Below are positions 1 to 64,000 of a stretch of DNA of 64,000 nucleotides, one piece after another. Position numbers and translations under genes: made by a program. The notes under the pieces are model-generated. The model made no database searches, was not told where the DNA came from, and worked only from the letters and a program-made list of their open reading frames with translations. The DNA lies in the NCBI GenBank assembly GCA_030645235.1, contig JAUSMV010000012.1:248001-312000 (forward strand), in the 5' to 3' direction. This DNA is from Parvibaculum sp. (GTDB lineage: Bacteria; Pseudomonadota; Alphaproteobacteria; Parvibaculales; Parvibaculaceae). Positions within the stretch are counted from its first letter, which is position 1. Each line of letters opens with the position of its first letter.

Positions 1-1124
1 GTAAAGTCTTCAGTGGCACCGGCTTCATTGAGGGCGGCCACTGTGTCGCCGCCACCGGCGACGGAGATGAGCGAGCCCATTTTTGTCAGCATAGCGACGT
101 GACGCGCGGCTGTGACCGTGCCGGTGTCGAAGGGCGACATTTCAAAGGCGCCGAGCGGGCCGTTCCAGACAACCGTCTTTGCCGTTTCGATGCGCCCGGC
201 GATATAGGCGAGTGTGTCAACGCCGACATCGAGGATCATGCTGTCTTCGGGCACTTCGGAGACGGGGACCGTGACGCAAGGCGCACCGGCTTTAAACTCT
301 TTGGCGACGACAACGTCGGTCGGCAGGATGATTTCGCAATTGGCGGAACGGGCGTTCGCCAAAATGTGACGCGCCGTGTCGAAGAGGTCGCGTTCGCAAA
401 GCGACTTGCCCACCGCTTTGCCCTGAGCGGCGAGGAATGTGTTGGCCATGCCGCCGCCGATGACGAGGGCATCGACTTTTTTCACGAGATTGCCCAGCAG
501 CGAAATCTTGGTCGAGACTTTTGCGCCACCGACAATGGCGACAACGGGATGCGTCGGATTGCCGAGCGCTGCGTCGAGCGCCTTGAGTTCGGCTTCCATC
601 GCGCGACCGGCATAGGAGGGCAGTTCATGCGCGATGGCTTCGGTGGAGGCATGCGCGCGGTGGGCGCAGGAGAAAGCGTCGTTCACATAGACATTGCCAT
701 TGGCGGCAAGGGCTGCGGCAAAATCGGGATCGTTGTTTTCTTCGCCTGCATGGAAGCGCGTGTTTTCCAGAACGATGACACCGCCATTGGGCAGTGCGTC
801 GATGGATTTTGTTGCGAGGTCGCCGATGCAATCATGGGCGAAGGCGACTTTGCGTCCGAGGAAAGGTTCAAGCGCGGCGGCAACAGGCGCGAGCGAGTAT
901 TTTGCTTCCGGTGCGCCTTTGGGGCGACCGAAATGCGAGAGCACAATGACCTTGGCGCCGCGATCGGACAGTTCCGTCAGCGTGCCCGCCACGCGTTCGA
1001 TGCGCGTTGTGTCGGTGATCTTGCCGTCTGCCATCGGCACATTGAGATCGGCGCGCACAAGCACCTTCAGGCCTTTGAGGCCGACGGCTTTGAAGAGATC
1101 ATCGAGGGTCTTATGCGTGGACAT
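1..1124 (-). CDS. pgk: Phosphoglycerate kinase, 3' end beyond the window
   Basis: Catalyses the reversible transfer of phosphate between 1,3-bisphosphoglycerate and ADP in cytosolic glycolysis and the Calvin/gluconeogenic direction. Reading the minus strand from the ATG at 1124 gives an N-terminus with the family motif VRADLNVP at about residues 23-30 and HFGRPKG around residue 64, and the frame stays open to base 1. About 374 codons are present; the usual length is near 395-400, so only the last few dozen residues are missing. It lies upstream of gap and tkt in the minus-direction cluster but is separated from gap by a terminator, so it probably has its own promoter. A long open frame on the opposite strand over the same bases is a codon-bias shadow. 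Confidence 0.95.
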
Positions 1125-1164
1125 TTGTTTGGTCTTTGTCGGAAAGAGTTACTTGCAAAGCAGA

Positions 1165-1204
1165 TAGAAAAAACCCCTTCCCTCAAATGAGGAAAGGGGT
1201 TTCA
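1165..1204 (-). terminator. Rho-independent terminator after gap
   Basis: On the minus strand an inverted repeat (AAACCCCTTTCCTC, loop, then a complementary arm) is followed by a run of T just after the gap stop codon. It ends the tkt-gap transcript and separates it from pgk. Confidence 0.85.
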
Positions 1205-1210
1205 AGCAAA

Positions 1211-2221
1211 TCACTTCAGCAGCTTGCCCATCGCCACGGCGGTGTCGCCCATGCGGTTGGAGAAGCCCCATTCATTGTCGTACCAGGCGAGGATACGCAC
1301 GAGCTTGCCGTCGATAACCTGTGTCTGTGTCAGATCGAAGGTGGACGACGCCGGGTTGTGGTTGAAGTCAACGGAGACGAGCTTTTCGTCTGTTGTCGCC
1401 AGCACGCCTTTGAGCGGGCCTTTCGACGCGGCGATGATTGCGGCGTTCACTTCTTCGGCGGATGTCTTCTTCTTCGCGGTGAAGACGAGGTCGATCACAG
1501 AGACGTTGGCTGTGGGCACGCGGATCGATGTGCCGTCGAGCTTGCCTGCGAGTTCCGGCAGCACGAGGCCGACGGCCTTGGCGGCGCCCGTTGATGTCGG
1601 GATCATGGAGAGACCGGCGGCACGCGCACGCCGCGCGTCCGAGTGGAGCGTGTCCACTGTGTTCTGGTCGCCCGTATAGGCATGGATCGTCGTCATGTAG
1701 CCCTGTTCGATGCCGACGGCTTTGTTGAGCACAGCGGCGACGGGGGCGAGGCAGTTGGTGGTGCAGGAGGCGTTCGAGACGATCTTGTGGCTCTTCTTCA
1801 ACTGCTGATGGTTCACGCCGTAAACGACGGTGATGTCGGCGCCTTCAGCGGGGGCCGAGATCAGCACGCGCTTTGCGCCGGCTGTGAGATGCATGCCGGC
1901 TTTTTCTTTAGAGGTGAAAATGCCTGTGCATTCAAACGCAATGTCGATGCCGAGTTCGCCCCAGGGGAGCTTGGAGGGATCGCGTTCGGCCAAAACTTTG
2001 ATCGGGCCGCGGCCGAGATCGAACGACGACTTTGTCACTTTGATTTTGCCGGGGAAGGGGCCGTGGACTGAGTCCCATTTCAGCAGATGGGCATTGGCTT
2101 CAACTGAGCCCAGATCGTTGATGGCAACGACTTCAATGTCCTTGCGGCCGGATTCTGCGATGGCGCGCAGGACCAGACGACCGATACGGCCAAAGCCGTT
2201 AATTGCAACGCGAACAGCCAT
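1211..2221 (-). CDS. gap: Type I glyceraldehyde-3-phosphate dehydrogenase
   Basis: Oxidises glyceraldehyde 3-phosphate to 1,3-bisphosphoglycerate with NAD(P). The 336-residue length is normal for the family. The Rossmann motif INGFGRIGR is at residues 8-16 and the catalytic signature SNASCTTNC at 149-157, with Cys153 as nucleophile. It lies 25 bp downstream of tkt on the same strand, so the two are probably one transcript ending in the hairpin at 1165-1204. The tkt-gap-pgk order is common in alphaproteobacteria. Whether it prefers NAD or NADP cannot be told from the sequence read here. Confidence 0.97.
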
Positions 2222-2246
2222 GTAATTCGTCTCCTGAGTTAGTCGA

Positions 2247-4346
2247 TCAAGCCTTGAGGCACGCCTTGGCGGCGGCGACAGCGGCGTCAGCAGTAATGTT
2301 GAAATGTTTGTAGAGGTCTTTGGCGGGGGCCGACGCGCCGAAGCCCGTCATGCCGATGAACGCGCCATCGGGACCGATATAGCGGTCCCAGCCATATTGG
2401 ATCGCGGCTTCGATGGCGACTTTGATTGTGCCTTCGCCCAGCGTCTTTTTCTTGTAGTCCTTTGTCTGCTCTTCAAAGAGTTCAACGCAGGGCATGGAGA
2501 CAACGCGGGCGCCGATGCCGTCAGCTTCAAGAAGCTTCTGGGCGGCGACGGCGATTTCGATTTCCGAGCCGGTGGCAATCAAGGTCACTTTGGCGGGGAG
2601 CGTTGCGGGACTAAGTTCATAGCCGCCCTTGGCCGACAGATTTTCATCTGTATGCGTTGTGCGGACTGTCGGCAGGTTTTGGCGCGAGGCTGCGATGATG
2701 GACGGTGTTTCTTTGGCTTCGAGGGCGGCCTGCCAGCATTCGGCGGTTTCAACCGCGTCGGCGGGGCGGAAGACATAGAGGTTCGGCATGGCGCGCAGTG
2801 ATGCCAGATGCTCGACCGGCTGATGCGTCGGGCCGTCTTCGCCAAGGCCGATCGAGTCATGCGTCATCACATGGATGACACGCTGCTTCATCAGAGCGGC
2901 GAGGCGGATCGAGGGACGGCAATAGTCGGTGAAGACGAGGAAGGTGCCGGAATAAGGGATAAAGCCCTTATGCAGCGCCATACCGTTCATGGCCGCGGCC
3001 ATGCCGTGTTCGCGGATGCCGTAATGGATGAAGGAGCCGGAGAAATCTGTCGGGGTGACGGGCTTCTGGCCTTTGGACTTGGTGTTGTTGGAGCCCGTGA
3101 GGTCCGCTGAGCCGCCGACCATTTCGGGGATCACGGCGTTGATGACGTTCAAGGCTTCTTCCGACGATTTGCGCGTGGCCCATGAGGGCTTGTCTTCGGA
3201 GAGTTTCTTTTTGTAAGCGTTCATTGTCGCGGCGAAGGTCGCGGGCAAGTCGCCGGAAAGCTCGCGCTCATATTCGGCGCGCTTGTCAGCGGCGAGGGCT
3301 TTGAAGCGCGAACCCCAAGCGGCTGATTTCGCGGCACCGGCAGCGCCGATTTTGCGCCATGCGTCGAGGATGTCAGCGGGGATCGCGAAAGGCTCATGTG
3401 GCCATGTGAGAGCGGCGCGCGTGAGGACAATTTCGTCATTGCCGAGCGGTGAGCCGTGCGAGCCGGATGTGTTCTGCTTGTTCGGCGAGCCGTAACCGAT
3501 GACGGTCTGGCAGGCGATCAGCGTCGGCTTGTCGGATTTCTGTGCGGCTTCAATCGCTTTGGCGATGGCTTCGGCGTCGTGGCCGTCGATGCGGACCGCG
3601 TTCCAGTTGGCAGCTTTGAAGCGCATCAGGGCGTCGCCTGATTCTGAGAGATCGAGTGAGCCGTCAATCGTGATGCCGTTATCATCGTAGAGCACGATCA
3701 TCTTGGAAAGCTTCAGGTGGCCCGCAAGGCTGATCGCCTCGTGGCTGATGCCTTCCATGAGGTCGCCGTCCGACGCGATGACATAGGTATAGTGGTCAAC
3801 GATCTCTTTGCCGTAGCGGGTCGCGGCCATACGTTCGGCGAGCGCCATGCCCACGGCTGTCGAGATGCCCTGACCCAAAGGACCCGTGGTCGTTTCGATG
3901 CCGAGCGCGTGGCCGTGTTCGGGATGGCCGGCGGTGATCGAACCGAGCTGGCGGAAATTTTTGATCTGGTCGAGCGTCATGTCCTCGTAGCCGAGGAGAT
4001 AATGGAGCGCGTAAAGCAGCATCGAGCCATGGCCCGCTGACAGCACGAAGCGGTCGCGGTCCGGCCAGTTCGGGGCTTTGGGGTCGATGTTCAAAAAGCG
4101 GCTGAAAAGGACGGTCGCCATGTCGGCGGCACCCATCGGCATGCCGGGATGGCCGGAATTGGCGGCTTGCACGGCGTCCATCGCGAGGGCGCGGATGGCA
4201 TTGGCCATGTTATTATGGAGAGATGTGTTTTGCGCCGGCGCGGCGCTCCGCGACTTTACCGGGGCGGCCGACTGATCTGCTGGCGTCATTTCTCTGTCTC
4301 TTGTGTGTCTAAAGAGGGGGTCGGCAGGCGGGGTCACATTGATCAT
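2247..4346 (-). CDS. tkt: Transketolase
   Basis: Thiamine-diphosphate enzyme that moves two-carbon units between sugar phosphates, linking the pentose phosphate pathway with glycolysis. Visible family signatures are [12 protein letters not shown] near the N-terminus, the ThDP/Mg motif around ASDGDLMEG, and [12 protein letters not shown] in the pyrimidine-binding domain, followed by the C-terminal transketolase domain. The first ATG gives 699 residues. An internal ATG at 4289 (680 residues, beginning MTPADQ) follows a purine-rich AGAGACAGAGAA stretch and is an equally good or better start, because the first 19 residues are not family-like. It is transcribed with gap. Confidence 0.95.
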
Positions 4347-4509
4347 GGGGCTTTCGTTGAGTCAATGACGGATTCGTGCAAATTGCCGCGCTTTTCTGCG
4401 GTTTGGCGTCGCTCCTGCTGTCTGGCGCATTGACCTGATTTCATCGACGCGCCTATCTTGCAGCAGAAGTCGCGGGATAGGCCGCACGTCTGCGAGAAAC
4501 TGGACCTTT

Positions 4510-4773
4510 ATGAGCAAACTCGATGCAGCCTCGGAACGCTTCAAGGCGTCGCTTGACCGGCTGGAAGCAGGCCTCCACCGCCAGATTCTCAGAGCGCAGT
4601 CGGCAGGCCGTCTTGAAAGCGAAATGACGGCGCTGAAAGAGGACCGCTCCAAACTGGCCGAAGAGCTGGACCAGCTCAAATCCGAAGCACGCCGGATCAA
4701 CGAGTTGAACGAACGCGCGTCCGAAACCATCGCCAATACGATTGAAGGCATCCGCGAAGTCCTCGCAGAATAG
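4510..4773 (+). CDS. DUF4164 small coiled-coil protein
   Basis: An 87-residue protein almost entirely predicted as one long alpha-helical coiled coil, rich in Glu, Lys, Arg and Leu heptads (LDRLEAGL, MTALKEDRSKLAEELDQL). It matches the alphaproteobacterial DUF4164 pattern of a short coiled-coil protein directly upstream of zapA, separated here by 23 bp. No enzyme motif or signal peptide is seen. The context suggests a cytosolic partner of the division protein ZapA, but that is inference. A 223-residue frame on the opposite strand is a shadow. Confidence 0.85.
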   Translation: MSKLDAASERFKASLDRLEAGLHRQILRAQSAGRLESEMTALKEDRSKLAEELDQLKSEARRINELNERASETIANTIEGIREVLAE

Positions 4774-4796
4774 CTCATTAGAAAGCGCATATAGAT

Positions 4797-5156
4797 ATGG
4801 GACAAGTCACCGTCCTCGTGAACGATAAGGCCTATATGGTGTCCTGCGGGGATGGCGAGGAAGCCCATCTGAAGGAGCTTGGCGCTTATGTGAACCGCCA
4901 TGTCACGGATCTGGCGCGCGAAGTGGGGCAGGTCGGGGAGACCCGTCTTTTGCTTATGGCTTCGCTTCTGGTGGCTGACGAACTTGCTGAGGCCAAGGCC
5001 AAAGTGAAGATGCTGGAAACCGACATTGAGCAACTGACGCAGACGCGTATTGCGGCGCTGGAGCGCTCACGCGAGGCCGAAGACCTGCTGGGCGATGTGC
5101 TGGACAGTGCTGCGCGGCGCATTGAAGACATTGCACGCCGCGTTGAATCGGCGTGA
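4797..5156 (+). CDS. zapA: Cell division protein ZapA
   Basis: ZapA binds FtsZ in the cytoplasm and promotes bundling of Z-ring filaments. The 119-residue protein has the small N-terminal beta-rich head (VTVLVNDKAYMVSCGDGEE), the helix with HLKELGAYVNRHV, and a long C-terminal coiled coil. It is followed by a 6S-like RNA and 5-formyltetrahydrofolate cyclo-ligase, the same order seen in many proteobacteria. The last seven codons, including the stop, are repeated twice more downstream with a 30-bp period (see the repeat entry), so the present stop may not be the ancestral one. The C-terminal residues are RRVESA. Confidence 0.93.
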   Translation: MGQVTVLVNDKAYMVSCGDGEEAHLKELGAYVNRHVTDLAREVGQVGETRLLLMASLLVADELAEAKAKVKMLETDIEQLTQTRIAALERSREAEDLLGDVLDSAARRIEDIARRVESA

Positions 5157-5216
5157 CTTTGGGCCCGCCGCGTTGAATCGGCGTAACTTTGGGTGCGCCG
5201 CGTCGAATCCGCCTGA
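5136..5216 (+). repeat. Three in-register 30-bp repeats over the zapA stop
   Basis: Copies begin at 5136, 5166 and 5196. Each starts CGCCGCGT, and in the zapA frame each reads RRVESA followed by a stop (TGA, TAA, TGA), joined by LWA or LWV spacers. The period is exactly ten codons. The first two copies are nearly identical; the third has four differences in the shared 21 bases. This is a tandem duplication of the zapA 3' end. Confidence 0.9.
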
Positions 5217-5249
5217 AATCACGGAAAACAGTCGTAGCCCTTGACGTTA

Positions 5250-5405
5250 CCCCTTCCGCAGTCCGATATGGACATGGGTTCTGCCTGGCTCGTCAGGAGC
5301 TCATATAACTCGGGGCCATACGATTCTTAAGGGAGTTGTCCCTGGTTGAGACCGTGGTCTCTTTCACACGACGCCCACCTACTTGTGTAGGTCTCCGAGA
5401 ATCAA
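5250..5405 (+). ncRNA. ssrS: 6S RNA (ssrS), approximate ends
   Basis: This gene-free stretch sits between zapA and 5-formyltetrahydrofolate cyclo-ligase, the classic location of 6S RNA, which binds the sigma-70 RNA polymerase holoenzyme. The sequence is strongly structured: GAGACC-GT-GGTCTC near 5350, ACCTAC-TTGT-GTAGGT near 5380, and an outer pair GATTCT (about 5321) with AGAATC (about 5398). Identification rests on location and on resemblance to alphaproteobacterial 6S RNAs recalled from general knowledge. The exact ends are not determined, and a covariance model would settle them. Confidence 0.75.
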
Positions 5406-5448
5406 CGCACCAACGGCCAAGGCGGACCCACTTTTATTTCGGTTGGAT

Positions 5449-6033
5449 ATGAGCGCGGAACAAGCCAAAAAAGAAGCAAGATTACTTGCCAAATCGCGCC
5501 GCGCCGTTGCTTTCGAAAAGTTTGAAGGTCTCGGCGGCGGGCTTTTCGTGCAGCCCTTTATTCAGTCCATCCCCATCGCGCCATCAGCCGTTGTCGCTGC
5601 CTATGTCGCCAAGGGCGATGAGGCCGACCCTTCTGTCCTCACCGACATATTGTCCGGCCACGGATGCAAGATTGTCCTGCCGCGTGTGGTGGGTCCCGAT
5701 CAGCCTCTGACTTTCTGTGCATGGAAGCGCGGCGATCAACTCGTGCCGGGTCCTTTCGGTATTTTGGAGCCCAAAGCGAGTGCGCCTGAACTTGTGCCCG
5801 ACATTGTCATCGTGCCGTTACTTGCTTACGGGGCGCAGGGCCAGCGACTTGGTTATGGCGGCGGCTATTATGACCGCACGCTCGCGCTTCTGCGGGCCCG
5901 CAATCCCGCTATACTCGTCATCGGCCTTGCCTTTGCGGCGCAGGAAGTGACACATCTGGCAATAGAGTCCAATGATCAGGCGCTTGACTGGATCGTGACC
6001 GAACGCGGCGCGACTGATTTTAGAAAGTCTTAG
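5449..6033 (+). CDS. 5-formyltetrahydrofolate cyclo-ligase
   Basis: ATP-dependent conversion of 5-formyl-THF to 5,10-methenyl-THF in one-carbon metabolism (ygfA/MTHFS family). The ATG at 5449 was chosen because the reading frame upstream runs into the 6S-like RNA and because the protein then begins with the family-typical Lys/Arg-rich helix. It is 194 residues, normal for the family. The substrate/ATP-site signature GYGGGYYDRTL is near residue 145. The next gene starts 1 bp after its stop. In enterobacteria this gene is co-transcribed with 6S RNA; the same coupling is plausible here. Confidence 0.92.
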   Translation: MSAEQAKKEARLLAKSRRAVAFEKFEGLGGGLFVQPFIQSIPIAPSAVVAAYVAKGDEADPSVLTDILSGHGCKIVLPRVVGPDQPLTFCAWKRGDQLVPGPFGILEPKASAPELVPDIVIVPLLAYGAQGQRLGYGGGYYDRTLALLRARNPAILVIGLAFAAQEVTHLAIESNDQALDWIVTERGATDFRKS

Positions 6034-6034
6034 T

Positions 6035-6850
6035 ATGAAGTTGCTTTTTCTCGGCGATATTGTCGGCCGCGCTGCGCGCGATGCCATTGTTGCCGATATG
6101 CCCGCACTGCGCCGCCAGCTCGATCTCGATTTCGTCATTGTGAACGGTGAGAATGCGGCAGGCGGCTTTGGCATCACCGCGCAAATCTGTAACGATCTGT
6201 TTGATGCGGGCGTTGACGCGATCACGCTGGGTAATCACGCGTGGGATCAGCGCGAGGCGCTGGTGCATATTGAGCGTGAACCGCGTCTGATCCGGCCTGT
6301 GAATTTCCCCAAAGGCACGCCCGGTCGCGGGGCGAGCCTGCTTGAAAGCGCCAAGGGCCACCGTGTTCTCGTCATCAATGCGATGGGCCGTGTGTTCATG
6401 GACCCGCTCGATGATCCGTTCACGTCGGTGGACGAACAAATCGCCGCTTGCCCGCTCGGTGAAGTCGCTGATGCGATCGTTGTTGATTTTCACGGCGAGG
6501 CGACGTCGGAAAAAATGGCGATGGGGCATTTTTGTGATGGCCGCGCGAGCCTTGTTGTCGGCACGCATAGCCATGTGCCCACCGCTGACGCACAAATTCT
6601 TGATGGCGGCACGGCGTATCAAACAGATGCGGGCATGTGCGGCGATTATAATTCCGTCATCGGCATGGAGAAGGACGAACCCATCAATCGCTTCCTCACC
6701 AAAATGTCCAGCGGTCGTTTCACGCCTGCGCTCGGCCCAGCGACGCTGTGCGGCGTTTACGTTGAGACGGATGTGAGGACAGGTCTTGCCACGCGCGTTG
6801 AACCTTTGCGGTTGGGCGGGCGTCTGAAATCTACATTGCCGTCGCTGTGA
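6035..6850 (+). CDS. YmdB-family metallophosphoesterase
   Basis: A TIGR00282-type metallophosphoesterase. Bacillus YmdB hydrolyses 2',3'-cyclic nucleotides, but the substrate of this homologue is unknown. The 271-residue length is typical. Metal-binding motifs are visible: GDIVGR at 7-12, NGENAAGG near 38-45, GNHAWDQ near 66-72, and the pair VDFHGE and GTHSHVPTAD in the C-terminal half. It starts 1 bp after the cyclo-ligase stop, so the two are translationally linked. No signal peptide is seen; the protein should be cytosolic. Confidence 0.9.
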   Translation: MKLLFLGDIVGRAARDAIVADMPALRRQLDLDFVIVNGENAAGGFGITAQICNDLFDAGVDAITLGNHAWDQREALVHIEREPRLIRPVNFPKGTPGRGASLLESAKGHRVLVINAMGRVFMDPLDDPFTSVDEQIAACPLGEVADAIVVDFHGEATSEKMAMGHFCDGRASLVVGTHSHVPTADAQILDGGTAYQTDAGMCGDYNSVIGMEKDEPINRFLTKMSSGRFTPALGPATLCGVYVETDVRTGLATRVEPLRLGGRLKSTLPSL

Positions 6851-6851
6851 C

Positions 6852-8102
6852 ATGACCATAAAAGCGCAAAGCCTGTCTCTAAATTTCAAAGATATGCTGG
6901 AGCTTTTCCGCCAGCCTGAAAGCGTGGCTTTCGCGGTGCTCATTTCGCTTGCCACATGGGCGAGCGTGCTCGCGCCGCGCGTTATGGGTGCGGTCATGCC
7001 CATAGCCGCCGTCTGTGCTTTCATCGGGGCGACGCGGTTGCGTCAGCGTATGCGCATGCCGGCGATGGATAATGAAGTCTGGTGGATGTGGATGTTCACC
7101 GTGGCGCTGATCGGTGCGTCCGCCTTCTGGTCACCCGATATCGGCTATGGGTTGGAGCGTACAGCCAAGATTGCCTCGTCACTGGCCATGGCGATCTTCC
7201 TTTTCTTTCTTGCCGGTGAACTCAGCGAAGCGCATCGGGCGCGCCTGCGTTATTTGCTCGTCGCCAGTTTTATTTTTGCGCTCTGGCTTGTCGCGATATT
7301 TATGATCACGCGCGTCGCGCAGCTTTTGCCCCTGCTTGGTTTCAGCGAATATGACGCCGCGGCGGTGGGGGCCAATCGTGCTGCCGTTGTGCTTGCTATT
7401 CTGATGTGGCCGACGGTGCTTGCCGCGCTTGAGGCAGGCATGAACCGTGTGGCACTGGCGCTTCCCTTTGTCACGCTCGGTGCCATCAGCCTTACTGACA
7501 GTCAGACGGGTCTTGTCGTGATTATCGGCGGTGCGCTGGTCTTTGGTATTTGCCGTTGTTGGCCGCGCACGGGCATGTGGCTTACCGCCATTATCGGTGT
7601 CGCGCTCATTGTGCTGATGCCTTTTTTCTTTCAGGCCGTCTGTCCCGGCATCACTGATTTCAATCTCTATTGGGGTGCGGATGCGGCGGTTGGCGAGCGT
7701 GTCGAAATCTGGTGTGCGGTGACTGCTTCGATGTCGCCGGACTGGTTCCTCGGCCACGGTGTCGAGGCTGCGCGCTTCGGGACGGACTGGCCGATGGCGC
7801 ATCGCTATTTCCTGGGCGAAGGCATTTTGCATCCCCATAACGGCGCGCTGCAAATCTGGTACGAATACGGTGTCACAGGCGTGCTGCTCGCGTCCGCCAT
7901 CTGGCTTATGGTTGTTGCCCGTATCGCCAATCTCGGACCGCAGGCGCGCGCTATTTGTTTTGCGACGCTTGCGAGCATTGCGGTGGTAAGCTGTATCAGC
8001 CACGGGCTCTGGCAGAGTTGGTGGCTCGGGGCTGTGGGTGTTGTGCCGGCCTTGTTCCGCATGGTTGCGGGGCGTGTCTGGTTTAGTGATGCGCGCTCTT
8101 AA
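6852..8102 (+). CDS. O-antigen ligase-like polytopic membrane protein
   Basis: 416 residues with about ten hydrophobic segments and a larger extracytoplasmic loop in the second half (about residues 265-325) containing GVEAARFG and HPHNGALQIWYEYG. An HPHN/H-N motif in such a loop is characteristic of the Wzy_C/WaaL O-antigen ligase family, which joins polysaccharide to lipid A-core or related acceptors in the periplasm. It starts 1 bp after the ymdB-like gene and is followed by a glycosyltransferase, which fits a surface-glycan role. The precise substrate is unknown. The pair interrupts the housekeeping gene order and may be accessory. Confidence 0.75.
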   Translation: MTIKAQSLSLNFKDMLELFRQPESVAFAVLISLATWASVLAPRVMGAVMPIAAVCAFIGATRLRQRMRMPAMDNEVWWMWMFTVALIGASAFWSPDIGYGLERTAKIASSLAMAIFLFFLAGELSEAHRARLRYLLVASFIFALWLVAIFMITRVAQLLPLLGFSEYDAAAVGANRAAVVLAILMWPTVLAALEAGMNRVALALPFVTLGAISLTDSQTGLVVIIGGALVFGICRCWPRTGMWLTAIIGVALIVLMPFFFQAVCPGITDFNLYWGADAAVGERVEIWCAVTASMSPDWFLGHGVEAARFGTDWPMAHRYFLGEGILHPHNGALQIWYEYGVTGVLLASAIWLMVVARIANLGPQARAICFATLASIAVVSCISHGLWQSWWLGAVGVVPALFRMVAGRVWFSDARS

Positions 8103-8167
8103 ATGTTTGTTTGCGACATGCGCAAGCTCCGCATGGGGTCAGGGGCATGGGCTGGGGGATTTGAGTT

Positions 8168-9196
8168 TTGAAAATCGTCATCGTTGGCAATTACAACGAG
8201 AAGAAGGCCGGTGCGAATTTCTATGCGACGGTCCGTAAGCTCGGTAACGGCTTCACGCGTAACGGCCACGCGGTCATCGCCTATAGCGACCGCGATGTGG
8301 CGCGCACGGAAAGCGCGTGGGGCTTTGGCCGCGCCGGTCCGCGCAAGGCCAATCGTCAGCTCGTCGATCTTGCGCGTGATTTCCAGCCTGACCTTATTGT
8401 GATGATGCATGCCGATCAGATCGCCAATGACACGTTGCGCGAGATCAAAGGCTTTCTGCCTGAGCTGAAAATCGCGGGCATCAATCTCGATCCGGTCTTT
8501 CTCAGCGAAAACCCGCCGCGCATCCGCAAGCTTGCAGACGTTGCTGACATTACGTTCATCACAACGGCAGGCGAGACGATCTCGCAATTTGCGACGCCGA
8601 CGCATCGCATGGCTTTTATGCCCAATCCGACGGACCGTTCTGTCGAGCGGCTGGAATGTTTTGCTGAAACAAACCAGTCCGTCGATCTTCTTTGCAGCAT
8701 CGGCAGCGAGAAGGGCACACCCTGGCGGGCTGATGCGATGCGGGCGCTCAAAGCGGCTGTGCCTGAAGCGCGGTACGGGTTTTATGGCATTGATGGCAAG
8801 GGTCCGGTGTTTGGCGCACGTTATTTTGAGGCCATTGCCGATGCGCGTATGGGGCTCAATCTCAACCGCTCGGATGAGGACTATCTTTATTCGTCGGACC
8901 GGCTTGCGCAATTTGCCGGTAACGGGCTTTTGGTTTTTGTCGCCCGCTCCAGCGGCTATGGCAATATTTTTTCTGACGATGAGTTTGCCTTTTACGACGG
9001 GGCAGACGATCTCGCGCAGAGATTGCGTCATTACCTCGCGCATGATGATGAGCGCCGTGCGGTCGCGGAAAAAGGCCACGCCAAATATCACGCGCTCTTC
9101 AATGAGCGCATTGTCGCCCGCTTCATCGCGGAGGCCACCTTCCGCCGTCATGTCGAGCGCGATTATGCCTGGCCGACCACCATTTACGGCGGCTAG
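8168..9196 (+). CDS. Glycosyltransferase, CgeB/GT4-like
   Basis: 342 residues from a TTG start (MKIVIVGNYNEKKAG). The N-terminal half is Rossmann-like, with DLIVMMHADQI and an aspartate-containing strand AGINLDPVF. The C-terminal half resembles the Glyco_trans_1_2 domain: GSEKGTPWRADAMRAL, then MGLNLNRSD, YSSDRLAQFAGNGL and a terminal helix AEKGHAKYHALFNERIVARF. Acceptor and donor sugars cannot be read from the sequence. It lies 65 bp after the ligase-like membrane gene and probably works in the same surface-glycan pathway. Confidence 0.75.
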   Translation: MKIVIVGNYNEKKAGANFYATVRKLGNGFTRNGHAVIAYSDRDVARTESAWGFGRAGPRKANRQLVDLARDFQPDLIVMMHADQIANDTLREIKGFLPELKIAGINLDPVFLSENPPRIRKLADVADITFITTAGETISQFATPTHRMAFMPNPTDRSVERLECFAETNQSVDLLCSIGSEKGTPWRADAMRALKAAVPEARYGFYGIDGKGPVFGARYFEAIADARMGLNLNRSDEDYLYSSDRLAQFAGNGLLVFVARSSGYGNIFSDDEFAFYDGADDLAQRLRHYLAHDDERRAVAEKGHAKYHALFNERIVARFIAEATFRRHVERDYAWPTTIYGG

Positions 9197-9382
9197 CCCC
9201 AGACAGATACCGCTTATGGGAGTGTTTTAATTTTTATACAACTATAGGATGTATTCTGGTCTCGGCCATCTGTCTCTGGAGGACGGGTCTTATGGCGGCG
9301 CTGGATTTTGGGCTTTCGGGCACTTATAAAGCCCCCTCAAACGGCGCGGAGACGCCTGCGCGCGAACCGATATGAGGACGGA

Positions 9383-10132
9383 ATGGCCGGCCATTCACAA
9401 TTTAAGAACATCATGTACCGCAAGGGCGCTCAGGATAAGAAGCGCTCGAAGCTCTTTTCCAAGCTCGCCAAGGAAATCACGGTTGCCGCGAAGATGGGCC
9501 TGCCGGACATGGCCTTTAACCCGCGCCTGCGCTCAGCTGTGATTGCGGCGCGCGCTGAAAACATGCCGCGCGACAATATCGAACGCGCGATCAAGAAGTC
9601 TGCCGATCAGGGCGGCGAGAATTACGAAGAAGTCCGCTATGAGGGCTTTGGTCCCGGCGGCGTCGGCGTCATCATCGAATCACTGACCGATAACCGCAAT
9701 CGCACGGCGAGCGTGGTGCGCTCGCTCTTTACGAAGAACGGCGGCAATCTGGGCGAAACGGGTTCGGTCTCTTTCATGTTCTCGCGTCTGGGTCAGATCG
9801 ACTTTGCGGCCAGTGTGGCGGATGCCGACACGATGCTGGAAGCCGCCATCGAAGCCGGTGCAGAGGATTGCCAGTCGGGCGAAGAGGGCCATGAACTCTT
9901 CTGTGCGCCGGACCTGCTGCATGAAGTTGCCAAGGCGCTTGAAGCCAAGTTCGGCGAGCCGAAATCGGTCAAGATCGTCTGGAAGCCTCAGAACGCCATC
10001 GAGGTTGACGATGAGAAGGCCGAGAGCCTGATCAAATTGCTCGAAGCGCTGGACGACGACGATGATGTGCAGCAAGTTTATTCAAACTTCGAGCTGTCTG
10101 ATTCGATGATGGAGAAAATGTCCGCGTCCTGA
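9383..10132 (+). CDS. yebC: YebC/PmpR-family translational or transcriptional regulator
   Basis: 249 residues starting at the ATG that gives the invariant family N-terminus [10 protein letters not shown]. The family was long annotated as DNA-binding regulators, and recent work links members to ribosome stalling relief. Typical motifs [26 protein letters not shown] and the [11 protein letters not shown] signature are present. A very acidic stretch ([15 protein letters not shown]) closes the protein, as usual. It lies immediately upstream of ruvC, the common order yebC-ruvC-ruvA-ruvB. An in-frame ATG 75 bp upstream adds non-family residues and was rejected. Confidence 0.95.
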
Positions 10133-10183
10133 CGCCGGTATTTCCTCACATAACGAGCGGACGCGAACGCCACGGGCTTCACC

Positions 10184-10726
10184 ATGCCGTCCACCCTTCG
10201 TTTTCTCGGCATTGATCCGGGCCTGCGCGCCACCGGCTGGGGCATCATTGATGTTTCGGGCGCGCGGTTGTCGCATGTTGCCAATGGCACCATCATATCG
10301 AATGACCGACTGAGCCTTGGTGAGCGCCTTGTGGAGATTGAGGCGGGTCTTATCGCCATTGTTGAGACTTACGCACCTGATGCGGCTGCCATTGAGCAGG
10401 TCTTTGTGGCGCGCGATCCTGTTGCGGCATTGAAGTTGGGGCAAGCGCGCGGCGTGGCGCTGCTTGTTCCTGCGCGTGCCGGTATCGTCGTTGCCGAATA
10501 TGCGGCCAACCACATCAAAAAATCTGTGGTTGGTGCGGGCCATGCGGGCAAGGGCCAGATTCGCATGATGGTCGAAATGCTGTTGCCCGGCTGTGGCGTC
10601 GCCACTGAACATGCTGCCGATGCGCTTGCCATCGCCATAGCCCATGCCCATTCCGGCGGTGCGAATGAGCGCATAGCCGCAGCGCTCCTGCGCGATGCGT
10701 CAGCCTCCAAGGCAACACGCGCATGA
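10184..10726 (+). CDS. ruvC: Crossover junction endodeoxyribonuclease RuvC
   Basis: Holliday-junction resolvase of the RuvABC recombination complex. It is 180 residues with the RNase H-like fold; the first catalytic aspartate is in [13 protein letters not shown] (Asp11), followed by the acidic motif [12 protein letters not shown] and the C-terminal [17 protein letters not shown]. The ATG is preceded by a weak ribosome-binding site. Its stop overlaps the ruvA start by 4 bp, indicating translational coupling. Confidence 0.97.
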
Positions 10727-11337
10727 TCGGTCGCCTCAAAGGTTTGGTCGATGAGGTCGGCGTTGATTGGGTGATCATCGACGTCAATGGTGTCGGCTAT
10801 CATGTCTCGTGTTCGCGCCGCACGCTTTCCGCGCTGCCCGATATCGGCGGTGCGGCGACGCTGTCGATTGAAACCAAAGTCAGCGACGACGCGATCCGCC
10901 TGATCGGTTTTTCATCTGACCTGGAGCGCGACTGGTTCCGTCTTCTCCTGAGTGTGCAAGGTGTCGGCACGCGTGTGGCGCTTGGTGTGCTCGGGACTTT
11001 GACGCCTGCTGATCTTGCGCGCGCTATTGCGCTTGATGACAAGAAGGCGGTGTCGGCTGCACCCGGCGTCGGGCCGAAAGTTGCCGCCCGCATTGTGATC
11101 GAGTTGAAAGACAAAGCCCCGCAAGGGGCGGCTCTCTCCGATGTGCTTGATGTCAGTGGTGCGCCTGTGGTGGCTGCCGTGTCGGGTGCCATGCGCGATG
11201 CTGTCTCTGCGCTCACCAATCTGGGTTATCCGCAAGCGCAGGCATCCGGTGCCATCTCTGCCGTGATGAAGCGCATGGATGGTGAACCGAGCGCCGAGCA
11301 GTTGATCCGTCAGGGATTGAAGGAGCTGGCGCGATGA
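10723..11337 (+). CDS. ruvA: Holliday junction branch migration protein RuvA
   Basis: Tetrameric protein that recognises four-way junctions and loads the RuvB helicase. It is 204 residues: an N-terminal OB-fold ([26 protein letters not shown]), a helix-hairpin-helix domain with [14 protein letters not shown] and [19 protein letters not shown], and a C-terminal RuvB-contact domain with [12 protein letters not shown]. It overlaps ruvC and ruvB by 4 bp on each side. Confidence 0.97.
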
Positions 11338-12377
11338 CTGACCGCCTCATCAACGCCGCCAAGCGCGAAGAAGACGAGCTTGAGCGCTCACTGCGGCCGC
11401 AGGTGCTGGCTGATTTCGTGGGGCAGGCGCGTGCGCGCGAAAACCTTGCCGTGTTTATTGAAGCCGCGCGCAACCGCAACGAAGCGCTTGATCATGTGCT
11501 TTTTGCCGGTCCGCCCGGCCTTGGCAAAACGACGCTGGCGCAGATCGTGGCGCGTGAGTTGGGCGTTAATTTCCGCGCGACGTCGGGTCCCGTTATTTCC
11601 AAAGCGGGCGATCTTGCCGCGTTGCTGACCAATCTCGAACCGCGCGATGTTTTGTTTATTGATGAAATTCATCGTCTCTCGCCGGCGGTTGAAGAAATTC
11701 TCTATCCTGCGATGGAAGATTTTCAGCTTGATCTCATTATCGGTGAAGGACCGGGCGCGCGTTCGGTGAAAATAGATTTGGCACCGTTCACGCTCGTTGG
11801 TGCCACCACGCGCACGGGCCTTCTTACGACGCCGTTGCGTGACCGCTTCGGCATTCCCGTGCGTCTGAATTTCTATGAAGTCTCCGAACTTGAATTGATC
11901 GTGCGCCGCGGGGCCGGTCTCTTCGGTATCGATATGACGGCAGACGGCGCACATGAAATCGCACGGCGTGCACGTGGCACGCCCCGTGTTGCCGGACGAT
12001 TGCTGCGTCGTGTGCGCGACTTTGCCTCTGTCGATGGTGTCAAAAAGATCGACGCCAAAGCCGCTGATAAGGCGCTGCAACGTCTTGAGGTCGATGAGCT
12101 TGGTCTTGATGCGCTCGATCATCGTTATCTGCGCGCCATTGCGGTGAGTTTTTCGGGCGGACCTGTGGGCGTTGAGACTGTAGCGGCGTCATTGTCAGAG
12201 CCGCGCGATGCGATTGAAGAAATCATTGAGCCCTATCTTATTCAGCAGGGTCTTGTGAACCGCACCCCGCGCGGGCGCATTCTCACGGCTGCTGCTTTCG
12301 CGCATCTGGGCCTGCCGTTGCCCAAAGGCGGGATCGCAGGGCAGGGGGCTCTCTTTAACGAGGGCGACGACGAATGA
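11334..12377 (+). CDS. ruvB: Holliday junction DNA helicase RuvB
   Basis: AAA+ motor that drives branch migration. It is 347 residues with Walker A GPPGLGKT at 59-66, Walker B around LFIDEIHRL, sensor 1 GATTRTG, the arginine-finger region PLRDRFGI, and the C-terminal winged helix ending [15 protein letters not shown]. Its stop codon overlaps the start of the following thioesterase gene by 4 bp, so recombination and Tol genes are one continuous transcriptional block. Confidence 0.97.
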
Positions 12378-12856
12378 GCGCGCCAATCGATAAATGGCCA
12401 GATCTCTCAGGTCGCATTACGGGCACAACCCATATTCTTCCCGTGCGCGTCTATTACGAGGACACGGATTTTTCCGGCATTGTCTATCACGCCAATTATC
12501 TGCGCTTTGCCGAGCGGGGCCGGTCCGACTTCCTGCGCCTTACCGGCATCAGCCATACGGACCTCTTTGACGGGCCGCAAAAGCTCGCCTTTGCCATTCA
12601 CCGCATGGAAATCGACTTTGTGCGGCCTGCCCGCATCGATGATCTTCTCGAAGTCCGTACCCGTTATGTGAAAGCGTCCGGCGCGCGGCTCGAAGCCGAG
12701 CAGTCGATTTGGCTTATGTCCGGTCCCGGCGAACCGGCGGAAATCTGGCGGGCCAAAGTCATGGCGGCCTGTATCGACGGCGAAGGCCGCCCCAGACGGT
12801 TGCCTCTAGCAGCGCGTGAGGCGCTCGTCCCTTATGTCACGGAAGCGACATTATGA
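12374..12856 (+). CDS. ybgC: YbgC-type acyl-CoA thioesterase
   Basis: Hot-dog-fold 4-hydroxybenzoyl-CoA-thioesterase family member that precedes tolQ in most proteobacteria. It is 160 residues with the signature [30 protein letters not shown] spread over residues 24-54; the Asp in YEDTD is the catalytic residue in studied relatives. It overlaps ruvB by 4 bp. The physiological substrate is uncertain; in E. coli it acts on short acyl-CoA and associates with phospholipid-synthesis proteins. Confidence 0.93.
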
Positions 12857-13148
12857 TGCGGGGCATACTGAATTTGCTCCAAACGAATGTTGTCCCCGTG
12901 CAACAACATCTCGCTAACCTATTGATCTTCGTGGTAAACCCACGCCGCGCCACGGTTTCGACATATTTGGCGGCGTAACTTCACCTTAAATTTGGGGGTA
13001 TATGGCTAAGTGCGGATGTGAGTTTGCGTCAGGAATCTGCCTTGCGCTTGCTGTATGTCTTGGCCTAAGTGCCGCCTGACCTGACTTCTTGTACTGACAT
13101 GGGGCTCTTGTCCTGACATTGGGCCATGCTTTCGGAAATGGATCTTAA
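12857..13148. other. Gap between ybgC and tolQ
   Basis: A 292-bp stretch that probably carries a tolQ promoter. It holds one possible very small gene (13002-13079, separate entry). No stable terminator or repeat was recognised. Confidence 0.5.
13002..13079 (+). CDS. Possible 25-residue cysteine-containing small protein
   Basis: An ATG four bases after a GGGGG run opens a 25-codon frame beginning MAKCGCEFASG and ending in a hydrophobic stretch CLALAVCLGLSAA before TGA. Four cysteines and a hydrophobic tail are unusual for a random frame, and the purine-rich site is well placed. No homologue is recognised. It could equally be chance coding in the tolQ leader. Confidence 0.25.
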   Translation: MAKCGCEFASGICLALAVCLGLSAA

Positions 13149-13898
13149 ATGAACCCGACCACTCAAACGATTGAAACCGGCGTTAACACCGCGCAAGTCG
13201 TTGCCAATCAGACTGTAAATGCTCCCGCTGTCGATTTCTCGATCATGGGCCTCTTTATGCACGCCGACACGATCGTGAAGATCGTCATGCTCGGCCTGCT
13301 CTTTGCCTCTGTCTGGTCATGGGCCATTATTTTTGACAAATGGTGGCGTTTTAACCGCGTTGAAGCGCGCGCCGATGCTTTCGAGCGCACCTTCTGGTCG
13401 GGCCGTTCGCTGGAAGACCTCTATCAGGAAGTCGGCAGCCGTCCCGGCCACCCGCTGTCAGCCCTCTTCATCGCCGCGATGCGCGAATGGCGCCGGTCGC
13501 AGGAAATCGCGACCGACAGCTTCATTGGTCTCAAGGAACGCGTCGACAAAGTGATGCAGGTCACAATCAGCCGCGAAATGCTGACGCTTGAAGCGCGCCT
13601 CTTGTTCCTTGCCACCGTTGGCTCGGTTGCGCCCTTCGTCGGTCTCTTCGGCACGGTCTGGGGCATTATGAACAGCTTCCAGGCGATTGCGGTGAGCCGC
13701 GATACAAACCTTGCGGTCGTCGCACCGGGCATTGCCGAAGCTTTGTTTGCGACCGCACTCGGTCTCGTCGCTGCCATTCCTGCGGTTGTGGCTTACAACC
13801 GTTTCAACAATCAGGTCGGCCGTTTCGGCTCGCGCATGGAAAGCTTCGCGGATGAATTCTCCGCCATTCTGTCGCGCCAACTCGACGAACGGAGCTGA
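13149..13898 (+). CDS. tolQ: Tol-Pal system proton channel subunit TolQ
   Basis: Inner-membrane subunit that with TolR uses the proton motive force to energise TolA during envelope constriction. It is 249 residues with a first membrane helix near residues 38-60 (IVKIVMLGLLFASVWSWAII), a long cytoplasmic region, and two further membrane helices containing LLFLATVGSVAPFVGLFGTVWGIMNSF and APGIAEALFATALGLVAAIPAVVAYN. The conserved Thr and Pro of the channel helices are present. It is followed after 3 bp by tolR. Confidence 0.96.
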   Translation: MNPTTQTIETGVNTAQVVANQTVNAPAVDFSIMGLFMHADTIVKIVMLGLLFASVWSWAIIFDKWWRFNRVEARADAFERTFWSGRSLEDLYQEVGSRPGHPLSALFIAAMREWRRSQEIATDSFIGLKERVDKVMQVTISREMLTLEARLLFLATVGSVAPFVGLFGTVWGIMNSFQAIAVSRDTNLAVVAPGIAEALFATALGLVAAIPAVVAYNRFNNQVGRFGSRMESFADEFSAILSRQLDERS

Positions 13899-13901
13899 TT
13901 C

Positions 13902-14354
13902 ATGGCTTTCTCCTCAGGGGGATCAGGTGGTCGTAAGCGTGGCAAGTTTGGCCGCGCACCGATGGCCGAGATCAACGTAACGCCCATGGTGGACGTGATG
14001 CTCGTGCTGCTCATCGTGTTCATGGTGGCAGCCCCATTGCTCACGGTCGGCGTGCCTGTTGATCTGCCCAAAACGCAAGCCGCCGCGCTTTCCGGCGACA
14101 ATGAGCCTTTGACCATCTCCATTGATGCCAAGGGGCAGATTTTCTTGCAGGAAACGACAGTGACTGCGGACGAGCTTGTTCCCCGCCTCACCGCCATTTC
14201 CAAAAACGGCTATGAGCAGCGCATTTTCGTGCGCGCTGACAGCCAGATTGATTACGGCACTGTCATGGATGTGATGGGCCGCATCAGCTCTGCGGGCTTC
14301 GCCAAGGTCGGGCTTGTGACCGAGACGCAGACCGACGCTCCTGCCAAGAAGTAA
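13902..14354 (+). CDS. tolR: Tol-Pal system protein TolR
   Basis: ExbD/TolR-family partner of TolQ. It is 150 residues: a short cytoplasmic tail, one membrane helix MVDVMLVLLIVFMVAAPLL near residues 26-45 whose Asp in PMVDVML is the conserved proton-carrying residue, and a periplasmic domain with LPKTQAAALSGDNEPLTISID. It lies between tolQ and tolA in a single transcript. Confidence 0.96.
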   Translation: MAFSSGGSGGRKRGKFGRAPMAEINVTPMVDVMLVLLIVFMVAAPLLTVGVPVDLPKTQAAALSGDNEPLTISIDAKGQIFLQETTVTADELVPRLTAISKNGYEQRIFVRADSQIDYGTVMDVMGRISSAGFAKVGLVTETQTDAPAKK

Positions 14355-14374
14355 GGTTCTGAACCACTTTGAGT

Positions 14375-15214
14375 ATGCGCAAGCCGCTAATTTATTCCGG
14401 TGCTATCCACGTTGCGATTGTTGTTGTGACGATTTTTGGTTTGCCTGCCCGTCAATTTGAACCGGTTGAATCGAAAGTTCTCCCCGTTGAGTTGTTGACG
14501 GTGGCTGAGATGACGAACCTAAAACGATTGGCCAAGGAAAAGCCCAAAGCGCCAAAGCCTATCGAGCAGCCGACACCGCCCAAGCCTGAGGAGCCGCCAA
14601 AGCCGGTGGTTAAGGCCGCGAGCGAACCCGCCGCCGAGCCGGAACCGACCCCGCCTGAGGAAAAGGCCGAGCCTATTCCGGACGAGAAGGCAGAAGCGCC
14701 AAAGCCCGAAGAGAAAAAACCTGAGCCGCCGAAAGAGGCGAAGAAAAAGCCTGTGCCGGTGAAAGAGGCGAAGAAGAAGAAAAAGCTGACTTATGAACAG
14801 CAGATGGCCAATCTTCTGAACAAGTTGGAGCCGACTCCGTCTGAAGAAGCGGAAGCGGAAGTTGCTGACAAAGATTTGAATGTCGAGGATCAGGATGATG
14901 TGACACAGCCGCTGACTGTGAGCCAGCTGGATGCGCTGCGTCAGAAGATTAATCCCTGTTACAATGCTGGCTTTCTGGAGGGCGCGCTGGATTCCGATAA
15001 ATTGTACGCCTACGTCTCATTTGAGCTTGCTGAAGATGGATCGCTTATCGGCACACCCACAATTGGGGAGACCGGACCGGGGGCGTCGAAGCAACTCGCT
15101 GTTATTGCGCGAAAAGCGGTTGCTGCATGCGCGCCTTACGACAATCTTCCAAAGGATAACTATGCTGCTTGGAAGTCAGTCAACGCACGGTTCACGGTTG
15201 CGGGGATGCAATGA
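14375..15214 (+). CDS. tolA: Tol-Pal system protein TolA
   Basis: Spans from inner membrane to periplasm and contacts TolB/Pal under TolQR energy. It is 279 residues from the ATG; a TTG two codons earlier is an alternative. A membrane helix lies at about 5-24 (LIYSGAIHVAIVVVTIFGL), a long Pro/Lys/Glu-rich extended region at about 50-140 (repeats of KPEEPPKP and PEEKKPEPP), and a globular C-terminal domain at about 180-279 with QKINPCYNAGF and APYDNLPKDNY. The C-terminal domain is closely repeated in the next gene. The stop overlaps the next start by 4 bp. Confidence 0.92.
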   Translation: MRKPLIYSGAIHVAIVVVTIFGLPARQFEPVESKVLPVELLTVAEMTNLKRLAKEKPKAPKPIEQPTPPKPEEPPKPVVKAASEPAAEPEPTPPEEKAEPIPDEKAEAPKPEEKKPEPPKEAKKKPVPVKEAKKKKKLTYEQQMANLLNKLEPTPSEEAEAEVADKDLNVEDQDDVTQPLTVSQLDALRQKINPCYNAGFLEGALDSDKLYAYVSFELAEDGSLIGTPTIGETGPGASKQLAVIARKAVAACAPYDNLPKDNYAAWKSVNARFTVAGMQ

Positions 15215-15747
15215 TGGCGAGCTGGCGACTTTCAAAGATGTGTCGTCAGTCTGCGGTTCTTTTGGCGATGCTCTGTGTTGCGATGCTCGGGAGCTATTCG
15301 GTTTCGGCTTCGGACATATCGTCCAAAGACAAATTCAATTACGACGCTCTTAATGAGCTGTTGGAGAAGACGCCCCCGTCTCCGGCCGCTGTGGGGCGCG
15401 GGAATCGCGACGACCACGACAACTATTCAGGGTCCACACCACCGATTTCTCAAAGTGAGATCGACGCCTTCCGAGCCAAACTCAATCAATGTTACGAGGT
15501 GAGTTTCTTGGCCGCGAGTTCTGACGCAGGCAGAATGTACGCTGAACTGAGCGTCGAGCTGGCAAAGGACGGTGCCGTTATCGGAATACCAAACATCAAC
15601 GCCGTCGGTCCGGGGGCGTCCAGTCAACTTGCCGTGCTCGCGCGCAAAGCAATTTTGGAATGCGCGCCCTATGACATGCTGCCGAAAGATAAATATGGAA
15701 GCTGGAGGGACGTGACCTTGCGTTTCTCAGTGGCAGGAATGCAATAG
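15211..15747 (+). CDS. Exported paralogue of the TolA C-terminal domain
   Basis: 178 residues starting at the ATG that overlaps the tolA stop (ATGA). A hydrophobic segment QSAVLLAMLCVAMLGSYSVSA at about 13-33 looks like a cleavable signal peptide. After a linker the last 100 residues align throughout with the TolA C-terminal domain: RAKLNQCYEVSFL matches RQKINPCYNAGFL, GPGASSQLAVLARKAILECAPYD matches GPGASKQLAVIARKAVAACAPYD, and both end FxVAGMQ. The membrane anchor and the Pro/Lys/Glu-rich arm are absent. It is therefore a soluble or loosely attached periplasmic copy of the Pal/TolB-facing domain, most likely by local duplication. Function is unknown; it might compete with or support TolA. 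Confidence 0.85.
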   Translation: MMASWRLSKMCRQSAVLLAMLCVAMLGSYSVSASDISSKDKFNYDALNELLEKTPPSPAAVGRGNRDDHDNYSGSTPPISQSEIDAFRAKLNQCYEVSFLAASSDAGRMYAELSVELAKDGAVIGIPNINAVGPGASSQLAVLARKAILECAPYDMLPKDKYGSWRDVTLRFSVAGMQ

Positions 15748-15873
15748 CCCAACCACGAAAACGCCTTAATCGGCTCCGAAAACAGAGCCAATCGTATAAT
15801 TGACAAAATGTGGTCCCATCCTGCCTCCTAGTGGCAAAAGATGTGACAAGCCTTGAAGGCAGGAGCAAAGACG

Positions 15874-17211
15874 ATGTTTGAAATGTTCGGTTCCATGAGG
15901 TCCCGCGTTATAGGGGCGGCGACCGTTCTGGCGTTTGTTGCCGGTTTCGGGATACCCGCTCAGGCGGCGCTCCAGATCGACATCAATTCGGCCAAGACCG
16001 AGCCTATGCCCATTGCCGTCACTGACTTTGTCGGCGGGGCCGGGCAGGAGGCCTCGGCAGGCATGGACATTGCCACCGTCGTCACCAACGACCTTGAGCG
16101 CTCCGGTCTCTTTGCGCCGCTGCCCAAAGGCTCGTTCATCGAAAAAATCAATGACATGAATGTGCCGCCGCGTTTCGGCGACTGGCGCATCATCAAGGCG
16201 CAGTCGCTTGTCACCGGTCAGGCCAAGATGGAAGCCGATGGTCGCCTGCGCGTCGAGTTCCGGCTCTGGGACGTTTACGGTGAGCAGCAGCTCACGGGTC
16301 TCCAGTTTTTCACGACGCCTGACAATTGGCGCCGCGTTGCCCATCTCATCTCGGACGCGATTTATGAGCGTCTGACGGGCGAAAAAGGCTATTTCGACAC
16401 GCGCATTGTCTATACGTCGGAAACAGGCCCGAAGAACCGCCGCGTCAAGCGCCTGACCATTATGGATCAGGACGGCTACAATCCGCGCATGCTGACCAAT
16501 GGTGCAGAACTCGTGCTGACACCGCGTTTCAGCCCGAATTCGCAGGAAATCACCTATCTCTCCTATCACCGCAACCAGCCGCGCGTGTATCTGCTCGACA
16601 TCGAAACGGGCCGTCAGGAAGTCGTTGGTGAGTTTCCGGGCATGACATTCGCGCCCCGCTTCTCGCCTGATGGTCAGAAGATCATCATGAGCCTGCAGCG
16701 CGGCGGCAATTCCAATATCTACACGATGGATTTGCGCTCGCGCAAAGTGACCCGTCTGACGAACACGGCTGCCATTGATACTGCGCCGTCCTATTCGCCG
16801 GACGGCACGCAGATCACGTTTGAGTCTGATCGTGGCGGCTCGCAGCAGATCTATGTAATGAATGCCGATGGTTCCAACCAGCACCGCATCAGCTTCGGCA
16901 AAGGCCGCTACGCGACGCCCGTCTGGTCGCCGCGCGGCGACTTCATCGCCTTCACCAAGATGGGCAACGGGCAGTTCGTCATCGGCGTCATGAAGCCGGA
17001 CGGCACGGGCGACCGTGTTCTGACCGAAGGTTACCATAATGAGGGCCCGACATGGGCACCCAATGGTCGCGTGCTGATGTTCTTCCGCGAACAACGCGGC
17101 GCAACCGGCGGTCCGGGCCTGTGGTCGGTTGATTTGACGGGGCATAATGAGCGTCCCGTGCCTGCGCCGACATTTGCATCCGATCCGGCCTGGTCTCCGC
17201 GTATTCAGTGA
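15874..17211 (+). CDS. tolB: Tol-Pal system periplasmic beta-propeller TolB
   Basis: Periplasmic protein linking TolA and Pal. It is 445 residues from the ATG preceded by AGGAG; a TTG 21 bp upstream was not preferred. The signal peptide [20 protein letters not shown] is followed by the N-terminal alpha/beta domain and a six-bladed propeller with WD40-like repeats ([64 protein letters not shown]). It ends with DPAWSPRIQ. It follows the TolA-like paralogue by 126 bp. Confidence 0.96.
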
Positions 17212-17601
17212 GTTCTGACCGAGCCGAGAGTGAGTCGCATCTGGTTAATATCGATTCACTTTAAAAAATGACGTTTTGAGCTGGTTCAGTAGGTTCCGTA
17301 ATCAGGTCATCCTGTCCCACAACCATGAATCTGTGGCAGGATGACCGATATGCGGTGCATAAATGTCACTGAGGTTATGCCGAAAAGTCGCAGGCTTCCT
17401 AATGTTCTTGCCAGTGCGAGGACGTGTAGGTACTATTTTGTTGCGGTAAGGCAACCCAGCTCCTTCTGGCCGGATGTGCAAAGCGATCATTTTCCAATTT
17501 GTCGGAGGCAGTGCCTCCACCTTTGGGGTGTTTGCCGCCTAAAAGCAAACAGGACAACTGAGCCGCCTTTGGCCGTTGAGATTAAAATGGAGAGCACCCG
17601 A
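17212..17601. other. Gap between tolB and pal
   Basis: 390 bp without a convincing gene; the open frame running into pal from 17341 does not look like protein. It contains the inverted repeat at 17305-17346 and presumably the pal promoter. A good ribosome-binding site GGAGAG lies just before the pal start. Confidence 0.6.
17305..17346. repeat. Inverted repeat between tolB and pal
   Basis: GGTCATCCTG followed by TCCCACA pairs with TGTGG and CAGGATGACC across a 10-base loop, giving about 15 bp of stem with a two-base bulge. No T-run follows, so it is not a classic terminator. It may be an RNA stability or attenuation element or an operator. Confidence 0.6.
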
Positions 17602-18093
17602 ATGAAGTCCCCGTATGCAGGCCTGCGGTTCGCCGCCGTGGCCGCTGCCTTTTTGATGATTGCTGCTTGCAGCTCCACAGACGCCGCCACCGATAGCAGC
17701 GGTTCGTCTTCAGCCCTCGTCCCCGGTTCGCAGGCTGAACTGGTTGCCAATGTTGGTGATCGCGTGTTTTTCGACACCGATCAGTCAACGCTGAATGACG
17801 AAGGCAAAGCCACTCTGCAGCGTCAGGCTGCCTGGCTCGCCAAATATCCTGCCAACACATTCACGCTCGAAGGCCATGCCGACGAACGTGGCACACGTGA
17901 ATACAACCTCGCACTCGGTGGCCGTCGTGCCGCCGCCACGAAGGATTTCCTCGTGAGCCTCGGCGTTGACGCCGGTCGTATCTCCACCGTTTCATACGGC
18001 AAAGAACGCCCCGTCTGCCTTGAGTCGACAGAAGAATGCTGGAGCCAGAACCGTCGCGCTGTGTCGGTTGTTGTCAACGGCGCCGGCAGCTAA
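17602..18093 (+). CDS. pal: Peptidoglycan-associated lipoprotein Pal
   Basis: Outer-membrane lipoprotein that binds peptidoglycan through an OmpA-like domain and is the outer partner of TolB/TolA. It is 163 residues. The signal peptide ends in the lipobox LMIAAC (Cys at about 22), then comes a Ser-rich linker and the OmpA domain with VFFDTDQSTLNDEG, LEGHADERGTREYNLALGGRRA and SYGKERPVC. The ATG at 17602 was chosen because GGAGAG lies 8 bases upstream; an ATG five codons earlier is possible. Confidence 0.96.
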   Translation: MKSPYAGLRFAAVAAAFLMIAACSSTDAATDSSGSSSALVPGSQAELVANVGDRVFFDTDQSTLNDEGKATLQRQAAWLAKYPANTFTLEGHADERGTREYNLALGGRRAAATKDFLVSLGVDAGRISTVSYGKERPVCLESTEECWSQNRRAVSVVVNGAGS

Positions 18094-18114
18094 TAGCTGT
18101 TTGGTCTGACGTTT

Positions 18115-18157
18115 AGAGAGCGTCCTTTCGCGTTATGCGGAAGGGCGCTCTTTTTCG
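18115..18157 (+). terminator. Terminator after pal
   Basis: AGAGCGTCCTTTCGC and GCGGAAGGGCGCTCT form a long hairpin followed directly by TTTTT, 21 bp after the pal stop. Confidence 0.85.
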
Positions 18158-18325
18158 TTTGTGACCGTTTAAGAGCTTCGCAACTTTGCGGCGCTTAGAA
18201 TGCGAACATGGAATTTGCGCCTAAATTTTGTCGCAGTTCTCACTAGGATAGCAGTCTGGGGGACTTGCGCTCATGCATTGAGGCTATTGCGCAGGCGGGT
18301 TTGACAAAGTCTTGAGGCGGAACCA

Positions 18326-19177
18326 GTGAATATTTCAAAGCATCTTGTTGCGGGCAGCTTCGCAGCACTCATCGCGGGCGCAGTCCTGTTGCCGCTCAGC
18401 GCATCGGCCGACGATGCCGATTTGCGCGCCGTCAATAACCGCCTCGACCGTCTGGAGCGCTCTGTCAATGATATGCGCCAGAATGAAGGCGGTTCGTCCT
18501 CAAACGGAGCATCTTCCTCCGTTTCGCTCAACAGCGATGCCGGTGTGCGTCTTGGTCAGATGGAAGAACAAATGCGCCTCCTGAACGGCCGCATTGAAGA
18601 GCTGACCCATCAGCTTGATGTCGTCAACAAAGATCTCTCAACTTATAAAGAAGCCACCGATCTGCGCTTTCAGGATTTGAACACAACGGGTCCTGCTGCT
18701 GGTGCTGCTGCTGCGCCCACGGCCGGCAAAGCCACTGTCGCTGCCGGTGCCCCCGCTGCGGCCAGCGCCGCGCCGACTGTGCAGCTTCCTGCCGGTACGG
18801 CGCAGGTTCAGTATGATTTCGGCATCGGTCTGCTCAAGCAGGGCCAGTTCCCGCAGGCGCGCGATGCGTTCAAGCAGTTTCTGGTTCAGCACCCCAAAGA
18901 TCCGCTCGCAGGCAATGCGCAGTATTGGCTTGGCGAAACCTATTACGCTCAGGGTCAGTATAAGGACGCAGCCGACAGTTTCCTCAAGGGCTACACCACC
19001 TATTCCAAGAGCACCAAGGCGCCCGACAGTTTGCTCAAGCTCGGTATGACGCTGACGCAACTCAAGCAAAAAGATGCGGCTTGTGCCACATTTGGTCAGC
19101 TCAAAGAGCAATTCCCCAATGCGTCTCCCGCCATTGTTGCGCGCAACAAGCAGGAACGTCAGAAAGCCGGTTGCTGA
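18326..19177 (+). CDS. cpoB: YbgF/CpoB, Tol-Pal associated TPR protein
   Basis: Periplasmic coordinator of peptidoglycan synthesis and outer-membrane constriction. It is 283 residues from a GTG. A signal peptide (AGSFAALIAGAVLLPLSASA) is followed by a coiled-coil trimerisation segment (AVNNRLDRLERSVNDMRQNE, MEEQMRLLNGRIEELTHQL), an Ala/Pro-rich linker, and C-terminal TPR repeats starting QYDFGIGLLKQGQFPQARDAF. The last TPR contains the family-typical KAPDSLLKLGMTL. It is the usual last gene of tol-pal and is separated from pal by a terminator, so it has its own promoter. Confidence 0.94.
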   Translation: MNISKHLVAGSFAALIAGAVLLPLSASADDADLRAVNNRLDRLERSVNDMRQNEGGSSSNGASSSVSLNSDAGVRLGQMEEQMRLLNGRIEELTHQLDVVNKDLSTYKEATDLRFQDLNTTGPAAGAAAAPTAGKATVAAGAPAAASAAPTVQLPAGTAQVQYDFGIGLLKQGQFPQARDAFKQFLVQHPKDPLAGNAQYWLGETYYAQGQYKDAADSFLKGYTTYSKSTKAPDSLLKLGMTLTQLKQKDAACATFGQLKEQFPNASPAIVARNKQERQKAGC

Positions 19178-19186
19178 GGATTTTTC

Positions 19187-20491
19187 ATGCCACGCATTGA
19201 TGCGTCTTTGACAGCGGCTGATTTTGCAAGCCGCCTCAAGGCGCTTCACGTTGGTCCCCGTATCGCGGTGGCGTTTTCCGGCGGTTCAGATTCTCTGGCG
19301 CTTCTCGTGCTTGCGGCGCAATGGGCTATGAAATCGAAAACCCGTTTTGTGATCGCCTATACGGTCGATCACGGGCTTCGCCAAGAAGCTGCCGCTGAAG
19401 CACGTCAATGCGCGAAGATTGCAAAATCGTTGGGCGTCACTCACCGTACCGTGCGCTGGAAAGGCGACAAGCCTTTATCCGGTATTCAGGCGGCAGCGCG
19501 TGATGCGCGTTATGCGCTTTTGACAGAGGCCTGTGCTCGCGACAACATCCAATGTCTCCTCACGGCTCATCATCTCGATGATCAGGCTGAAACATTTATC
19601 CTGCGTCTTGCGCGCGGTAGCGGTGTCGATGGACTCGCGGCCATGTCTGATACGCGCCAGCTTGGGCGCAATGTCCGGCTACTCCGTCCGCTCCTCAACG
19701 TATCGCGGGAAAGTCTTCGCGCCATTGTCGCGCGTGCGGGCCTTACACCCATCGAAGATCCGAGCAATGACAATCTGCGCTTTGATCGTGTTAAAGCCCG
19801 CCGCCTCATGGCTGATCTCGCGGCCCTTGGCCTCACCGCCGAACGTCTTGCTGCCACGACCTCTAATATGGCGCGCGCACGTCATGCGCTTGAAGATGCA
19901 ACGCAGCGACTTCTCTTTGCCTCATCCGCACTGCATGAGGCCGGGACCATCGACACCGACGCAGAAGCGCTTCTTGACGCGCCTGACGACATTGGTCTGC
20001 GCGCGCTTGCTGAAATTCTCAAATCCGTCGGCGGCACCGACTATGCCCCGCGCCTTGAAGCGCTGACTGCAGTCTATGATGCGCTCTATACAGGCGCACT
20101 TGCCAAGGCCCGTACTTTGAACGGTTGCCGCCTCGTCCTTACGCGTGGCCGTCTCATCGCCATGCGCGAAACCTCAGCGGCGCTTAGTGCCCAACCCGTC
20201 ACGCTGTCGCCGAATGCGACCGCACTCTGGGACGGGCGCTTCACCGTCGCACTCGGGCCCGGTGCTAAATCCAAAACGGCTTATGAAGTTCGCGCGTTGG
20301 GCCCTGAAGGCCTTAAAACAATCCGCGAGTGCAAGCTCACCGAGCCTCAAATTCCGAAATCAGCGCTTCCGACGCTTCCGGCGCTCTGGCAGGGCAAGCG
20401 GCTCGTCGCCGCACCACATGTCGCCTTTCAGGACGGTCCGGTCCGGTTTTCGGCGGTTTTCGCCCCGCGCGGGGCTTTTGCTTTCCCGTAA
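19187..20491 (+). CDS. tilS: tRNA(Ile)-lysidine synthase TilS
   Basis: Adds lysine to C34 of the minor isoleucine tRNA so that it reads AUA. It is 434 residues. The ATP-binding PP-loop FSGGSDS is at residues 30-36, followed by VDHGLRQEAAAEA and TAHHLDDQAETFILRLARGSG, the two family signatures. The C-terminal half is the less conserved tRNA-binding region. It starts 9 bp after cpoB and precedes ftsH, a frequent alphaproteobacterial order. Confidence 0.95.
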   Translation: MPRIDASLTAADFASRLKALHVGPRIAVAFSGGSDSLALLVLAAQWAMKSKTRFVIAYTVDHGLRQEAAAEARQCAKIAKSLGVTHRTVRWKGDKPLSGIQAAARDARYALLTEACARDNIQCLLTAHHLDDQAETFILRLARGSGVDGLAAMSDTRQLGRNVRLLRPLLNVSRESLRAIVARAGLTPIEDPSNDNLRFDRVKARRLMADLAALGLTAERLAATTSNMARARHALEDATQRLLFASSALHEAGTIDTDAEALLDAPDDIGLRALAEILKSVGGTDYAPRLEALTAVYDALYTGALAKARTLNGCRLVLTRGRLIAMRETSAALSAQPVTLSPNATALWDGRFTVALGPGAKSKTAYEVRALGPEGLKTIRECKLTEPQIPKSALPTLPALWQGKRLVAAPHVAFQDGPVRFSAVFAPRGAFAFP

Positions 20492-20709
20492 CAAGGCTTT
20501 TACTCCTTGCTGCCACACTCAGGGTGCGTATTGCGGTGAAAAGCGGAGATAGGCCACTTGGTTATTGGTCTTAACAATCCTATCTTCCATAGAGGTAGCG
20601 CGGGCCATTGAGGCACAAGGACCGAAAAACAGGGGCAATGTCTTAGCTGGCATATCTCCTGCTACGTGGTCCAAAGCTCCGTCCCGACAAGCGACAGAAG
20701 GTCAAACCG

Positions 20710-22620
20710 TTGTCCAATATTAAGAATTTTGCTCTTTGGGTTATCATCGCGCTGCTGCTTGTGGCGCTGTACAGCCTGTTTCAGAGCCCTACCCAGCAAA
20801 CTGCGTCGAGTGAGATCAATTTTTCTCAGCTCCTCAGTCAGGTTGATAGCGGCACTGTGAAAGATGTGACCATCGCCGGTGACACGATCACGGGCCACTA
20901 TACGGATGGTCGTCCGTTCCGCACTTATGCGCCGGCTGACCCGACGCTGGTGGATCGCCTCTATAATAAGGGCGTCGAAATTTCAGCTAAACCGACCGAC
21001 ACAGGCTTTTCGCTTGTCGGCGCGCTTGTCTCATGGTTCCCGATGCTGCTCCTCATCGGCGTCTGGGTGTTCTTCATGCGCCAGATGCAGGGCGGTGGCG
21101 GCAAGGCCATGGGCTTTGGTAAGTCGAAGGCAAAGCTCCTCACCGAGCGTCATGGCCGTGTGACCTTTGACGATGTCGCGGGTATTGATGAGGCCAAGGA
21201 CGACCTGGAAGAAATCGTTGAGTTTCTCCGTGACCCCGCGAAGTTCCAGCGCCTTGGTGGCCGCATCCCTAAAGGTGTGCTCCTCGTTGGCCCGCCCGGT
21301 ACCGGTAAGACATTGCTCGCACGCGCCATCGCTGGTGAGGCCAATGTGCCGTTCTTCACGATTTCTGGTTCGGACTTTGTTGAAATGTTCGTCGGTGTCG
21401 GCGCATCCCGTGTGCGTGACATGTTCGAGCAGGCCAAGAAGAACGCGCCTTGCATTATCTTCATCGACGAAATCGACGCGGTCGGCCGCCATCGTGGTGC
21501 CGGTCTCGGCGGCGGCAATGACGAGCGCGAACAGACGCTCAATCAGTTGCTCGTCGAAATGGATGGCTTTGAACCCAATGAAGGCATCATCCTCATTGCG
21601 GCGACGAACCGCCCTGACGTGCTTGATCCTGCGCTGCTGCGTCCGGGCCGCTTCGACCGTCAGGTCGTCGTGCCGAATCCCGATATTGTCGGTCGCGAAA
21701 AGATTCTCAAAGTGCACATGAAAAAAGTGCCGCTGTCGCCCGACGTTGATCCGCGCACACTCGCGCGCGGCACGCCCGGTTTCTCCGGTGCTGATCTTGC
21801 CAATATCGTCAATGAGGCAGCTCTTCTTGCCGCCCGTCGTGGTAAGCGTCTCGTCACGATGGCAGAGTTTGAAGCGGCCAAGGACAAGGTGATGATGGGT
21901 GCGGAACGTCGCTCCATGGTCATGTCCGAGGAAGAAAAGCGTATTACAGCTTATCACGAAGCCGGTCACGCGCTTGTCTCGATCCACATGGCCGCGTCCG
22001 ATCCGATCCATAAGGCCACGATTATCCCGCGCGGTCGCGCGCTGGGTATGGTCATGCGTCTGCCGGAACAGGACAGCTATTCCTATGCCCGCGATAAGAT
22101 GTACGCGAACCTCGCCGTCTCGATGGGTGGCCGTCTCGCTGAAGAAATCATCTTCGGTTACGACAAGGTTACATCGGGTGCCTCGGGTGACATTCAGTAC
22201 GCGACCAATCTCGCACGCAGCATGGTCACCAAATGGGGCATGAGCGACAAGCTCGGGCCGCTGCTCTATTCGGCCAATGAAGAAGAAGTGTTCCTTGGTC
22301 ACTCGGTTGCGCGCACGCAGAACATCTCGGAAGAGACGTCACGCACGATCGACGCTGAAACACGCCGGATTGTTGAAGAAGGCTATGCGACGGCGAAGAA
22401 AATTCTGACCGATGAGCTTGCCGGTCTGCACAAAGTTGCTCAGGGCTTGCTTGAGTTTGAAACCCTGTCGGGCGATGAAATCAAAGGCCTGCTCAGAGGC
22501 GAGCAGCCGGTGCGCGATCTGGGCGAGCCGGTCAAGTCTGACACGCCTGTTTCGACGGTTCCCAAAACGGGCCGTCCCGAACAGGGGCCGGGCATCAATC
22601 CGGAACCGGTCGGCACGTAA
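20710..22620 (+). CDS. ftsH: ATP-dependent zinc metalloprotease FtsH
   Basis: Membrane-anchored AAA+ protease that degrades misfolded membrane proteins and regulatory substrates. It is 636 residues from a TTG start. Membrane helices lie at about 8-24 and 102-122 with a periplasmic domain between; Walker A GPPGTGK is at 194-200, Walker [12 protein letters not shown] near 250, the second region of homology [20 protein letters not shown] follows, and the zinc motif HEAGH is at 416-420. The C-terminus is a disordered Pro-rich tail. A 218-bp leader separates it from tilS, so a separate promoter is likely. A strong terminator follows. Confidence 0.97.
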
Positions 22621-22642
22621 CGCGCGTTTCAAGACCTGCTAT

Positions 22643-22677
22643 AAGGGAGGCTCAAGTGATTGAGCCTCCCTTTTTTA
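22643..22677 (+). terminator. Terminator after ftsH
   Basis: AAGGGAGGCTCA, a short loop, then TGAGCCTCCC and TTTTTT, 22 bp after the ftsH stop. A textbook rho-independent terminator. Confidence 0.92.
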
Positions 22678-22696
22678 TTGCGCGAGTGAGAGACAC

Positions 22697-23458
22697 ATGC
22701 TGACCAAATTACGCATCAGTCTTTTTGTGTTGCTGTTTGCAGGGCTTGCGGCCTGCGCAACGTCCACCTCTGCGCCAGCGCCGACCGCTGCGATAGAAAA
22801 GGGCATTGATGAACCTTTCTTCATTCAGCCGGAACGCATGACTGAGAAAGCCACCATCGTCAAAAGTGGTAAACGTATTGATGTTCTCTTTGTCGGAGAC
22901 AGCATCACGCAGAACTATGACATGCCCGACTACCGGCCCGTATGGAACAGGTCCTTTGCGCCGCTTCATGCGCTCAATCTTGGCTATGGGATGGACACAA
23001 CAGGTGCCGCGCATTGGCGGATAGTGCAGGGTGAACTCAACGGGATCAATCCCCGCGTCACGGTTCTGCTACTCGGTACCAATGATACAAATCTCGGCCG
23101 TAGCCCTGATCAAGTGGTCGCCGGAATTGCTCGTGTCATAAAGGACCTCAAAGTCAATCTGCCGAAAACGAAGATCCTTCTTGTCGGCATATTGCCGTCT
23201 GATCGTTCTTCCGACAAAACATCAGCCGACAAAGAGGTCAACGCGAAGAACGCTGCTTTCTATGCGGATGATCCCCGCGTCACGTTCATCGATACTTCGT
23301 CGGTGTTTATGAAAGACGGCGTGCTTAATGCCGACCTCTATGTCGAGAAGAAGCCCGAAGGGGCGCTGCATCCGAACCCGAAGGGGCAGGGGCTGATGGC
23401 TGCTGCGATTGAGCCGGCAATCGCGAGTCTTCTTAACGAAAAGCCGGATGTTAGATAA
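22697..23458 (+). CDS. SGNH/GDSL-hydrolase-like lipoprotein
   Basis: 253 residues with a lipoprotein signal ending LAAC (Cys20), so it is membrane-attached in the periplasm. The SGNH fold is indicated by block I VGDSITQNY (Ser69), a Gly block LNLGYGMD, block III LLLGTND at 124-130, and a C-terminal ALHPNPKG with the expected His. The usual Asp three residues before that His is replaced; the sequence there is EGALH, so the catalytic acid may be the Glu or may be absent. Substrate unknown, probably an ester. It stands between two terminators and is a single-gene unit. Confidence 0.8.
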   Translation: MLTKLRISLFVLLFAGLAACATSTSAPAPTAAIEKGIDEPFFIQPERMTEKATIVKSGKRIDVLFVGDSITQNYDMPDYRPVWNRSFAPLHALNLGYGMDTTGAAHWRIVQGELNGINPRVTVLLLGTNDTNLGRSPDQVVAGIARVIKDLKVNLPKTKILLVGILPSDRSSDKTSADKEVNAKNAAFYADDPRVTFIDTSSVFMKDGVLNADLYVEKKPEGALHPNPKGQGLMAAAIEPAIASLLNEKPDVR

Positions 23459-23459
23459 A

Positions 23460-23492
23460 TAAAAAGGAGGCTCATTGAGCCTCCTTTTCTTC
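23460..23492. terminator. Bidirectional terminator between GDSL lipoprotein and ferredoxin genes
   Basis: AAAAAGGAGGCTCA pairs with TGAGCCTCCTTTT. There are A and T runs on both sides, so it can serve the plus-strand GDSL gene and the minus-strand ferredoxin gene. Confidence 0.88.
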
Positions 23493-23509
23493 TCCGGACG
23501 TTTCCCGGT

Positions 23510-23833
23510 TCAGTGCTGCTTCTCCGGCAGCCTTAAAATCAGGCCGTCGAGATCGCTGGTCAGCTTGATCTGACAAGCGAGGCGGCTTGTTTCCTGCACA
23601 TCTTCTGCGAATTCCAACATGTCTTTTTCCATGCCTTCACGTGCGGGTCCGGTCTTGCCGATCCAGGAGGGATCAACATGAACATGACACGTCGCGCAAG
23701 CGGCCGCGCCGCCACAATCGCCGTCGATTCCCGGCACGTTATTTCTCACCGCCGCTTCCATTGCTGAAATGCCGCTTTCGACGTCAACCGCGTGGATCTT
23801 TCCACCGGCTTCCACAAAACTCACTCTTGTCAT
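23510..23833 (-). CDS. [2Fe-2S] ferredoxin, P450 partner
   Basis: 107-residue adrenodoxin/putidaredoxin-type ferredoxin. The cluster ligands are Cys40, Cys46 and Cys49 in DGDCGGAAACATCHVHV and Cys87 in RLACQI, the C-x5-C-x2-C...C pattern. It passes electrons from a reductase to a class I bacterial P450. It lies 15 bp downstream of a CYP153-type P450 on the same strand, so the two are co-expressed. No ferredoxin reductase gene is present in this window. Confidence 0.93.
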   Translation of the reverse strand: MTRVSFVEAGGKIHAVDVESGISAMEAAVRNNVPGIDGDCGGAAACATCHVHVDPSWIGKTGPAREGMEKDMLEFAEDVQETSRLACQIKLTSDLDGLILRLPEKQH

Positions 23834-23848
23834 TCTTTTGTTCTCCGG

Positions 23849-25114
23849 TCAGGCGTGGAGGCGAACGGGAAGGGTTGCGTAGCCGCGCACGAAATTTGAG
23901 CGGACGCGTTGAGGCTCGCCCAAGACTTCGATGCGGCTGAAGCGCGCGAGGATTTCTTCCCAGAGAATGCGCAACTGCATTTCGGCAAGCCGGTTGCCGA
24001 CGCAGCGATGGATGCCGAAACCGAAGGAGAGGTGCTGTCGCGGACGTGCCCGGTCGATGATGAATTCATCCGGACGGTCAATCGCTGTCTCGTCGCGATT
24101 GCCGGAGAGATACCACATAATGACCTTGTCACCCTTGCGGATCGTCTTGCCGCCGAGTTCCGTGTCGGCAACTGCTGTGCGGCGCATATGCGGCAACGGA
24201 GTCTGCCAGCGGATGATTTCCGGCACGGCGCTATCGATAAGCGCAGGATTGGCTTTAAGCTTGGCGAATTCGTTCGGATTTTTATGAAAGGCAAGCACGC
24301 CGCCCGTCATCGAATTGCGTGTCGTGTCGTTACCGCCGACGATCAGAAGTAGAAGGTTGCCGAGGAATTCCTCCGGCGGCATGTTCCGTGTCGCGGGTGA
24401 ATGGGCGAGCATGGAAATGAGATCGGAGCCTGGTTCTTTTGCGTTGACGCGCTCGTTCCAGAGGTTCTGGAAGTAGAACCCGCATTCCATGAGTTCCTGT
24501 GTGCGCTGTTCCCATGTGTCCACAATGCCGCCGCCGGGAGCCGATGTTGCCACATCCGACCAGCGCGTCAGTTTGCGGCGTTCCTCGAAAGGGAAGTCAA
24601 AAAGCGTCGCGAGCATTTGCGTCGTAAGCTCAATCGAAACCGCATCAACCCAGTTGAATTCCTTGCCGACGGGCAGGCTGTCGAGCACGCGGCAAACACG
24701 TTCGCGGATCGTGCTTTCGAGCTTGGCGAGATTGGCGGGCGCGACGATCGGGCTCACGGTCTTGCGCTGTTCGTCATGGCGCGGCGGATCCATGGAAATG
24801 AAGTTCGAGAAGCTGATGCCGCCTTCCTCGCCGCCACCATTCTGGAGCGAATCGTCGATGACGATGCCGCCCAGACCCGCTTCGGAGGAATAGATATGGT
24901 GGTTGGTATCGACATGCATGATGTCGTTGTATTTCGTCACCGACCAATAGGGGCCATAGGCACTCTCGGCACAGTAGTGAACCGGATCCTCGTTCCGCAA
25001 GCGCTTGAAATAGGCGCCGACAATGTCCTGCTGGTGGAGATCTGGATTGCTCACGTCGATCTTGTCGAGCGGCATCGTGTCCGCGGCATCTGCCTGAAAT
25101 GTTGCAACCGTCAT
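23849..25114 (-). CDS. CYP153-type cytochrome P450
   Basis: 421-residue soluble bacterial P450. The heme signature [15 protein letters not shown] has the thiolate Cys371; the I-helix motif is [13 protein letters not shown] and the ExxR motif is in [19 protein letters not shown] with [13 protein letters not shown] is the pattern I associate with CYP153 alkane and fatty-acid omega-hydroxylases. The start at 25114 (MTVATFQ) was chosen because a GGAGGAAACC site precedes it; a frame extension to 25213 runs through the promoter and operator. It is co-transcribed with the ferredoxin and is a close paralogue of the P450 at 28059-29312. Exact substrate unknown. Confidence 0.92.
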
Positions 25115-25148
25115 CGGTTTCCTCCTCCACGCCGGTATGCCGGCTTCA

Positions 25149-25170
25149 CTATTGAGTAAAATATCAATAG
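25149..25170. promoter_or_regulatory. Palindromic operator candidate in the P450/TetR divergent region
   Basis: CTATTGA, eight bases, TCAATAG: a perfect 7-bp inverted repeat 34 bp upstream of the P450 start. A further TCAATAA half site is at about 25186-25192. On the minus strand TTGACT with a roughly 17-base gap to TGATAT gives a plausible promoter whose -10 lies inside the palindrome. It is probably bound by the divergent TetR regulator or by the nearby AraC regulator. Confidence 0.6.
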
Positions 25171-25273
25171 ATAATGTGTAAAGAGTCAATAAGAAATTGG
25201 CGCAGGCGGTCACCGCAAACGCCCTGTGCTATACTTGTCTTTTGCATTGCAGCGATTCTCGCCTCAAGGTCCT

Positions 25274-25921
25274 ATGGTGAATTCAACAGTGAAAATGACG
25301 GTTCCGTCTCAGCGCACGCGGCTTGCGCCCGAGGCGCGCCGGACGCAGCTTCTGACCTGCGCCATGGCGGCCTTTGCAGAGCATGGTGTGGCGCGGGCGA
25401 CGCATTCCCATGTTGCCGAGCGCGCGGGTATTTCGGTCTCGGCCGTTCATTCCTATTTTCGGACGCGGGAGGATCTCGTTCTGGCGACGCTGAGCGAGGT
25501 CGAGGCCTATCTTCTGGATATGGCGGCAGAATCACTGGGATCTTCTCTGCCGGTTTACGATGCGTTGATCCTGCTCGCCACGCGCTTCACGCATGATGCG
25601 CTTGAGAGGCCGGACATGATCAAGGTTTGGCTCGACTGGAGCACCGGCGTGCGTGCCGATGTGTGGCCGCGTTATCTCGATGTTCTCGATCAGTTGCATG
25701 AGGCGGCGCGAAAGGTTTTCATGCGCGGCAAGCGCGAAGGTCTTCTCGGGGAAGGCGTGAATGTCAAAGCTGCCGCGCGCATCTATATCGGCGGCGGGCA
25801 TACGGTGGCGCTGATGCAATTTGCAGGCGCGACGCGCGGCGATATGGACAAGCTTATCGATCAACTCGTGCGCGGCGTTATGGGCATCGGCATGGACGCG
25901 CCGGTTCGCGCGGGCGCATGA
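25274..25921 (+). CDS. TetR-family transcriptional regulator
   Basis: 215 residues, divergent from the P450-ferredoxin pair. The N-terminal helix-turn-helix is visible as TCAMAAFAEHGVARATHSHVAERAGISVSAVHSYFRTREDLV spread over residues about 27-70, followed by an all-helical ligand domain. The start ATGGTGAATTC follows AAGG; an internal ATG at 25295 is an alternative. TetR proteins are usually repressors of the adjacent divergent gene, so control of the P450 is the simplest reading. Confidence 0.88.
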   Translation: MVNSTVKMTVPSQRTRLAPEARRTQLLTCAMAAFAEHGVARATHSHVAERAGISVSAVHSYFRTREDLVLATLSEVEAYLLDMAAESLGSSLPVYDALILLATRFTHDALERPDMIKVWLDWSTGVRADVWPRYLDVLDQLHEAARKVFMRGKREGLLGEGVNVKAAARIYIGGGHTVALMQFAGATRGDMDKLIDQLVRGVMGIGMDAPVRAGA

Positions 25922-25943
25922 GCCGCGCGTCTGATGAAATATC

Positions 25944-26861
25944 TTAAGCTGCTGCGTGGCGGCGGCGATATTCACCGGGCGTTGTGCCGGTCACGCGTTT
26001 GAAGGCGCGGACAAAAGTTGTTTCTGAATCGTAGCCAATCGCTTCGGCAATGCCGCTCAGGTCTGCACTGTTGCGGCGGATCATGCTGCCCGCCTGATAC
26101 ATGCGCCACTGGGTGAGGTAATCCATCGGTGGTTGCCCGACCAGTTCCTTGAACCGTGCGGCAAAGGCCGAACGTGACATAGCGGCTTTGTCGGCGAGTT
26201 TTTCAACCGTCCAGGGGGCGGCGATATTCTCGTGAACGGCGCGCATGGTCCCGCCGATTTGTTTGTCGCTCAGGGCCGCAAGCCAGCCATCGTGCGGCGC
26301 GTCATCGGCGCTGAGGTAGGCGCGGATCGTATGGATGAACAAAATGTCAGCGAGGCGGCTCACCACCAGCGACGAGCCGAGTCTGTGTTCGGCTGTTTCT
26401 GTCGCAAGCAGTTGAAAGGTTGATTGCAGCAACCGGCTTTGATCGCAGTCCATCCGTGTATGGATGATCGGCGGTAGTGCATCAAGCAACGGTTTCGCCC
26501 CTAATGTGTCAAATTCAAACCAGCCGCTGATGAGCGTGGTGACCTGTCCGCCGCCGCCGAATTTGATCACCTCGCCCAGTCTGTTTTGGACGACATCGGC
26601 GCAGGGCACGGTTGGTGTTTTCGGCATATCGCGGATGGAGAAGGGCTGGTCATGCAGAAGGATGAAGCAATCGCCGCCGGTCAGCGCGAGAGGCTGGTCT
26701 TTCTCCTGAACGTCGAGCCAGCAGGAACCCCGCGTCACCAGTCCGAATTTCGCGCGCGGGCTGCCATTGAAAGCAAGACCCCAGGGCGCGCTGGCTTCTA
26801 GGCGGGCATGGAGTACGCTTTTGACGCGCATCGCATCGAATACTGTATCGAGTGCATCCAT
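25944..26861 (-). CDS. AraC-family transcriptional regulator
   Basis: 305 residues from an ATG preceded by GAGGAAAATT; longer starts exist up to 26915. The N-terminal part is a cupin-like ligand-binding domain (FGLVTRGSCWLDV, GGDCFILLHDQPFSI), and the C-terminal AraC DNA-binding domain has two helix-turn-helix motifs (WTVEKLADKAAMSRSAFAARFKELVG and ISGIAEAIGYDSETTFVRAFKRV-like residues). Related regulators with an AraC_N/cupin_6 domain often control neighbouring oxidoreductases. It is divergent from the dehydrogenase at 26983 and is the likely regulator of that gene. Confidence 0.9.
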   Translation of the reverse strand: MDALDTVFDAMRVKSVLHARLEASAPWGLAFNGSPRAKFGLVTRGSCWLDVQEKDQPLALTGGDCFILLHDQPFSIRDMPKTPTVPCADVVQNRLGEVIKFGGGGQVTTLISGWFEFDTLGAKPLLDALPPIIHTRMDCDQSRLLQSTFQLLATETAEHRLGSSLVVSRLADILFIHTIRAYLSADDAPHDGWLAALSDKQIGGTMRAVHENIAAPWTVEKLADKAAMSRSAFAARFKELVGQPPMDYLTQWRMYQAGSMIRRNSADLSGIAEAIGYDSETTFVRAFKRVTGTTPGEYRRRHAAA

Positions 26862-26982
26862 AATTTTCCTCAATTTTGGATGATTGGTTGATAAATATGG
26901 CATTTTAATGCTCATAAAGCCACAAAAAAGAGTCTATGTAGATGCCACAATGAAGATGTGAGGTTCTGGGAGGACACAAGAC

Positions 26983-27999
26983 ATGAAGACCTATCGTTTC
27001 AATGCTGAAGAGGGTTTGAACTCGCTTATCTGCACCGAGACGGAAACGCCGGTGCCTGCCGCCCATGAAGTGCTGGTGCGGGTGCGTGCCACCTCGCTCA
27101 ACTATCGCGACCTGATGCTGATTGAGAACCGCTACGGTCAGCCGGCGCGTCCCGGCGTCATTCCCTTGTCGGATGGAGCGGGCGAGGTGGTGGCTGTGGG
27201 TGCCGGTGTCACGCGAGCCAAAGTCGGGGATCGCGTTGCGGGCACATTCTTTGCCGGTTGGATCGGCGGTCCCTTCAGTCGTGCGGCGGGAGCCACGCAG
27301 CGCGGTAGTGCAGAGGATGGGTTTCTCGCGACGCATCGCGTCATAGGTGAAGAATCCTTTGTCCATATTCCTGACTATCTCTCCTATGAAGAGGCGGCCA
27401 CGCTGCCTTGCGCGGCGCTGACCGCATGGAACACGCTCACGCAAGGTCGTGGCATTCGTGCGGGCGACACGGTGCTGACGCTCGGCACAGGCGGCGTTTC
27501 GCTCTTTGCCGTGCAGCTCGCCAAGGCGCTCGGGGCGCGGGTGGTGTCGACCACCTCAAGTGACAAGAAAGGTGAGCGGCTGACGGCCTTGGGGGCCGAT
27601 CATGTCATCAATTACAGCGCGGAGCCGGATTGGCATAAGGCCGTGCGCAGGGTGACAGGCGGTGAAGGGGTGGACTGTGTTGTCGAAGTGGTCGGTGCGG
27701 CAACCCTTGAAAAGTCGCTGAAGTCGGTCGCCATTGGCGGCGATATAGGATTGATCGGTGGTGTCGGCGGCGGCAAGGGCAGTCTTGATCTGGTGGCGCT
27801 CAGTCAGGCGATTGTCACTCTGCGGCGTATCATCGTGGGCTCGCGCGTGGATTTTGAAGCCATGAACCGCGCCCTCGTTGTCCATAAACTGCATCCCGTC
27901 ATTGACCGTGTGTTTCCTTTTGCGGACGCACCGGCTGCCTATCGTCATCTGGCTTCGGCTGCCCATGTCGGCAAGATTGTCATCGCGCATGATAACTGA
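26983..27999 (+). CDS. Medium-chain (MDR) NAD(P)-dependent alcohol dehydrogenase or quinone reductase-like enzyme
   Basis: 338 residues of the MDR superfamily: GroES-like N-terminal domain with ATSLNYRDLMLIENRYG, then the Rossmann domain with LTLGTGGVSLFAVQLAKALGARVV. The catalytic-zinc Cys normally found in the first block is replaced in LNYRD, so it is probably zinc-independent. It begins after a GGGAGG site 120 bp from the divergent AraC gene. Between two alkane-type P450s, oxidation of the alcohol product is an attractive but unproven role. Confidence 0.85.
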   Translation: MKTYRFNAEEGLNSLICTETETPVPAAHEVLVRVRATSLNYRDLMLIENRYGQPARPGVIPLSDGAGEVVAVGAGVTRAKVGDRVAGTFFAGWIGGPFSRAAGATQRGSAEDGFLATHRVIGEESFVHIPDYLSYEEAATLPCAALTAWNTLTQGRGIRAGDTVLTLGTGGVSLFAVQLAKALGARVVSTTSSDKKGERLTALGADHVINYSAEPDWHKAVRRVTGGEGVDCVVEVVGAATLEKSLKSVAIGGDIGLIGGVGGGKGSLDLVALSQAIVTLRRIIVGSRVDFEAMNRALVVHKLHPVIDRVFPFADAPAAYRHLASAAHVGKIVIAHDN

Positions 28000-28009
28000 G
28001 TGCGCCAAT

Positions 28010-28040
28010 AAAAAGGGAGGCGCATGGGCCTCCCCTTTTC
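28010..28040. terminator. Bidirectional terminator between dehydrogenase and second P450
   Basis: AAAAGGGAGGC and GCCTCCCCTTTT form a hairpin with a one-base bulge between convergent genes; T-runs occur in both directions. Confidence 0.82.
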
Positions 28041-28058
28041 GTTTGACTATGCTTTCCC

Positions 28059-29312
28059 TCAGGCGTGCAGCCTGACCGGCATATAGGCGTAGCCGCGCAC
28101 GAAGTTTGAACGGACGCGGTCTGGCTCCTGCATCACTTCAATATGCGAGAAGCGCGCGAGAATTTCTTCCCAGAGAATTTTGAGCTGCATTTCCGCCAGC
28201 CGGTTGCCAACGCAGCGATGCACGCCGAAACCGAATGAGAGATGCTGGCGCGGCCTTGCGCGGTCGATGATCAGTTCTTCGGGCCGGTCGATCACTTCCT
28301 CGTCGCGATTGCCCGACAGGTACCACATGATCACTTTGTCACCCTTGCGGATCATCTTGCCGCCGACTTCGTAATCTGAAAGTGCTGTGCGGCGCATATG
28401 GGCGAGCGGCGTCTGCCAGCGGATCACTTCGGGCACCATTGTTTCGACAAGCGCGTGATTGGCTTTCAGCTTTTCAAATTCTTTCGGAAAGCGGTTGAGT
28501 GCCAACACGCTGCCGGTCATGGAATTGCGTGTCGTGTCATTGCCGCCGACGATCAGCAACAGAATATTGCCAAGGAATTCTTCCGGCGGCATGTTCCGTG
28601 TCGTGGGCGAATGGGCGAGCATGGAGATAAGGTCATTGCCCGGCTCTTTTGCATTTACGCGCTGGTTCCACAGCGTCATGAACGAAGCCGCACATTCCTG
28701 CAATTCCTTTGCGCGCTGTTCCCAACTATCGATAATACCGCTGCCGGGTTCTGCGGTTGTTACATCTGACCAGCGCGTCAGCTTGCGGCGTTCCTCAAAG
28801 GGAAAGTCGAACAGCGTTGCCAGCATTTGCGTGGTGAGTTCGATGGAAACTTTGTCCACCCAGTCGAATGTCTCGCCCACAGGCAGGCGGTCAAGAATGG
28901 ATTGCATCCGCTCGCGGATTGTTCCTTCGAGGACCATCAGATTGCTCGGCGCGACGATGGGGCTCACCACCTTGCGCTGGGCATCATGTTCCGGCGGATC
29001 CATGGTGATGAAACTGCGCAGCGGCAGGCCTTCGCTGCGGACATTGTTGTCGTCAATGATAATGCCGCCCACACCGGCTTCTGATGAGAAGACCCTGTGG
29101 TTCGTATCGACGGCCATGATGTCGTTATATTTGGTGATCGACCAATAGGGCCCATAGGCGCTATCAGCGCAATAATGAACAGGATCGTCACGTCGCAACC
29201 GTGCGAAATACTGACCAACCGTATCGTCCACGAACAAGTCAGGGTTGCTCACATTGATCTTGTCGAGCGGCATCGTATTGGCGGCGTTGGCTTCAAGCGT
29301 CACAGCACCCAT
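28059..29312 (-). CDS. Second CYP153-type cytochrome P450
   Basis: 417 residues and clearly paralogous to the P450 at 23849-25114 along its whole length. It shares the I-helix [12 protein letters not shown], the ExxR region [18 protein letters not shown] and the heme motif [15 protein letters not shown] with thiolate Cys367. The ATG follows AGGAGGGACCT. It has no ferredoxin gene of its own and probably shares the one at 23510. Sequence differences cluster in the N-terminal 100 residues and the loop around the F-G region (TAEPGSGII), which suggests a different substrate range. Confidence 0.92.
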
Positions 29313-29486
29313 AGGTCCCTCCTGTTTTTTCTTATCTGAGGAGCATCGGGACTCTGGATAAGGATTGTCAACCTATGTCTAATTGATCTACTGCTTGGCG
29401 GAACGGTGATTTTACCACCGCGATCATGCGATTGTGGCGCAAATGCCCGATATGCCTTGCCTCTGTGGCCTGTGATAAAAACCTTT

Positions 29487-30302
29487 ATGACCCAAACGCC
29501 TGCTATTTTCGGTATCGTCAATATCACCTCGGATAGTTTTTCCGACGGCGGAAAATATCTGGCACCCGATGCGGCGATTGCTCATGCGCGCAAACTCATC
29601 GCTGACGGTGCTGACGTCATCGATCTCGGCCCCGCTTCATCCAATCCCGATGCCGCGCCCGTCAGTGCCGCCACCGAAATCGCGCGCATCGCGCCAGTGC
29701 TTGATGCGCTCGCCGCCGATGGCATTCCCGTTTCTCTCGATAGCTATCAGCCAGAGACGCAGGCCTATGCATTGTCACGCGGGGTTGCGTATCTGAACGA
29801 TATTCGCGGTTTCCCCGATACCGCGCTCTACCCTGTGCTCGCTGCCAGCAATGCCAAACTCATCGTCATGCATTCCATTCAGGACGGTCAGGCGGACCGC
29901 CGCGACGCGCCTGCGGGCGACATTATCGATCATATCTCGTGTTTCTTTGAGGCCCGCATCGCGGCTCTCTCTGCTGCGGGCATTGCGCGTGCGCGTCTTA
30001 TTCTTGATCCCGGCATGGGGTTCTTCCTCGGCTCGGCGCCGGAAACCTCATTGACCGTTCTGGCGCGTTTTCCGGACCTTCAATCGCGCTTCGGTCTTCC
30101 GGTTCTCCTTTCTGTCTCACGCAAGTCATTTCTGCGCCGCCTCACGGGCCGCGCGCCTGATGAGGCCGCTGCCATAACTCTTGCCGCAGAGTTAATGGCC
30201 GCTCAGGCAGGGGCCGATTTCATCCGCACACATGAGCCGGCGCCCTTAATTGACGGGCTTAAACTGCTTTCCGCGCTGAAAGAAACTGCAATAAGACGTT
30301 AA
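29487..30302 (+). CDS. folP: Dihydropteroate synthase
   Basis: Condenses p-aminobenzoate with dihydropterin pyrophosphate in folate synthesis; the sulfonamide target. It is 271 residues from the ATG giving [12 protein letters not shown]; the 27 upstream codons are not family-like. Pterin-site motifs are [25 protein letters not shown] (usual form DxGxxSTRPG, here altered to SSNPD) and [10 protein letters not shown]; a SRKSFL block lies near the C-terminus. It precedes glmM by 65 bp, a conserved pairing. Confidence 0.92.
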
Positions 30303-30367
30303 CTGCGCTTTCGTCAGAATTCTCTATATTCCCCTCATCGACACGGATGAACAGGACTCCCTTAGAG

Positions 30368-31714
30368 ATGACGCGTAAATATTTCGGTACAGACGGCATT
30401 CGCGGCACCGCGAACGAAGGCGCGATGACAGCGGAAACGGCGCTGCGCGTTGGTATGGCCGCTGGTCGCGTCTTCCGTCGCGGCGACCATCGCCACCGTG
30501 TCGTGATCGGCAAAGATACACGGCTCTCCGGCTACATGCTTGAGCCCGCGCTCACAGCAGGCTTCACCTCGATGGGCATGGACGTGTTTTTGTTCGGCCC
30601 GTTGCCGACGCCTGCCGTCGCCATGCTCACACGCTCGCTGCGCGCGGACCTCGGTGTGATGATTTCGGCCTCGCATAATTCGTTTCAGGACAATGGCATC
30701 AAATTTTTCGGTCCCGATGGTTACAAATTGTCAGACGAGATCGAACTCGAAATCGAACATCACATCGACAATGGCCTCAGCGACAATCTCGCCGGTCCGC
30801 GCGATCTCGGACGCGCCAAGCGTATTGATGACGCACAGGCACGCTATATCGAGCATGTGAAACACTCATTTCCACGTGACCTCACACTTGAAGGCTTGCG
30901 TATCGTCATCGACTGCGCCAATGGAGCTGCTTACAAGGTCGCGCCCGCTGTGCTCTACGAATTGGGTGCGGATGTCGTGACGGTCGGCACGGAGCCTGAC
31001 GGTTTCAACATCAATGATGAATGCGGCTCGACTTCGCCTCAGCGCATGTGCGCAGTTGTGCGCGAGCGCCGTGCCGATATCGGCATCGCACTTGACGGCG
31101 ACGCTGACCGCCTCATCATCTGCGACGAAAATGGTCAGGTCATTGATGGCGATCAGATCATGGCGCTCATTGCACGTTCATGGAAAGCGTCAGGCAAGCT
31201 CTCCGCGCCGGGCATTGTTTCGACTGTCATGTCAAACCTCGGCCTTGAGCGCTATCTGAATGGCATGGGCCTTGATCTTGTGCGCACGCAGGTTGGCGAC
31301 CGTTATGTCGTCGAACACATGCGCAACCACGGCTTCAATGTCGGCGGTGAACAATCCGGCCATATCGTGCTCAAGGATTTCGGCACGACAGGTGATGGTC
31401 TCATTGCAGCGTTGCAAATTCTGGCCGTGCTTAAAGCCGAAGACAAGCCGGTCTCTGTGCTCTGCAACTCGTTCGAGCCGCTGCCGCAGCTTTTGAAGAA
31501 TGTTCGCTTCAAAAAGGGCGAGCCGCTCAACGAGAAAGACGTGAAAGCAGCCATTGCTGAAGGTGAGAGCCGTTTGGGTAAATCAGGCCGTTTGGTGATC
31601 CGCAAATCGGGCACCGAGCCGCTTATCCGTGTGATGGGCGAGGGCGACGATGCGAAACTCGTCAATGCCGTGGTACATGATATCTGCTCCGCCATTGCAG
31701 CTCACGCGGCCTGA
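30368..31714 (+). CDS. glmM: Phosphoglucosamine mutase
   Basis: Interconverts glucosamine 6-phosphate and 1-phosphate for UDP-GlcNAc and peptidoglycan synthesis. It is 448 residues from the ATG giving [13 protein letters not shown]. The phosphoserine loop is ISASHNS with Ser102; the metal loop is DGDADR, the sugar loop GEQSGH, and the phosphate-binding loop [12 protein letters not shown] at the C-terminus. It sits downstream of folP as in many proteobacteria. Confidence 0.97.
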
Positions 31715-31767
31715 TCTATATTAGACGTCGCTCTGGTCTTACAGGGTCCTCGCGAGTATCGAATACA

Positions 31768-32610
31768 GTGTCCAATATCATCCTCCCCAATCTTGGTCGC
31801 GTCCTCATCATTGCCGGTTCCGATAGCGGCGGCGGGGCGGGGATTCAGGCTGACATCAAAACTGTAACGGCCTTGGGTGGCTACGCGATGACGGCGGTGA
31901 CGGCGATCACTGTGCAGGACACATTGGGTGTTCACGGCATCCACGAAATCCCGCTTGAGACGATCCGTGCTCAGATCAAAGTCGTGCTTGAAGATATCGG
32001 CACTGATACGATCAAGACGGGTATGCTCCATTCCATCGAAATCATTGAAGCGGTGGCGGAAGATATTTCAACCTATGCGCCTGCTGCCGCGCTCATCGTT
32101 GATCCGGTGATGGTCGCCAAAGGAGGCGCGGCGCTTCTGCAAAGCAATGCAGGCGACGCTTTCAAACGCGCGCTGATGCCTCTGGCGGCGCTTATTACGC
32201 CTAACATCCCCGAAGCCGAGGCGCTGACGGGCCGCACGATCACCAATCTCGATCAGCAGAAAGCCGCCGCAGACGCGCTCTTGGGTCTTGGCTGCGATGC
32301 GGTACTGCTCAAAGGCGGGCACATGGCGGGCGATACGATTTATGATGTGTTGGCGACGCAAGACACGATTGAAGTCATGTCCGGTCCGCGCATCGACACG
32401 CGTCACACGCATGGGACAGGCTGCACACTTGCGTCCGCCATTGCGGCGTTGATGGCGCAGGGCGCGCCTCTGCGTGATGCAGTTGAAATCGCGCGCGACT
32501 ATGTGCAGGAAGCCATTCGCCTCGCACCGGGCTTTGGCAAAGGCCATGGTCCGCTCTATCACGCACATACATTTTTGCGTGATGAAGACGATCAGGAATA
32601 CGATGCCTGA
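31768..32610 (+). CDS. thiD: Hydroxymethylpyrimidine/phosphomethylpyrimidine kinase
   Basis: Phosphorylates HMP and HMP-P in thiamine synthesis. It is 280 residues from a GTG. The N-terminal substrate loop LIIAGSDSGGGAGIQAD, PLAALITPNIPEAEALTG and the ATP/anion-hole motif DTRHTHGTGCTLASAIAA are present. It lies 53 bp after glmM, apart from the thiC unit at 48782-51038. No TPP riboswitch was seen in front of it. Confidence 0.95.
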   Translation: MSNIILPNLGRVLIIAGSDSGGGAGIQADIKTVTALGGYAMTAVTAITVQDTLGVHGIHEIPLETIRAQIKVVLEDIGTDTIKTGMLHSIEIIEAVAEDISTYAPAAALIVDPVMVAKGGAALLQSNAGDAFKRALMPLAALITPNIPEAEALTGRTITNLDQQKAAADALLGLGCDAVLLKGGHMAGDTIYDVLATQDTIEVMSGPRIDTRHTHGTGCTLASAIAALMAQGAPLRDAVEIARDYVQEAIRLAPGFGKGHGPLYHAHTFLRDEDDQEYDA

Positions 32611-32626
32611 GAGTGAGACCAGAGTT

Positions 32627-33106
32627 TCAGAAATTCATTTCCATCAGCGGCAGCATGCGTCCGGCAATTGAGCCCGATGGTGCCTCGCCGCATTGGCTGA
32701 AGCCCTGTTTGGTGTAAAAATCTTTTGCATTGGGGTCGGCTTCGACATGCACGCTCGAAATGCCGTGACGTAGCGCGTATTGCAGCAAGTCATTGATAAG
32801 CAAATGACCGATGCCGCTGCTCATAAATTTGGGATGCACGAAAATATCACCAACTTCTGCCTTGCCGCCGAGCACGGCCATGGAAGCAAAGCCCGCGACC
32901 TTGCCGCCGACTTCAGCCACGCGTACGCGCTCGCGGCCGATCTTGCCTTGCGTGATCGTGAGTTCGTCGCGGCAGCGGTTCATGAAGTCGGTGTCATAGC
33001 CCCAATGAGCTTTGGAGAGCATGGCAAGCGCCGACAAAGCGGGACCCTCATCCGGCCAGGCCAGACGCAGCATAGTGCGCTTTTTCTTCAGCGAGATCGG
33101 TGCCAT
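32627..33106 (-). CDS. GNAT-family N-acetyltransferase
   Basis: 159 residues from the ATG that follows a perfect AGGAGG; an upstream start at 33133 lacks this. The acetyl-CoA-binding region is visible as VGDIFVHPKFMSSGIGHLLINDLLQYA (V-x-P-x-x-x-x-G-I-G-x-x-L) and the C-terminal strand VHVEADPNAKDFYTKQGF is typical of the fold. The substrate is unknown. It converges on thiD and is separated from it by 16 bp with no clear terminator. Confidence 0.85.
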   Translation of the reverse strand: MAPISLKKKRTMLRLAWPDEGPALSALAMLSKAHWGYDTDFMNRCRDELTITQGKIGRERVRVAEVGGKVAGFASMAVLGGKAEVGDIFVHPKFMSSGIGHLLINDLLQYALRHGISSVHVEADPNAKDFYTKQGFSQCGEAPSGSIAGRMLPLMEMNF

Positions 33107-33264
33107 AACGCCTCCTGTGGATAACCCTAACACAGTGATGCGTTTTGGCGAGTCGCGTTTTCATTTCCGGTTGAAATAAGCCATATGGCACAAGCACTTC
33201 TTGTTGGTGACATTGTCAGGGGTCGGATGAGTAAGCATCCCTGACGCTTTTGAAAGCCGAAGCG

Positions 33265-34671
33265 TTACGCGAGAGAATGCGTTTCGAAGGGTGTTTCGTT
33301 CATCAGCTCGGAAACGATTTTCAGGCCCTGTTCCAATTTGGTGCGGTTTGCCGCTGCGCCCAGACAGAGGCGCACATGGCGCGCGGCTTGGTCGGGGCGT
33401 CCGACCATGAATTCTTCGCCGCCTGCAATCAGCACACCGCGATGACGGGCCGCTTCAACAAAAGCACCGGCGCGCCAGTGCTCCGGCAATTGCAGCCAGA
33501 GATGCATCGCGGCCTTTGCTTGGCGTCGTGGGGTGTCACGTAGCCATCGGGTGGCAAGGTCATTGCGTGCCGCGATTTCTGTCTTTTGGTGCGCGACGAG
33601 CTTTGCTGCTGTGCCGTTTGCGATGATCCGGGTTGCCAGTTCCGCCATCAGCGGCGGCAAGGTTTGCCCCAGTCCGTGCAGGATGGCACGCACGCGCTCC
33701 TGCTGCTCACGTGGCGGCACGAGATAGGCAACGCGCAGTCCGGGGGCCACAGCTTTTGACAGCGAGTTCAGATAATAGGTTTGCTTGGGAATGAGATGTG
33801 CGAGCGGCGAGGGACGTTCGTCCATCAGGTTGGCGTAAATATCATCTTCGATCACGCTGATCTGCTGGCTTGCTGCAATTTCGGCAATTGCCGTGCGGCG
33901 CTTTGCGCTCATCGTGATTGTTGTCGGGTTGTGCAGCGTCGGTACGGTGAAAAGCGCCGTCACACGCGAGCCGCGACAGGCTTTGGCCAGCGCTTCGGGC
34001 ACAAGGCCGTCATCGTCCATTTCCACCGGCGCCACACGACGGCCAAGCATCAGCGCTTGTGCGGTGATGGCGTGATAGGTGAGGGCTTCAGTGAGAATGA
34101 GATCACCGGGTTCCGTTGTGGCGAGGATCGCCGTGAGGATCGCCTGTTGTGCACCGGAGCAGAGAAGTACGTTGTCAGCCGCAGGTGCGAAGGCACCTGT
34201 TGAGAGCCAGTTTGCACCTGCCTCGCGCTGTGCCCGTGTGCCGCCTGTCGGCAGATAGTCGAAACGCTTGGGGTCGCCTTTTGCGAGCATCAGCGCCGTC
34301 TCATGCGTGAGCCTATCGGCTTGTCCGAGCGCTGCGGGCAGGTTGGCTTTCATCGTGATCTCGCTGTCGGCCTCATCAACCGGTGCAGGCCTGGCGAGCG
34401 AAGGGGTGCCGTCTGTTTCTGCGCTGCGCACATAGGTGCCGCGTCCGACTTCGCTGGCGAGATGTTGGCGCGTGACGCCGAGTGCATAGGCGCGGGCTAT
34501 GGTCCCCGTGGTGACAGACAAAGCGAAAGCAAGATCGCGCATCGGCGGCAGGCGTTCGCCCTTGGTTAAGGCGCCAGACGACACGGCATCGGCTATCGTG
34601 TCGGCAATGACGCGATAGCGCGGACCTGTGAGAGCGCTGGCTTTGATGAGGTTGGCGAGCTTTATTGTCAT
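33265..34671 (-). CDS. MocR-family (GntR plus aminotransferase) transcriptional regulator
   Basis: 468 residues: a GntR winged helix at about 17-75 (DAVSSGALTKGERLPPMRDLAFALSVTTGTIARAY) fused to a fold-type I aminotransferase domain. The PLP-binding lysine is in YLNSLSKAVAPGLRVAYL. MocR proteins sense PLP or amino compounds and usually control the divergent gene, here a PhzF-like protein, across an 85-bp region with strong repeats. The start is the ATG at 34671. Confidence 0.93.
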   Translation of the reverse strand: MTIKLANLIKASALTGPRYRVIADTIADAVSSGALTKGERLPPMRDLAFALSVTTGTIARAYALGVTRQHLASEVGRGTYVRSAETDGTPSLARPAPVDEADSEITMKANLPAALGQADRLTHETALMLAKGDPKRFDYLPTGGTRAQREAGANWLSTGAFAPAADNVLLCSGAQQAILTAILATTEPGDLILTEALTYHAITAQALMLGRRVAPVEMDDDGLVPEALAKACRGSRVTALFTVPTLHNPTTITMSAKRRTAIAEIAASQQISVIEDDIYANLMDERPSPLAHLIPKQTYYLNSLSKAVAPGLRVAYLVPPREQQERVRAILHGLGQTLPPLMAELATRIIANGTAAKLVAHQKTEIAARNDLATRWLRDTPRRQAKAAMHLWLQLPEHWRAGAFVEAARHRGVLIAGGEEFMVGRPDQAARHVRLCLGAAANRTKLEQGLKIVSELMNETPFETHSLA

Positions 34672-34675
34672 GGTG

Positions 34676-34746
34676 ACAATGTATAGATTGTATTGTTTTT
34701 ATCCAGCGATAAATTGTGCTTCTGTACAAATTGTATAGATACAATC
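34676..34746. promoter_or_regulatory. Operator region between MocR and PhzF genes
   Basis: Two related sites: ACAAT-GTATAG-ATTGT at 34676-34691, and a perfect palindrome ATTGTAT-AG-ATACAAT at 34730-34745. Both contain GTATAGAT (34681 and 34733), 52 bp or about five helical turns apart, on the same face. The distal site lies next to the MocR start and the proximal one next to the PhzF ribosome-binding site. Confidence 0.75.
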
Positions 34747-34756
34747 GGAGTTCACG

Positions 34757-35557
34757 ATGAAAGCCCGTCTCTATCAGGTCGATGCCTTTGCCTCCCGCGT
34801 GTTCGAGGGGAATCCCGCCGCTGTTGTGCCTATGGAAAGCTGGCCCGGCGACGATGTGATGCAGGCGATTGCGGCTGAAAACAATCTCGCAGAGACCGCG
34901 TTTTTTGTGCCCGAAGGTGAAGCTTACCGATTGCGCTGGTTCACGCCGACGGTCGAGGTTCCTTTATGCGGTCATGCGACATTGGCCTCGGCTCATGTTC
35001 TCTTCACGCATCTCAAGCATGCTGCGCCTGAAATAAATTTCGAAACGCAAAGCGGTCGCCTCACCGTGAAGCGGGACGGTGACAGGCTCGCGATGGATTT
35101 CCCCGCTGATCAGATCAAGCCCTATATGATGCATGAGAGCCTGCCCGCAGCGCTCGGCTCGAAGCCCATTCTCGTGATGAAGGGTAAGTTCCTTGTAACG
35201 CTCTTTGGCTCTGCCGCCGAAGTTGCAAGGCTCAATCCCGACATGGTGGTGCTCAAACGTTTCTGCGAGTCGCAAGGCAGCATCAGCGTCATCTGTATGG
35301 CTGCGGGCGATGAAGGCTCCGGCATCGACTTCGTATCGCGCATGTTCGCGCCTGCCCACGGCATCGACGAAGATCCCGTCACCGGCTCGGCTCATTGTTC
35401 TTCTGTTCCCTATTGGGCGAAGAAGCTCGGCAAAAGTGATCTCGTTGCCCGCCAAATCTCCAAGCGTGGCGGCACGCTCTGGTGCACGGACGCGGGTGAA
35501 CGCGTCATCATGCGCGGAACATGCGTTGATTATCTTCAGGGCGAGATTGAGGTCTGA
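34757..35557 (+). CDS. PhzF-family isomerase-like protein
   Basis: 266 residues with two pseudo-repeated diaminopimelate-epimerase-like halves. Family motifs are YQVDAFASRVFEGNPAAVVP, NNLAETAFFVPEG with the conserved Glu (active-site acid in PhzF), VEVPLCGHATLASAHVL, and DEDPVTGSAHCSSVPYW. It is a cytosolic isomerase of unknown substrate. It is divergent from the MocR gene and probably under its control. A CGGAG site precedes the ATG. Confidence 0.92.
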   Translation: MKARLYQVDAFASRVFEGNPAAVVPMESWPGDDVMQAIAAENNLAETAFFVPEGEAYRLRWFTPTVEVPLCGHATLASAHVLFTHLKHAAPEINFETQSGRLTVKRDGDRLAMDFPADQIKPYMMHESLPAALGSKPILVMKGKFLVTLFGSAAEVARLNPDMVVLKRFCESQGSISVICMAAGDEGSGIDFVSRMFAPAHGIDEDPVTGSAHCSSVPYWAKKLGKSDLVARQISKRGGTLWCTDAGERVIMRGTCVDYLQGEIEV

Positions 35558-35587
35558 GCCTTCCCTTACCCAGCGTCAAAACGTCAT

Positions 35588-35616
35588 TTGACACCTTCCC
35601 CTGTTAAGCCTATATC
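35588..35616 (+). promoter_or_regulatory. Promoter of serC
   Basis: TTGACA at 35588-35593, a 17-base spacer, then TATATC at 35611-35616: a near-consensus sigma-70 promoter. It places the transcript start near 35622, about 50 bases upstream of the serC ATG. Confidence 0.75.
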
Positions 35617-35671
35617 CCGCGGCGGGCTACCTCCCCCCACCGGGAGGCTCCTATCTGGAAGGATAGACAAC
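35616..35671 (+). ncRNA. serC leader RNA motif
   Basis: Upstream of serC lie three compact hairpins: CCCG-CGG-CGGG (35616-35626), CCTCCC-N6-GGGAGG (35630-35647) and CTATC-TGGAAG-GATAG (35651-35666). The last encloses the serC ribosome-binding site GGAAGG in its loop and stem. A structure whose last stem overlaps the ribosome-binding site is the hallmark of the alphaproteobacterial serC motif (Rfam serC). If the promoter call is right, the first hairpin is only partly transcribed. Confidence 0.8.
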
Positions 35672-36835
35672 ATGACCGCGCAAGAGCGTCCCGGCACACG
35701 TCCGGCAAATCCGTGCTTCTCCTCTGGTCCCTGCGCCAAGCGCCCGGGCTGGTCTCTCAAAAACCTCGAAAAAGCCCTTCTCGGCCGGAGCCATCGTTCC
35801 AAGCCGGGGAAAGCGCGTCTTGTCGAGGCCATCGAAAAAACCCGTGCCGTCCTCAACGTGCCTGCCGATTACAAAATCGGCATCGTGCCCGCGTCCGACA
35901 CCGGCGCCGTTGAAATGGCCATGTGGTCGCTTCTGGGCGCACGCGGCGTCGATATGCTCGCCTGGGAAAGCTTCGGCTCCGGCTGGGTCAGCGACATCAC
36001 CAAACAGTTGAAACTGAAGGACACGCGCAAGATCGAAGCGGGCTACGGCAAGCTCCCGAATCTCGCCGACGTGAATTTCAAGAATGACGTCATCTTCACA
36101 TGGAACGGCACCACATCAGGCGTTCGCGCGCCGAACGGTGACTGGATCCCTGCTGATCGTGAAGGCCTCACCATTTGCGACGCGACGTCTGCCGCGTTCG
36201 CGCAAGACCTGCCTTGGGCCAAGCTCGATGTCACCACCTTCTCATGGCAGAAGGCCTTGGGTGGCGAAGCAGCCCACGGCATGCTGATCCTCAGCCCCCG
36301 CGCTGTTGAGCGTCTGGAAACCTATGTGCCCGCATGGCCCATGCCCAAGATTTTCCTGATGACCAAGGGCGGCAAGCTCATCGACGGCATCTTCAAAGGC
36401 GAAACGATCAACACGCCTTCGATGCTTTGCGTTGAGGATTATCTTGATGCGCTGAACTGGTCTGAATCCATCGGTGGTCTCAAGTCGCTGATCGCGCGTG
36501 CCGATGGCAATGCCGCCGTCATCGCCGAATGGGTTGAGCGCACGGCCTGGGTCGATTTTCTTGCCGAGGACGTCAACACACGCTCCAACACCTCCGTCTG
36601 CCTCAAGGTCACTGATCCCGCGATCACGGCTTTGTCGGACGATGATCAGGCAGCCTTTGCCAAAAAGCTCGCTGACCTTCTCGACAAAGAAGGCGTCGCC
36701 TATGACATCGGCGGCTACCGCGATGCGCCTGCCGGTCTTCGTATCTGGGCCGGTGCCACGATTGAAAACGACGATATGCGCGCGCTGATGCCCTGGCTCG
36801 ATTGGGCCTTCGCACAGGCGAAAGCTTCGCTCTAA
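35672..36835 (+). CDS. serC: Phosphoserine aminotransferase
   Basis: Second step of phosphorylated serine synthesis, 3-phosphohydroxypyruvate to phosphoserine, PLP-dependent. It is 387 residues from the ATG after the leader hairpins; an upstream ATG at 35588 lies in the promoter. Motifs are [36 protein letters not shown], and the PLP lysine in [16 protein letters not shown]. The somewhat longer alphaproteobacterial form is recognisable. It is followed by serA after a palindromic element. Confidence 0.95.
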
Positions 36836-36865
36836 GTATTTCTGATTTCACAATCGAATACGGCG

Positions 36866-36929
36866 CTCATCCTTCCCCTCTCCCTCTGTCGGGAGAGGGA
36901 GGGACCCGCAAAGCGGGGCCGGATGAGGG
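36866..36929. repeat. Dispersed palindromic element between serC and serA
   Basis: An outer pair CTCATCC and GGATGAG encloses two inner hairpins, CCCTCTCCCTC with GAGAGGGAGGG and CCCGC-AAA-GCGGG. It lies between two co-oriented genes of one pathway without a T-run, so it looks like an intergenic REP-like element and not a terminator. Confidence 0.75.
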
Positions 36930-36952
36930 TCTTTATCATTCAGGAGGCATCC

Positions 36953-38530
36953 ATGCCCAAAGTTCTGATCTCCGACGCTCTGTCCCCCGCTGCTGTTCAA
37001 ATCTTCAAAGACCGTGGCATCGAAGTTGACGTTAAAGTCGGTCTCGACAAAGACGAGCTCATCAAAATCATCGGCGACTATGACGGTCTTGCTATTCGCT
37101 CCAACACGAAAGTGACGCCTGCTGTCATCGATGCGGCAAAGAAGCTCAAGGTTGTCGGTCGCGCCGGTATTGGCGTTGACAATGTTGATCTCCCTGCCGC
37201 GACGGCCAAGGGCATCATCGTGATGAACACGCCTTTCGGCAATTCGATCACAACCGCCGAACATGCCATCGCTATGATGATGGCGCTTGCGCGTGACATT
37301 CCTCAGGCGAGCGCATCGACCCACGCGGGCAAGTGGGAAAAGTCCAAGTTCATGGGCGTTGAAGTCACAGCGAAAACGCTTGGCATCATCGGTTGCGGCA
37401 ATATCGGCGGTATTGTTGCTGACCGTGCCCTTGGTCTGCGGATGAAAGTTGTGGCGTTCGATCCGTTCCTCACACCGGAACGTGCCGCAGACCTCGGCGT
37501 TGAAAAAGTCGAGCTTGATGATCTCCTCGCACGCGCCGATTTCATCACGCTTCACACGCCCATGACACCGCAGACAAAGAACATTTTGAACGCTGCGAAC
37601 CTTGCTAAAACGAAAAAAGGTGTTCGCATCATCAATTGCGCCCGTGGCGGTCTGATCGTTGAAGCTGATCTCAAAGCCGCAATTGAAAGCGGACACGTCG
37701 CTGGTGCCGCGCTCGACGTGTTTGAAGTTGAACCTGCAAAGACCAATATTCTTTTCGGCATGGAGCAGATTATCGGCACGCCGCATCTTGGCGCATCGAC
37801 CAACGAAGCGCAGGAAAATGTGGCACTTCAGGTGGCAGAGCAGATGTCTGACTATCTCCTCGACGGTGCCATAACAAACTCTGTGAACGTTCCTTCGATC
37901 TCGGCCGAAGAAGCGCCTAAGCTCACACCCTTTGCCACGCTGGCCCAGCAGCTCGGCTCCTTCGCCGGTCAGCTCACGGAAGAAGGCATTGCCGAAGTCA
38001 CGCTTGAATATGAAGGCGATGTTGCCGGCATGAACACGCGTGTTCTGACCAATGCCGCGCTCACGGGTTTGCTCAAGCCGCAGCTCGAAGATGTGAACAC
38101 AGTTTCCGCGCCCGTCATCGCCAAAGAACGCGGCATTCAGGTGTCGGAAGTGAAGCGCGAACAGCGCGGTGCTTACGAAACCTATATCCGTCTCACGGTG
38201 AAAACCGGCCAGCGCGAAAAGTCGGTTGCCGGTACGGTCTTCTCAGGTGGCAAGCCGCGCCTTATCCAGATCAAAGGCGTGAACATGGAAGCCTCATTGG
38301 GCAAGCACATGCTCTATGTGACCAATCAGGATAAGCCGGGCTTTATCGGCGCGTTGGGTTCAATCCTTGCCAAAGCCAATATCAACATCGCCAACTTCAA
38401 CCTCGGTCGCGAAGAGGCTGGTGGCAATGCCATCTGCCTCGTCGAAGTTGATGTGGCGGTTCCTGCTGCTGTGCTTGCCGAAATTCAGGCTTTGCCCCAT
38501 GTCGTGCAGGCCAAGGCACTCGCTTTCTAA
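36953..38530 (+). CDS. serA: D-3-phosphoglycerate dehydrogenase
   Basis: First committed step of serine synthesis. It is 525 residues of the long form: catalytic domain with VGRAGIGVDNVDLPAA, NAD-binding IIGCGNIGGIVADRA, NCARGGLIVEADL, the catalytic region GTPHLGASTNEAQENVA, an intervening domain at about 320-445, and a C-terminal ACT domain (QDKPGFIGALGSILAKANINIANFNLGRE in part) for serine feedback. The ATG after CAGGAGG was chosen; an in-frame ATG 30 bp upstream is inside the palindromic element. Confidence 0.97.
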   Translation: MPKVLISDALSPAAVQIFKDRGIEVDVKVGLDKDELIKIIGDYDGLAIRSNTKVTPAVIDAAKKLKVVGRAGIGVDNVDLPAATAKGIIVMNTPFGNSITTAEHAIAMMMALARDIPQASASTHAGKWEKSKFMGVEVTAKTLGIIGCGNIGGIVADRALGLRMKVVAFDPFLTPERAADLGVEKVELDDLLARADFITLHTPMTPQTKNILNAANLAKTKKGVRIINCARGGLIVEADLKAAIESGHVAGAALDVFEVEPAKTNILFGMEQIIGTPHLGASTNEAQENVALQVAEQMSDYLLDGAITNSVNVPSISAEEAPKLTPFATLAQQLGSFAGQLTEEGIAEVTLEYEGDVAGMNTRVLTNAALTGLLKPQLEDVNTVSAPVIAKERGIQVSEVKREQRGAYETYIRLTVKTGQREKSVAGTVFSGGKPRLIQIKGVNMEASLGKHMLYVTNQDKPGFIGALGSILAKANINIANFNLGREEAGGNAICLVEVDVAVPAAVLAEIQALPHVVQAKALAF

Positions 38531-38555
38531 GTCTCTCTTATATTTAACATAATTC

Positions 38556-38596
38556 AAAGCGGCGTTCCCATTATGGAACGCCGCTTTTGTTTTTGG
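38556..38596 (+). terminator. Terminator after serA
   Basis: AAAGCGGCGTTCC, loop CATTAT, GGAACGCCGCTTTT, then GTTTTT. A strong rho-independent terminator 25 bp after the stop. Confidence 0.9.
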
Positions 38597-38653
38597 CCGA
38601 ATCTCCCCAAATTAATAGATAGAAAGTTGTAACGAGTTGTGCTGGGGGCGGCT

Positions 38654-39151
38654 ATGGACGGTCAGTTTAACGATAAACAGTTAGCTATCGCTTATGATTA
38701 TTGGCAGGAGCTACGTGGTATGCGCGTGGCGCCGAGGCGCGAGGAGCTTAATCTACGTGCAATGTCCAGCTTGTTGCCGCGCTTCAACCTCCTCGATGTG
38801 ACATGGGACCCGCTGCGATTTCGCCACCGGCTTGTCGGCGCGGCTTATGTTGAAATGTTGGGCCGCAACGTCACCGGCCAGCTTGTGGACGAGGAACTCT
38901 ACGGCGAAGCGACGCAAGAGATTTTCAATTCGCTGAAACTGGTCGCTGAAGAGATCCGCCCCTATCGTCGTCTCGCGCGTCTTGATTGGCATGAGCGCAA
39001 CTGGCTGCTGCAAGAAGCAGCTGAATTGCCATTGGCCGATGAGGATGGACGCGTCAACATGATCCTGCGCGTCTCCGCTTTCACACTCACGAAAGATACG
39101 GATAGCCCGCGGCTGATCTTTACGCCTCTGACGCAAACAATCAGCGTGTGA
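38654..39151 (+). CDS. PAS_5-domain protein
   Basis: 165 residues from the ATG after GGGGGCGG; a GTG at 38639 is the alternative. The whole protein fits the PAS_5 family (PF07310) of alphaproteobacteria: IAYDYWQELRGMRVAPRREELNLRAMSSLLPRFNLLD residues are typical, then RFRHRLVGAAYVEMLGRNVTGQ. No output domain is attached, so it may be a stand-alone sensor. The ligand is unknown. Confidence 0.88.
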   Translation: MDGQFNDKQLAIAYDYWQELRGMRVAPRREELNLRAMSSLLPRFNLLDVTWDPLRFRHRLVGAAYVEMLGRNVTGQLVDEELYGEATQEIFNSLKLVAEEIRPYRRLARLDWHERNWLLQEAAELPLADEDGRVNMILRVSAFTLTKDTDSPRLIFTPLTQTISV

Positions 39152-39185
39152 TGAGGCGCCATTTTTAGAACTCTCTCCTCCTCCT

Positions 39186-39210
39186 CCTTCCTGTTCGCGC
39201 CTATGCGCAA
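39186..39210 (+). repeat. Partial copy of a dispersed intergenic element
   Basis: CCTTCCTGTTCGCGCCTA followed by TGCGC matches the core of the element at 42361-42432 with one change and, inverted, that at 51040-51195. It is a degenerate short copy. Confidence 0.6.
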
Positions 39211-39252
39211 AGGGCTTTCTTACTGAGGACGGTGTTCCGAAAGGAGCGCCGT

Positions 39253-39837
39253 CTATTTCTTTTGCGTCGGTTGGTCGAATTCCGCGATCCACTTGCGATA
39301 GGCGTCCGCATCGCCAAAAGCCACGAAGTTCATATATTTCTCATGCGCGCCAAGGGCTTTCTTGGCGTGTTTGATCGGGCACCAATAGGCTTCCGTCCGC
39401 CCGGCGATCTCGCGCACATAGGCGATGAGGCCGTTGGCATAGGAGCAATAGGCGCAGTTGAGCTTTTCGAGCGCATTGAGATAGGCGAGATGTCCGCGGT
39501 CGAAGATCAGATAATCGCTGCGCTTCACCTTCTCGATGCCATAGGCCGGAAAGCAGACCGCCTGATAGACACTGACGAAGAGGTCGAGCAAAACCAGCGG
39601 CAGGATGAGAGAGTAGATAAAAGGCGCGGTCAGCACGACCATTGGCTTTGCATTCAGAATATAGCGCGAGAGCCTCGTCTTCAGTTCACGATGACGGCGG
39701 AGAACTTCTTCTTCGAAGATTGCCCGCCCATGTTCGAGACCGTAGCGAAGCTCAGCGGCTTGCCGGGCCACCTCTGCTTCAAGCTCAAGTTCCAGACCCT
39801 GCATGCGGCCCAGCAATTCATCTATTTTCGCGTTCAT
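39253..39837 (-). CDS. Conserved membrane-associated protein with Cys/His cluster, unknown function
   Basis: 194 residues from the ATG giving MNAKIDELL; a start at 39921 adds a doubtful leader. An N-terminal coiled coil (residues 1-55, LELELEAEVARQAAELRYGLEHG) is followed by two close hydrophobic segments at about 65-95 and a C-terminal region with NCAYCSYANGL and YWCPIKHAKKALGAH. The Cys and His residues suggest metal binding. I recognise the sequence type from other alphaproteobacteria and some other proteobacteria but know no function. It stands alone, convergent with the PAS gene. Confidence 0.75.
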   Translation of the reverse strand: MNAKIDELLGRMQGLELELEAEVARQAAELRYGLEHGRAIFEEEVLRRHRELKTRLSRYILNAKPMVVLTAPFIYSLILPLVLLDLFVSVYQAVCFPAYGIEKVKRSDYLIFDRGHLAYLNALEKLNCAYCSYANGLIAYVREIAGRTEAYWCPIKHAKKALGAHEKYMNFVAFGDADAYRKWIAEFDQPTQKK

Positions 39838-39984
39838 GTTCCGCGCTTCTCCCGTCGGCGGTGCGCCATTCGTTACTATCGCAGCAGCGAGCAGCAAAGT
39901 CGCCCATGCCTTCGCGCGCATGGGAGAATGGTCGGTTCAATTGGCTTAGTACAACGGCTTTGTAGAGATAGAGGATGATTGTCT

Positions 39985-40869
39985 CTACTGCACCGGATCA
40001 TCCGGCTCCGCTCCGTCCGGCTGATCCTTACACATCGGAATGGTCAACCCATCCGGCAGCTTCGTCTTCTCATCGCCGCAGGCGAGCGATAGTTGTTCAT
40101 TTGTCAGGCCCCAGGCCTTGATGAAGTCCGCGCCCGACAGGTTCGCGCCACGGAAATCGACGCCGCCTAAAAAGGCGTGGCGGAAGATCGCCTTGCGCGC
40201 ATCGGCGTTGCGGAAGGTCATGCCCTTCACAAACTCAATCACGCGGAAATTCGTGCCCACGAGTTTTGCATCGGTAAAGTCCGCGTTGAACAGCAGCGCC
40301 GCATCAAGCCGTGCATAGGAGAGGTCGGCGCCTTTGAGGTTGGCGCCGATGAGGTTGACGCCAGCCGCACTTGCACCGCGCAGATCAGCGCCCTCAAGGT
40401 TCGCGCCGTTCAGGAGCGTGCCCGAAAGTTCTGCGCCCGCCATTTGCGCTTTGCGCAGGTCAGCACCTTGCAGGCTTGCGAGCCTCAAATAAGAGCCTTT
40501 GAAATTTGCGCCTGCCAGCGTGCAGCCGCGGCAGGTGAGCAGCGTCTTGAAGGCGTCGGCCTTCATCGAGCCGACGAGCTTTTCATCGACCGGCGGCAGC
40601 TTGTCTTCTGCCGCCTTCATCGCCTCGCCGATGGCCTCGGCGGGCGAGGGCGGCGGCGGGGGCACGAGTTCGGCTTCAATCGAGATGAGAGGTTTGGGGT
40701 TCTTCCAGGCGGGCGGCGGTTCGGCAAAGCGCTGCGCGCCATAAAGGGTCAGCAGCACATGGAAACACAGCGACAGAATCGCCGTGGTAATGAAGGCGTC
40801 GAGCCCTCCCTCGGTCGCTTCTTCGCGCGTGAGTGGCTCCGGCATCTTTATGGGCAGGGCGAGCGACAT
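39985..40869 (-). CDS. Membrane-anchored pentapeptide-repeat protein
   Basis: 294 residues. One membrane helix lies near residues 25-45 (DAFITTAILSLCFHVLLTLYG), then a Pro-rich linker PPPPPSPAEA, then about 20 pentapeptide repeats of the form A(N/D)L-x-x (GANLEGADLRGASAAGV, LKGADLSYARLDAALLFNADF) forming a right-handed quadrilateral beta-helix outside the membrane. A CRGCTLAG motif lies at the start of the helix. It ends with an acidic tail. Function unknown. Confidence 0.85.
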   Translation of the reverse strand: MSLALPIKMPEPLTREEATEGGLDAFITTAILSLCFHVLLTLYGAQRFAEPPPAWKNPKPLISIEAELVPPPPPSPAEAIGEAMKAAEDKLPPVDEKLVGSMKADAFKTLLTCRGCTLAGANFKGSYLRLASLQGADLRKAQMAGAELSGTLLNGANLEGADLRGASAAGVNLIGANLKGADLSYARLDAALLFNADFTDAKLVGTNFRVIEFVKGMTFRNADARKAIFRHAFLGGVDFRGANLSGADFIKAWGLTNEQLSLACGDEKTKLPDGLTIPMCKDQPDGAEPDDPVQ

Positions 40870-41062
40870 CAGGGCGTCCGGTGAGACAATTTGGCTGGTT
40901 ACAACGCGGTCAATAGGCTGGGTCTAGCCGGTTTTCGCCTTCATATCTACTTTCCTTCCTGTCACAGTTCCGATAGACAATGCGAAAGCTCCCGACCGCT
41001 AGGCCATGGGGGCTTTTGGCTTGTTTAGGCCATCCTGAGATTGCACGTAAGGCATTGAAATC

Positions 41063-42355
41063 ATGGCGAATGTGGTAGTTGTCGGCTCTCAATGGGGCGA
41101 TGAAGGCAAAGGCAAGATTGTCGATTGGCTTTCAGAGCGCGCCGATGTGGTGGTGCGTTTTCAGGGCGGACACAATGCCGGCCATACGCTCGTCATTGAC
41201 GGTGTCACCTACAAGCTCTCGCTGCTGCCGTCGGGTGTTGTCCGCCCCGGCAAGCTCGCTGTCATCGGCAACGGCGTTGTGGTGGACCCTTGGGCGCTGA
41301 TCGACGAGATCGGACGCCTTAAAGCACAGGGCGTCGCCGTCACGCCGGAAAATCTCCGCATCGCCGAAAACGCCGTTCTCATTCTGCCGCTTCACCGTGA
41401 GCTTGATGAAATTCGCGAGACGTCAAATTCCGGCACGCGTATCGGCACGACCAAGCGCGGTATCGGCCCGGCCTACGAAGACAAGGTCGGTCGTCGTGCG
41501 CTGCGCGTCATGGATTTGGTTGATCTCGACGCGCTCGAAGATAAAGTTGAAAAGCTGCTCGCGCATCACAATGCGCTGCGCAAAGGTCTCGGCAAAGAAT
41601 TGGTCGATGGCAAGAAGCTCACGGCGCAGCTCAAAGAAATCGCGCCGCAGGTGCTTCCCTTCATGGATACGGTTTGGCGCTTGCTCGACGAGATGCGCCG
41701 CAAAGGCAGCCGTATTCTCTTTGAAGGTGCGCAAGGCACGCTGCTCGACATTGACCACGGCACATATCCGTATGTGACCTCGTCGAACACTGTCTCGGCG
41801 CAAGCTGCCATCGGCTCCGGCATGGGTCCGTCATCGATCCACACCGTTCTCGGCATCACGAAGGCCTATACAACCCGTGTCGGCGAAGGCCCGTTTCCGT
41901 CGGAACTCCATGACGAGATCGGCCAGAAGCTCGGCGAGCGCGGCCGCGAATTCGGCACTGTCACAGGCCGCAAGCGCCGCTGCGGCTGGTTCGATGCCGT
42001 GCTGGTGCGGCAGGCGATCAAGACATCCGGCATCACCGACATTGCGCTCACCAAGCTCGACATTCTCGATGGCTTTGACGAAATCAAAGTCTGCGTGGCT
42101 TACGATCTTGACGGCAAGCGCATCGACTATCTGCCTGCGTCGGCTGCTTTGCAGGCACGCGTGAAGCCGATCTACGAAACGCTCGAAGGCTGGCAGGAAA
42201 CAACCTATGGCGCGCGCTCATGGGCTGATTTGCCTGCGCAGGCGATCAAATATGTCCGCTATGTCGAAGAACTGATCGAAGCGCCGGTGACATTGCTTTC
42301 AACGTCTCCCGAACGCGATGACACAATCCTGATGAAAGATCCCTTCGAGGATTGA
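41063..42355 (+). CDS. purA: Adenylosuccinate synthetase
   Basis: GTP-dependent conversion of IMP plus aspartate to adenylosuccinate in AMP synthesis. It is 430 residues with the N-terminal P-loop [14 protein letters not shown] at 9-22, GHNAGHT, the IMP-site block [43 protein letters not shown], and the C-terminal [13 protein letters not shown]. The length and motif order are standard. Confidence 0.97.
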
Positions 42356-42360
42356 TTAAT

Positions 42361-42432
42361 TTCTTTCCCCTCCCCCCATCCTTCCTGTTCGCGCCTACGC
42401 GCGAGGGAGGGGGAGGGCTAGGGAGGGGGCTG
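42361..42432. repeat. Dispersed GC-rich palindromic element after purA
   Basis: CCCCTCCCCCCATCC on the left and GGGAGGGGGAGGG on the right flank a core TTCGCGCCTACGCGCGAGG. About 30 bases of the core and right arm recur inverted at 51140-51180, and the left core recurs at 39186. Confidence 0.75.
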
Positions 42433-42509
42433 AGAGCGACACCCACAACCCTCGACAACACATCCCCGCCCCGACACACTCAGCTCACAACCATCAAAAG
42501 GCTGAACCC

Positions 42510-43346
42510 GTGTCGCAGAAACCCGTCTGGGGCGTACCGCCAGAAAATCCCGCACCGCTTTACGACACGCCGGACGCATCTGTGCCGAACGAAACGCACA
42601 GTCCCATCCGCCTGCGCGATGCCGCCTTTGTCGTCATCCTCTATATTGGCGGTCAACTTATCGCTGCTGCGCTCTATCTCTTCGTCGTTGGTTTCTATTG
42701 GGGCTTTCGCCAGGACCGCGACGTCGCCGCCCATGTTCAGGCTGCTCAAACCAGCAGCGCCTTTCTCGTTTTCACCATCGTCTTTTCGATAGTGTTGGTG
42801 GCGTTGTTCGCCCGCCGCGTTGCGCGCCGTTCAGGCATGGGTTGGCGTGCACTCGGTTTTGTCAGACCGCAACGGTATTGGTTTGCTTTCGCCTTTGCCG
42901 CCTTCGTCCTTGTCAATGCTGTCGCTTTTGGTCTGGAATATCTCGCCGGCCCCGATGTCGCCAAGCGGGCCGAACAGACGATGGATATTTTTGTGGCCGG
43001 CGACGAGTTCTATATCTGGCCCATGGTGGCGCTTGTCGCAGTTATAGTGCCCTTCTTTGAAGAGATCGTCTTCCGCGCCATTCTCTTTCGGGCGCTGTCT
43101 AATCGCTTGCCGCTCATCGTGGCCGGTGCTGTGGCGATCGCTGTTTTCGGTGTCGTTCATCTGCAATATCTCATGTCCGGTCTTGATGTTGCTGTGCTGA
43201 TGATGACCGAAATCGCGCTCATTGGCGGCGTGCTCATCTGGCTTTATCAGGCGAGCCGCTCCATCTGGCCGTCTGTTTTTCTCCATGTCCTCAACAATAG
43301 TTGGGTCATGGCCATTCTCTTCATGCGGGCTGCCATGCCCGCGTGA
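42510..43346 (+). CDS. CPBP-family intramembrane protease
   Basis: 278 residues from a GTG. After a soluble Pro-rich N-terminus there are about seven membrane segments. The CPBP (Abi/CAAX-protease-like) motifs are visible: EEIVFRAILFRAL with Glu184, Glu185 and Arg189, then FGVVHLQYL, and VFLHVLNNSW. Members act as glutamate-dependent intramembrane proteases, but the substrate here is unknown. It follows the repeat element after purA and is probably transcribed on its own. Confidence 0.88.
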   Translation: MSQKPVWGVPPENPAPLYDTPDASVPNETHSPIRLRDAAFVVILYIGGQLIAAALYLFVVGFYWGFRQDRDVAAHVQAAQTSSAFLVFTIVFSIVLVALFARRVARRSGMGWRALGFVRPQRYWFAFAFAAFVLVNAVAFGLEYLAGPDVAKRAEQTMDIFVAGDEFYIWPMVALVAVIVPFFEEIVFRAILFRALSNRLPLIVAGAVAIAVFGVVHLQYLMSGLDVAVLMMTEIALIGGVLIWLYQASRSIWPSVFLHVLNNSWVMAILFMRAAMPA

Positions 43347-43430
43347 GGCATCTGTTAATGCAAAATTCACTATAATTTAGCACTCTTGCTCATACTCCCT
43401 TTCTCATACGGGCATACGGGGCTTACGGGC

Positions 43431-44318
43431 ATGCTGGCTGTTTACGATCTCGCGGTTTCGCCACCGACCTTTGATTTCATCGGCTTTCTTGTGAGCGCCG
43501 AGCGTCAGCGTATTCGCTCTGGCGAGAAGACGATCACAATTGCGATTGTTAGTGGTCCCAATGGAGGTTTCCGTCAGGATGATCTGCCGCCGAACGATCC
43601 GGCCAAGCGCCGCATGATGCTCGACAATATCGTGAAGCCTATGGCGACGCTTTTGCCGTCCTGCACAGACGTGATCGAGATGAGCCGTGACGAGGTGAAA
43701 GAACGCCTGCTGACTGAGAAGCGCGTCTTCCCCGCAGGCTATCAGGCCGAGAAACCCAGAGCCCATTACGGCACCGCCTATTTCGTGCGCTCCTCACGCG
43801 CCAAAGTCCTGCCGCTTGTTATCGACAATGTCGTGCCGGAGAAAAATCTTGTCGTCATCACATTGCGCCAGAGCCACTATTGGCCGACGCGTAACAGCAA
43901 TGTTGCTGAATGGCTGAAGGTTGCAAAGGAGCTGACAGCGCGCGGCAAGCGTGTTGTCTTCGTGCCGGATTCAGACAGCGACGGTTCGGAGCTTGCCGGC
44001 TTCGACATTGACCGCCGTGCCTCCACCGATCTTCTCCATCGCTGCCGCCTTGCCGCCAGCGCTGAGCTTAATCTCTCGGTCAATAACGGCCCGCTCTGGA
44101 TGCTGGCGATGATGCCGCAAGTGAAATCCATGATCTTCAAAATGGTCGCGCAGGATGCGCCTTGTGTGAACCCGGACTATTTCCGCCAGCACGAACTTCC
44201 CGTCGGCTCTCAGCTCGACCGCGCGGACCATAAAATCGTCTGGGCGGACGATGACGCCGACACAATCCTCAAAGCCATCGATGAAGGCTTTCCCTCCGCG
44301 GTGAAATCCGCCGCTTAA
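43431..44318 (+). CDS. Conserved hypothetical protein, possibly glycosyltransferase-like
   Basis: 295 residues from the ATG at 43431; a TTG at 43386 is possible. No signal peptide or membrane helix. Two alpha/beta halves are suggested: DFIGFLVSAERQRIRSGEKTITIAIV, then NLVVITLRQSHYWPTRNSNVAEWLKVAKEL, RVVFVPDSDSDG and AELNLSVNNGPLWMLAMM. The second half resembles the donor-binding half of GT-B glycosyltransferases in layout (strand, R-x-S, N-G-P), but I cannot name a family. It is followed by a strong terminator. Confidence 0.6.
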   Translation: MLAVYDLAVSPPTFDFIGFLVSAERQRIRSGEKTITIAIVSGPNGGFRQDDLPPNDPAKRRMMLDNIVKPMATLLPSCTDVIEMSRDEVKERLLTEKRVFPAGYQAEKPRAHYGTAYFVRSSRAKVLPLVIDNVVPEKNLVVITLRQSHYWPTRNSNVAEWLKVAKELTARGKRVVFVPDSDSDGSELAGFDIDRRASTDLLHRCRLAASAELNLSVNNGPLWMLAMMPQVKSMIFKMVAQDAPCVNPDYFRQHELPVGSQLDRADHKIVWADDDADTILKAIDEGFPSAVKSAA

Positions 44319-44339
44319 TCTTTTACATTTCCGCAAATG

Positions 44340-44376
44340 AAAAACCCGCGACGGTTTCCCGTCGCGGGTTTTGTTC
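44340..44376. terminator. Bidirectional terminator
   Basis: AAAACCCGCGACGG-TTTC-CCGTCGCGGGTTTT: a perfect 14-bp stem between the convergent hypothetical gene and the MAPEG gene. Confidence 0.93.
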
Positions 44377-44392
44377 TTTGATACAGCGAAAA

Positions 44393-44839
44393 TTACATCG
44401 CGGCAGGTGCAGCGACCACTGCGACCGACAGGATCAATGCACCGGATGTGATCAATTCATAAGCCATGATGAACGTGCCGACGAGGGCGACGAGCCAGAC
44501 GATTGTGCGGATTGAGATGAAGGTCCAGCCCGCGAGATAGACGATGGCATGCGCCACGCGACCAGCGAGGAAGAGCTGGGCGGCAAGAACCGTCAGGTCT
44601 GAATGAATACCGGCGATATGGGCCGGAATGGCAAGCGCGGAAAAGACGAGAAGCTGCTCGATCAGGTTCATATAGGCGCGTTTGGCGCGGCCTTTGAAAC
44701 CTTCCGTGGACGGTTGCGCGTCGCGATTGCCGACGCCCCAGGCCTGGCCCATGGCCGAGACGTTTGAGGCAGCCGAAATTAAGATCAGCAAAAGCAGCAA
44801 GACGCCGCTATAGGCAATGGCACTGAGTTCTACGGTCAT
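44393..44839 (-). CDS. MAPEG-family membrane protein
   Basis: 148 residues with four membrane helices. The family signature is visible in GFKGRAKRAYMNLIEQLLVFSALAI (R-A-x-x-N-x-x-E) followed by FLAGRVAHAIVYLAG. MAPEG proteins are membrane-associated glutathione or eicosanoid enzymes; bacterial members of this short type have unknown substrates. Confidence 0.88.
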   Translation of the reverse strand: MTVELSAIAYSGVLLLLLILISAASNVSAMGQAWGVGNRDAQPSTEGFKGRAKRAYMNLIEQLLVFSALAIPAHIAGIHSDLTVLAAQLFLAGRVAHAIVYLAGWTFISIRTIVWLVALVGTFIMAYELITSGALILSVAVVAAPAAM

Positions 44840-44890
44840 AGTGTTTCCCCTTCATGTCGGGGTCTCGAATCGGACCCTCTGGCTATTAGT

Positions 44891-45733
44891 CTAGCCTGAA
44901 ATGAAGGGATCGGCGCGGGCGTCGCGATTGTCTTCGTTGCGTGCAAATACCGCTGCGGTCATGGCAACGGCGGCGCCAAAGAGCAGTGAGAACGCCACCC
45001 ACAGGCTCGCATAGCTCGTAATTTTCCGCGCCACGTCTGCGGCAGATCTGGTCTTTGTCTGGACATCGGCCTGCATCCGGTCGATGCGCTGTGCGGCTTC
45101 TTCGCTTGAGATATCGGCCTGCGATGCGACAAGATCAGTGAGGCGCGCGTGATCTTCCGGCGTGAGCTGCTCTGCGCGCACGAAGCCCGCTTCAACGAGA
45201 CGTCCGGCTTCGGCACGGAGGTTTTCATTCTTTGGAATACCGGGGCGGAACAGCACATCAACCAGATATGCCGTCGGCGTGGCATTGATGTTTTTTGAAT
45301 TCGCTGCACCGTAAAGAGCTGCGGACGTCGTGCCTATATTCGCCGCGGAGAGCCCGGTCAGGGCCACCATGGTCAACGTCGCTAAAATGGCAACAGCCCA
45401 GGCCACGAAGCCGTGGGCAGCCGCGCGGAACTCCTCCTGAATATTGCTTTCCACCAGCGGTCCGAGCAGGCGACCGGCAAGGTGTCCGCCGACCGCGAAG
45501 CCAAACGCTTGGGCGGCGAAGAAGTAGATTGCGCCACCGGTGAAAAAGACCGGTGCCGAGGGTCCCGCATGTGGAGCGGGATTGACGAGCAGCAGGCCAA
45601 AACCCGCTCCCAAAGTCAGAAGGAAAAACGTGACTGCCGTGGCGGCCACGCCACCTGCGATCGCCAATCCCCAGGAAAATCGATAGCCCGTGTTCTCGTC
45701 GCCCTGTTCGGCGATCACGATTGCATCTGTCAT
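44891..45733 (-). CDS. Polytopic membrane protein of unknown function
   Basis: 280 residues from the ATG preceded by CGGAGTTGATGCC; a start at 45781 adds 16 residues. Three or four membrane helices are in the N-terminal half (GLAIAGGVAATAVTFFLLTLGAGFGLLLV, IYFFAAQAFGFAVGGHLAGRL, WAVAILATLTMVALTGL), then an amphipathic middle (RLVEAGFVRAEQLTPEDHARLTDLVA) and a last helix before the C-terminus. A GGxLAGRL motif after the second helix is typical of a group of alphaproteobacterial proteins without known role. It is followed downstream by the MAPEG gene. Confidence 0.75.
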   Translation of the reverse strand: MTDAIVIAEQGDENTGYRFSWGLAIAGGVAATAVTFFLLTLGAGFGLLLVNPAPHAGPSAPVFFTGGAIYFFAAQAFGFAVGGHLAGRLLGPLVESNIQEEFRAAAHGFVAWAVAILATLTMVALTGLSAANIGTTSAALYGAANSKNINATPTAYLVDVLFRPGIPKNENLRAEAGRLVEAGFVRAEQLTPEDHARLTDLVASQADISSEEAAQRIDRMQADVQTKTRSAADVARKITSYASLWVAFSLLFGAAVAMTAAVFARNEDNRDARADPFISG

Positions 45734-45786
45734 CGGCATCAACTCCGTCAATGGAAGGGATTTGCTGTCTATTGTCCGCATAAGGC

Positions 45787-45867
45787 CTATGCGTGACCGA
45801 ACAGCAACCAGAGGACGATGATAATGGGGATCGGAATGCCGATTAAATAAAGGAGTAAAGAGCGCAT
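45787..45867 (-). CDS. 26-residue hydrophobic small protein
   Basis: A short frame reads MRSLLLYLIGIPIPIIIVLW followed by LLFGHA and TAG. The ATG is preceded by AAAGGG with a 6-base gap. The product is one membrane helix with the motif GIPIPIII and charged or polar ends, and the composition is clearly non-random. I recall very similar short peptides in other alphaproteobacteria, but no function is known to me. It lies 53 bp upstream of the membrane-protein gene on the same strand and could share its transcript. Confidence 0.7.
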   Translation of the reverse strand: MRSLLLYLIGIPIPIIIVLWLLFGHA

Positions 45868-46252
45868 GATAAACCCTTTATGTTTATTTTTATAAATAGG
45901 ACGCGCGGATTTGTCCGTATACGTCGGTTCATCTGTTCGTGTGCTAACCAGATAACGTTATTACGTCATCTGTCGACATTACAGTGTGTCAATCATACGG
46001 AAAGGCTCGGAACCTACTCAGGCTTTTTGCCATGAAAGGAGGCAAAATATCCCTATCGCGATATTTTTTCGATAAACGCCGGTATTATATTCCACTTCAT
46101 ATTCCACATCAGTGCCGTCGATCTACGGTATCCGTAGAGATGACGTGAGTATCGCGGCGTGACGTGATGCGACCTGTTGGTGCTTATGGAATTTTTGACC
46201 CGGTGCGGAGGAGTTCGGCGGCTTCACGCATAGGCCGCAGCGTTTGTTGCCG
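45868..46252. other. Gap between the 26-residue protein gene and the methyltransferase gene
   Basis: 385 bp, locally AT-rich, without a convincing gene. It contains TTGACA on the minus strand near 45990 and short inverted repeats (TTTATaaaaaTAAA on the minus strand near 45890). It is likely the promoter region of the minus-strand small protein unit. No terminator was found for the methyltransferase gene. Confidence 0.5.
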
Positions 46253-46960
46253 TCACGCATGTGCGATCCAGCCCCGCCAGGTGAAGGCGGCATAGAATAG
46301 CGCTGGGTCTGCAAAGCCGCTTTCGCGCAAAAACTCTTCGTCTTGTTCGGGGGTGAAGAGCGCCAGATTGGTGCCCACCGCCTCGCGGGCCTTGTCCACC
46401 TGTTCGGGATCAACGCCGGATGCGATGGCAAAAGCGGCATAGCGCGAGAGCCATGTCGGTCTCGATTTTGCGTCTTGCGGAAAACTGCTATGCGCCGCAA
46501 CAAAGGGTGCGCCCGGTTTGAGGCGCTGATGGATCGCATGCAGTGTTTTCACCCGCGCCTGCGCCTTGAGAAAATGCAGCGTGAGCAGACAGGTGGCGGC
46601 ATCGAAGGGGCCCGTCGGCGCGTCGTCAATATAGCCATGCACAAGTTCAACACGGTTCATCAGTGGTCCGAGTGTTCTTTCCGCCAGATCAAGCATGGGC
46701 AGGGCGGGATCAACGCCGACAAAGCTCCAGCCGGGATGGGCCATGGCGAGTGTCTTCAGTTCCATTCCGCCGCCCGCGCCTAATACAAGCACACGGGCAT
46801 CGTCCGGTGCCGTTTCGGCCAGCAGGATTGATGTCATGGTGCGCATGGCATCTATGCCCGGCATGAAGCGCGGCGGACCATCGTGATAGTTTGCGATGGC
46901 GGCGCTGTCGGAAAAGGATTTGACGAAAATATTGTCGTCTTGTTCTGCTTCAATGCTCAT
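46253..46960 (-). CDS. Class I SAM-dependent methyltransferase
   Basis: 235 residues from an ATG that overlaps the end of the Rrf2 gene by 11 bp. Motif I is [16 protein letters not shown], motif [17 protein letters not shown], then [14 protein letters not shown] and [13 protein letters not shown]. The substrate is unknown. Being the second gene of an Rrf2-led transcript it is probably induced by the stress that Rrf2 senses. A start 20 codons earlier would lie deeper in the Rrf2 gene. Confidence 0.88.
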
Positions 46961-47414
46961 GGATATGGTCTTTCTCACGGTTCGGGAATGCGCTGGTGAA
47001 GCGTGTGTGGAAATCGTCATGCAGCATTTTCAGAGTGATGTTGCCAAAGCGCGCGAGAAGCATGGCCTCAGCTTCTTGAAAACTGTCCGCGAGGGCGGCG
47101 TTGACGGCCTGTTCGACCAGACAGTCCGGCGTTTCTGTCCGGTTGCTGATTGCCAGCAGCGCGGGATTGCCAATGGCGTCATAAACGTCACGCAGGGTGA
47201 TCCCGGACAGGTCTCTGGCGAGGACCCAGCCGCCGCCGTGCCCCTTTTCGGACCGGACAAAGCCGCGTTCCCGTAACCCGCTTAAAATCCGTCTGATGAC
47301 GACCGGATTTGTCTGCATCGCGCGGGCAAGGATTTCGGATGTTGCGGGACCTTCGTGTTCGGCCATATGGAGCAAAACATGGAGGACACCTGACAGACGG
47401 CTATCTCTTTTCAT
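46950..47414 (-). CDS. Rrf2-family transcriptional regulator
   Basis: 154 residues. The winged helix is visible as [56 protein letters not shown] in part, over residues 8-63. Only one cysteine (Cys98 in TPDCLV) is present, so it lacks the three-cysteine [2Fe-2S] site of IscR/NsrR and resembles the YwnA-like thiol-sensing branch. A perfect palindrome covers its own start codon, so it is autoregulated together with the downstream methyltransferase. Confidence 0.9.
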
Positions 47415-47434
47415 GTAACTTGTATAGTTACATG
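47412..47434. promoter_or_regulatory. Perfect palindrome at the rrf2 start
   Basis: CATGTAACT-TGTAT-AGTTACATG: 9-bp arms with a 5-base spacer, overlapping the start codon of the Rrf2 gene (its CAT complement is at 47412-47414). Size and position fit an autoregulatory Rrf2 operator. Confidence 0.8.
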
Positions 47435-47487
47435 ATTAAGGAAACGCAAGCGATACCTACAGGCGCAGCGTTTGTAGCGGGACCGCT

Positions 47488-48555
47488 CTAGTTTTTGCCG
47501 AGGAGGATGGCCGCTTCCGCCATCAGCCGTGTGGTCTTTGTGCCCGCCGGTTCGGCCACGGAAAGCCGCGCCGCTTGTCCCGACCACATCTGCATATATT
47601 CCGCACGACCGGCTTTGGCGCTGGCAGTGACGAGCGGCGCGGCCATCGCCCGTTGCGCGGGGAAGGGGGCGGCATTGCTCTCATGCCCGTGCAGGCTCTC
47701 TGTCATCCGGTTACGGATCGCACGCGCCGGCCGGCCTGAGAAAAGTTTTGTGACCACCGTGCCGTGGTCGGACAATTCAGCGAGCGCCTTGCGGTGCATG
47801 TCATGCGTCATGCATTCCGGCGTCACCAGATAAGCCGTGCCGAGCTGCACAGCGTCTGCGCCCAGCATGAAGGCGGCAGCAATACCGCGTGCATCGCCGA
47901 TGCCGCCCGCGGCAATCACCGGCACTTTCACCATGTCCGCCACTTGCGGCACCAGCGCCATTGTGCCGACCGTGCCGAGATCGACATGATCGAGGAACGT
48001 GCCGCGATGCCCGCCCGCCTCATGGCCTTGGGCGACAATCGCATCAACGCCGCCATGTTCCAGCACGCGGGCCTCCGAACTCGTCGTCGCACAGCCGAGA
48101 ATGATGATGCCTTGCGCTTTGATGGCTTTCACCGCTTCGGGCGAGGGCAGGCCGAAATGAAAACTCGCAACCTTGGGTGACAATTCCAGCAGCAGTTTCA
48201 GCGCCGCATCATTAAAGGCAGGCGCGGGTGATTTCGGGTCCGGTACATCGCCAAGGCCCATTTCTGCATAATGCGGTTTCAGCGCCGCGCGCATTGGCTT
48301 CGCGTCAAAGCCTGCAAGGTCCGGCTCGTGATGGACAAAATAATTGAGGTTGAACGGCGCATTCGTCAGCGCGCGTGTTTTGTCCACAGCCTCGCGCAAT
48401 TGCGCTTCCGACATCATCGCAACGCCGAGCGAACCCAGCCCGCCCGCATTGCCCACAGCGGCGGCGAGTTCCGGCGTCGCAGATCCCGCCATCGGGGCCT
48501 GAATGATGGGCAAGTCTATCCCCAGCAAATCCGTGATGCGTGTTGAAAAAGCCAT
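47488..48555 (-). CDS. Nitronate monooxygenase (2-nitropropane dioxygenase family)
   Basis: 355-residue FMN-dependent TIM-barrel enzyme; the ATG follows GAAGGAAACAAC. Motifs are PIIQAPMAGSATPELAAAVGNAGGLGSLG at the N-terminus (in part), the catalytic-His region GHEAGGHRG and the phosphate-binding VIAAGGIGDARGIAAAFMLGADAVQLGTAYL (in part). It detoxifies nitronates such as propionate 3-nitronate in known members. It reads toward the rrf2 unit with a 73-bp gap. Confidence 0.92.
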   Translation of the reverse strand: MAFSTRITDLLGIDLPIIQAPMAGSATPELAAAVGNAGGLGSLGVAMMSEAQLREAVDKTRALTNAPFNLNYFVHHEPDLAGFDAKPMRAALKPHYAEMGLGDVPDPKSPAPAFNDAALKLLLELSPKVASFHFGLPSPEAVKAIKAQGIIILGCATTSSEARVLEHGGVDAIVAQGHEAGGHRGTFLDHVDLGTVGTMALVPQVADMVKVPVIAAGGIGDARGIAAAFMLGADAVQLGTAYLVTPECMTHDMHRKALAELSDHGTVVTKLFSGRPARAIRNRMTESLHGHESNAAPFPAQRAMAAPLVTASAKAGRAEYMQMWSGQAARLSVAEPAGTKTTRLMAEAAILLGKN

Positions 48556-48621
48556 TTTGTTGTTTCCTTCTTCTTTCACATCACCTCTTTACCTCATCCC
48601 CCGCCGGAGTCACACTGCAGG

Positions 48622-48716
48622 CCATTCCGAGGGGGGCCGGTGCAACCGGCTGAGATGGACCTGATGCCGGTCCACCACCCTTAGAACCTGATACGGGTTA
48701 TGCCGGCGAAGGGACG
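48622..48716 (+). ncRNA. TPP (thi-box) riboswitch
   Basis: Hallmarks of the thiamine pyrophosphate riboswitch are present in order: GAGGGGGGCCGGTGCAACCGG, then CTGAGA at 48650-48655, a variable P3 arm, then CTTAGAACCTGATACGGGTTATGCCGGCGAAGGGA (in part) to 48714. It lies 66 bp upstream of a small membrane protein gene and thiC on the same strand and should repress both when TPP is abundant. The region after 48716 has a pyrimidine-rich stretch before the GGAGGGGG ribosome-binding site, so control may be at translation. Confidence 0.95.
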
Positions 48717-48781
48717 GGAGTTATTGTACATTTCACGCCCGTGCTCTCTTTCCGTCCTGCCCGTCTTTGAAGGAGGGGGAG

Positions 48782-51038
<2,257 letters not shown>

Positions 51039-51039
51039 T

Positions 51040-51195
51040 TTTTTCCCCTCCCCCCTTGAGGGGGAGGGTAGGGAGGGGGGTAAGCGGCAGAGTTCTGTCC
51101 TCGCGGCTTACCCCCCTCCCGATCAGCTTCGCTGATCCGCCTCCCCCTCCCTCGCGCGTAGGCGCGAACAACAAGGAGCGGGGGAGGGGAAGTAA
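51040..51195. repeat. Composite palindromic intergenic element after thiC
   Basis: A first hairpin, CCCCTCCCCCCTTGAGGGGGAGGG, is followed by a larger inverted pair with GGTAAGC and GCTTACC (about 51078-51112), then GATCAGC-TTC-GCTGATC, and finally an inverted copy of the element at 42361 (CTCGCGCGTAGGCGCGAA at 51151-51168). It occupies the whole thiC-VOC gap. Confidence 0.75.
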
Positions 51196-51213
51196 GGAAA
51201 AGAAAATATCACC

Positions 51214-51603
51214 ATGACCACCGACACCACCTCAGACTCCGCCCGCGCCATCCCCATCCTCGCGTCTCTCAATCTTGAAGAGTCCGCGCGCTTCTATAGC
51301 GAGAAACTTGGCTTCACGACCGAACTCTTCGGCGATTACATGATCGCGCGCCGCGACGGGATGGAGTTTCACTTCTGGCTCGCGACGGACCGCATCCATC
51401 CCGAACATACATCCTGCTACATTCGCGGCGGTCAAATCTCCGCGCTCTATGACGAATACAAAACGCGCAATATCGGCACACCCCGCATCGACGGCGAGCG
51501 CCTGTCCGACTTCACTGTCCGTCCGTGGGGCATGAAAGAGTTTTATATCTGGGACCCTCACGGCAATCTGCTGAAATTCGGCATGTCGGCGGACGAGGCA
51601 TAA
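51214..51603 (+). CDS. VOC-family (glyoxalase/bleomycin-resistance-like) protein
   Basis: 129 residues with the beta-alpha-beta-beta-beta layout of the vicinal oxygen chelate fold: ASLNLEESARFYSEKLGFTTEL, DGMEFHFWLATD, and the C-terminal WGMKEFYIWDPHGNLLKFG. The Glu and His of a metal site may be present (EFHFW, DPHGN). It resembles bleomycin-binding proteins, but such single-domain members have many substrates. It is followed after 3 bp by the glycosylase gene. Confidence 0.85.
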   Translation: MTTDTTSDSARAIPILASLNLEESARFYSEKLGFTTELFGDYMIARRDGMEFHFWLATDRIHPEHTSCYIRGGQISALYDEYKTRNIGTPRIDGERLSDFTVRPWGMKEFYIWDPHGNLLKFGMSADEA

Positions 51604-51606
51604 TTC

Positions 51607-52119
51607 TTGGCGCAGCAGGAAGACAAACTTCCCGATCTTTTCGCGCCCGATCTCAGGCTTGTCTTTGTCGGCACTGCTGCGGGCCATCGGTCGGCGGCGG
51701 AGCGCGCCTATTACGCGCATCCCGGCAACCGCTTTTGGCGCACGCTGCATGAGGTCGGTCTCACGCCGCGCTGTTTTAAGCCGCAGGAGTTCCGCGATCT
51801 GCTGGCGCTTGGTATCGGTTTCACCGATATGTCAAAACGTGGTTCCGGAATGGATCATACTTTAACGCCGGACCAATTTGAGGTTGATCGGTTTAACGCG
51901 GCGATCCGTCAATTCCGTCCGCGTGCCATCGCCTTCACCAGCAAGAAGGCAGCGAGCCTCTGGTATGGTGTTCCGACGAAGCGCGTTGAATACGGGCTTC
52001 AGCCGTCGCAGCCTGATTTTCCGGCGGTCTTCGTCCTTTCCTCACCATCCGGCGCGGCGACAAGCCATTGGAACATTGAACCATGGCAGGCGCTTTCCGA
52101 TTGGTTGAACGCAGCATAG
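51607..52119 (+). CDS. Mismatch-specific uracil/thymine DNA glycosylase (MUG-like)
   Basis: 170 residues from a TTG. The uracil-DNA-glycosylase fold is indicated by LRLVFVGTAAGHRSAAERAYYAHPGNRFWR (in part) and the C-terminal VFVLSSPSGAATSHW. The active-site block reads GTAAGHRSA in place of the GINPG of E. coli Mug, a variant I associate with alphaproteobacterial members. It removes uracil, thymine or etheno-bases from mispairs. It is coupled to the VOC gene. Confidence 0.85.
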   Translation: MAQQEDKLPDLFAPDLRLVFVGTAAGHRSAAERAYYAHPGNRFWRTLHEVGLTPRCFKPQEFRDLLALGIGFTDMSKRGSGMDHTLTPDQFEVDRFNAAIRQFRPRAIAFTSKKAASLWYGVPTKRVEYGLQPSQPDFPAVFVLSSPSGAATSHWNIEPWQALSDWLNAA

Positions 52120-52220
52120 CGCTGCCGGACCCATGCTGACCTTTTGCATCGCCTCTTTTGCATAAGGGGGCCAATCCCCATATTATGCGTCACCCCCCAA
52201 TCCAGACGAGGAGCCGTGCC

Positions 52221-52874
52221 ATGTTCAACCTCCGCAAAAAAGCTGAAATGCCGGATCCTGCCGACGCCTTGAAGGGGCGTGATTTCGCGATCCCCACGGC
52301 CGACCGGCATTTTGTGAACGGCATGGCGCTCAAAGGCCCGTACCCCGCAGGCGCGCAAACCGCGATCTTCGGTCTTGGCTGCTTCTGGGGCGCCGAGCGC
52401 AAATTCTGGACTGTGCCGGGCGTCATCGTGACCGCCGTTGGCTATGCCGCGGGCTACACGCCCAATCCGACTTACGAGGAAGTCTGCTCCGGTCGCACGG
52501 GGCACAATGAAGTCGTGCTCGTCGTCTTCGATCCGGCGAAGGTGAGCTATGAAACATTGCTCAAAACCTTCTGGGAAAATCACAACCCGACGCAGGGCAT
52601 GCGTCAGGGCAATGATATGGGCACGCAGTACCGCTCCGGCATCTATGTGACGAGCCCCGCGCAACGCGCCGCCGCCGAAGCCTCACGCGAGGCTTACGGC
52701 CCCGAATTGCTGGCGGCAGGCTTCCCCGCCATCACGACCGAAATTCTCGACGCGGGCACGTTCTATTTTGCTGAGGACTATCACCAGCAGTACCTCGCGA
52801 AAAACCCCGCCGGCTATTGCGGCCTCGGCGGCACCGGCGTCGCGTGTTCGATCGGCACGGGTGTGAGCGTTTAA
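52221..52874 (+). CDS. msrA: Peptide-methionine (S)-S-oxide reductase
   Basis: 217 residues from the ATG preceded by GAGGAG. The catalytic block is [15 protein letters not shown] with Cys54; the usual GYAGG motif appears as [23 protein letters not shown], followed by YRSGIYVTS and [20 protein letters not shown] with a resolving Cys near the C-terminus. It repairs oxidised methionine in cytosolic proteins. It stands alone; a MITE-like repeat follows. Confidence 0.96.
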
Positions 52875-52898
52875 TTCGGGCGTCGCAAAAATTTTCCT

Positions 52899-53050
52899 AC
52901 CTCCCCCTTGTGGGGAGGTCAAAAAATCTCCTTCAGATTTTTTGGGTGGGGGGAACGAAGTTTGAGGCGAACTCCGAGATCAATTGAACCAGCAACCCCC
53001 ACCCAAAATATTCGAAGACGAATATTTTGACCTCCCCACAAGGGGGAGGT
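52899..53050. mobile_element. MITE-like element with 26-bp perfect terminal inverted repeats
   Basis: A 152-bp stretch begins ACCTCCCCCTTGTGGGGAGG and ends with the exact complement; the 26-bp arms are 52899-52924 and 53025-53050. Each arm is itself a small hairpin (CCTCCCC-CTTG-TGGGGAGG). A second nested pair GGGTGGGGG (52944) and CCCCCACCC (52996) lies inside. It has no coding capacity and sits between msrA and rpoH ends. Confidence 0.75.
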
Positions 53051-53075
53051 GGATGGCGGCCATAGTCACCAAGAC

Positions 53076-53105
53076 AAAAAGGCCGCTCATCAAAGCGGCC
53101 TTTCC
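53076..53105 (-). terminator. Terminator after rpoH
   Basis: On the minus strand AAAGGCCGCT-TTGATG-AGCGGCC is followed by TTTTT, shortly after the rpoH stop. Confidence 0.88.
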
Positions 53106-53131
53106 GTTATAAAACTCCGTCAACGAAGCAA

Positions 53132-54094
53132 TCAAACCCCCGCCAGCGCCTCGCGCCGCGCATCTGACTGGTCGCGCATTTCGGCTTTCATCGCCTTCTG
53201 CAACTTTTCAAAGGCGCGGACTTCGATCTGGCGGACGCGTTCGCGGCTGATGCCGTATTCCTGGCTCAGGTCTTCCAGCGTTGCCGGTTCGTCGCGCAAG
53301 CGGCGCTCGGTCAGAATATGCATTTCGCGTTCGTTCAGCGTCTGCATGGCTTTGGCGAGCATTTCATTGCGCAACTCGGTTTCTTCGCGGTCGCCGAGCA
53401 TGGCTTCCTGATCCGCCGTGTCATCGACAAGCCAGTCCTGCCATTCGCCGCCTTCGCTATCAACGCGCAAGGGGGCGTTCAATGAATTGTCGGGTCCCGA
53501 CATGCGCCGGTTCATTGAGACGACTTCGTCCTCGGTCACGCCGAGGCGTGTGGCGATGGTCGTCACATGTTCCGGGTGCAGATCACCTTCTTCGATGGCC
53601 TGAATCTGCCCTTTGACTTTGCGCAGATTGAAAAACAATTTCTTCTGCGCTGCCGTCGTGCCCATTTTCACAAGGCTCCATGAGCGCAGGATATATTCCT
53701 GAATGGAGGCGCGGATCCACCACATCGCATAGGTCGCGAGGCGGAAACCCTTTTCAGGCTCAAAGCGTTTGACGGCCTGCATCAGGCCGACATTGCCTTC
53801 GGAAATCACTTCGCCGATGGGCAGGCCGTAGCCGCGATAGCCCATGGCGATTTTCGCGACAAGGCGCAGATGGCTCGTCACCATTTTATGCGCGGCGTCG
53901 GCGTCTTCGTGTTCCTTCCAGCGCTTGGCCAGCATGTATTCTTCCTGCGGCTCCAGCATCGGGAATTTGCGGATGTCCTGCAGGTAGCGCGACAGCGAGA
54001 CTTCGGGGCTTGAGCTTGGCGCAAGCGCAGGCATCTTGGCCGTCGCTTTCACGGGAACAAGTTTGGTCGAAGTCGTCTTTGGTGCAGTTGTCAT
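53132..54094 (-). CDS. rpoH: RNA polymerase sigma-32 factor RpoH
   Basis: Heat-shock sigma factor. It is 320 residues from the ATG after GAGGGGTACTGCC. Sigma region 2 is ISEGNVGLMQAVKRFEPEKGFRLATYAMWWIRASIQEYIL (in part), and the RpoH-box sequence QKKLFFNLRK is at 150-159, which separates it from housekeeping RpoD. Region 4 has LEDLSQEYGISRERVRQIE. A long leader of about 180 bp precedes it. Alphaproteobacteria often have two RpoH copies; only one is seen here. Confidence 0.95.
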   Translation of the reverse strand: MTTAPKTTSTKLVPVKATAKMPALAPSSSPEVSLSRYLQDIRKFPMLEPQEEYMLAKRWKEHEDADAAHKMVTSHLRLVAKIAMGYRGYGLPIGEVISEGNVGLMQAVKRFEPEKGFRLATYAMWWIRASIQEYILRSWSLVKMGTTAAQKKLFFNLRKVKGQIQAIEEGDLHPEHVTTIATRLGVTEDEVVSMNRRMSGPDNSLNAPLRVDSEGGEWQDWLVDDTADQEAMLGDREETELRNEMLAKAMQTLNEREMHILTERRLRDEPATLEDLSQEYGISRERVRQIEVRAFEKLQKAMKAEMRDQSDARREALAGV

Positions 54095-54275
54095 GGCAGT
54101 ACCCCTCAAAGGGCCGTGTTGCGCGGGCTTGGGGGGCCCGATGGCCGCAACAAAGCCACGGAAACTTATATAGGACGAGATTCAGGCCAAAAAAGGTCCT
54201 ACCCCGCTAAAAGAGTGTAATTATTTTGAACCACACAACGGGGATGGATAATCATCCGGTATCAGGCCCGCAAGC

Positions 54276-55346
54276 CTAGCCCCTCTTCAGCGCATCGATA
54301 AGTGTCTGCATATCCTCAGGAATCTCGGCATCAAACGTCATGATCTTTTCGGTTGTCGGATGCTCGAACCCCAGATGATGCGCGTGCAGCGCCTGCCGGT
54401 TGAGCCGCGCGAGGGCGGCTTGCGCCTCTTCGGAGATTTTCACGCGGCGCGTTTGCTGGCCGGTGCCATAGGTCTGGTCGCCCAAGAGCGGATGGCCGAT
54501 GGCCGTCATATGCACGCGGATCTGATGCGTGCGTCCGGTTTCGAGTTCGCATTCAACGCGGCTCACTTCAGGGGGCTTGCCGTAATTCTCGCGCACTTTG
54601 TAATGCGTGATCGCCGTGCGGCCTTGTGTTTTTGAGACCGCCATTTTGGTGCGGTTGTGTGATGAGCGCTGGAGGTTCGCGTTGATCGTGCCGACATGGG
54701 GCAGCGGTGCGCCCCAGACGAGCGCCGTATAGGCGCGGGTCAGGCGTCCGTCGCGTCCGTGCGCGGCAAACTGTTCGCTGAGGTGGCGATGCGCGCGGTC
54801 TGTTTTGGCAACGACCATCAGCCCGCTCGTGTCCTTGTCGAGACGATGGACAATGCCCGGCCGCTTCTCGCCGCCTATGCCTGACAGGCTCTCACCGCAA
54901 TGGGCGATCAGCGCGTTGACCAATGTATTGTCATGGTTGCCGGCAGCGGGATGCACGACGAGGCCTGCCGGTTTCATGATGACGATGAGGTCATTGTCTT
55001 CGTAGATGACCTCAAGGTCGATGGCCTGCGCCTGCGGGCGGGCGGGCCGTGCGGGCGGCACGATCAGTTCATAGGTCTCGTCCGCCTTCACTTTATAGGA
55101 GGCGTCGATGATGGTGACGGGTCCGGTGTCGAGGCGGCGCGCGACGCGGCCTTCCTTGATGAGGTTGGTGATGCGGGCCCGCGACAAAACCTCCGTCACA
55201 TAGACCTCCTCATCTGCCGCCTTGCTCTCAATGGCGTCGGTGAGGTACTTGTCGAGGCGCAAGCCCGCCCCGTCCGGTCCGACGGTTACGATATGGCGTT
55301 GGCCGCCCGCCGGTATGTCGGCTGATAGTTCTGGAGATAAAGTCAT
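54276..55346 (-). CDS. rluD: RluD-type 23S rRNA pseudouridine synthase
   Basis: 356 residues: an S4 RNA-binding domain (LRLDKYLTDAIESKAADEEVYVTEVLSRARITNLIKEGRV in part) followed by the RluA-type catalytic domain with GIVHRLDKDTSGLMVVAK (Asp170 catalytic) and LETGRTHQIRVHM. The ATG at 55346 is preferred on family alignment. It overlaps the divergent plus-strand start at 55345 through a shared CATG. The S4 domain contains an unusual insert (SKAADEEVYVTE) of about ten residues. Confidence 0.9.
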   Translation of the reverse strand: MTLSPELSADIPAGGQRHIVTVGPDGAGLRLDKYLTDAIESKAADEEVYVTEVLSRARITNLIKEGRVARRLDTGPVTIIDASYKVKADETYELIVPPARPARPQAQAIDLEVIYEDNDLIVIMKPAGLVVHPAAGNHDNTLVNALIAHCGESLSGIGGEKRPGIVHRLDKDTSGLMVVAKTDRAHRHLSEQFAAHGRDGRLTRAYTALVWGAPLPHVGTINANLQRSSHNRTKMAVSKTQGRTAITHYKVRENYGKPPEVSRVECELETGRTHQIRVHMTAIGHPLLGDQTYGTGQQTRRVKISEEAQAALARLNRQALHAHHLGFEHPTTEKIMTFDAEIPEDMQTLIDALKRG

Positions 55347-55728
55347 GGCAGAAGATAGCGTCGAGCCGACCAATATGGAAACCCCGCCGATGCCGCGCAT
55401 GCTGGTGCTCAAGGTCGCAGTCGCGGTCATGGGCATCCTTCTTCTGGCGGGCTTCGCGCTCGTGGTCACGACCATTGTGAGCCGTGTCTCTAATCCCCAG
55501 GCCGCCGCCCGCGTCATCGGACCCGGTGGTCAGTTCGGCCTCACCGAGGTTGCGATTGAAAGAGGGGATATTATTCGCTCCGTTAATCTCAACGAAGATC
55601 GTGCCGCCATTCACATTGCGGGTGAGAAGGGCGAGGAAGTCATTATTCTCAATGTGAAATCCGGTGCCGAGCTTGGCCGCTTCCGTCTGCGTCCTCTGAC
55701 GGGTCTTGCCGACGCCGCCAAGCGCTAA
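55345..55728 (+). CDS. DUF6476-like single-pass membrane protein
   Basis: 127 residues with one membrane helix at about 18-42 (VLKVAVAVMGILLLAGFALVVTTIV) and a C-terminal domain of short beta strands (FGLTEVAIERGDIIRSVNLNEDRAAIHIAGE in part). This matches a small alphaproteobacterial family usually beside rluD. Function unknown. The ribosome-binding site GGAG lies inside the 5' end of the divergent rluD frame. Confidence 0.8.
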   Translation: MAEDSVEPTNMETPPMPRMLVLKVAVAVMGILLLAGFALVVTTIVSRVSNPQAAARVIGPGGQFGLTEVAIERGDIIRSVNLNEDRAAIHIAGEKGEEVIILNVKSGAELGRFRLRPLTGLADAAKR

Positions 55729-56308
55729 TCCTCACCTGAGGATAGGCCCGCCGGACAGGCGCGCGCAGGCTCAACGAACCGACTAACGATCTCGACATGG
55801 AAACACTCAATCTCTTGCAAGAAATGCATGAGATTTCGAGTGTGCGGTGCTGTGTGTTTTCGTCCGGGAGGGGGAGGGTGCCGCCAACGCCTTGGGGAGG
55901 AGGGAGGATGGCGCTGGCGGCAACTACTGAAAGCCAAGATCGGGGAGGAGGATCGATCAACTTTCGTGAGTCCTTTATCGTCCTATCGTGACAAAATGTC
56001 AAAGATAAAAATGGTGCGTCGCAATACATTCCGCTGACGGATAACAGCGTCATGCCATTCCCTAACCCATTGTAAATGCTTGGTAAAATGCTGAATTTCG
56101 ACATAGGTATATTACACCTATGTCGAATATGCGCCCGTTTGCCGCAGTGCGTTGTGCAATTTTTAGGGTGCAACCCCTAGACCTGTTCCACATCCGGGAA
56201 GGATTTCGAAGCGAAATCAGGGACTTGCCGCCTTGAATCCCACCTTGAATCAAAGGCTTGAATGCAATTTCGCCAACCCTTATACGGGGGGTCTGTCCGG
56301 CCTGATCT
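55729..56308. other. 580-bp gap before tRNA-Glu
   Basis: No convincing gene; small open frames here have low-complexity products. It contains a GC-rich stretch at 55865-55915 similar in composition to the dispersed elements, an AT-rich segment, the perfect inverted repeat at 56097-56127, and the region upstream of tRNA-Glu. Confidence 0.6.
56097..56127. repeat. Perfect 12-bp inverted repeat
   Basis: TTCGACATAGGT, seven bases, ACCTATGTCGAA. There is no following T-run and no adjacent recognised regulator gene. It has the form of a repressor operator or recombination site. Confidence 0.85.
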
Positions 56309-56383
56309 GTCCCCATCGTCTAGCGGTCAGGACGTCGCCCTCTCACGGCGAAAACAGGGGTTCGATTCCCCTTGGGGATACCA
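56309..56383 (+). tRNA. tRNA-Glu (anticodon CTC)
   Basis: Acceptor GTCCCCA pairs with TGGGGAT, the D arm contains GTCTAGCGGTCAGGAC, the anticodon stem is TCGCC/GGCGA with loop CTCTCAC (anticodon CTC, reads GAG), and the T arm is CAGGGGTTCGATTCCCCTT in part. The genomic CCA is encoded at 56381-56383. The discriminator base is A. Confidence 0.97.
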
Positions 56384-56433
56384 GACGGGTGGCTTGTCCC
56401 CGGTTTTTGATCTTTATACGGAGCGTTCAGGCG

Positions 56434-57225
56434 TCAGGCCGAGGCGTTGACGCCGTCTTTCAGCGCACGGATGCGGTCGGCGATATAGCCTTCGGTGGCG
56501 CTTACAGGCTCGTCGTCCGGATGGGCAGGACCGGCTTCACCAAAGGCGGCGAGCGAGGCTTTGATCTCGGCAAAGTCGGGCATGTCGTCACTCAGCAACA
56601 CGTCATCATCATCGCGAAACGGCGTCAGCGTGACGGGGGCAACCGCAACAGGAACAGATGCCGGTACAGACGACGGCGCGGCCACAGGTTCGGGCACATT
56701 CGCCGCTAAAAGATTCTGCGTCGTGTCGATTTCAGCGGCCACAAGTGACATATCGGCGAGCAGTCGCGTGGCCTTTTCGCCCAGCGTGCGTAACTGCGTT
56801 TCAACAAGTCCGCGCTTGGCAACTTCCTGCCGCGCGTTCGCTTCCAACTCATCAACACGCGATTGCAAATGCGTCACGCTCAGCAAATGTGTTTCGGCTT
56901 CGGCTTGCGCGGCCACATGCTGGACCTGCAACTCGGCAATCTCATCATTGAGTTGCTGTGCATTGTCGTGAACGTTTTGCAATGCGTCTTCCAGCTGCGC
57001 GTTCTTCGCGATGAGAGCTGATATCTCCTGCTGCTTATCCTGCAGATTGACACCCAGCATCGCCGCTCTTTCGGCGCTCTGCTTCAGCTCATCAAGGTTC
57101 AGATCCTGTGTGAGGCGGCGTGTGGTTTTCTTCACGGCGCTGCGCCAGGTGAGCTGCATGGCGATCAGGGCAAACAGTGTTGCGGTCAAAAAACCAAGAC
57201 CAACCAACATGAGATTTTGAAGCAT
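56434..57225 (-). CDS. Membrane-anchored coiled-coil protein, unknown function
   Basis: 263 residues. One N-terminal membrane helix (LMLVGLGFLTATLFALIAMQL, residues about 4-24) is followed by a basic stretch and a long coiled coil at about 40-170 (AMLGVNLQDKQQEISALIAKNAQLEDAL in part), a Pro/Ala/Val-rich linker, and an acidic C-terminus (FRDDDDVLLSDDMPDFAEI). No known domain is recognised. The C-terminal EGYIADRIRALKDG might be a short protein-binding helix. Confidence 0.65.
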   Translation of the reverse strand: MLQNLMLVGLGFLTATLFALIAMQLTWRSAVKKTTRRLTQDLNLDELKQSAERAAMLGVNLQDKQQEISALIAKNAQLEDALQNVHDNAQQLNDEIAELQVQHVAAQAEAETHLLSVTHLQSRVDELEANARQEVAKRGLVETQLRTLGEKATRLLADMSLVAAEIDTTQNLLAANVPEPVAAPSSVPASVPVAVAPVTLTPFRDDDDVLLSDDMPDFAEIKASLAAFGEAGPAHPDDEPVSATEGYIADRIRALKDGVNASA

Positions 57226-57347
57226 GTTTGCGCTTTCGCTGCTGAGGGAAATTCACTGTGGGACAGCGATTTTTGGAACCCTGCCAGAAAAAGTGAAAGC
57301 CTTCCAGCGATGATCCCGTTGCCTTTAACTCTTAGCGGGCAAGCGTG

Positions 57348-57956
57348 TCAGAACGGCAACCATTCGCGTGTCTTGGTGTATTTGAGATAGCCGACTGAGG
57401 CGCCCAAACGCAGGCCCGCGCCGGCGCGCATCGGTGCCAAAATGATATTGTCACGCTGTTGATAATTCACGCCGATACCGGCGATGAGATAGGCGCTGCC
57501 TTCAACACCGGGGAAACGCTGATAGATTTTTTCGCCATTGGGCAAGTTATACACAAGTGTGAAAACCTTGACCGCATTGCCGCCAAAGTCCCAACCGGCG
57601 CTCGGACCCTGCCAGTAAACCTTTTGCGAACCGCCCGATTTCATGTTGAGCGTGCCCACGCCGTAGCGCAGACCGAGAACGATGGCACCGGAGACTTCCT
57701 CGCCTTTGATATAGGCGTTTGGCTCACCGTATTGCTTGAAAACCGAATGCACAGCGTCCGCAAGTCCTTTGGCTGTGCCGCCGAAAACCTGGCCTGCTTC
57801 CACGAGAATTTCGTTCTCTGTGTAGGTCTCTGCACCCGGATTAACGGCAGGGGCCTGTTGCTGCACCTGATCGGCCATTGAGGGGGCGGCAAGCGTCGTG
57901 ACACCGGCAATCAGGCCGGTCAGGAAGAGGGCGAAGGAGAGGGCACGCATCAGCAT
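57348..57956 (-). CDS. DUF1134 exported protein
   Basis: 202 residues from the ATG giving MLMRALSFALFL. A signal peptide ends near PSMADQ. The mature part matches the alphaproteobacterial DUF1134 family (PF06577): EAGQVFGGTAKGLADAVHSVFKQYGEPNAYIKGEE in part, GLRYGVGTLNMKSGG, YWQGPSAGWDFGGNA, GIGVNYQQRD. The family resembles lipid-binding YSC84-like proteins; the function is unknown. Expected in the periplasm. Confidence 0.85.
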   Translation of the reverse strand: MLMRALSFALFLTGLIAGVTTLAAPSMADQVQQQAPAVNPGAETYTENEILVEAGQVFGGTAKGLADAVHSVFKQYGEPNAYIKGEEVSGAIVLGLRYGVGTLNMKSGGSQKVYWQGPSAGWDFGGNAVKVFTLVYNLPNGEKIYQRFPGVEGSAYLIAGIGVNYQQRDNIILAPMRAGAGLRLGASVGYLKYTKTREWLPF

Positions 57957-58329
57957 AGGTTCAGTCCTGTCGAAATTGGCGACCATTGTGGCATGGGCCG
58001 GATTGGGTGGGCATAAGTGCGACTCACTGGAACGAGTCTAACGCGGGTATCGTGTCAAAACGGCGGCAAATTGCTTCATAATCGGGTGAGATAGCAGGTT
58101 TCGGCGCGAAAACGTCCCCTTTCGGAACAATTTGGCGCGATCGTGCAGGCATAGCGATTGCAGTTACCAGGGCAGCAGCATTCGCCGCCGCTCATTTGTG
58201 GCTGGCGCGGCCGATGCGGATAGCCGGAGGTCGGGGGGCCAAAGGAATGTTCGCATCGGTCAGCTGTCCCTATTCCGTGGCCTCGACAGCACCGGTTTGG
58301 GCGGTCATTTCGCTCAGACCACACGGCAA

Positions 58330-58357
58330 CGGCGCTCTCGCAAGAGAGCGCCGTTTT
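58330..58357 (+). terminator. Orphan plus-strand terminator 1
   Basis: CGGCGCTCTC-GCAA-GAGAGCGCCG followed by TTTTC. A perfect 10-bp stem with a GCAA tetraloop; the T-run is only on the plus-strand side. Confidence 0.85.
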
Positions 58358-58374
58358 CATTTGCTTCAAGGAGT

Positions 58375-58400
58375 GGCGTCCCGAAAGGGACGCCGTTTTC
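58375..58400 (+). terminator. Orphan plus-strand terminator 2
   Basis: GGCGTCCC-GAAA-GGGACGCC followed by GTTTTC. A perfect 8-bp stem with a GAAA tetraloop, 17 bp after the first hairpin, in the same orientation. Confidence 0.82.
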
Positions 58401-58416
58401 CGTTTGTAGTGATGGG

Positions 58417-59217
58417 TTAAGCGCCGCCGCGGGCGACGAAATAGGGGTTGTCCAATCCGCGCTCGGACTTGCCATAGAGCAGGGGTGAACCGTCAAGCTG
58501 TGTCACCGAACCACCGGCTGCCGAGAGCACGGCATGGCCTGCGGCCGTGTCCCATTCCATCGTGCGGCCATGGCGGGGATAGAGATCGGCTTCGCCCGCG
58601 GCAATCAGGCAAAATTTCAGCGATGAACCGGCGGCGAGAAACTCTTTCACCTTGTAGTGATTGAGATATTCCTCGGTCTTGTGGTCGCGATGGGTGCGGC
58701 TTGCGATGATGATGAGGCCGTCGCTGTCAGGCTGGCGTACACGGATCGGTTTTGCGTCTTTCATGCTGAATGTGCCCTCTGCATTGGGCGCGATGTCGAG
58801 TTCATAGGCCGCATTGGGACCGGCCGCATAGAACATGCGTTCTTTGGCAGGTGCATAGACGACACCGGCGGTCGGTATGCGATGCTCGATCAATGCGATA
58901 TTGACCGTGAACTCGCCGTTTTTATTGAGAAATTCTTTGGTCCCGTCGAGCGGATCAACAAGGAAAAAGCGGTCCGTAAATTCGGGGATGAATCCTGCGG
59001 CTGCGGCTTCTTCCGAGACAATCGGAATGCCGGGCGCGATGCGCTTCAGCTCATCAAGGATGATCAGTTCTGCCTCATGGTCGGCGATGGTGACGGGGGA
59101 TTTGTCTTCCTTGTGTGTGGCCGAGACCCCGTTGGCATAATGCACCATGATGGCCGCGCCGGCTTTGATGGAGATGCGGACAAGCTCGTTCGTCAGGGCG
59201 GCATGATCGATGGACAT
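58417..59217 (-). CDS. cysQ: 3'(2'),5'-bisphosphate nucleotidase CysQ
   Basis: Inositol-monophosphatase-fold enzyme hydrolysing PAP to AMP in sulfate assimilation and salvage. It is 266 residues from the ATG giving MSIDHAALTN. Metal-binding motifs: KEDKSPVTIADHEAE (37-51), VSEE near 68-71, LVDPLDGTKEF (86-96), and WDTAAGHAVLSAAGG toward the C-terminus. The start is divergent from chpT with a 175-bp gap. Confidence 0.94.
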   Translation of the reverse strand: MSIDHAALTNELVRISIKAGAAIMVHYANGVSATHKEDKSPVTIADHEAELIILDELKRIAPGIPIVSEEAAAAGFIPEFTDRFFLVDPLDGTKEFLNKNGEFTVNIALIEHRIPTAGVVYAPAKERMFYAAGPNAAYELDIAPNAEGTFSMKDAKPIRVRQPDSDGLIIIASRTHRDHKTEEYLNHYKVKEFLAAGSSLKFCLIAAGEADLYPRHGRTMEWDTAAGHAVLSAAGGSVTQLDGSPLLYGKSERGLDNPYFVARGGA

Positions 59218-59392
59218 AACTATCTCATTGTTGCGTAAAGGCTTCGGGGCGGAGAACAACACTCTGAGGCAGGCGGGTCAAGGCTGGTTTCTTTTGCGCT
59301 GCAATGCTATCAGGCTATAGGGGTTTTGGATGCGGGGCTGGTCTGGCTCCCCATCCATGGTTTGAGGGCATTTCGCATTTTCGGGGCAGCGA

Positions 59393-60049
59393 ATGAGCAC
59401 TAAGCAAGACGAAGTATCCGCACTCGAACTGGCCGCACTTTTGTGCAGCCGCGTCTGCCATGACGTGATCAGTCCGGTGGGCGCGATCACCAATGGTCTC
59501 GAAGTGCTTGAAGATGATGATGATCCGGAAATGCGTGTTCACGCGATGGAGCTCATCACCAAAAGTGCTGCTCAGGCTTCCGCCAAGTTGCAATTTGCAC
59601 GTCTGGCGTTCGGGGCGGCGGGATCTGCCGGAGCCGAGCTTGATCTGGCTGATGCGCGCGCTGTGGCCGAAGGGCTGATGAAGAGCGAGAAGGCGAGCCT
59701 TGTCTGGACCGCGCCGCATGCGACCATCGGCAAGGACTATGTGAAACTCGCGCTCAATATGCTGCTCATCGGCATTGCCGCTGTCCCGCGCGGCGGCGAA
59801 GTGGCGCTGACGATTGAGGGCGAGCCTAAAACACCGACCATCAAAGTCCGCTCGACAGGTCAGGCGGCGCGTGTGCCCGACGAAACACAGGCTTTTCTGG
59901 GTGGTCGCGCCTCTGATCGCTTTTTGGATGCGCGTGCGGCCCAGCCCTATTTCACGGGCCTTGTGGCGCGTGAGCTCGGGCTTACGATTGCAGCCGCCAT
60001 GGACGGCGATGTGTTTGAAATTAAAGCGGGTCCGGCTGCCGCTGCATAA
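59393..60049 (+). CDS. chpT: Histidine phosphotransferase ChpT
   Basis: Passes phosphate from the hybrid kinase CckA to CtrA and CpdR in the alphaproteobacterial cell-cycle relay. It is 218 residues. A helical hairpin carries SRVCHDVISPVGAITNGLEVL with the phospho-acceptor His23, followed by a degenerate HATPase-like C-terminal domain (GKDYVKLALNMLLIGIAAVPRGG). It converges on ctrA across a shared terminator. The genomic pairing with ctrA supports the call. Confidence 0.9.
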   Translation: MSTKQDEVSALELAALLCSRVCHDVISPVGAITNGLEVLEDDDDPEMRVHAMELITKSAAQASAKLQFARLAFGAAGSAGAELDLADARAVAEGLMKSEKASLVWTAPHATIGKDYVKLALNMLLIGIAAVPRGGEVALTIEGEPKTPTIKVRSTGQAARVPDETQAFLGGRASDRFLDARAAQPYFTGLVARELGLTIAAAMDGDVFEIKAGPAAAA

Positions 60050-60069
60050 GTTTTCCTGACGCTGAATAC

Positions 60070-60102
60070 AAAAAGGGCGCTTCTTGCGAAGCGCCCTTTT
60101 CG
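60070..60102. terminator. Bidirectional terminator between chpT and ctrA
   Basis: AAAAAGGGCGCTTC-TTGC-GAAGCGCCCTTTT: perfect stem, A and T runs on both sides. Confidence 0.92.
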
Positions 60103-60129
60103 TTTGATTTCATTGACCGGAAGGTCAGA

Positions 60130-60837
60130 TCAGGCTGTGGCGGCCACCGGCATCGCACCTTCGACCGGATCACGCAGCACATAGCCACGGCCCCAGACGG
60201 TTTCGATATAGTGTTCGCCGCCGGTCGATGCTGCGAGCTTCTTGCGGAGCTTGCAGATGAACACGTCGATGATTTTGAGTTCCGGTTCGTCCATGCCGCC
60301 GTAAAGGTGGTTCAGGAACATCTCTTTGGTGAGCGTGGTGCCCTTGCGGAGCGAGAGAAGCTCCAGCATCTGATATTCTTTGCCGGTCAGGTGGACGCGG
60401 CTCTGATCGACTTCGACGGTCTTGGTGTCGAGGTTGACGGTGAGTTTGCCCGTGTTGATGACAGACTGCGAATGGCCCTTCGAGCGACGGACGACGGCGT
60501 GAATACGTGCCACCAACTCGTCTTTATGGAAGGGTTTGGTCATATAATCGTCGGCGCCGAAGCCAAGACCGCGCACCTTGTTCTCAATGCCGGCCAGACC
60601 GGAGAGAATGAGGATCGGCGTCGTGACTTTGCCGGTACGCAGTGACTTGAGGACTTCATAGCCGCTCATGTCGGGGAGGTTCAGGTCAAGAAGGATGATA
60701 TCGTAATCGTACAACTTGCCCAGATCGACCCCTTCTTCACCGAGGTCGGTGGTGTACACATTAAAACCGTCTGACTTCAGCATCAGTTCGATGCTCTGAG
60801 CGGTTGCACTATCGTCTTCAATGAGCAGAACTCTCAT
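60130..60837 (-). CDS. ctrA: Cell-cycle response regulator CtrA
   Basis: Master regulator of the alphaproteobacterial cell cycle, motility and development. It is 235 residues: a receiver domain with IEDD (6-9), the phospho-acceptor Asp51 in [15 protein letters not shown], and Lys in TKPF, then an OmpR/PhoB winged helix ([52 protein letters not shown] in part), which is strongly conserved in CtrA. The promoter side carries a TTAAC-type motif pair. Confidence 0.97.
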
Positions 60838-61210
60838 GACGTCCCTCTTTGCGGTGTTGCGGTAGCATTACCGCTCAAGCCCAAAATTTATCCACAAGGG
60901 GACGGTAATCTTATTTGGTTAACAAAGGTTAACCGGCATGAAGATTTTTTCAGAAAATTTGATATTTTTTTGGAAGATGCGGTTAAGAGGCGTTTTTTTG
61001 AGGTAAATGCGGGACTTTTTAGGGGGGCCTGCTTGAAGCCCCTGCCTCCACTTCCGCACTCAAAACGACAACTCTTTCTTATCTGCAGTTTCTCCGATCA
61101 GGGTTTACGTCGTCTTAAAGTCTTGGCGGCATGATGAATGACAGGTTGCAGCAGGCTGATTTGGGCCTGCCATGCATATGCGCGATCTGATCATGCGGAG
61201 ACATTGAAAC
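60838..61210. other. Gap between ctrA and fliI
   Basis: 373 bp containing the ctrA leader and promoter on the minus strand and the fliI promoter on the plus strand. AT-rich between 60940 and 61010. The TTAA pair at 60919-60933 is the main recognisable site. No gene or terminator is seen. Confidence 0.6.
60919..60933. promoter_or_regulatory. Candidate CtrA-binding site upstream of ctrA
   Basis: TTAA-CAAAGG-TTAAC about 80 bp upstream of the ctrA start. CtrA boxes are TTAA-N7-TTAA(C); here the gap is six bases and the sequence is palindromic (GGTTAAC...GTTAACC). Autoregulation of ctrA is known in related bacteria. Confidence 0.5.
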
Positions 61211-62548
61211 GTGCAGTCATTGTTGGCGGAAATCGGCGGAATTTCGGACGTTCAGCATTATGGCCGGGTGGTCTCCATCCAGGGTCTGATGGTTGAAATT
61301 GCCGGACCTCTGCACGCCATGGGTGTTGGCAGCCGCCTGGCTGTGTCGAGCCGTACGGGTACCGACATTGATTGCGAAGTTGTCGGTTTCCGCGATGGTC
61401 GCGCGCTTTGTCTGCCGTTTGGTGAGCTGTCCGGCATCGGTGTCGGCTGCAAGGCCATTGTCAGCGCCGAGGAGCCTCACGTTTACCCTTGTGACGCCTG
61501 GCTCGGTCGTGTTGTTAACGCCATGGGCGAGCCGATCGACGGCAAAGGCCCCATCGGTCAGGGTTCTCTCCCCTATAATTTGCGCAGTGCTCCGCCGCCT
61601 GCCCATACGCGCCAGCGCGTCAAGGGCAAGGTCGATCTCGGTGTGCGCGCGCTCAATACGTTTCTGACCACCTGCCGCGGTCAGCGTATGGGTATTTTTG
61701 CAGGCTCCGGTGTCGGCAAGTCCGTTCTCTTGTCGATGATGGCGCGCAATACCGCTTGCGGTGTGGCTGTGATCGGTCTGATCGGCGAACGTGGCCGCGA
61801 AGTGCAGGAATTTCTCGAAGATGATTTGGGCGCCGAGGGCCTTGCGCGCTCGGTTGTCGTCGTGGCGACCTCTGACGAAGCCGCGCTTATGCGCCGTCAG
61901 GCCGCTTATCTGACTTTGGCTTTGGCCGAATATTTCCGCGACAAGGGCGAAGATGTCCTTTGCATGATGGATAGTGTGACGCGCTTTGCCATGTCTCAGC
62001 GCGAAATCGGTCTGTCTGCCGGTGAGCCGCCGACCAGCAAAGGCTATACGCCGACTGTGTTTGCCGAATTGCCGAAATTGCTTGAACGCGCCGGTCCGGG
62101 CACCGGTCAGGGCACAATTACAGGGATATTCACGGTTCTCGTCGATGGCGATGATCACAATGAACCCGTGGCCGACGCTGTGCGCTCGATTCTTGACGGT
62201 CATATTGTCATGGAACGATCAATTGCTGAACGCGGACGTTATCCCGCAGTCAACATTTTGAAATCTGTTTCGCGCACAATGCCCGGATGTAACAACGAAG
62301 AAGAAAACGTGCTGATCCGCAAGGCGCGTGCACTTCTTGCCACTTATGACGATATGGAGGAGCTGATCCGGCTCGGTGCTTACCGTTCCGGTTCAGATCA
62401 AATCGTTGACGAAGCAATTTTTTATCAACCTGCTCTTGATAGATTTCTAGCTCAGCGCAAGGACGAGGCCACCGACTTGGCAACAGGATACGCCATGCTC
62501 GAAGAAATTCTTGCGCAACCCATGCCGCCTAAAAACTTGGATGCCTAA
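61211..62548 (+). CDS. fliI: Flagellum-specific ATP synthase FliI
   Basis: Hexameric ATPase of the flagellar type III export apparatus. It is 445 residues from a GTG. Walker A is AGSGVGKS at 164-171, Walker B is in [12 protein letters not shown], and the export-ATPase signature [23 protein letters not shown] is present. The N-terminal domain is the F1-beta-like barrel. fliJ follows after 23 bp. The sequence places it with flagellar and not virulence-type ATPases, supported by fliJ and ctrA next to it. Confidence 0.95.
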
Positions 62549-62571
62549 GTTCGGGTCGCTGAAGGAATAGA

Positions 62572-62985
62572 ATGATGCGTAACCGTGAATCACTGATCCG
62601 ATTGCACCGTTTTCATGTGGATGAAAAGCGCCGCAAGCTCGCTGAGCTGGAGCTGATGGTGCAGGAATTTCGTGCCCGTGAGCGCGAATTGGAGGCGCAG
62701 GTCGAGGCTGAGCAGAAAAAAGCGGGCATATCTGATGTCGCGCATTTCGCTTACCCGATGTATGCCAAATCCGTGATCCGGCGCCGCCAGAATATCCTCA
62801 CCTCCATTGCCGATATTGAAGCGCAGCTTGACGGTGCAAAGGAAGAGCTTTCGGATGCGTTCCGCGAACTCAAGAAATATGAAGTGATTGAGAACAATCG
62901 CAAAAGCAAGATACGCAAGGAAGTTATGCGCGTTGAGCAGGCGCAGCTCGATGAAGTGGCGCTTGGCATTCACCGCCGCCATTGA
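62572..62985 (+). CDS. fliJ: Flagellar export protein FliJ
   Basis: 137-residue all-helical coiled-coil protein directly downstream of fliI, the normal position of the stalk-like FliJ subunit. The heptad pattern is clear in LHRFHVDEKRRKLAELELMVQEF and ARERELEAQVEAEQKKA, with a second helix ILTSIADIEAQLDGAKEELSDAFRELKKYEVIE (in part). Sequence conservation of FliJ is low, so the call rests mainly on position and shape. Two adjacent ATG codons (62572 and 62575) may serve as start. Confidence 0.85.
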   Translation: MMRNRESLIRLHRFHVDEKRRKLAELELMVQEFRARERELEAQVEAEQKKAGISDVAHFAYPMYAKSVIRRRQNILTSIADIEAQLDGAKEELSDAFRELKKYEVIENNRKSKIRKEVMRVEQAQLDEVALGIHRRH

Positions 62986-63086
62986 GCTCCTTTTGTCCAA
63001 GGGGGGGCGGGGATAAGCCTCCTACACATTCAGATCGCACTCCGCTAGAATAGGCTCAGTCATAATTTACTGAGCGGCGGAGCCTC

Positions 63087-63572
63087 ATGCCTTCTTTCGA
63101 CATCGTTTCCAAAACCAATTTCCCTGAAATCGACAACGCGTTGCAAAACGTGGTGAAGGAAGTCGCACAGCGTTACGACTTTAAGGGGTCGAAATGCACG
63201 ATTGAGCGCAAAGAGCAGGAAATCACCATCAATGCTGACGATGAGTTGAAGCTCAAGCAGATGCATGAGCTTCTGCAAGGCCATCTCGTGCGCCGTCAGG
63301 TGAGTCCCGGCGTGCTTGAATATAAGGATTCAGAGAAAGCGGCGGGCCAGAGCGTGCGCCAAAAGGTTGTGATCAAAAACGGGATCGAGAAAGATCTCGC
63401 CAAACAGATCGTCAAAGACATCAAAGGATCGAGCCTGAAGGTGCAGGTCGCTATTCAGGGTGACGAGCTACGCGTCACAGGCAAGAAACGCGATGACCTT
63501 CAGGCTGCAATCCAGTTTGTCAAAGAGCTGAACATCGAGCAGCCCTTGCAGTACGAGAATTTCCGCGACTAG
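63087..63572 (+). CDS. yajQ: YajQ-family (UPF0234) nucleotide-binding protein
   Basis: 161 residues with family signatures MPSFDIVSKTNFPEIDNAL, RYDFKGSKCTIE, and DIKGSSLKVQVAIQGDELRVTGKKRDDLQ in part. Members bind nucleotides or RNA; a Xanthomonas relative binds cyclic di-GMP. Length and motif order are standard. Its stop overlaps the end of the convergent membrane protein gene by 4 bp. Confidence 0.95.
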   Translation: MPSFDIVSKTNFPEIDNALQNVVKEVAQRYDFKGSKCTIERKEQEITINADDELKLKQMHELLQGHLVRRQVSPGVLEYKDSEKAAGQSVRQKVVIKNGIEKDLAKQIVKDIKGSSLKVQVAIQGDELRVTGKKRDDLQAAIQFVKELNIEQPLQYENFRD

Positions 63573-63895
63573 TTGCGGATAAGCACGCGGCGGACGATGT
63601 AGAGCACGCCGATGACGATGAGATATCCCGCAAAACGCACCGCGATTAATTTAAGCACTTCGATATTGGTATAGTCGGGCAGGCTGATCGCGCCGTCATG
63701 ATTTATTGCGAAGCGTACAATGCTGACAATTTCATGGATGATTGTTGCGGCGATGGCTGTGCCGATGAGATGACTCGCCCGGCGCATGATGGCGGCTGCG
63801 ATGACCGCAATGACAATGCCCTGGATTGAATCAATGGTGCTGAAGCCCTGACGGGCCAGATCAACACCTTGGCTTACGAGATCGTTCAATTCCAT
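63569..63895 (-). CDS. Small membrane protein of unknown function
   Basis: 108 residues with two or three hydrophobic segments (SIQGIVIAVIAAAIMRRAS, GTAIAATIIHEIVSIVRF, FAGYLIVIGVLYIVRRVLI) and a soluble N-terminus. The 4-bp overlap with convergent yajQ leaves no room for a terminator between them. No family is recognised. Confidence 0.65.
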   Translation of the reverse strand: MELNDLVSQGVDLARQGFSTIDSIQGIVIAVIAAAIMRRASHLIGTAIAATIIHEIVSIVRFAINHDGAISLPDYTNIEVLKLIAVRFAGYLIVIGVLYIVRRVLIRN

Positions 63896-64000
63896 ATTCT
63901 ATCCCCCCTCAAAAACGCAAACACTCCCCATGCCTTGATAAGCGGCATATTGCTCGCTTTCAGGGCAGATGCGCAGGTTAGACCAATTTGGGACAGCGTC

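Follow-up and report, generated by a model that had tools for sequence, protein, structure and literature searches.

The Tol-Pal system is one of the principal machines by which a dividing cell keeps its outer membrane attached, and many bacteriocins and filamentous phages enter through it. Its TolA protein (TIGR02794, PF06519) has an anchor coupled to TolQR, an extended arm (domain II) and a C-terminal domain III (TolA-III). TolB binds TolA-III by β-strand augmentation with a Kd of ~40-200 μM, and CpoB binds TolA domain II (PMC7391070). Domain III is also bound by the filamentous phage protein g3p and by colicins A and N (PMC7391070, PMC4339652). A free periplasmic TolA-III is an old laboratory tool: in E. 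coli, an artificial protein made of a signal peptide and TolAIII causes leakage of periplasmic proteins (PMC6195910, citing Levengood-Freyermuth 1993 and Wan and Baneyx 1998). The accessible part of a survey of tol-pal loci (PMC12204202) describes no natural free TolA-III. Our search of the open-access literature found neither a natural free TolA-III or second tolA in tol-pal nor a built-in modulator of the Tol-Pal force step. The TolA-III domain and the tol-pal operon are already known; new, as far as we searched, is that several families independently evolved a natural gene in tol-pal for an exported TolA-III that has no motor. The earlier note on this DNA knew of no described system of this form, which stands within the open-access literature searched and has to be narrowed by the artificial protein and by free short TolA-III proteins elsewhere (see below).

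A second TolA-III gene in the tol-pal operon

We analyzed a stretch of 64,000 nucleotides from a Parvibaculum genome, here called the window. Its tol-pal operon is complete, in the order ybgC, tolQ, tolR, tolA, tolA', tolB, pal, cpoB, where tolA' denotes the second TolA-III gene. On the forward strand we located tolQ (13149-13898, from sequence inspection and gene order), tolR (13902-14354, ExbD/TolR, PF02472), tolA (14369-15214, 281 aa, the source of the duplication according to BLASTP and the tree), tolB (15874-17211, whose mature protein retains an N-terminal segment of 21 residues), pal (17341-18093, OmpA-like by domain match, with a true start probably within the ORF) and cpoB/ybgF (18326-19177, from sequence inspection). 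A promoter-like element, TTGACA-N3-TGTGGTCCCAT, precedes tolB at 15800-15819 on the same strand and is also present in the nearest relatives, G003 and G004 (L002 2011-2030; L004 1949-1968). The tolA' insert sits exactly between the tolA stop and this element and, lying upstream of it, belongs to the tolQRA unit.

The tolA' gene (15211-15747, forward strand) encodes an apparently exported paralogue of TolA domain III of 178 aa, identified from its ORF, BLASTP, a structural model and structure matches. Its start codon (ATG, 15211-15213) overlaps the tolA stop (TGA, 15212-15214) in an ATGA at 15211-15214, with GGGGA 4 nt 5' of the start, and translational coupling to tolA is possible. Residues 1-33 (15211-15309) form, by inspection, a putative type I signal peptide with a K/R-containing n-region, an AVLLAMLCVAMLG core and a VSA/SD end (...SYSVSA/SD); it has no lipobox, as ...LLAMLC has Leu at -1. 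The DNA of this signal peptide has no second copy elsewhere in the genome, and its similarity to the TolA N-terminus is not significant. A linker of ~43 residues leads to a complete domain III (residues 76-178, 15436-15744), delimited by BLASTP, alignment A1, the model, and profile and structure matches. Within the linker, FNYDALNELLEKTPPSP (15334-15384) aligns with YEQQMANLLNKLEPTP, which directly precedes domain III in TolA; hence the copied part comprises domain III and its upstream boundary, ~140 residues, more than the roughly 100 that the earlier note had recognized. That note had also described the membrane anchor and the arm as missing, and both are: the S-x3-H pattern of TolQR coupling (YSGAIH in the TolA of the window) is absent from residues 1-33 by inspection, and nothing like the extended domain II arm, be it proline/lysine-rich or helical, precedes domain III apart from the ~43-residue linker.

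The product of tolA' shares with the TolA of the window 48% identity over 133 aa (BLASTP, E 9e-44) and 54.9% identity over the 102 columns of domain III alone. Common to both are GPGAS, APYD, the terminal VAGMQ and the cysteine pair, as the earlier note had read from the sequence; the cysteines are Cys94 (15490-15492) and Cys151 (15661-15663), corresponding to columns C19 and C76, which are invariant in A1. In alignment A2, each of the 25 sequences has the invariant F97. An AlphaFold2 model from a 4-row alignment reached a mean pLDDT of 58 (~65-70 in the domain) and was used for the fold searches, leaving out the poor single-sequence model of the full 178 aa (pLDDT 40). This modest-confidence model has the order alpha-beta-beta-alpha-alpha-beta, as in TolA-III, and its best matches among solved structures are all TolA-III (1LR0 and 2X9A, both Z 9.0; 3QDR, Z 8.8; 6S3W, solved with a TolB peptide, Z 8.2). 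A search of PDB sequences with the family profile placed 6S3W and 1LR0, TolA-III of P. aeruginosa, as the top two. The C-terminal domain of TonB, another energy transducer, has a related fold (H. pylori TonB-CTD 5LW8, Z 7.1), but the tolA' product has no anchor, and its sequence, fold score and operon place it nearer to TolA-III. Scores against curated profiles were below cut-off (TIGR02794, 21.3 bits vs 59.45; PF06519, 12.4 vs 25); since the TolA of the window itself falls under the TIGR02794 cut-off (34.4) and has no PF06519 match, these scores do not discriminate.

The protein thus compares with two known ones. With TolA, from which the tree shows it to descend, it shares the fold, cysteine pair and terminal strand of domain III and the operon, while it has its own signal peptide and no means to transmit force. 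With the artificial TolAIII of E. coli it shares the combination of a signal peptide and domain III alone; that protein (PMC6195910) was made by hand and overexpressed for leakage, whereas tolA' is natural and lies in tol-pal beside an intact tolA.

An artefact of assembly or annotation is extremely improbable. The genome is a draft of 86 contigs with 3.3% contamination, but the 863-kb contig in which tolA' is embedded has tolA, tolB and the conserved element before tolB in their proper order, its 55% identity to tolA in domain III argues against a mis-joined repeat, and single-contig genomes such as G196 show the same arrangement.

Occurrence and origin

We searched for orthologues of tolA' in the genus and family and found none in the other searchable genomes, 26 from the genus and 13 more from the family; wherever the locus was readable, tolA was directly followed by tolB. 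In a tree of domain III, tolA' is sister to the TolA of the window genome plus that of G003 (support for the trio 100/99), which suggests that the duplication predates the split between these two genomes and that the copy was then lost in G003. If the duplication were instead confined to this lineage, with faster change, tolA' and its own TolA should form one clade, and the test falls short of clearly rejecting that grouping (p-AU 0.057). The branch of tolA' is 0.46 long, those of the TolAs 0.20-0.28. A peptide-pattern scan of genome contigs returned just two distant TolAs, and one of viral contigs returned nothing. Matches on plasmids were discarded as ordinary Sinorhizobium/Shinella TolA, the one locus inspected being a normal tol-pal, and the sole phage match (MT837095.1, L050, labelled Bacteriophage sp.) looks like a bacterial contig with tolQ, tolR and tolA. 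Two members of the genus, G026 (L038) and G001 (L037), each have a gene for a short exported TolA-III protein at a locus other than that of tolA, next to a YifB/ComM-like gene. These two proteins cluster together (97/95), apart from the copy in the window, and the G001 version, like tolA', reproduces the FDPxxIxxLL segment.

The absence from genus and family first suggested a one-off duplicate, an idea overturned by a class-wide survey. Profile searches covered 241 and then 387 alphaproteobacterial genomes, and most loci with two or more matches were inspected. A short exported TolA-III gene directly after tolA was found in 10 of the 387 genomes, from 7 families including that of the window, so that the synteny tolA-tolA'-tolB, absent from the rest of the genus and family, is present in other families of the class. 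Five of the seven species of genus g74 (family f69) have a tandem copy, three with Sec-type and two with lipoprotein signals. Tandem copies are of the lipoprotein type in family f33 (G239, G170) and have Sec-type signals in families f127 (G235) and f157 (G418); that of family f148 (G316) is of the lipoprotein type, with no tolB in the downstream stretch inspected. In all copies the type of signal was judged by eye, and lipobox-like sequences were seen in G291, G109, G239, G170 and G316. In family f56 (G185; L115, reverse strand), the gene between tolA and tolB encodes an exported EF-hand-like protein fused to a TolA-III copy whose last 420 bases are identical to tolA at 412 positions, a very recent duplication of the tolA 3' end. 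G170 has two successive lipoprotein-type TolA-III genes between tolA and tolB (L151, reverse strand, ~184267-184910 of G170:C34); the third TolA-III copy of this genome is too diverged for placement in the tree. The junctions with tolA are mostly ATGA or TAATG overlaps, the copies of g74 and G239 also overlap tolB, and nearly all copies still lie between tolA and tolB.

The tandem copies of f127, f33, f157/f148, f69 and the window each group with the TolA of their own lineage, and in f69, f148 and f157 the cysteine pair is missing from TolA and copy alike. Forcing six tandem copies (from f69, f33, f127 and f157) into one clade was rejected with a p-AU of ~1e-39. An exported TolA-III beside tolA arose independently in several lineages. 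Dispersed short genes for exported or lipoprotein TolA-III-like proteins were also seen in Alphaproteobacteria, in G402 (L153; two genes), G347 (L154) and G363 (L152) and at L116-L120.

Purifying selection on the copies

For five tolA' orthologues of g74, dN/dS (NG86) was 0.24-0.33, compared with 0.01-0.14 for TolA-III of the same species; the copies are under purifying selection and change faster than TolA-III. Comparison of tolA' with the tolA of the window over 103 codons gives 31, 27 and 68 differences at first, second and third positions, with a saturated pS of 0.79 and a pN of 0.29, values that sum the constraint over both copies. Neutral drift at that age would hardly leave 55% identity, the frame, the cysteines and the signal, which points to codon constraint on tolA'. 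It is quite improbable that tolA' is a recent or decaying duplicate without function. Its absence from the 26 genus and 13 family genomes would fit such a duplicate, and its longer branch shows relaxed constraint, but pN is low where pS is saturated, the codon positions differ as given, and over so long a time neither the reading frame nor the signal peptide, cysteines and motifs have been lost. Independent examples under purifying selection, such as those of g74, likewise make decay unlikely. The earlier note had named two signs of decay, absence from close relatives and loss of codon constraint; the first was found, while constraint is evident. To judge from these sequences, the architecture is convergently evolved and selectively maintained, and not decaying.

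Possible functions of the exported domain

The simplest reading is that the protein modulates Tol-Pal by acting on TolB; capture of TolA-binding agents and binding of a new partner are its main rivals. We give a probability of roughly 0.4 to the reading that the tolA' product is a non-energised domain that competes for the partners of TolA, above all the N-terminus of TolB, and damps or tunes Tol-Pal. We infer that a partial copy of tolA, cut down to domain III and given a signal peptide, would be made together with TolA through the ATGA coupling and delivered to the periplasm. Lacking both the arm and the anchor coupled to TolQR, the domain could not be pulled. There it would occupy the sites of energised TolA-III, chiefly the N-terminal TolA box of TolB, by β-strand augmentation on the last strand of its domain, and the removal of TolB from Pal by TolA would be slowed or adjusted as a result. 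Titration of TolB and of Pal had both been proposed in the earlier note. The first is plausible; the second is not, as in vitro TolA-III shows no binding to Pal (PMC7391070).

The Kd of TolB for TolA-III is one that a co-expressed free domain could challenge. The leakage caused by artificial periplasmic TolA-III in E. coli makes competition the most likely role of tolA', as a natural anchorless exported domain could bind the same partners without pulling. Competition for TolB is consistent with the retention of domain III, including its cysteine pair and terminal strand, with the fold match to the TolB-peptide-bound 6S3W, with the separate origin of the same architecture in other families and constrained copies in five species, and with the place between tolA and tolB. 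This place alone is no proof of a Tol function, since tandem duplicates are born beside their parent, and the absence of tolA' from the rest of the sampled genus and family means that it is dispensable there. Moreover, the lipoprotein versions put the domain at the membrane and need not be soluble titrants, and the faster change of the orthologues equally fits an altered partner or an arms race.

The free domain might instead be a decoy in the periplasm: where the adhesion protein of a filamentous phage, or a bacteriocin, has a part that seeks TolA, the decoy would capture that part and spare energised TolA. We consider this unlikely. That g3p and colicins A and N target TolA-III would suit a decoy, as would the faster evolution, the patchy distribution across lineages and three identical exported TolA-III genes in an apparent integron cassette array of a gammaproteobacterial genome (described below). 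However, our analysis identified no phage or bacteriocin that targets an alphaproteobacterial TolA, the examined ORF list of the window has no phage or defence gene adjoining tolA', and a Tol partner would account just as well for where the gene lies and for its overlap with tolA.

Alternatively, the tolA' product may have come to bind another envelope component (CpoB, a PBP, peptidoglycan or an outer-membrane protein) and no longer compete for TolB, the lipoprotein versions being membrane-anchored adaptors; we regard this as rather unlikely. The retained segment before domain III could serve such a role, given that CpoB binds domain II, and the lipoprotein signals in five genomes and the EF-hand-like fusion of G185 would agree with it. 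But the fold and the TolB-binding terminal strand are retained in the aligned copies, and convergent copies outside the genus of the window show no evident juxta-domain segment.

Competition for TolB, our preferred reading, might be taken further. Tentatively, these genes could be a natural, repeatedly evolved brake acting in trans, with the balance between pulled and unpulled domain III setting the speed of Pal mobilisation. The tol operon would then supply, translated with TolA, a motor-less TolB-binding domain with a signal peptide, and the lipoprotein versions would tether TolB to the membrane. Copies of the tolA' type would provide naturally occurring dominant-negative or decoy variants with which to probe the tuning of Pal mobilisation, and they may bear on the production of outer-membrane vesicles in Alphaproteobacteria.

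Short TolA-III proteins in Gammaproteobacteria

Short PF06519 proteins also occur in three gammaproteobacterial genomes. G509 has three identical exported TolA-III genes (L157 ~4706-5215 and 16535-16984; L158 12801-13250), and in G539 (L160) and G533 (L159) short lipoprotein-type proteins with a PF06519 match are encoded away from tolA. Like the tolA' product, these are short exported or lipoprotein TolA-III domains; unlike it, they are not encoded beside tolA and are not of alphaproteobacterial descent, and one is triplicated in a cassette-like array. Over 19 kb of the G509 stretch, GCGTTA occurs 37 times on one strand and 4 times on the other, and the stretch looks like a Vibrio-type integron cassette array. 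The TolA-III protein gene of G539 adjoins an sbcC-like gene.
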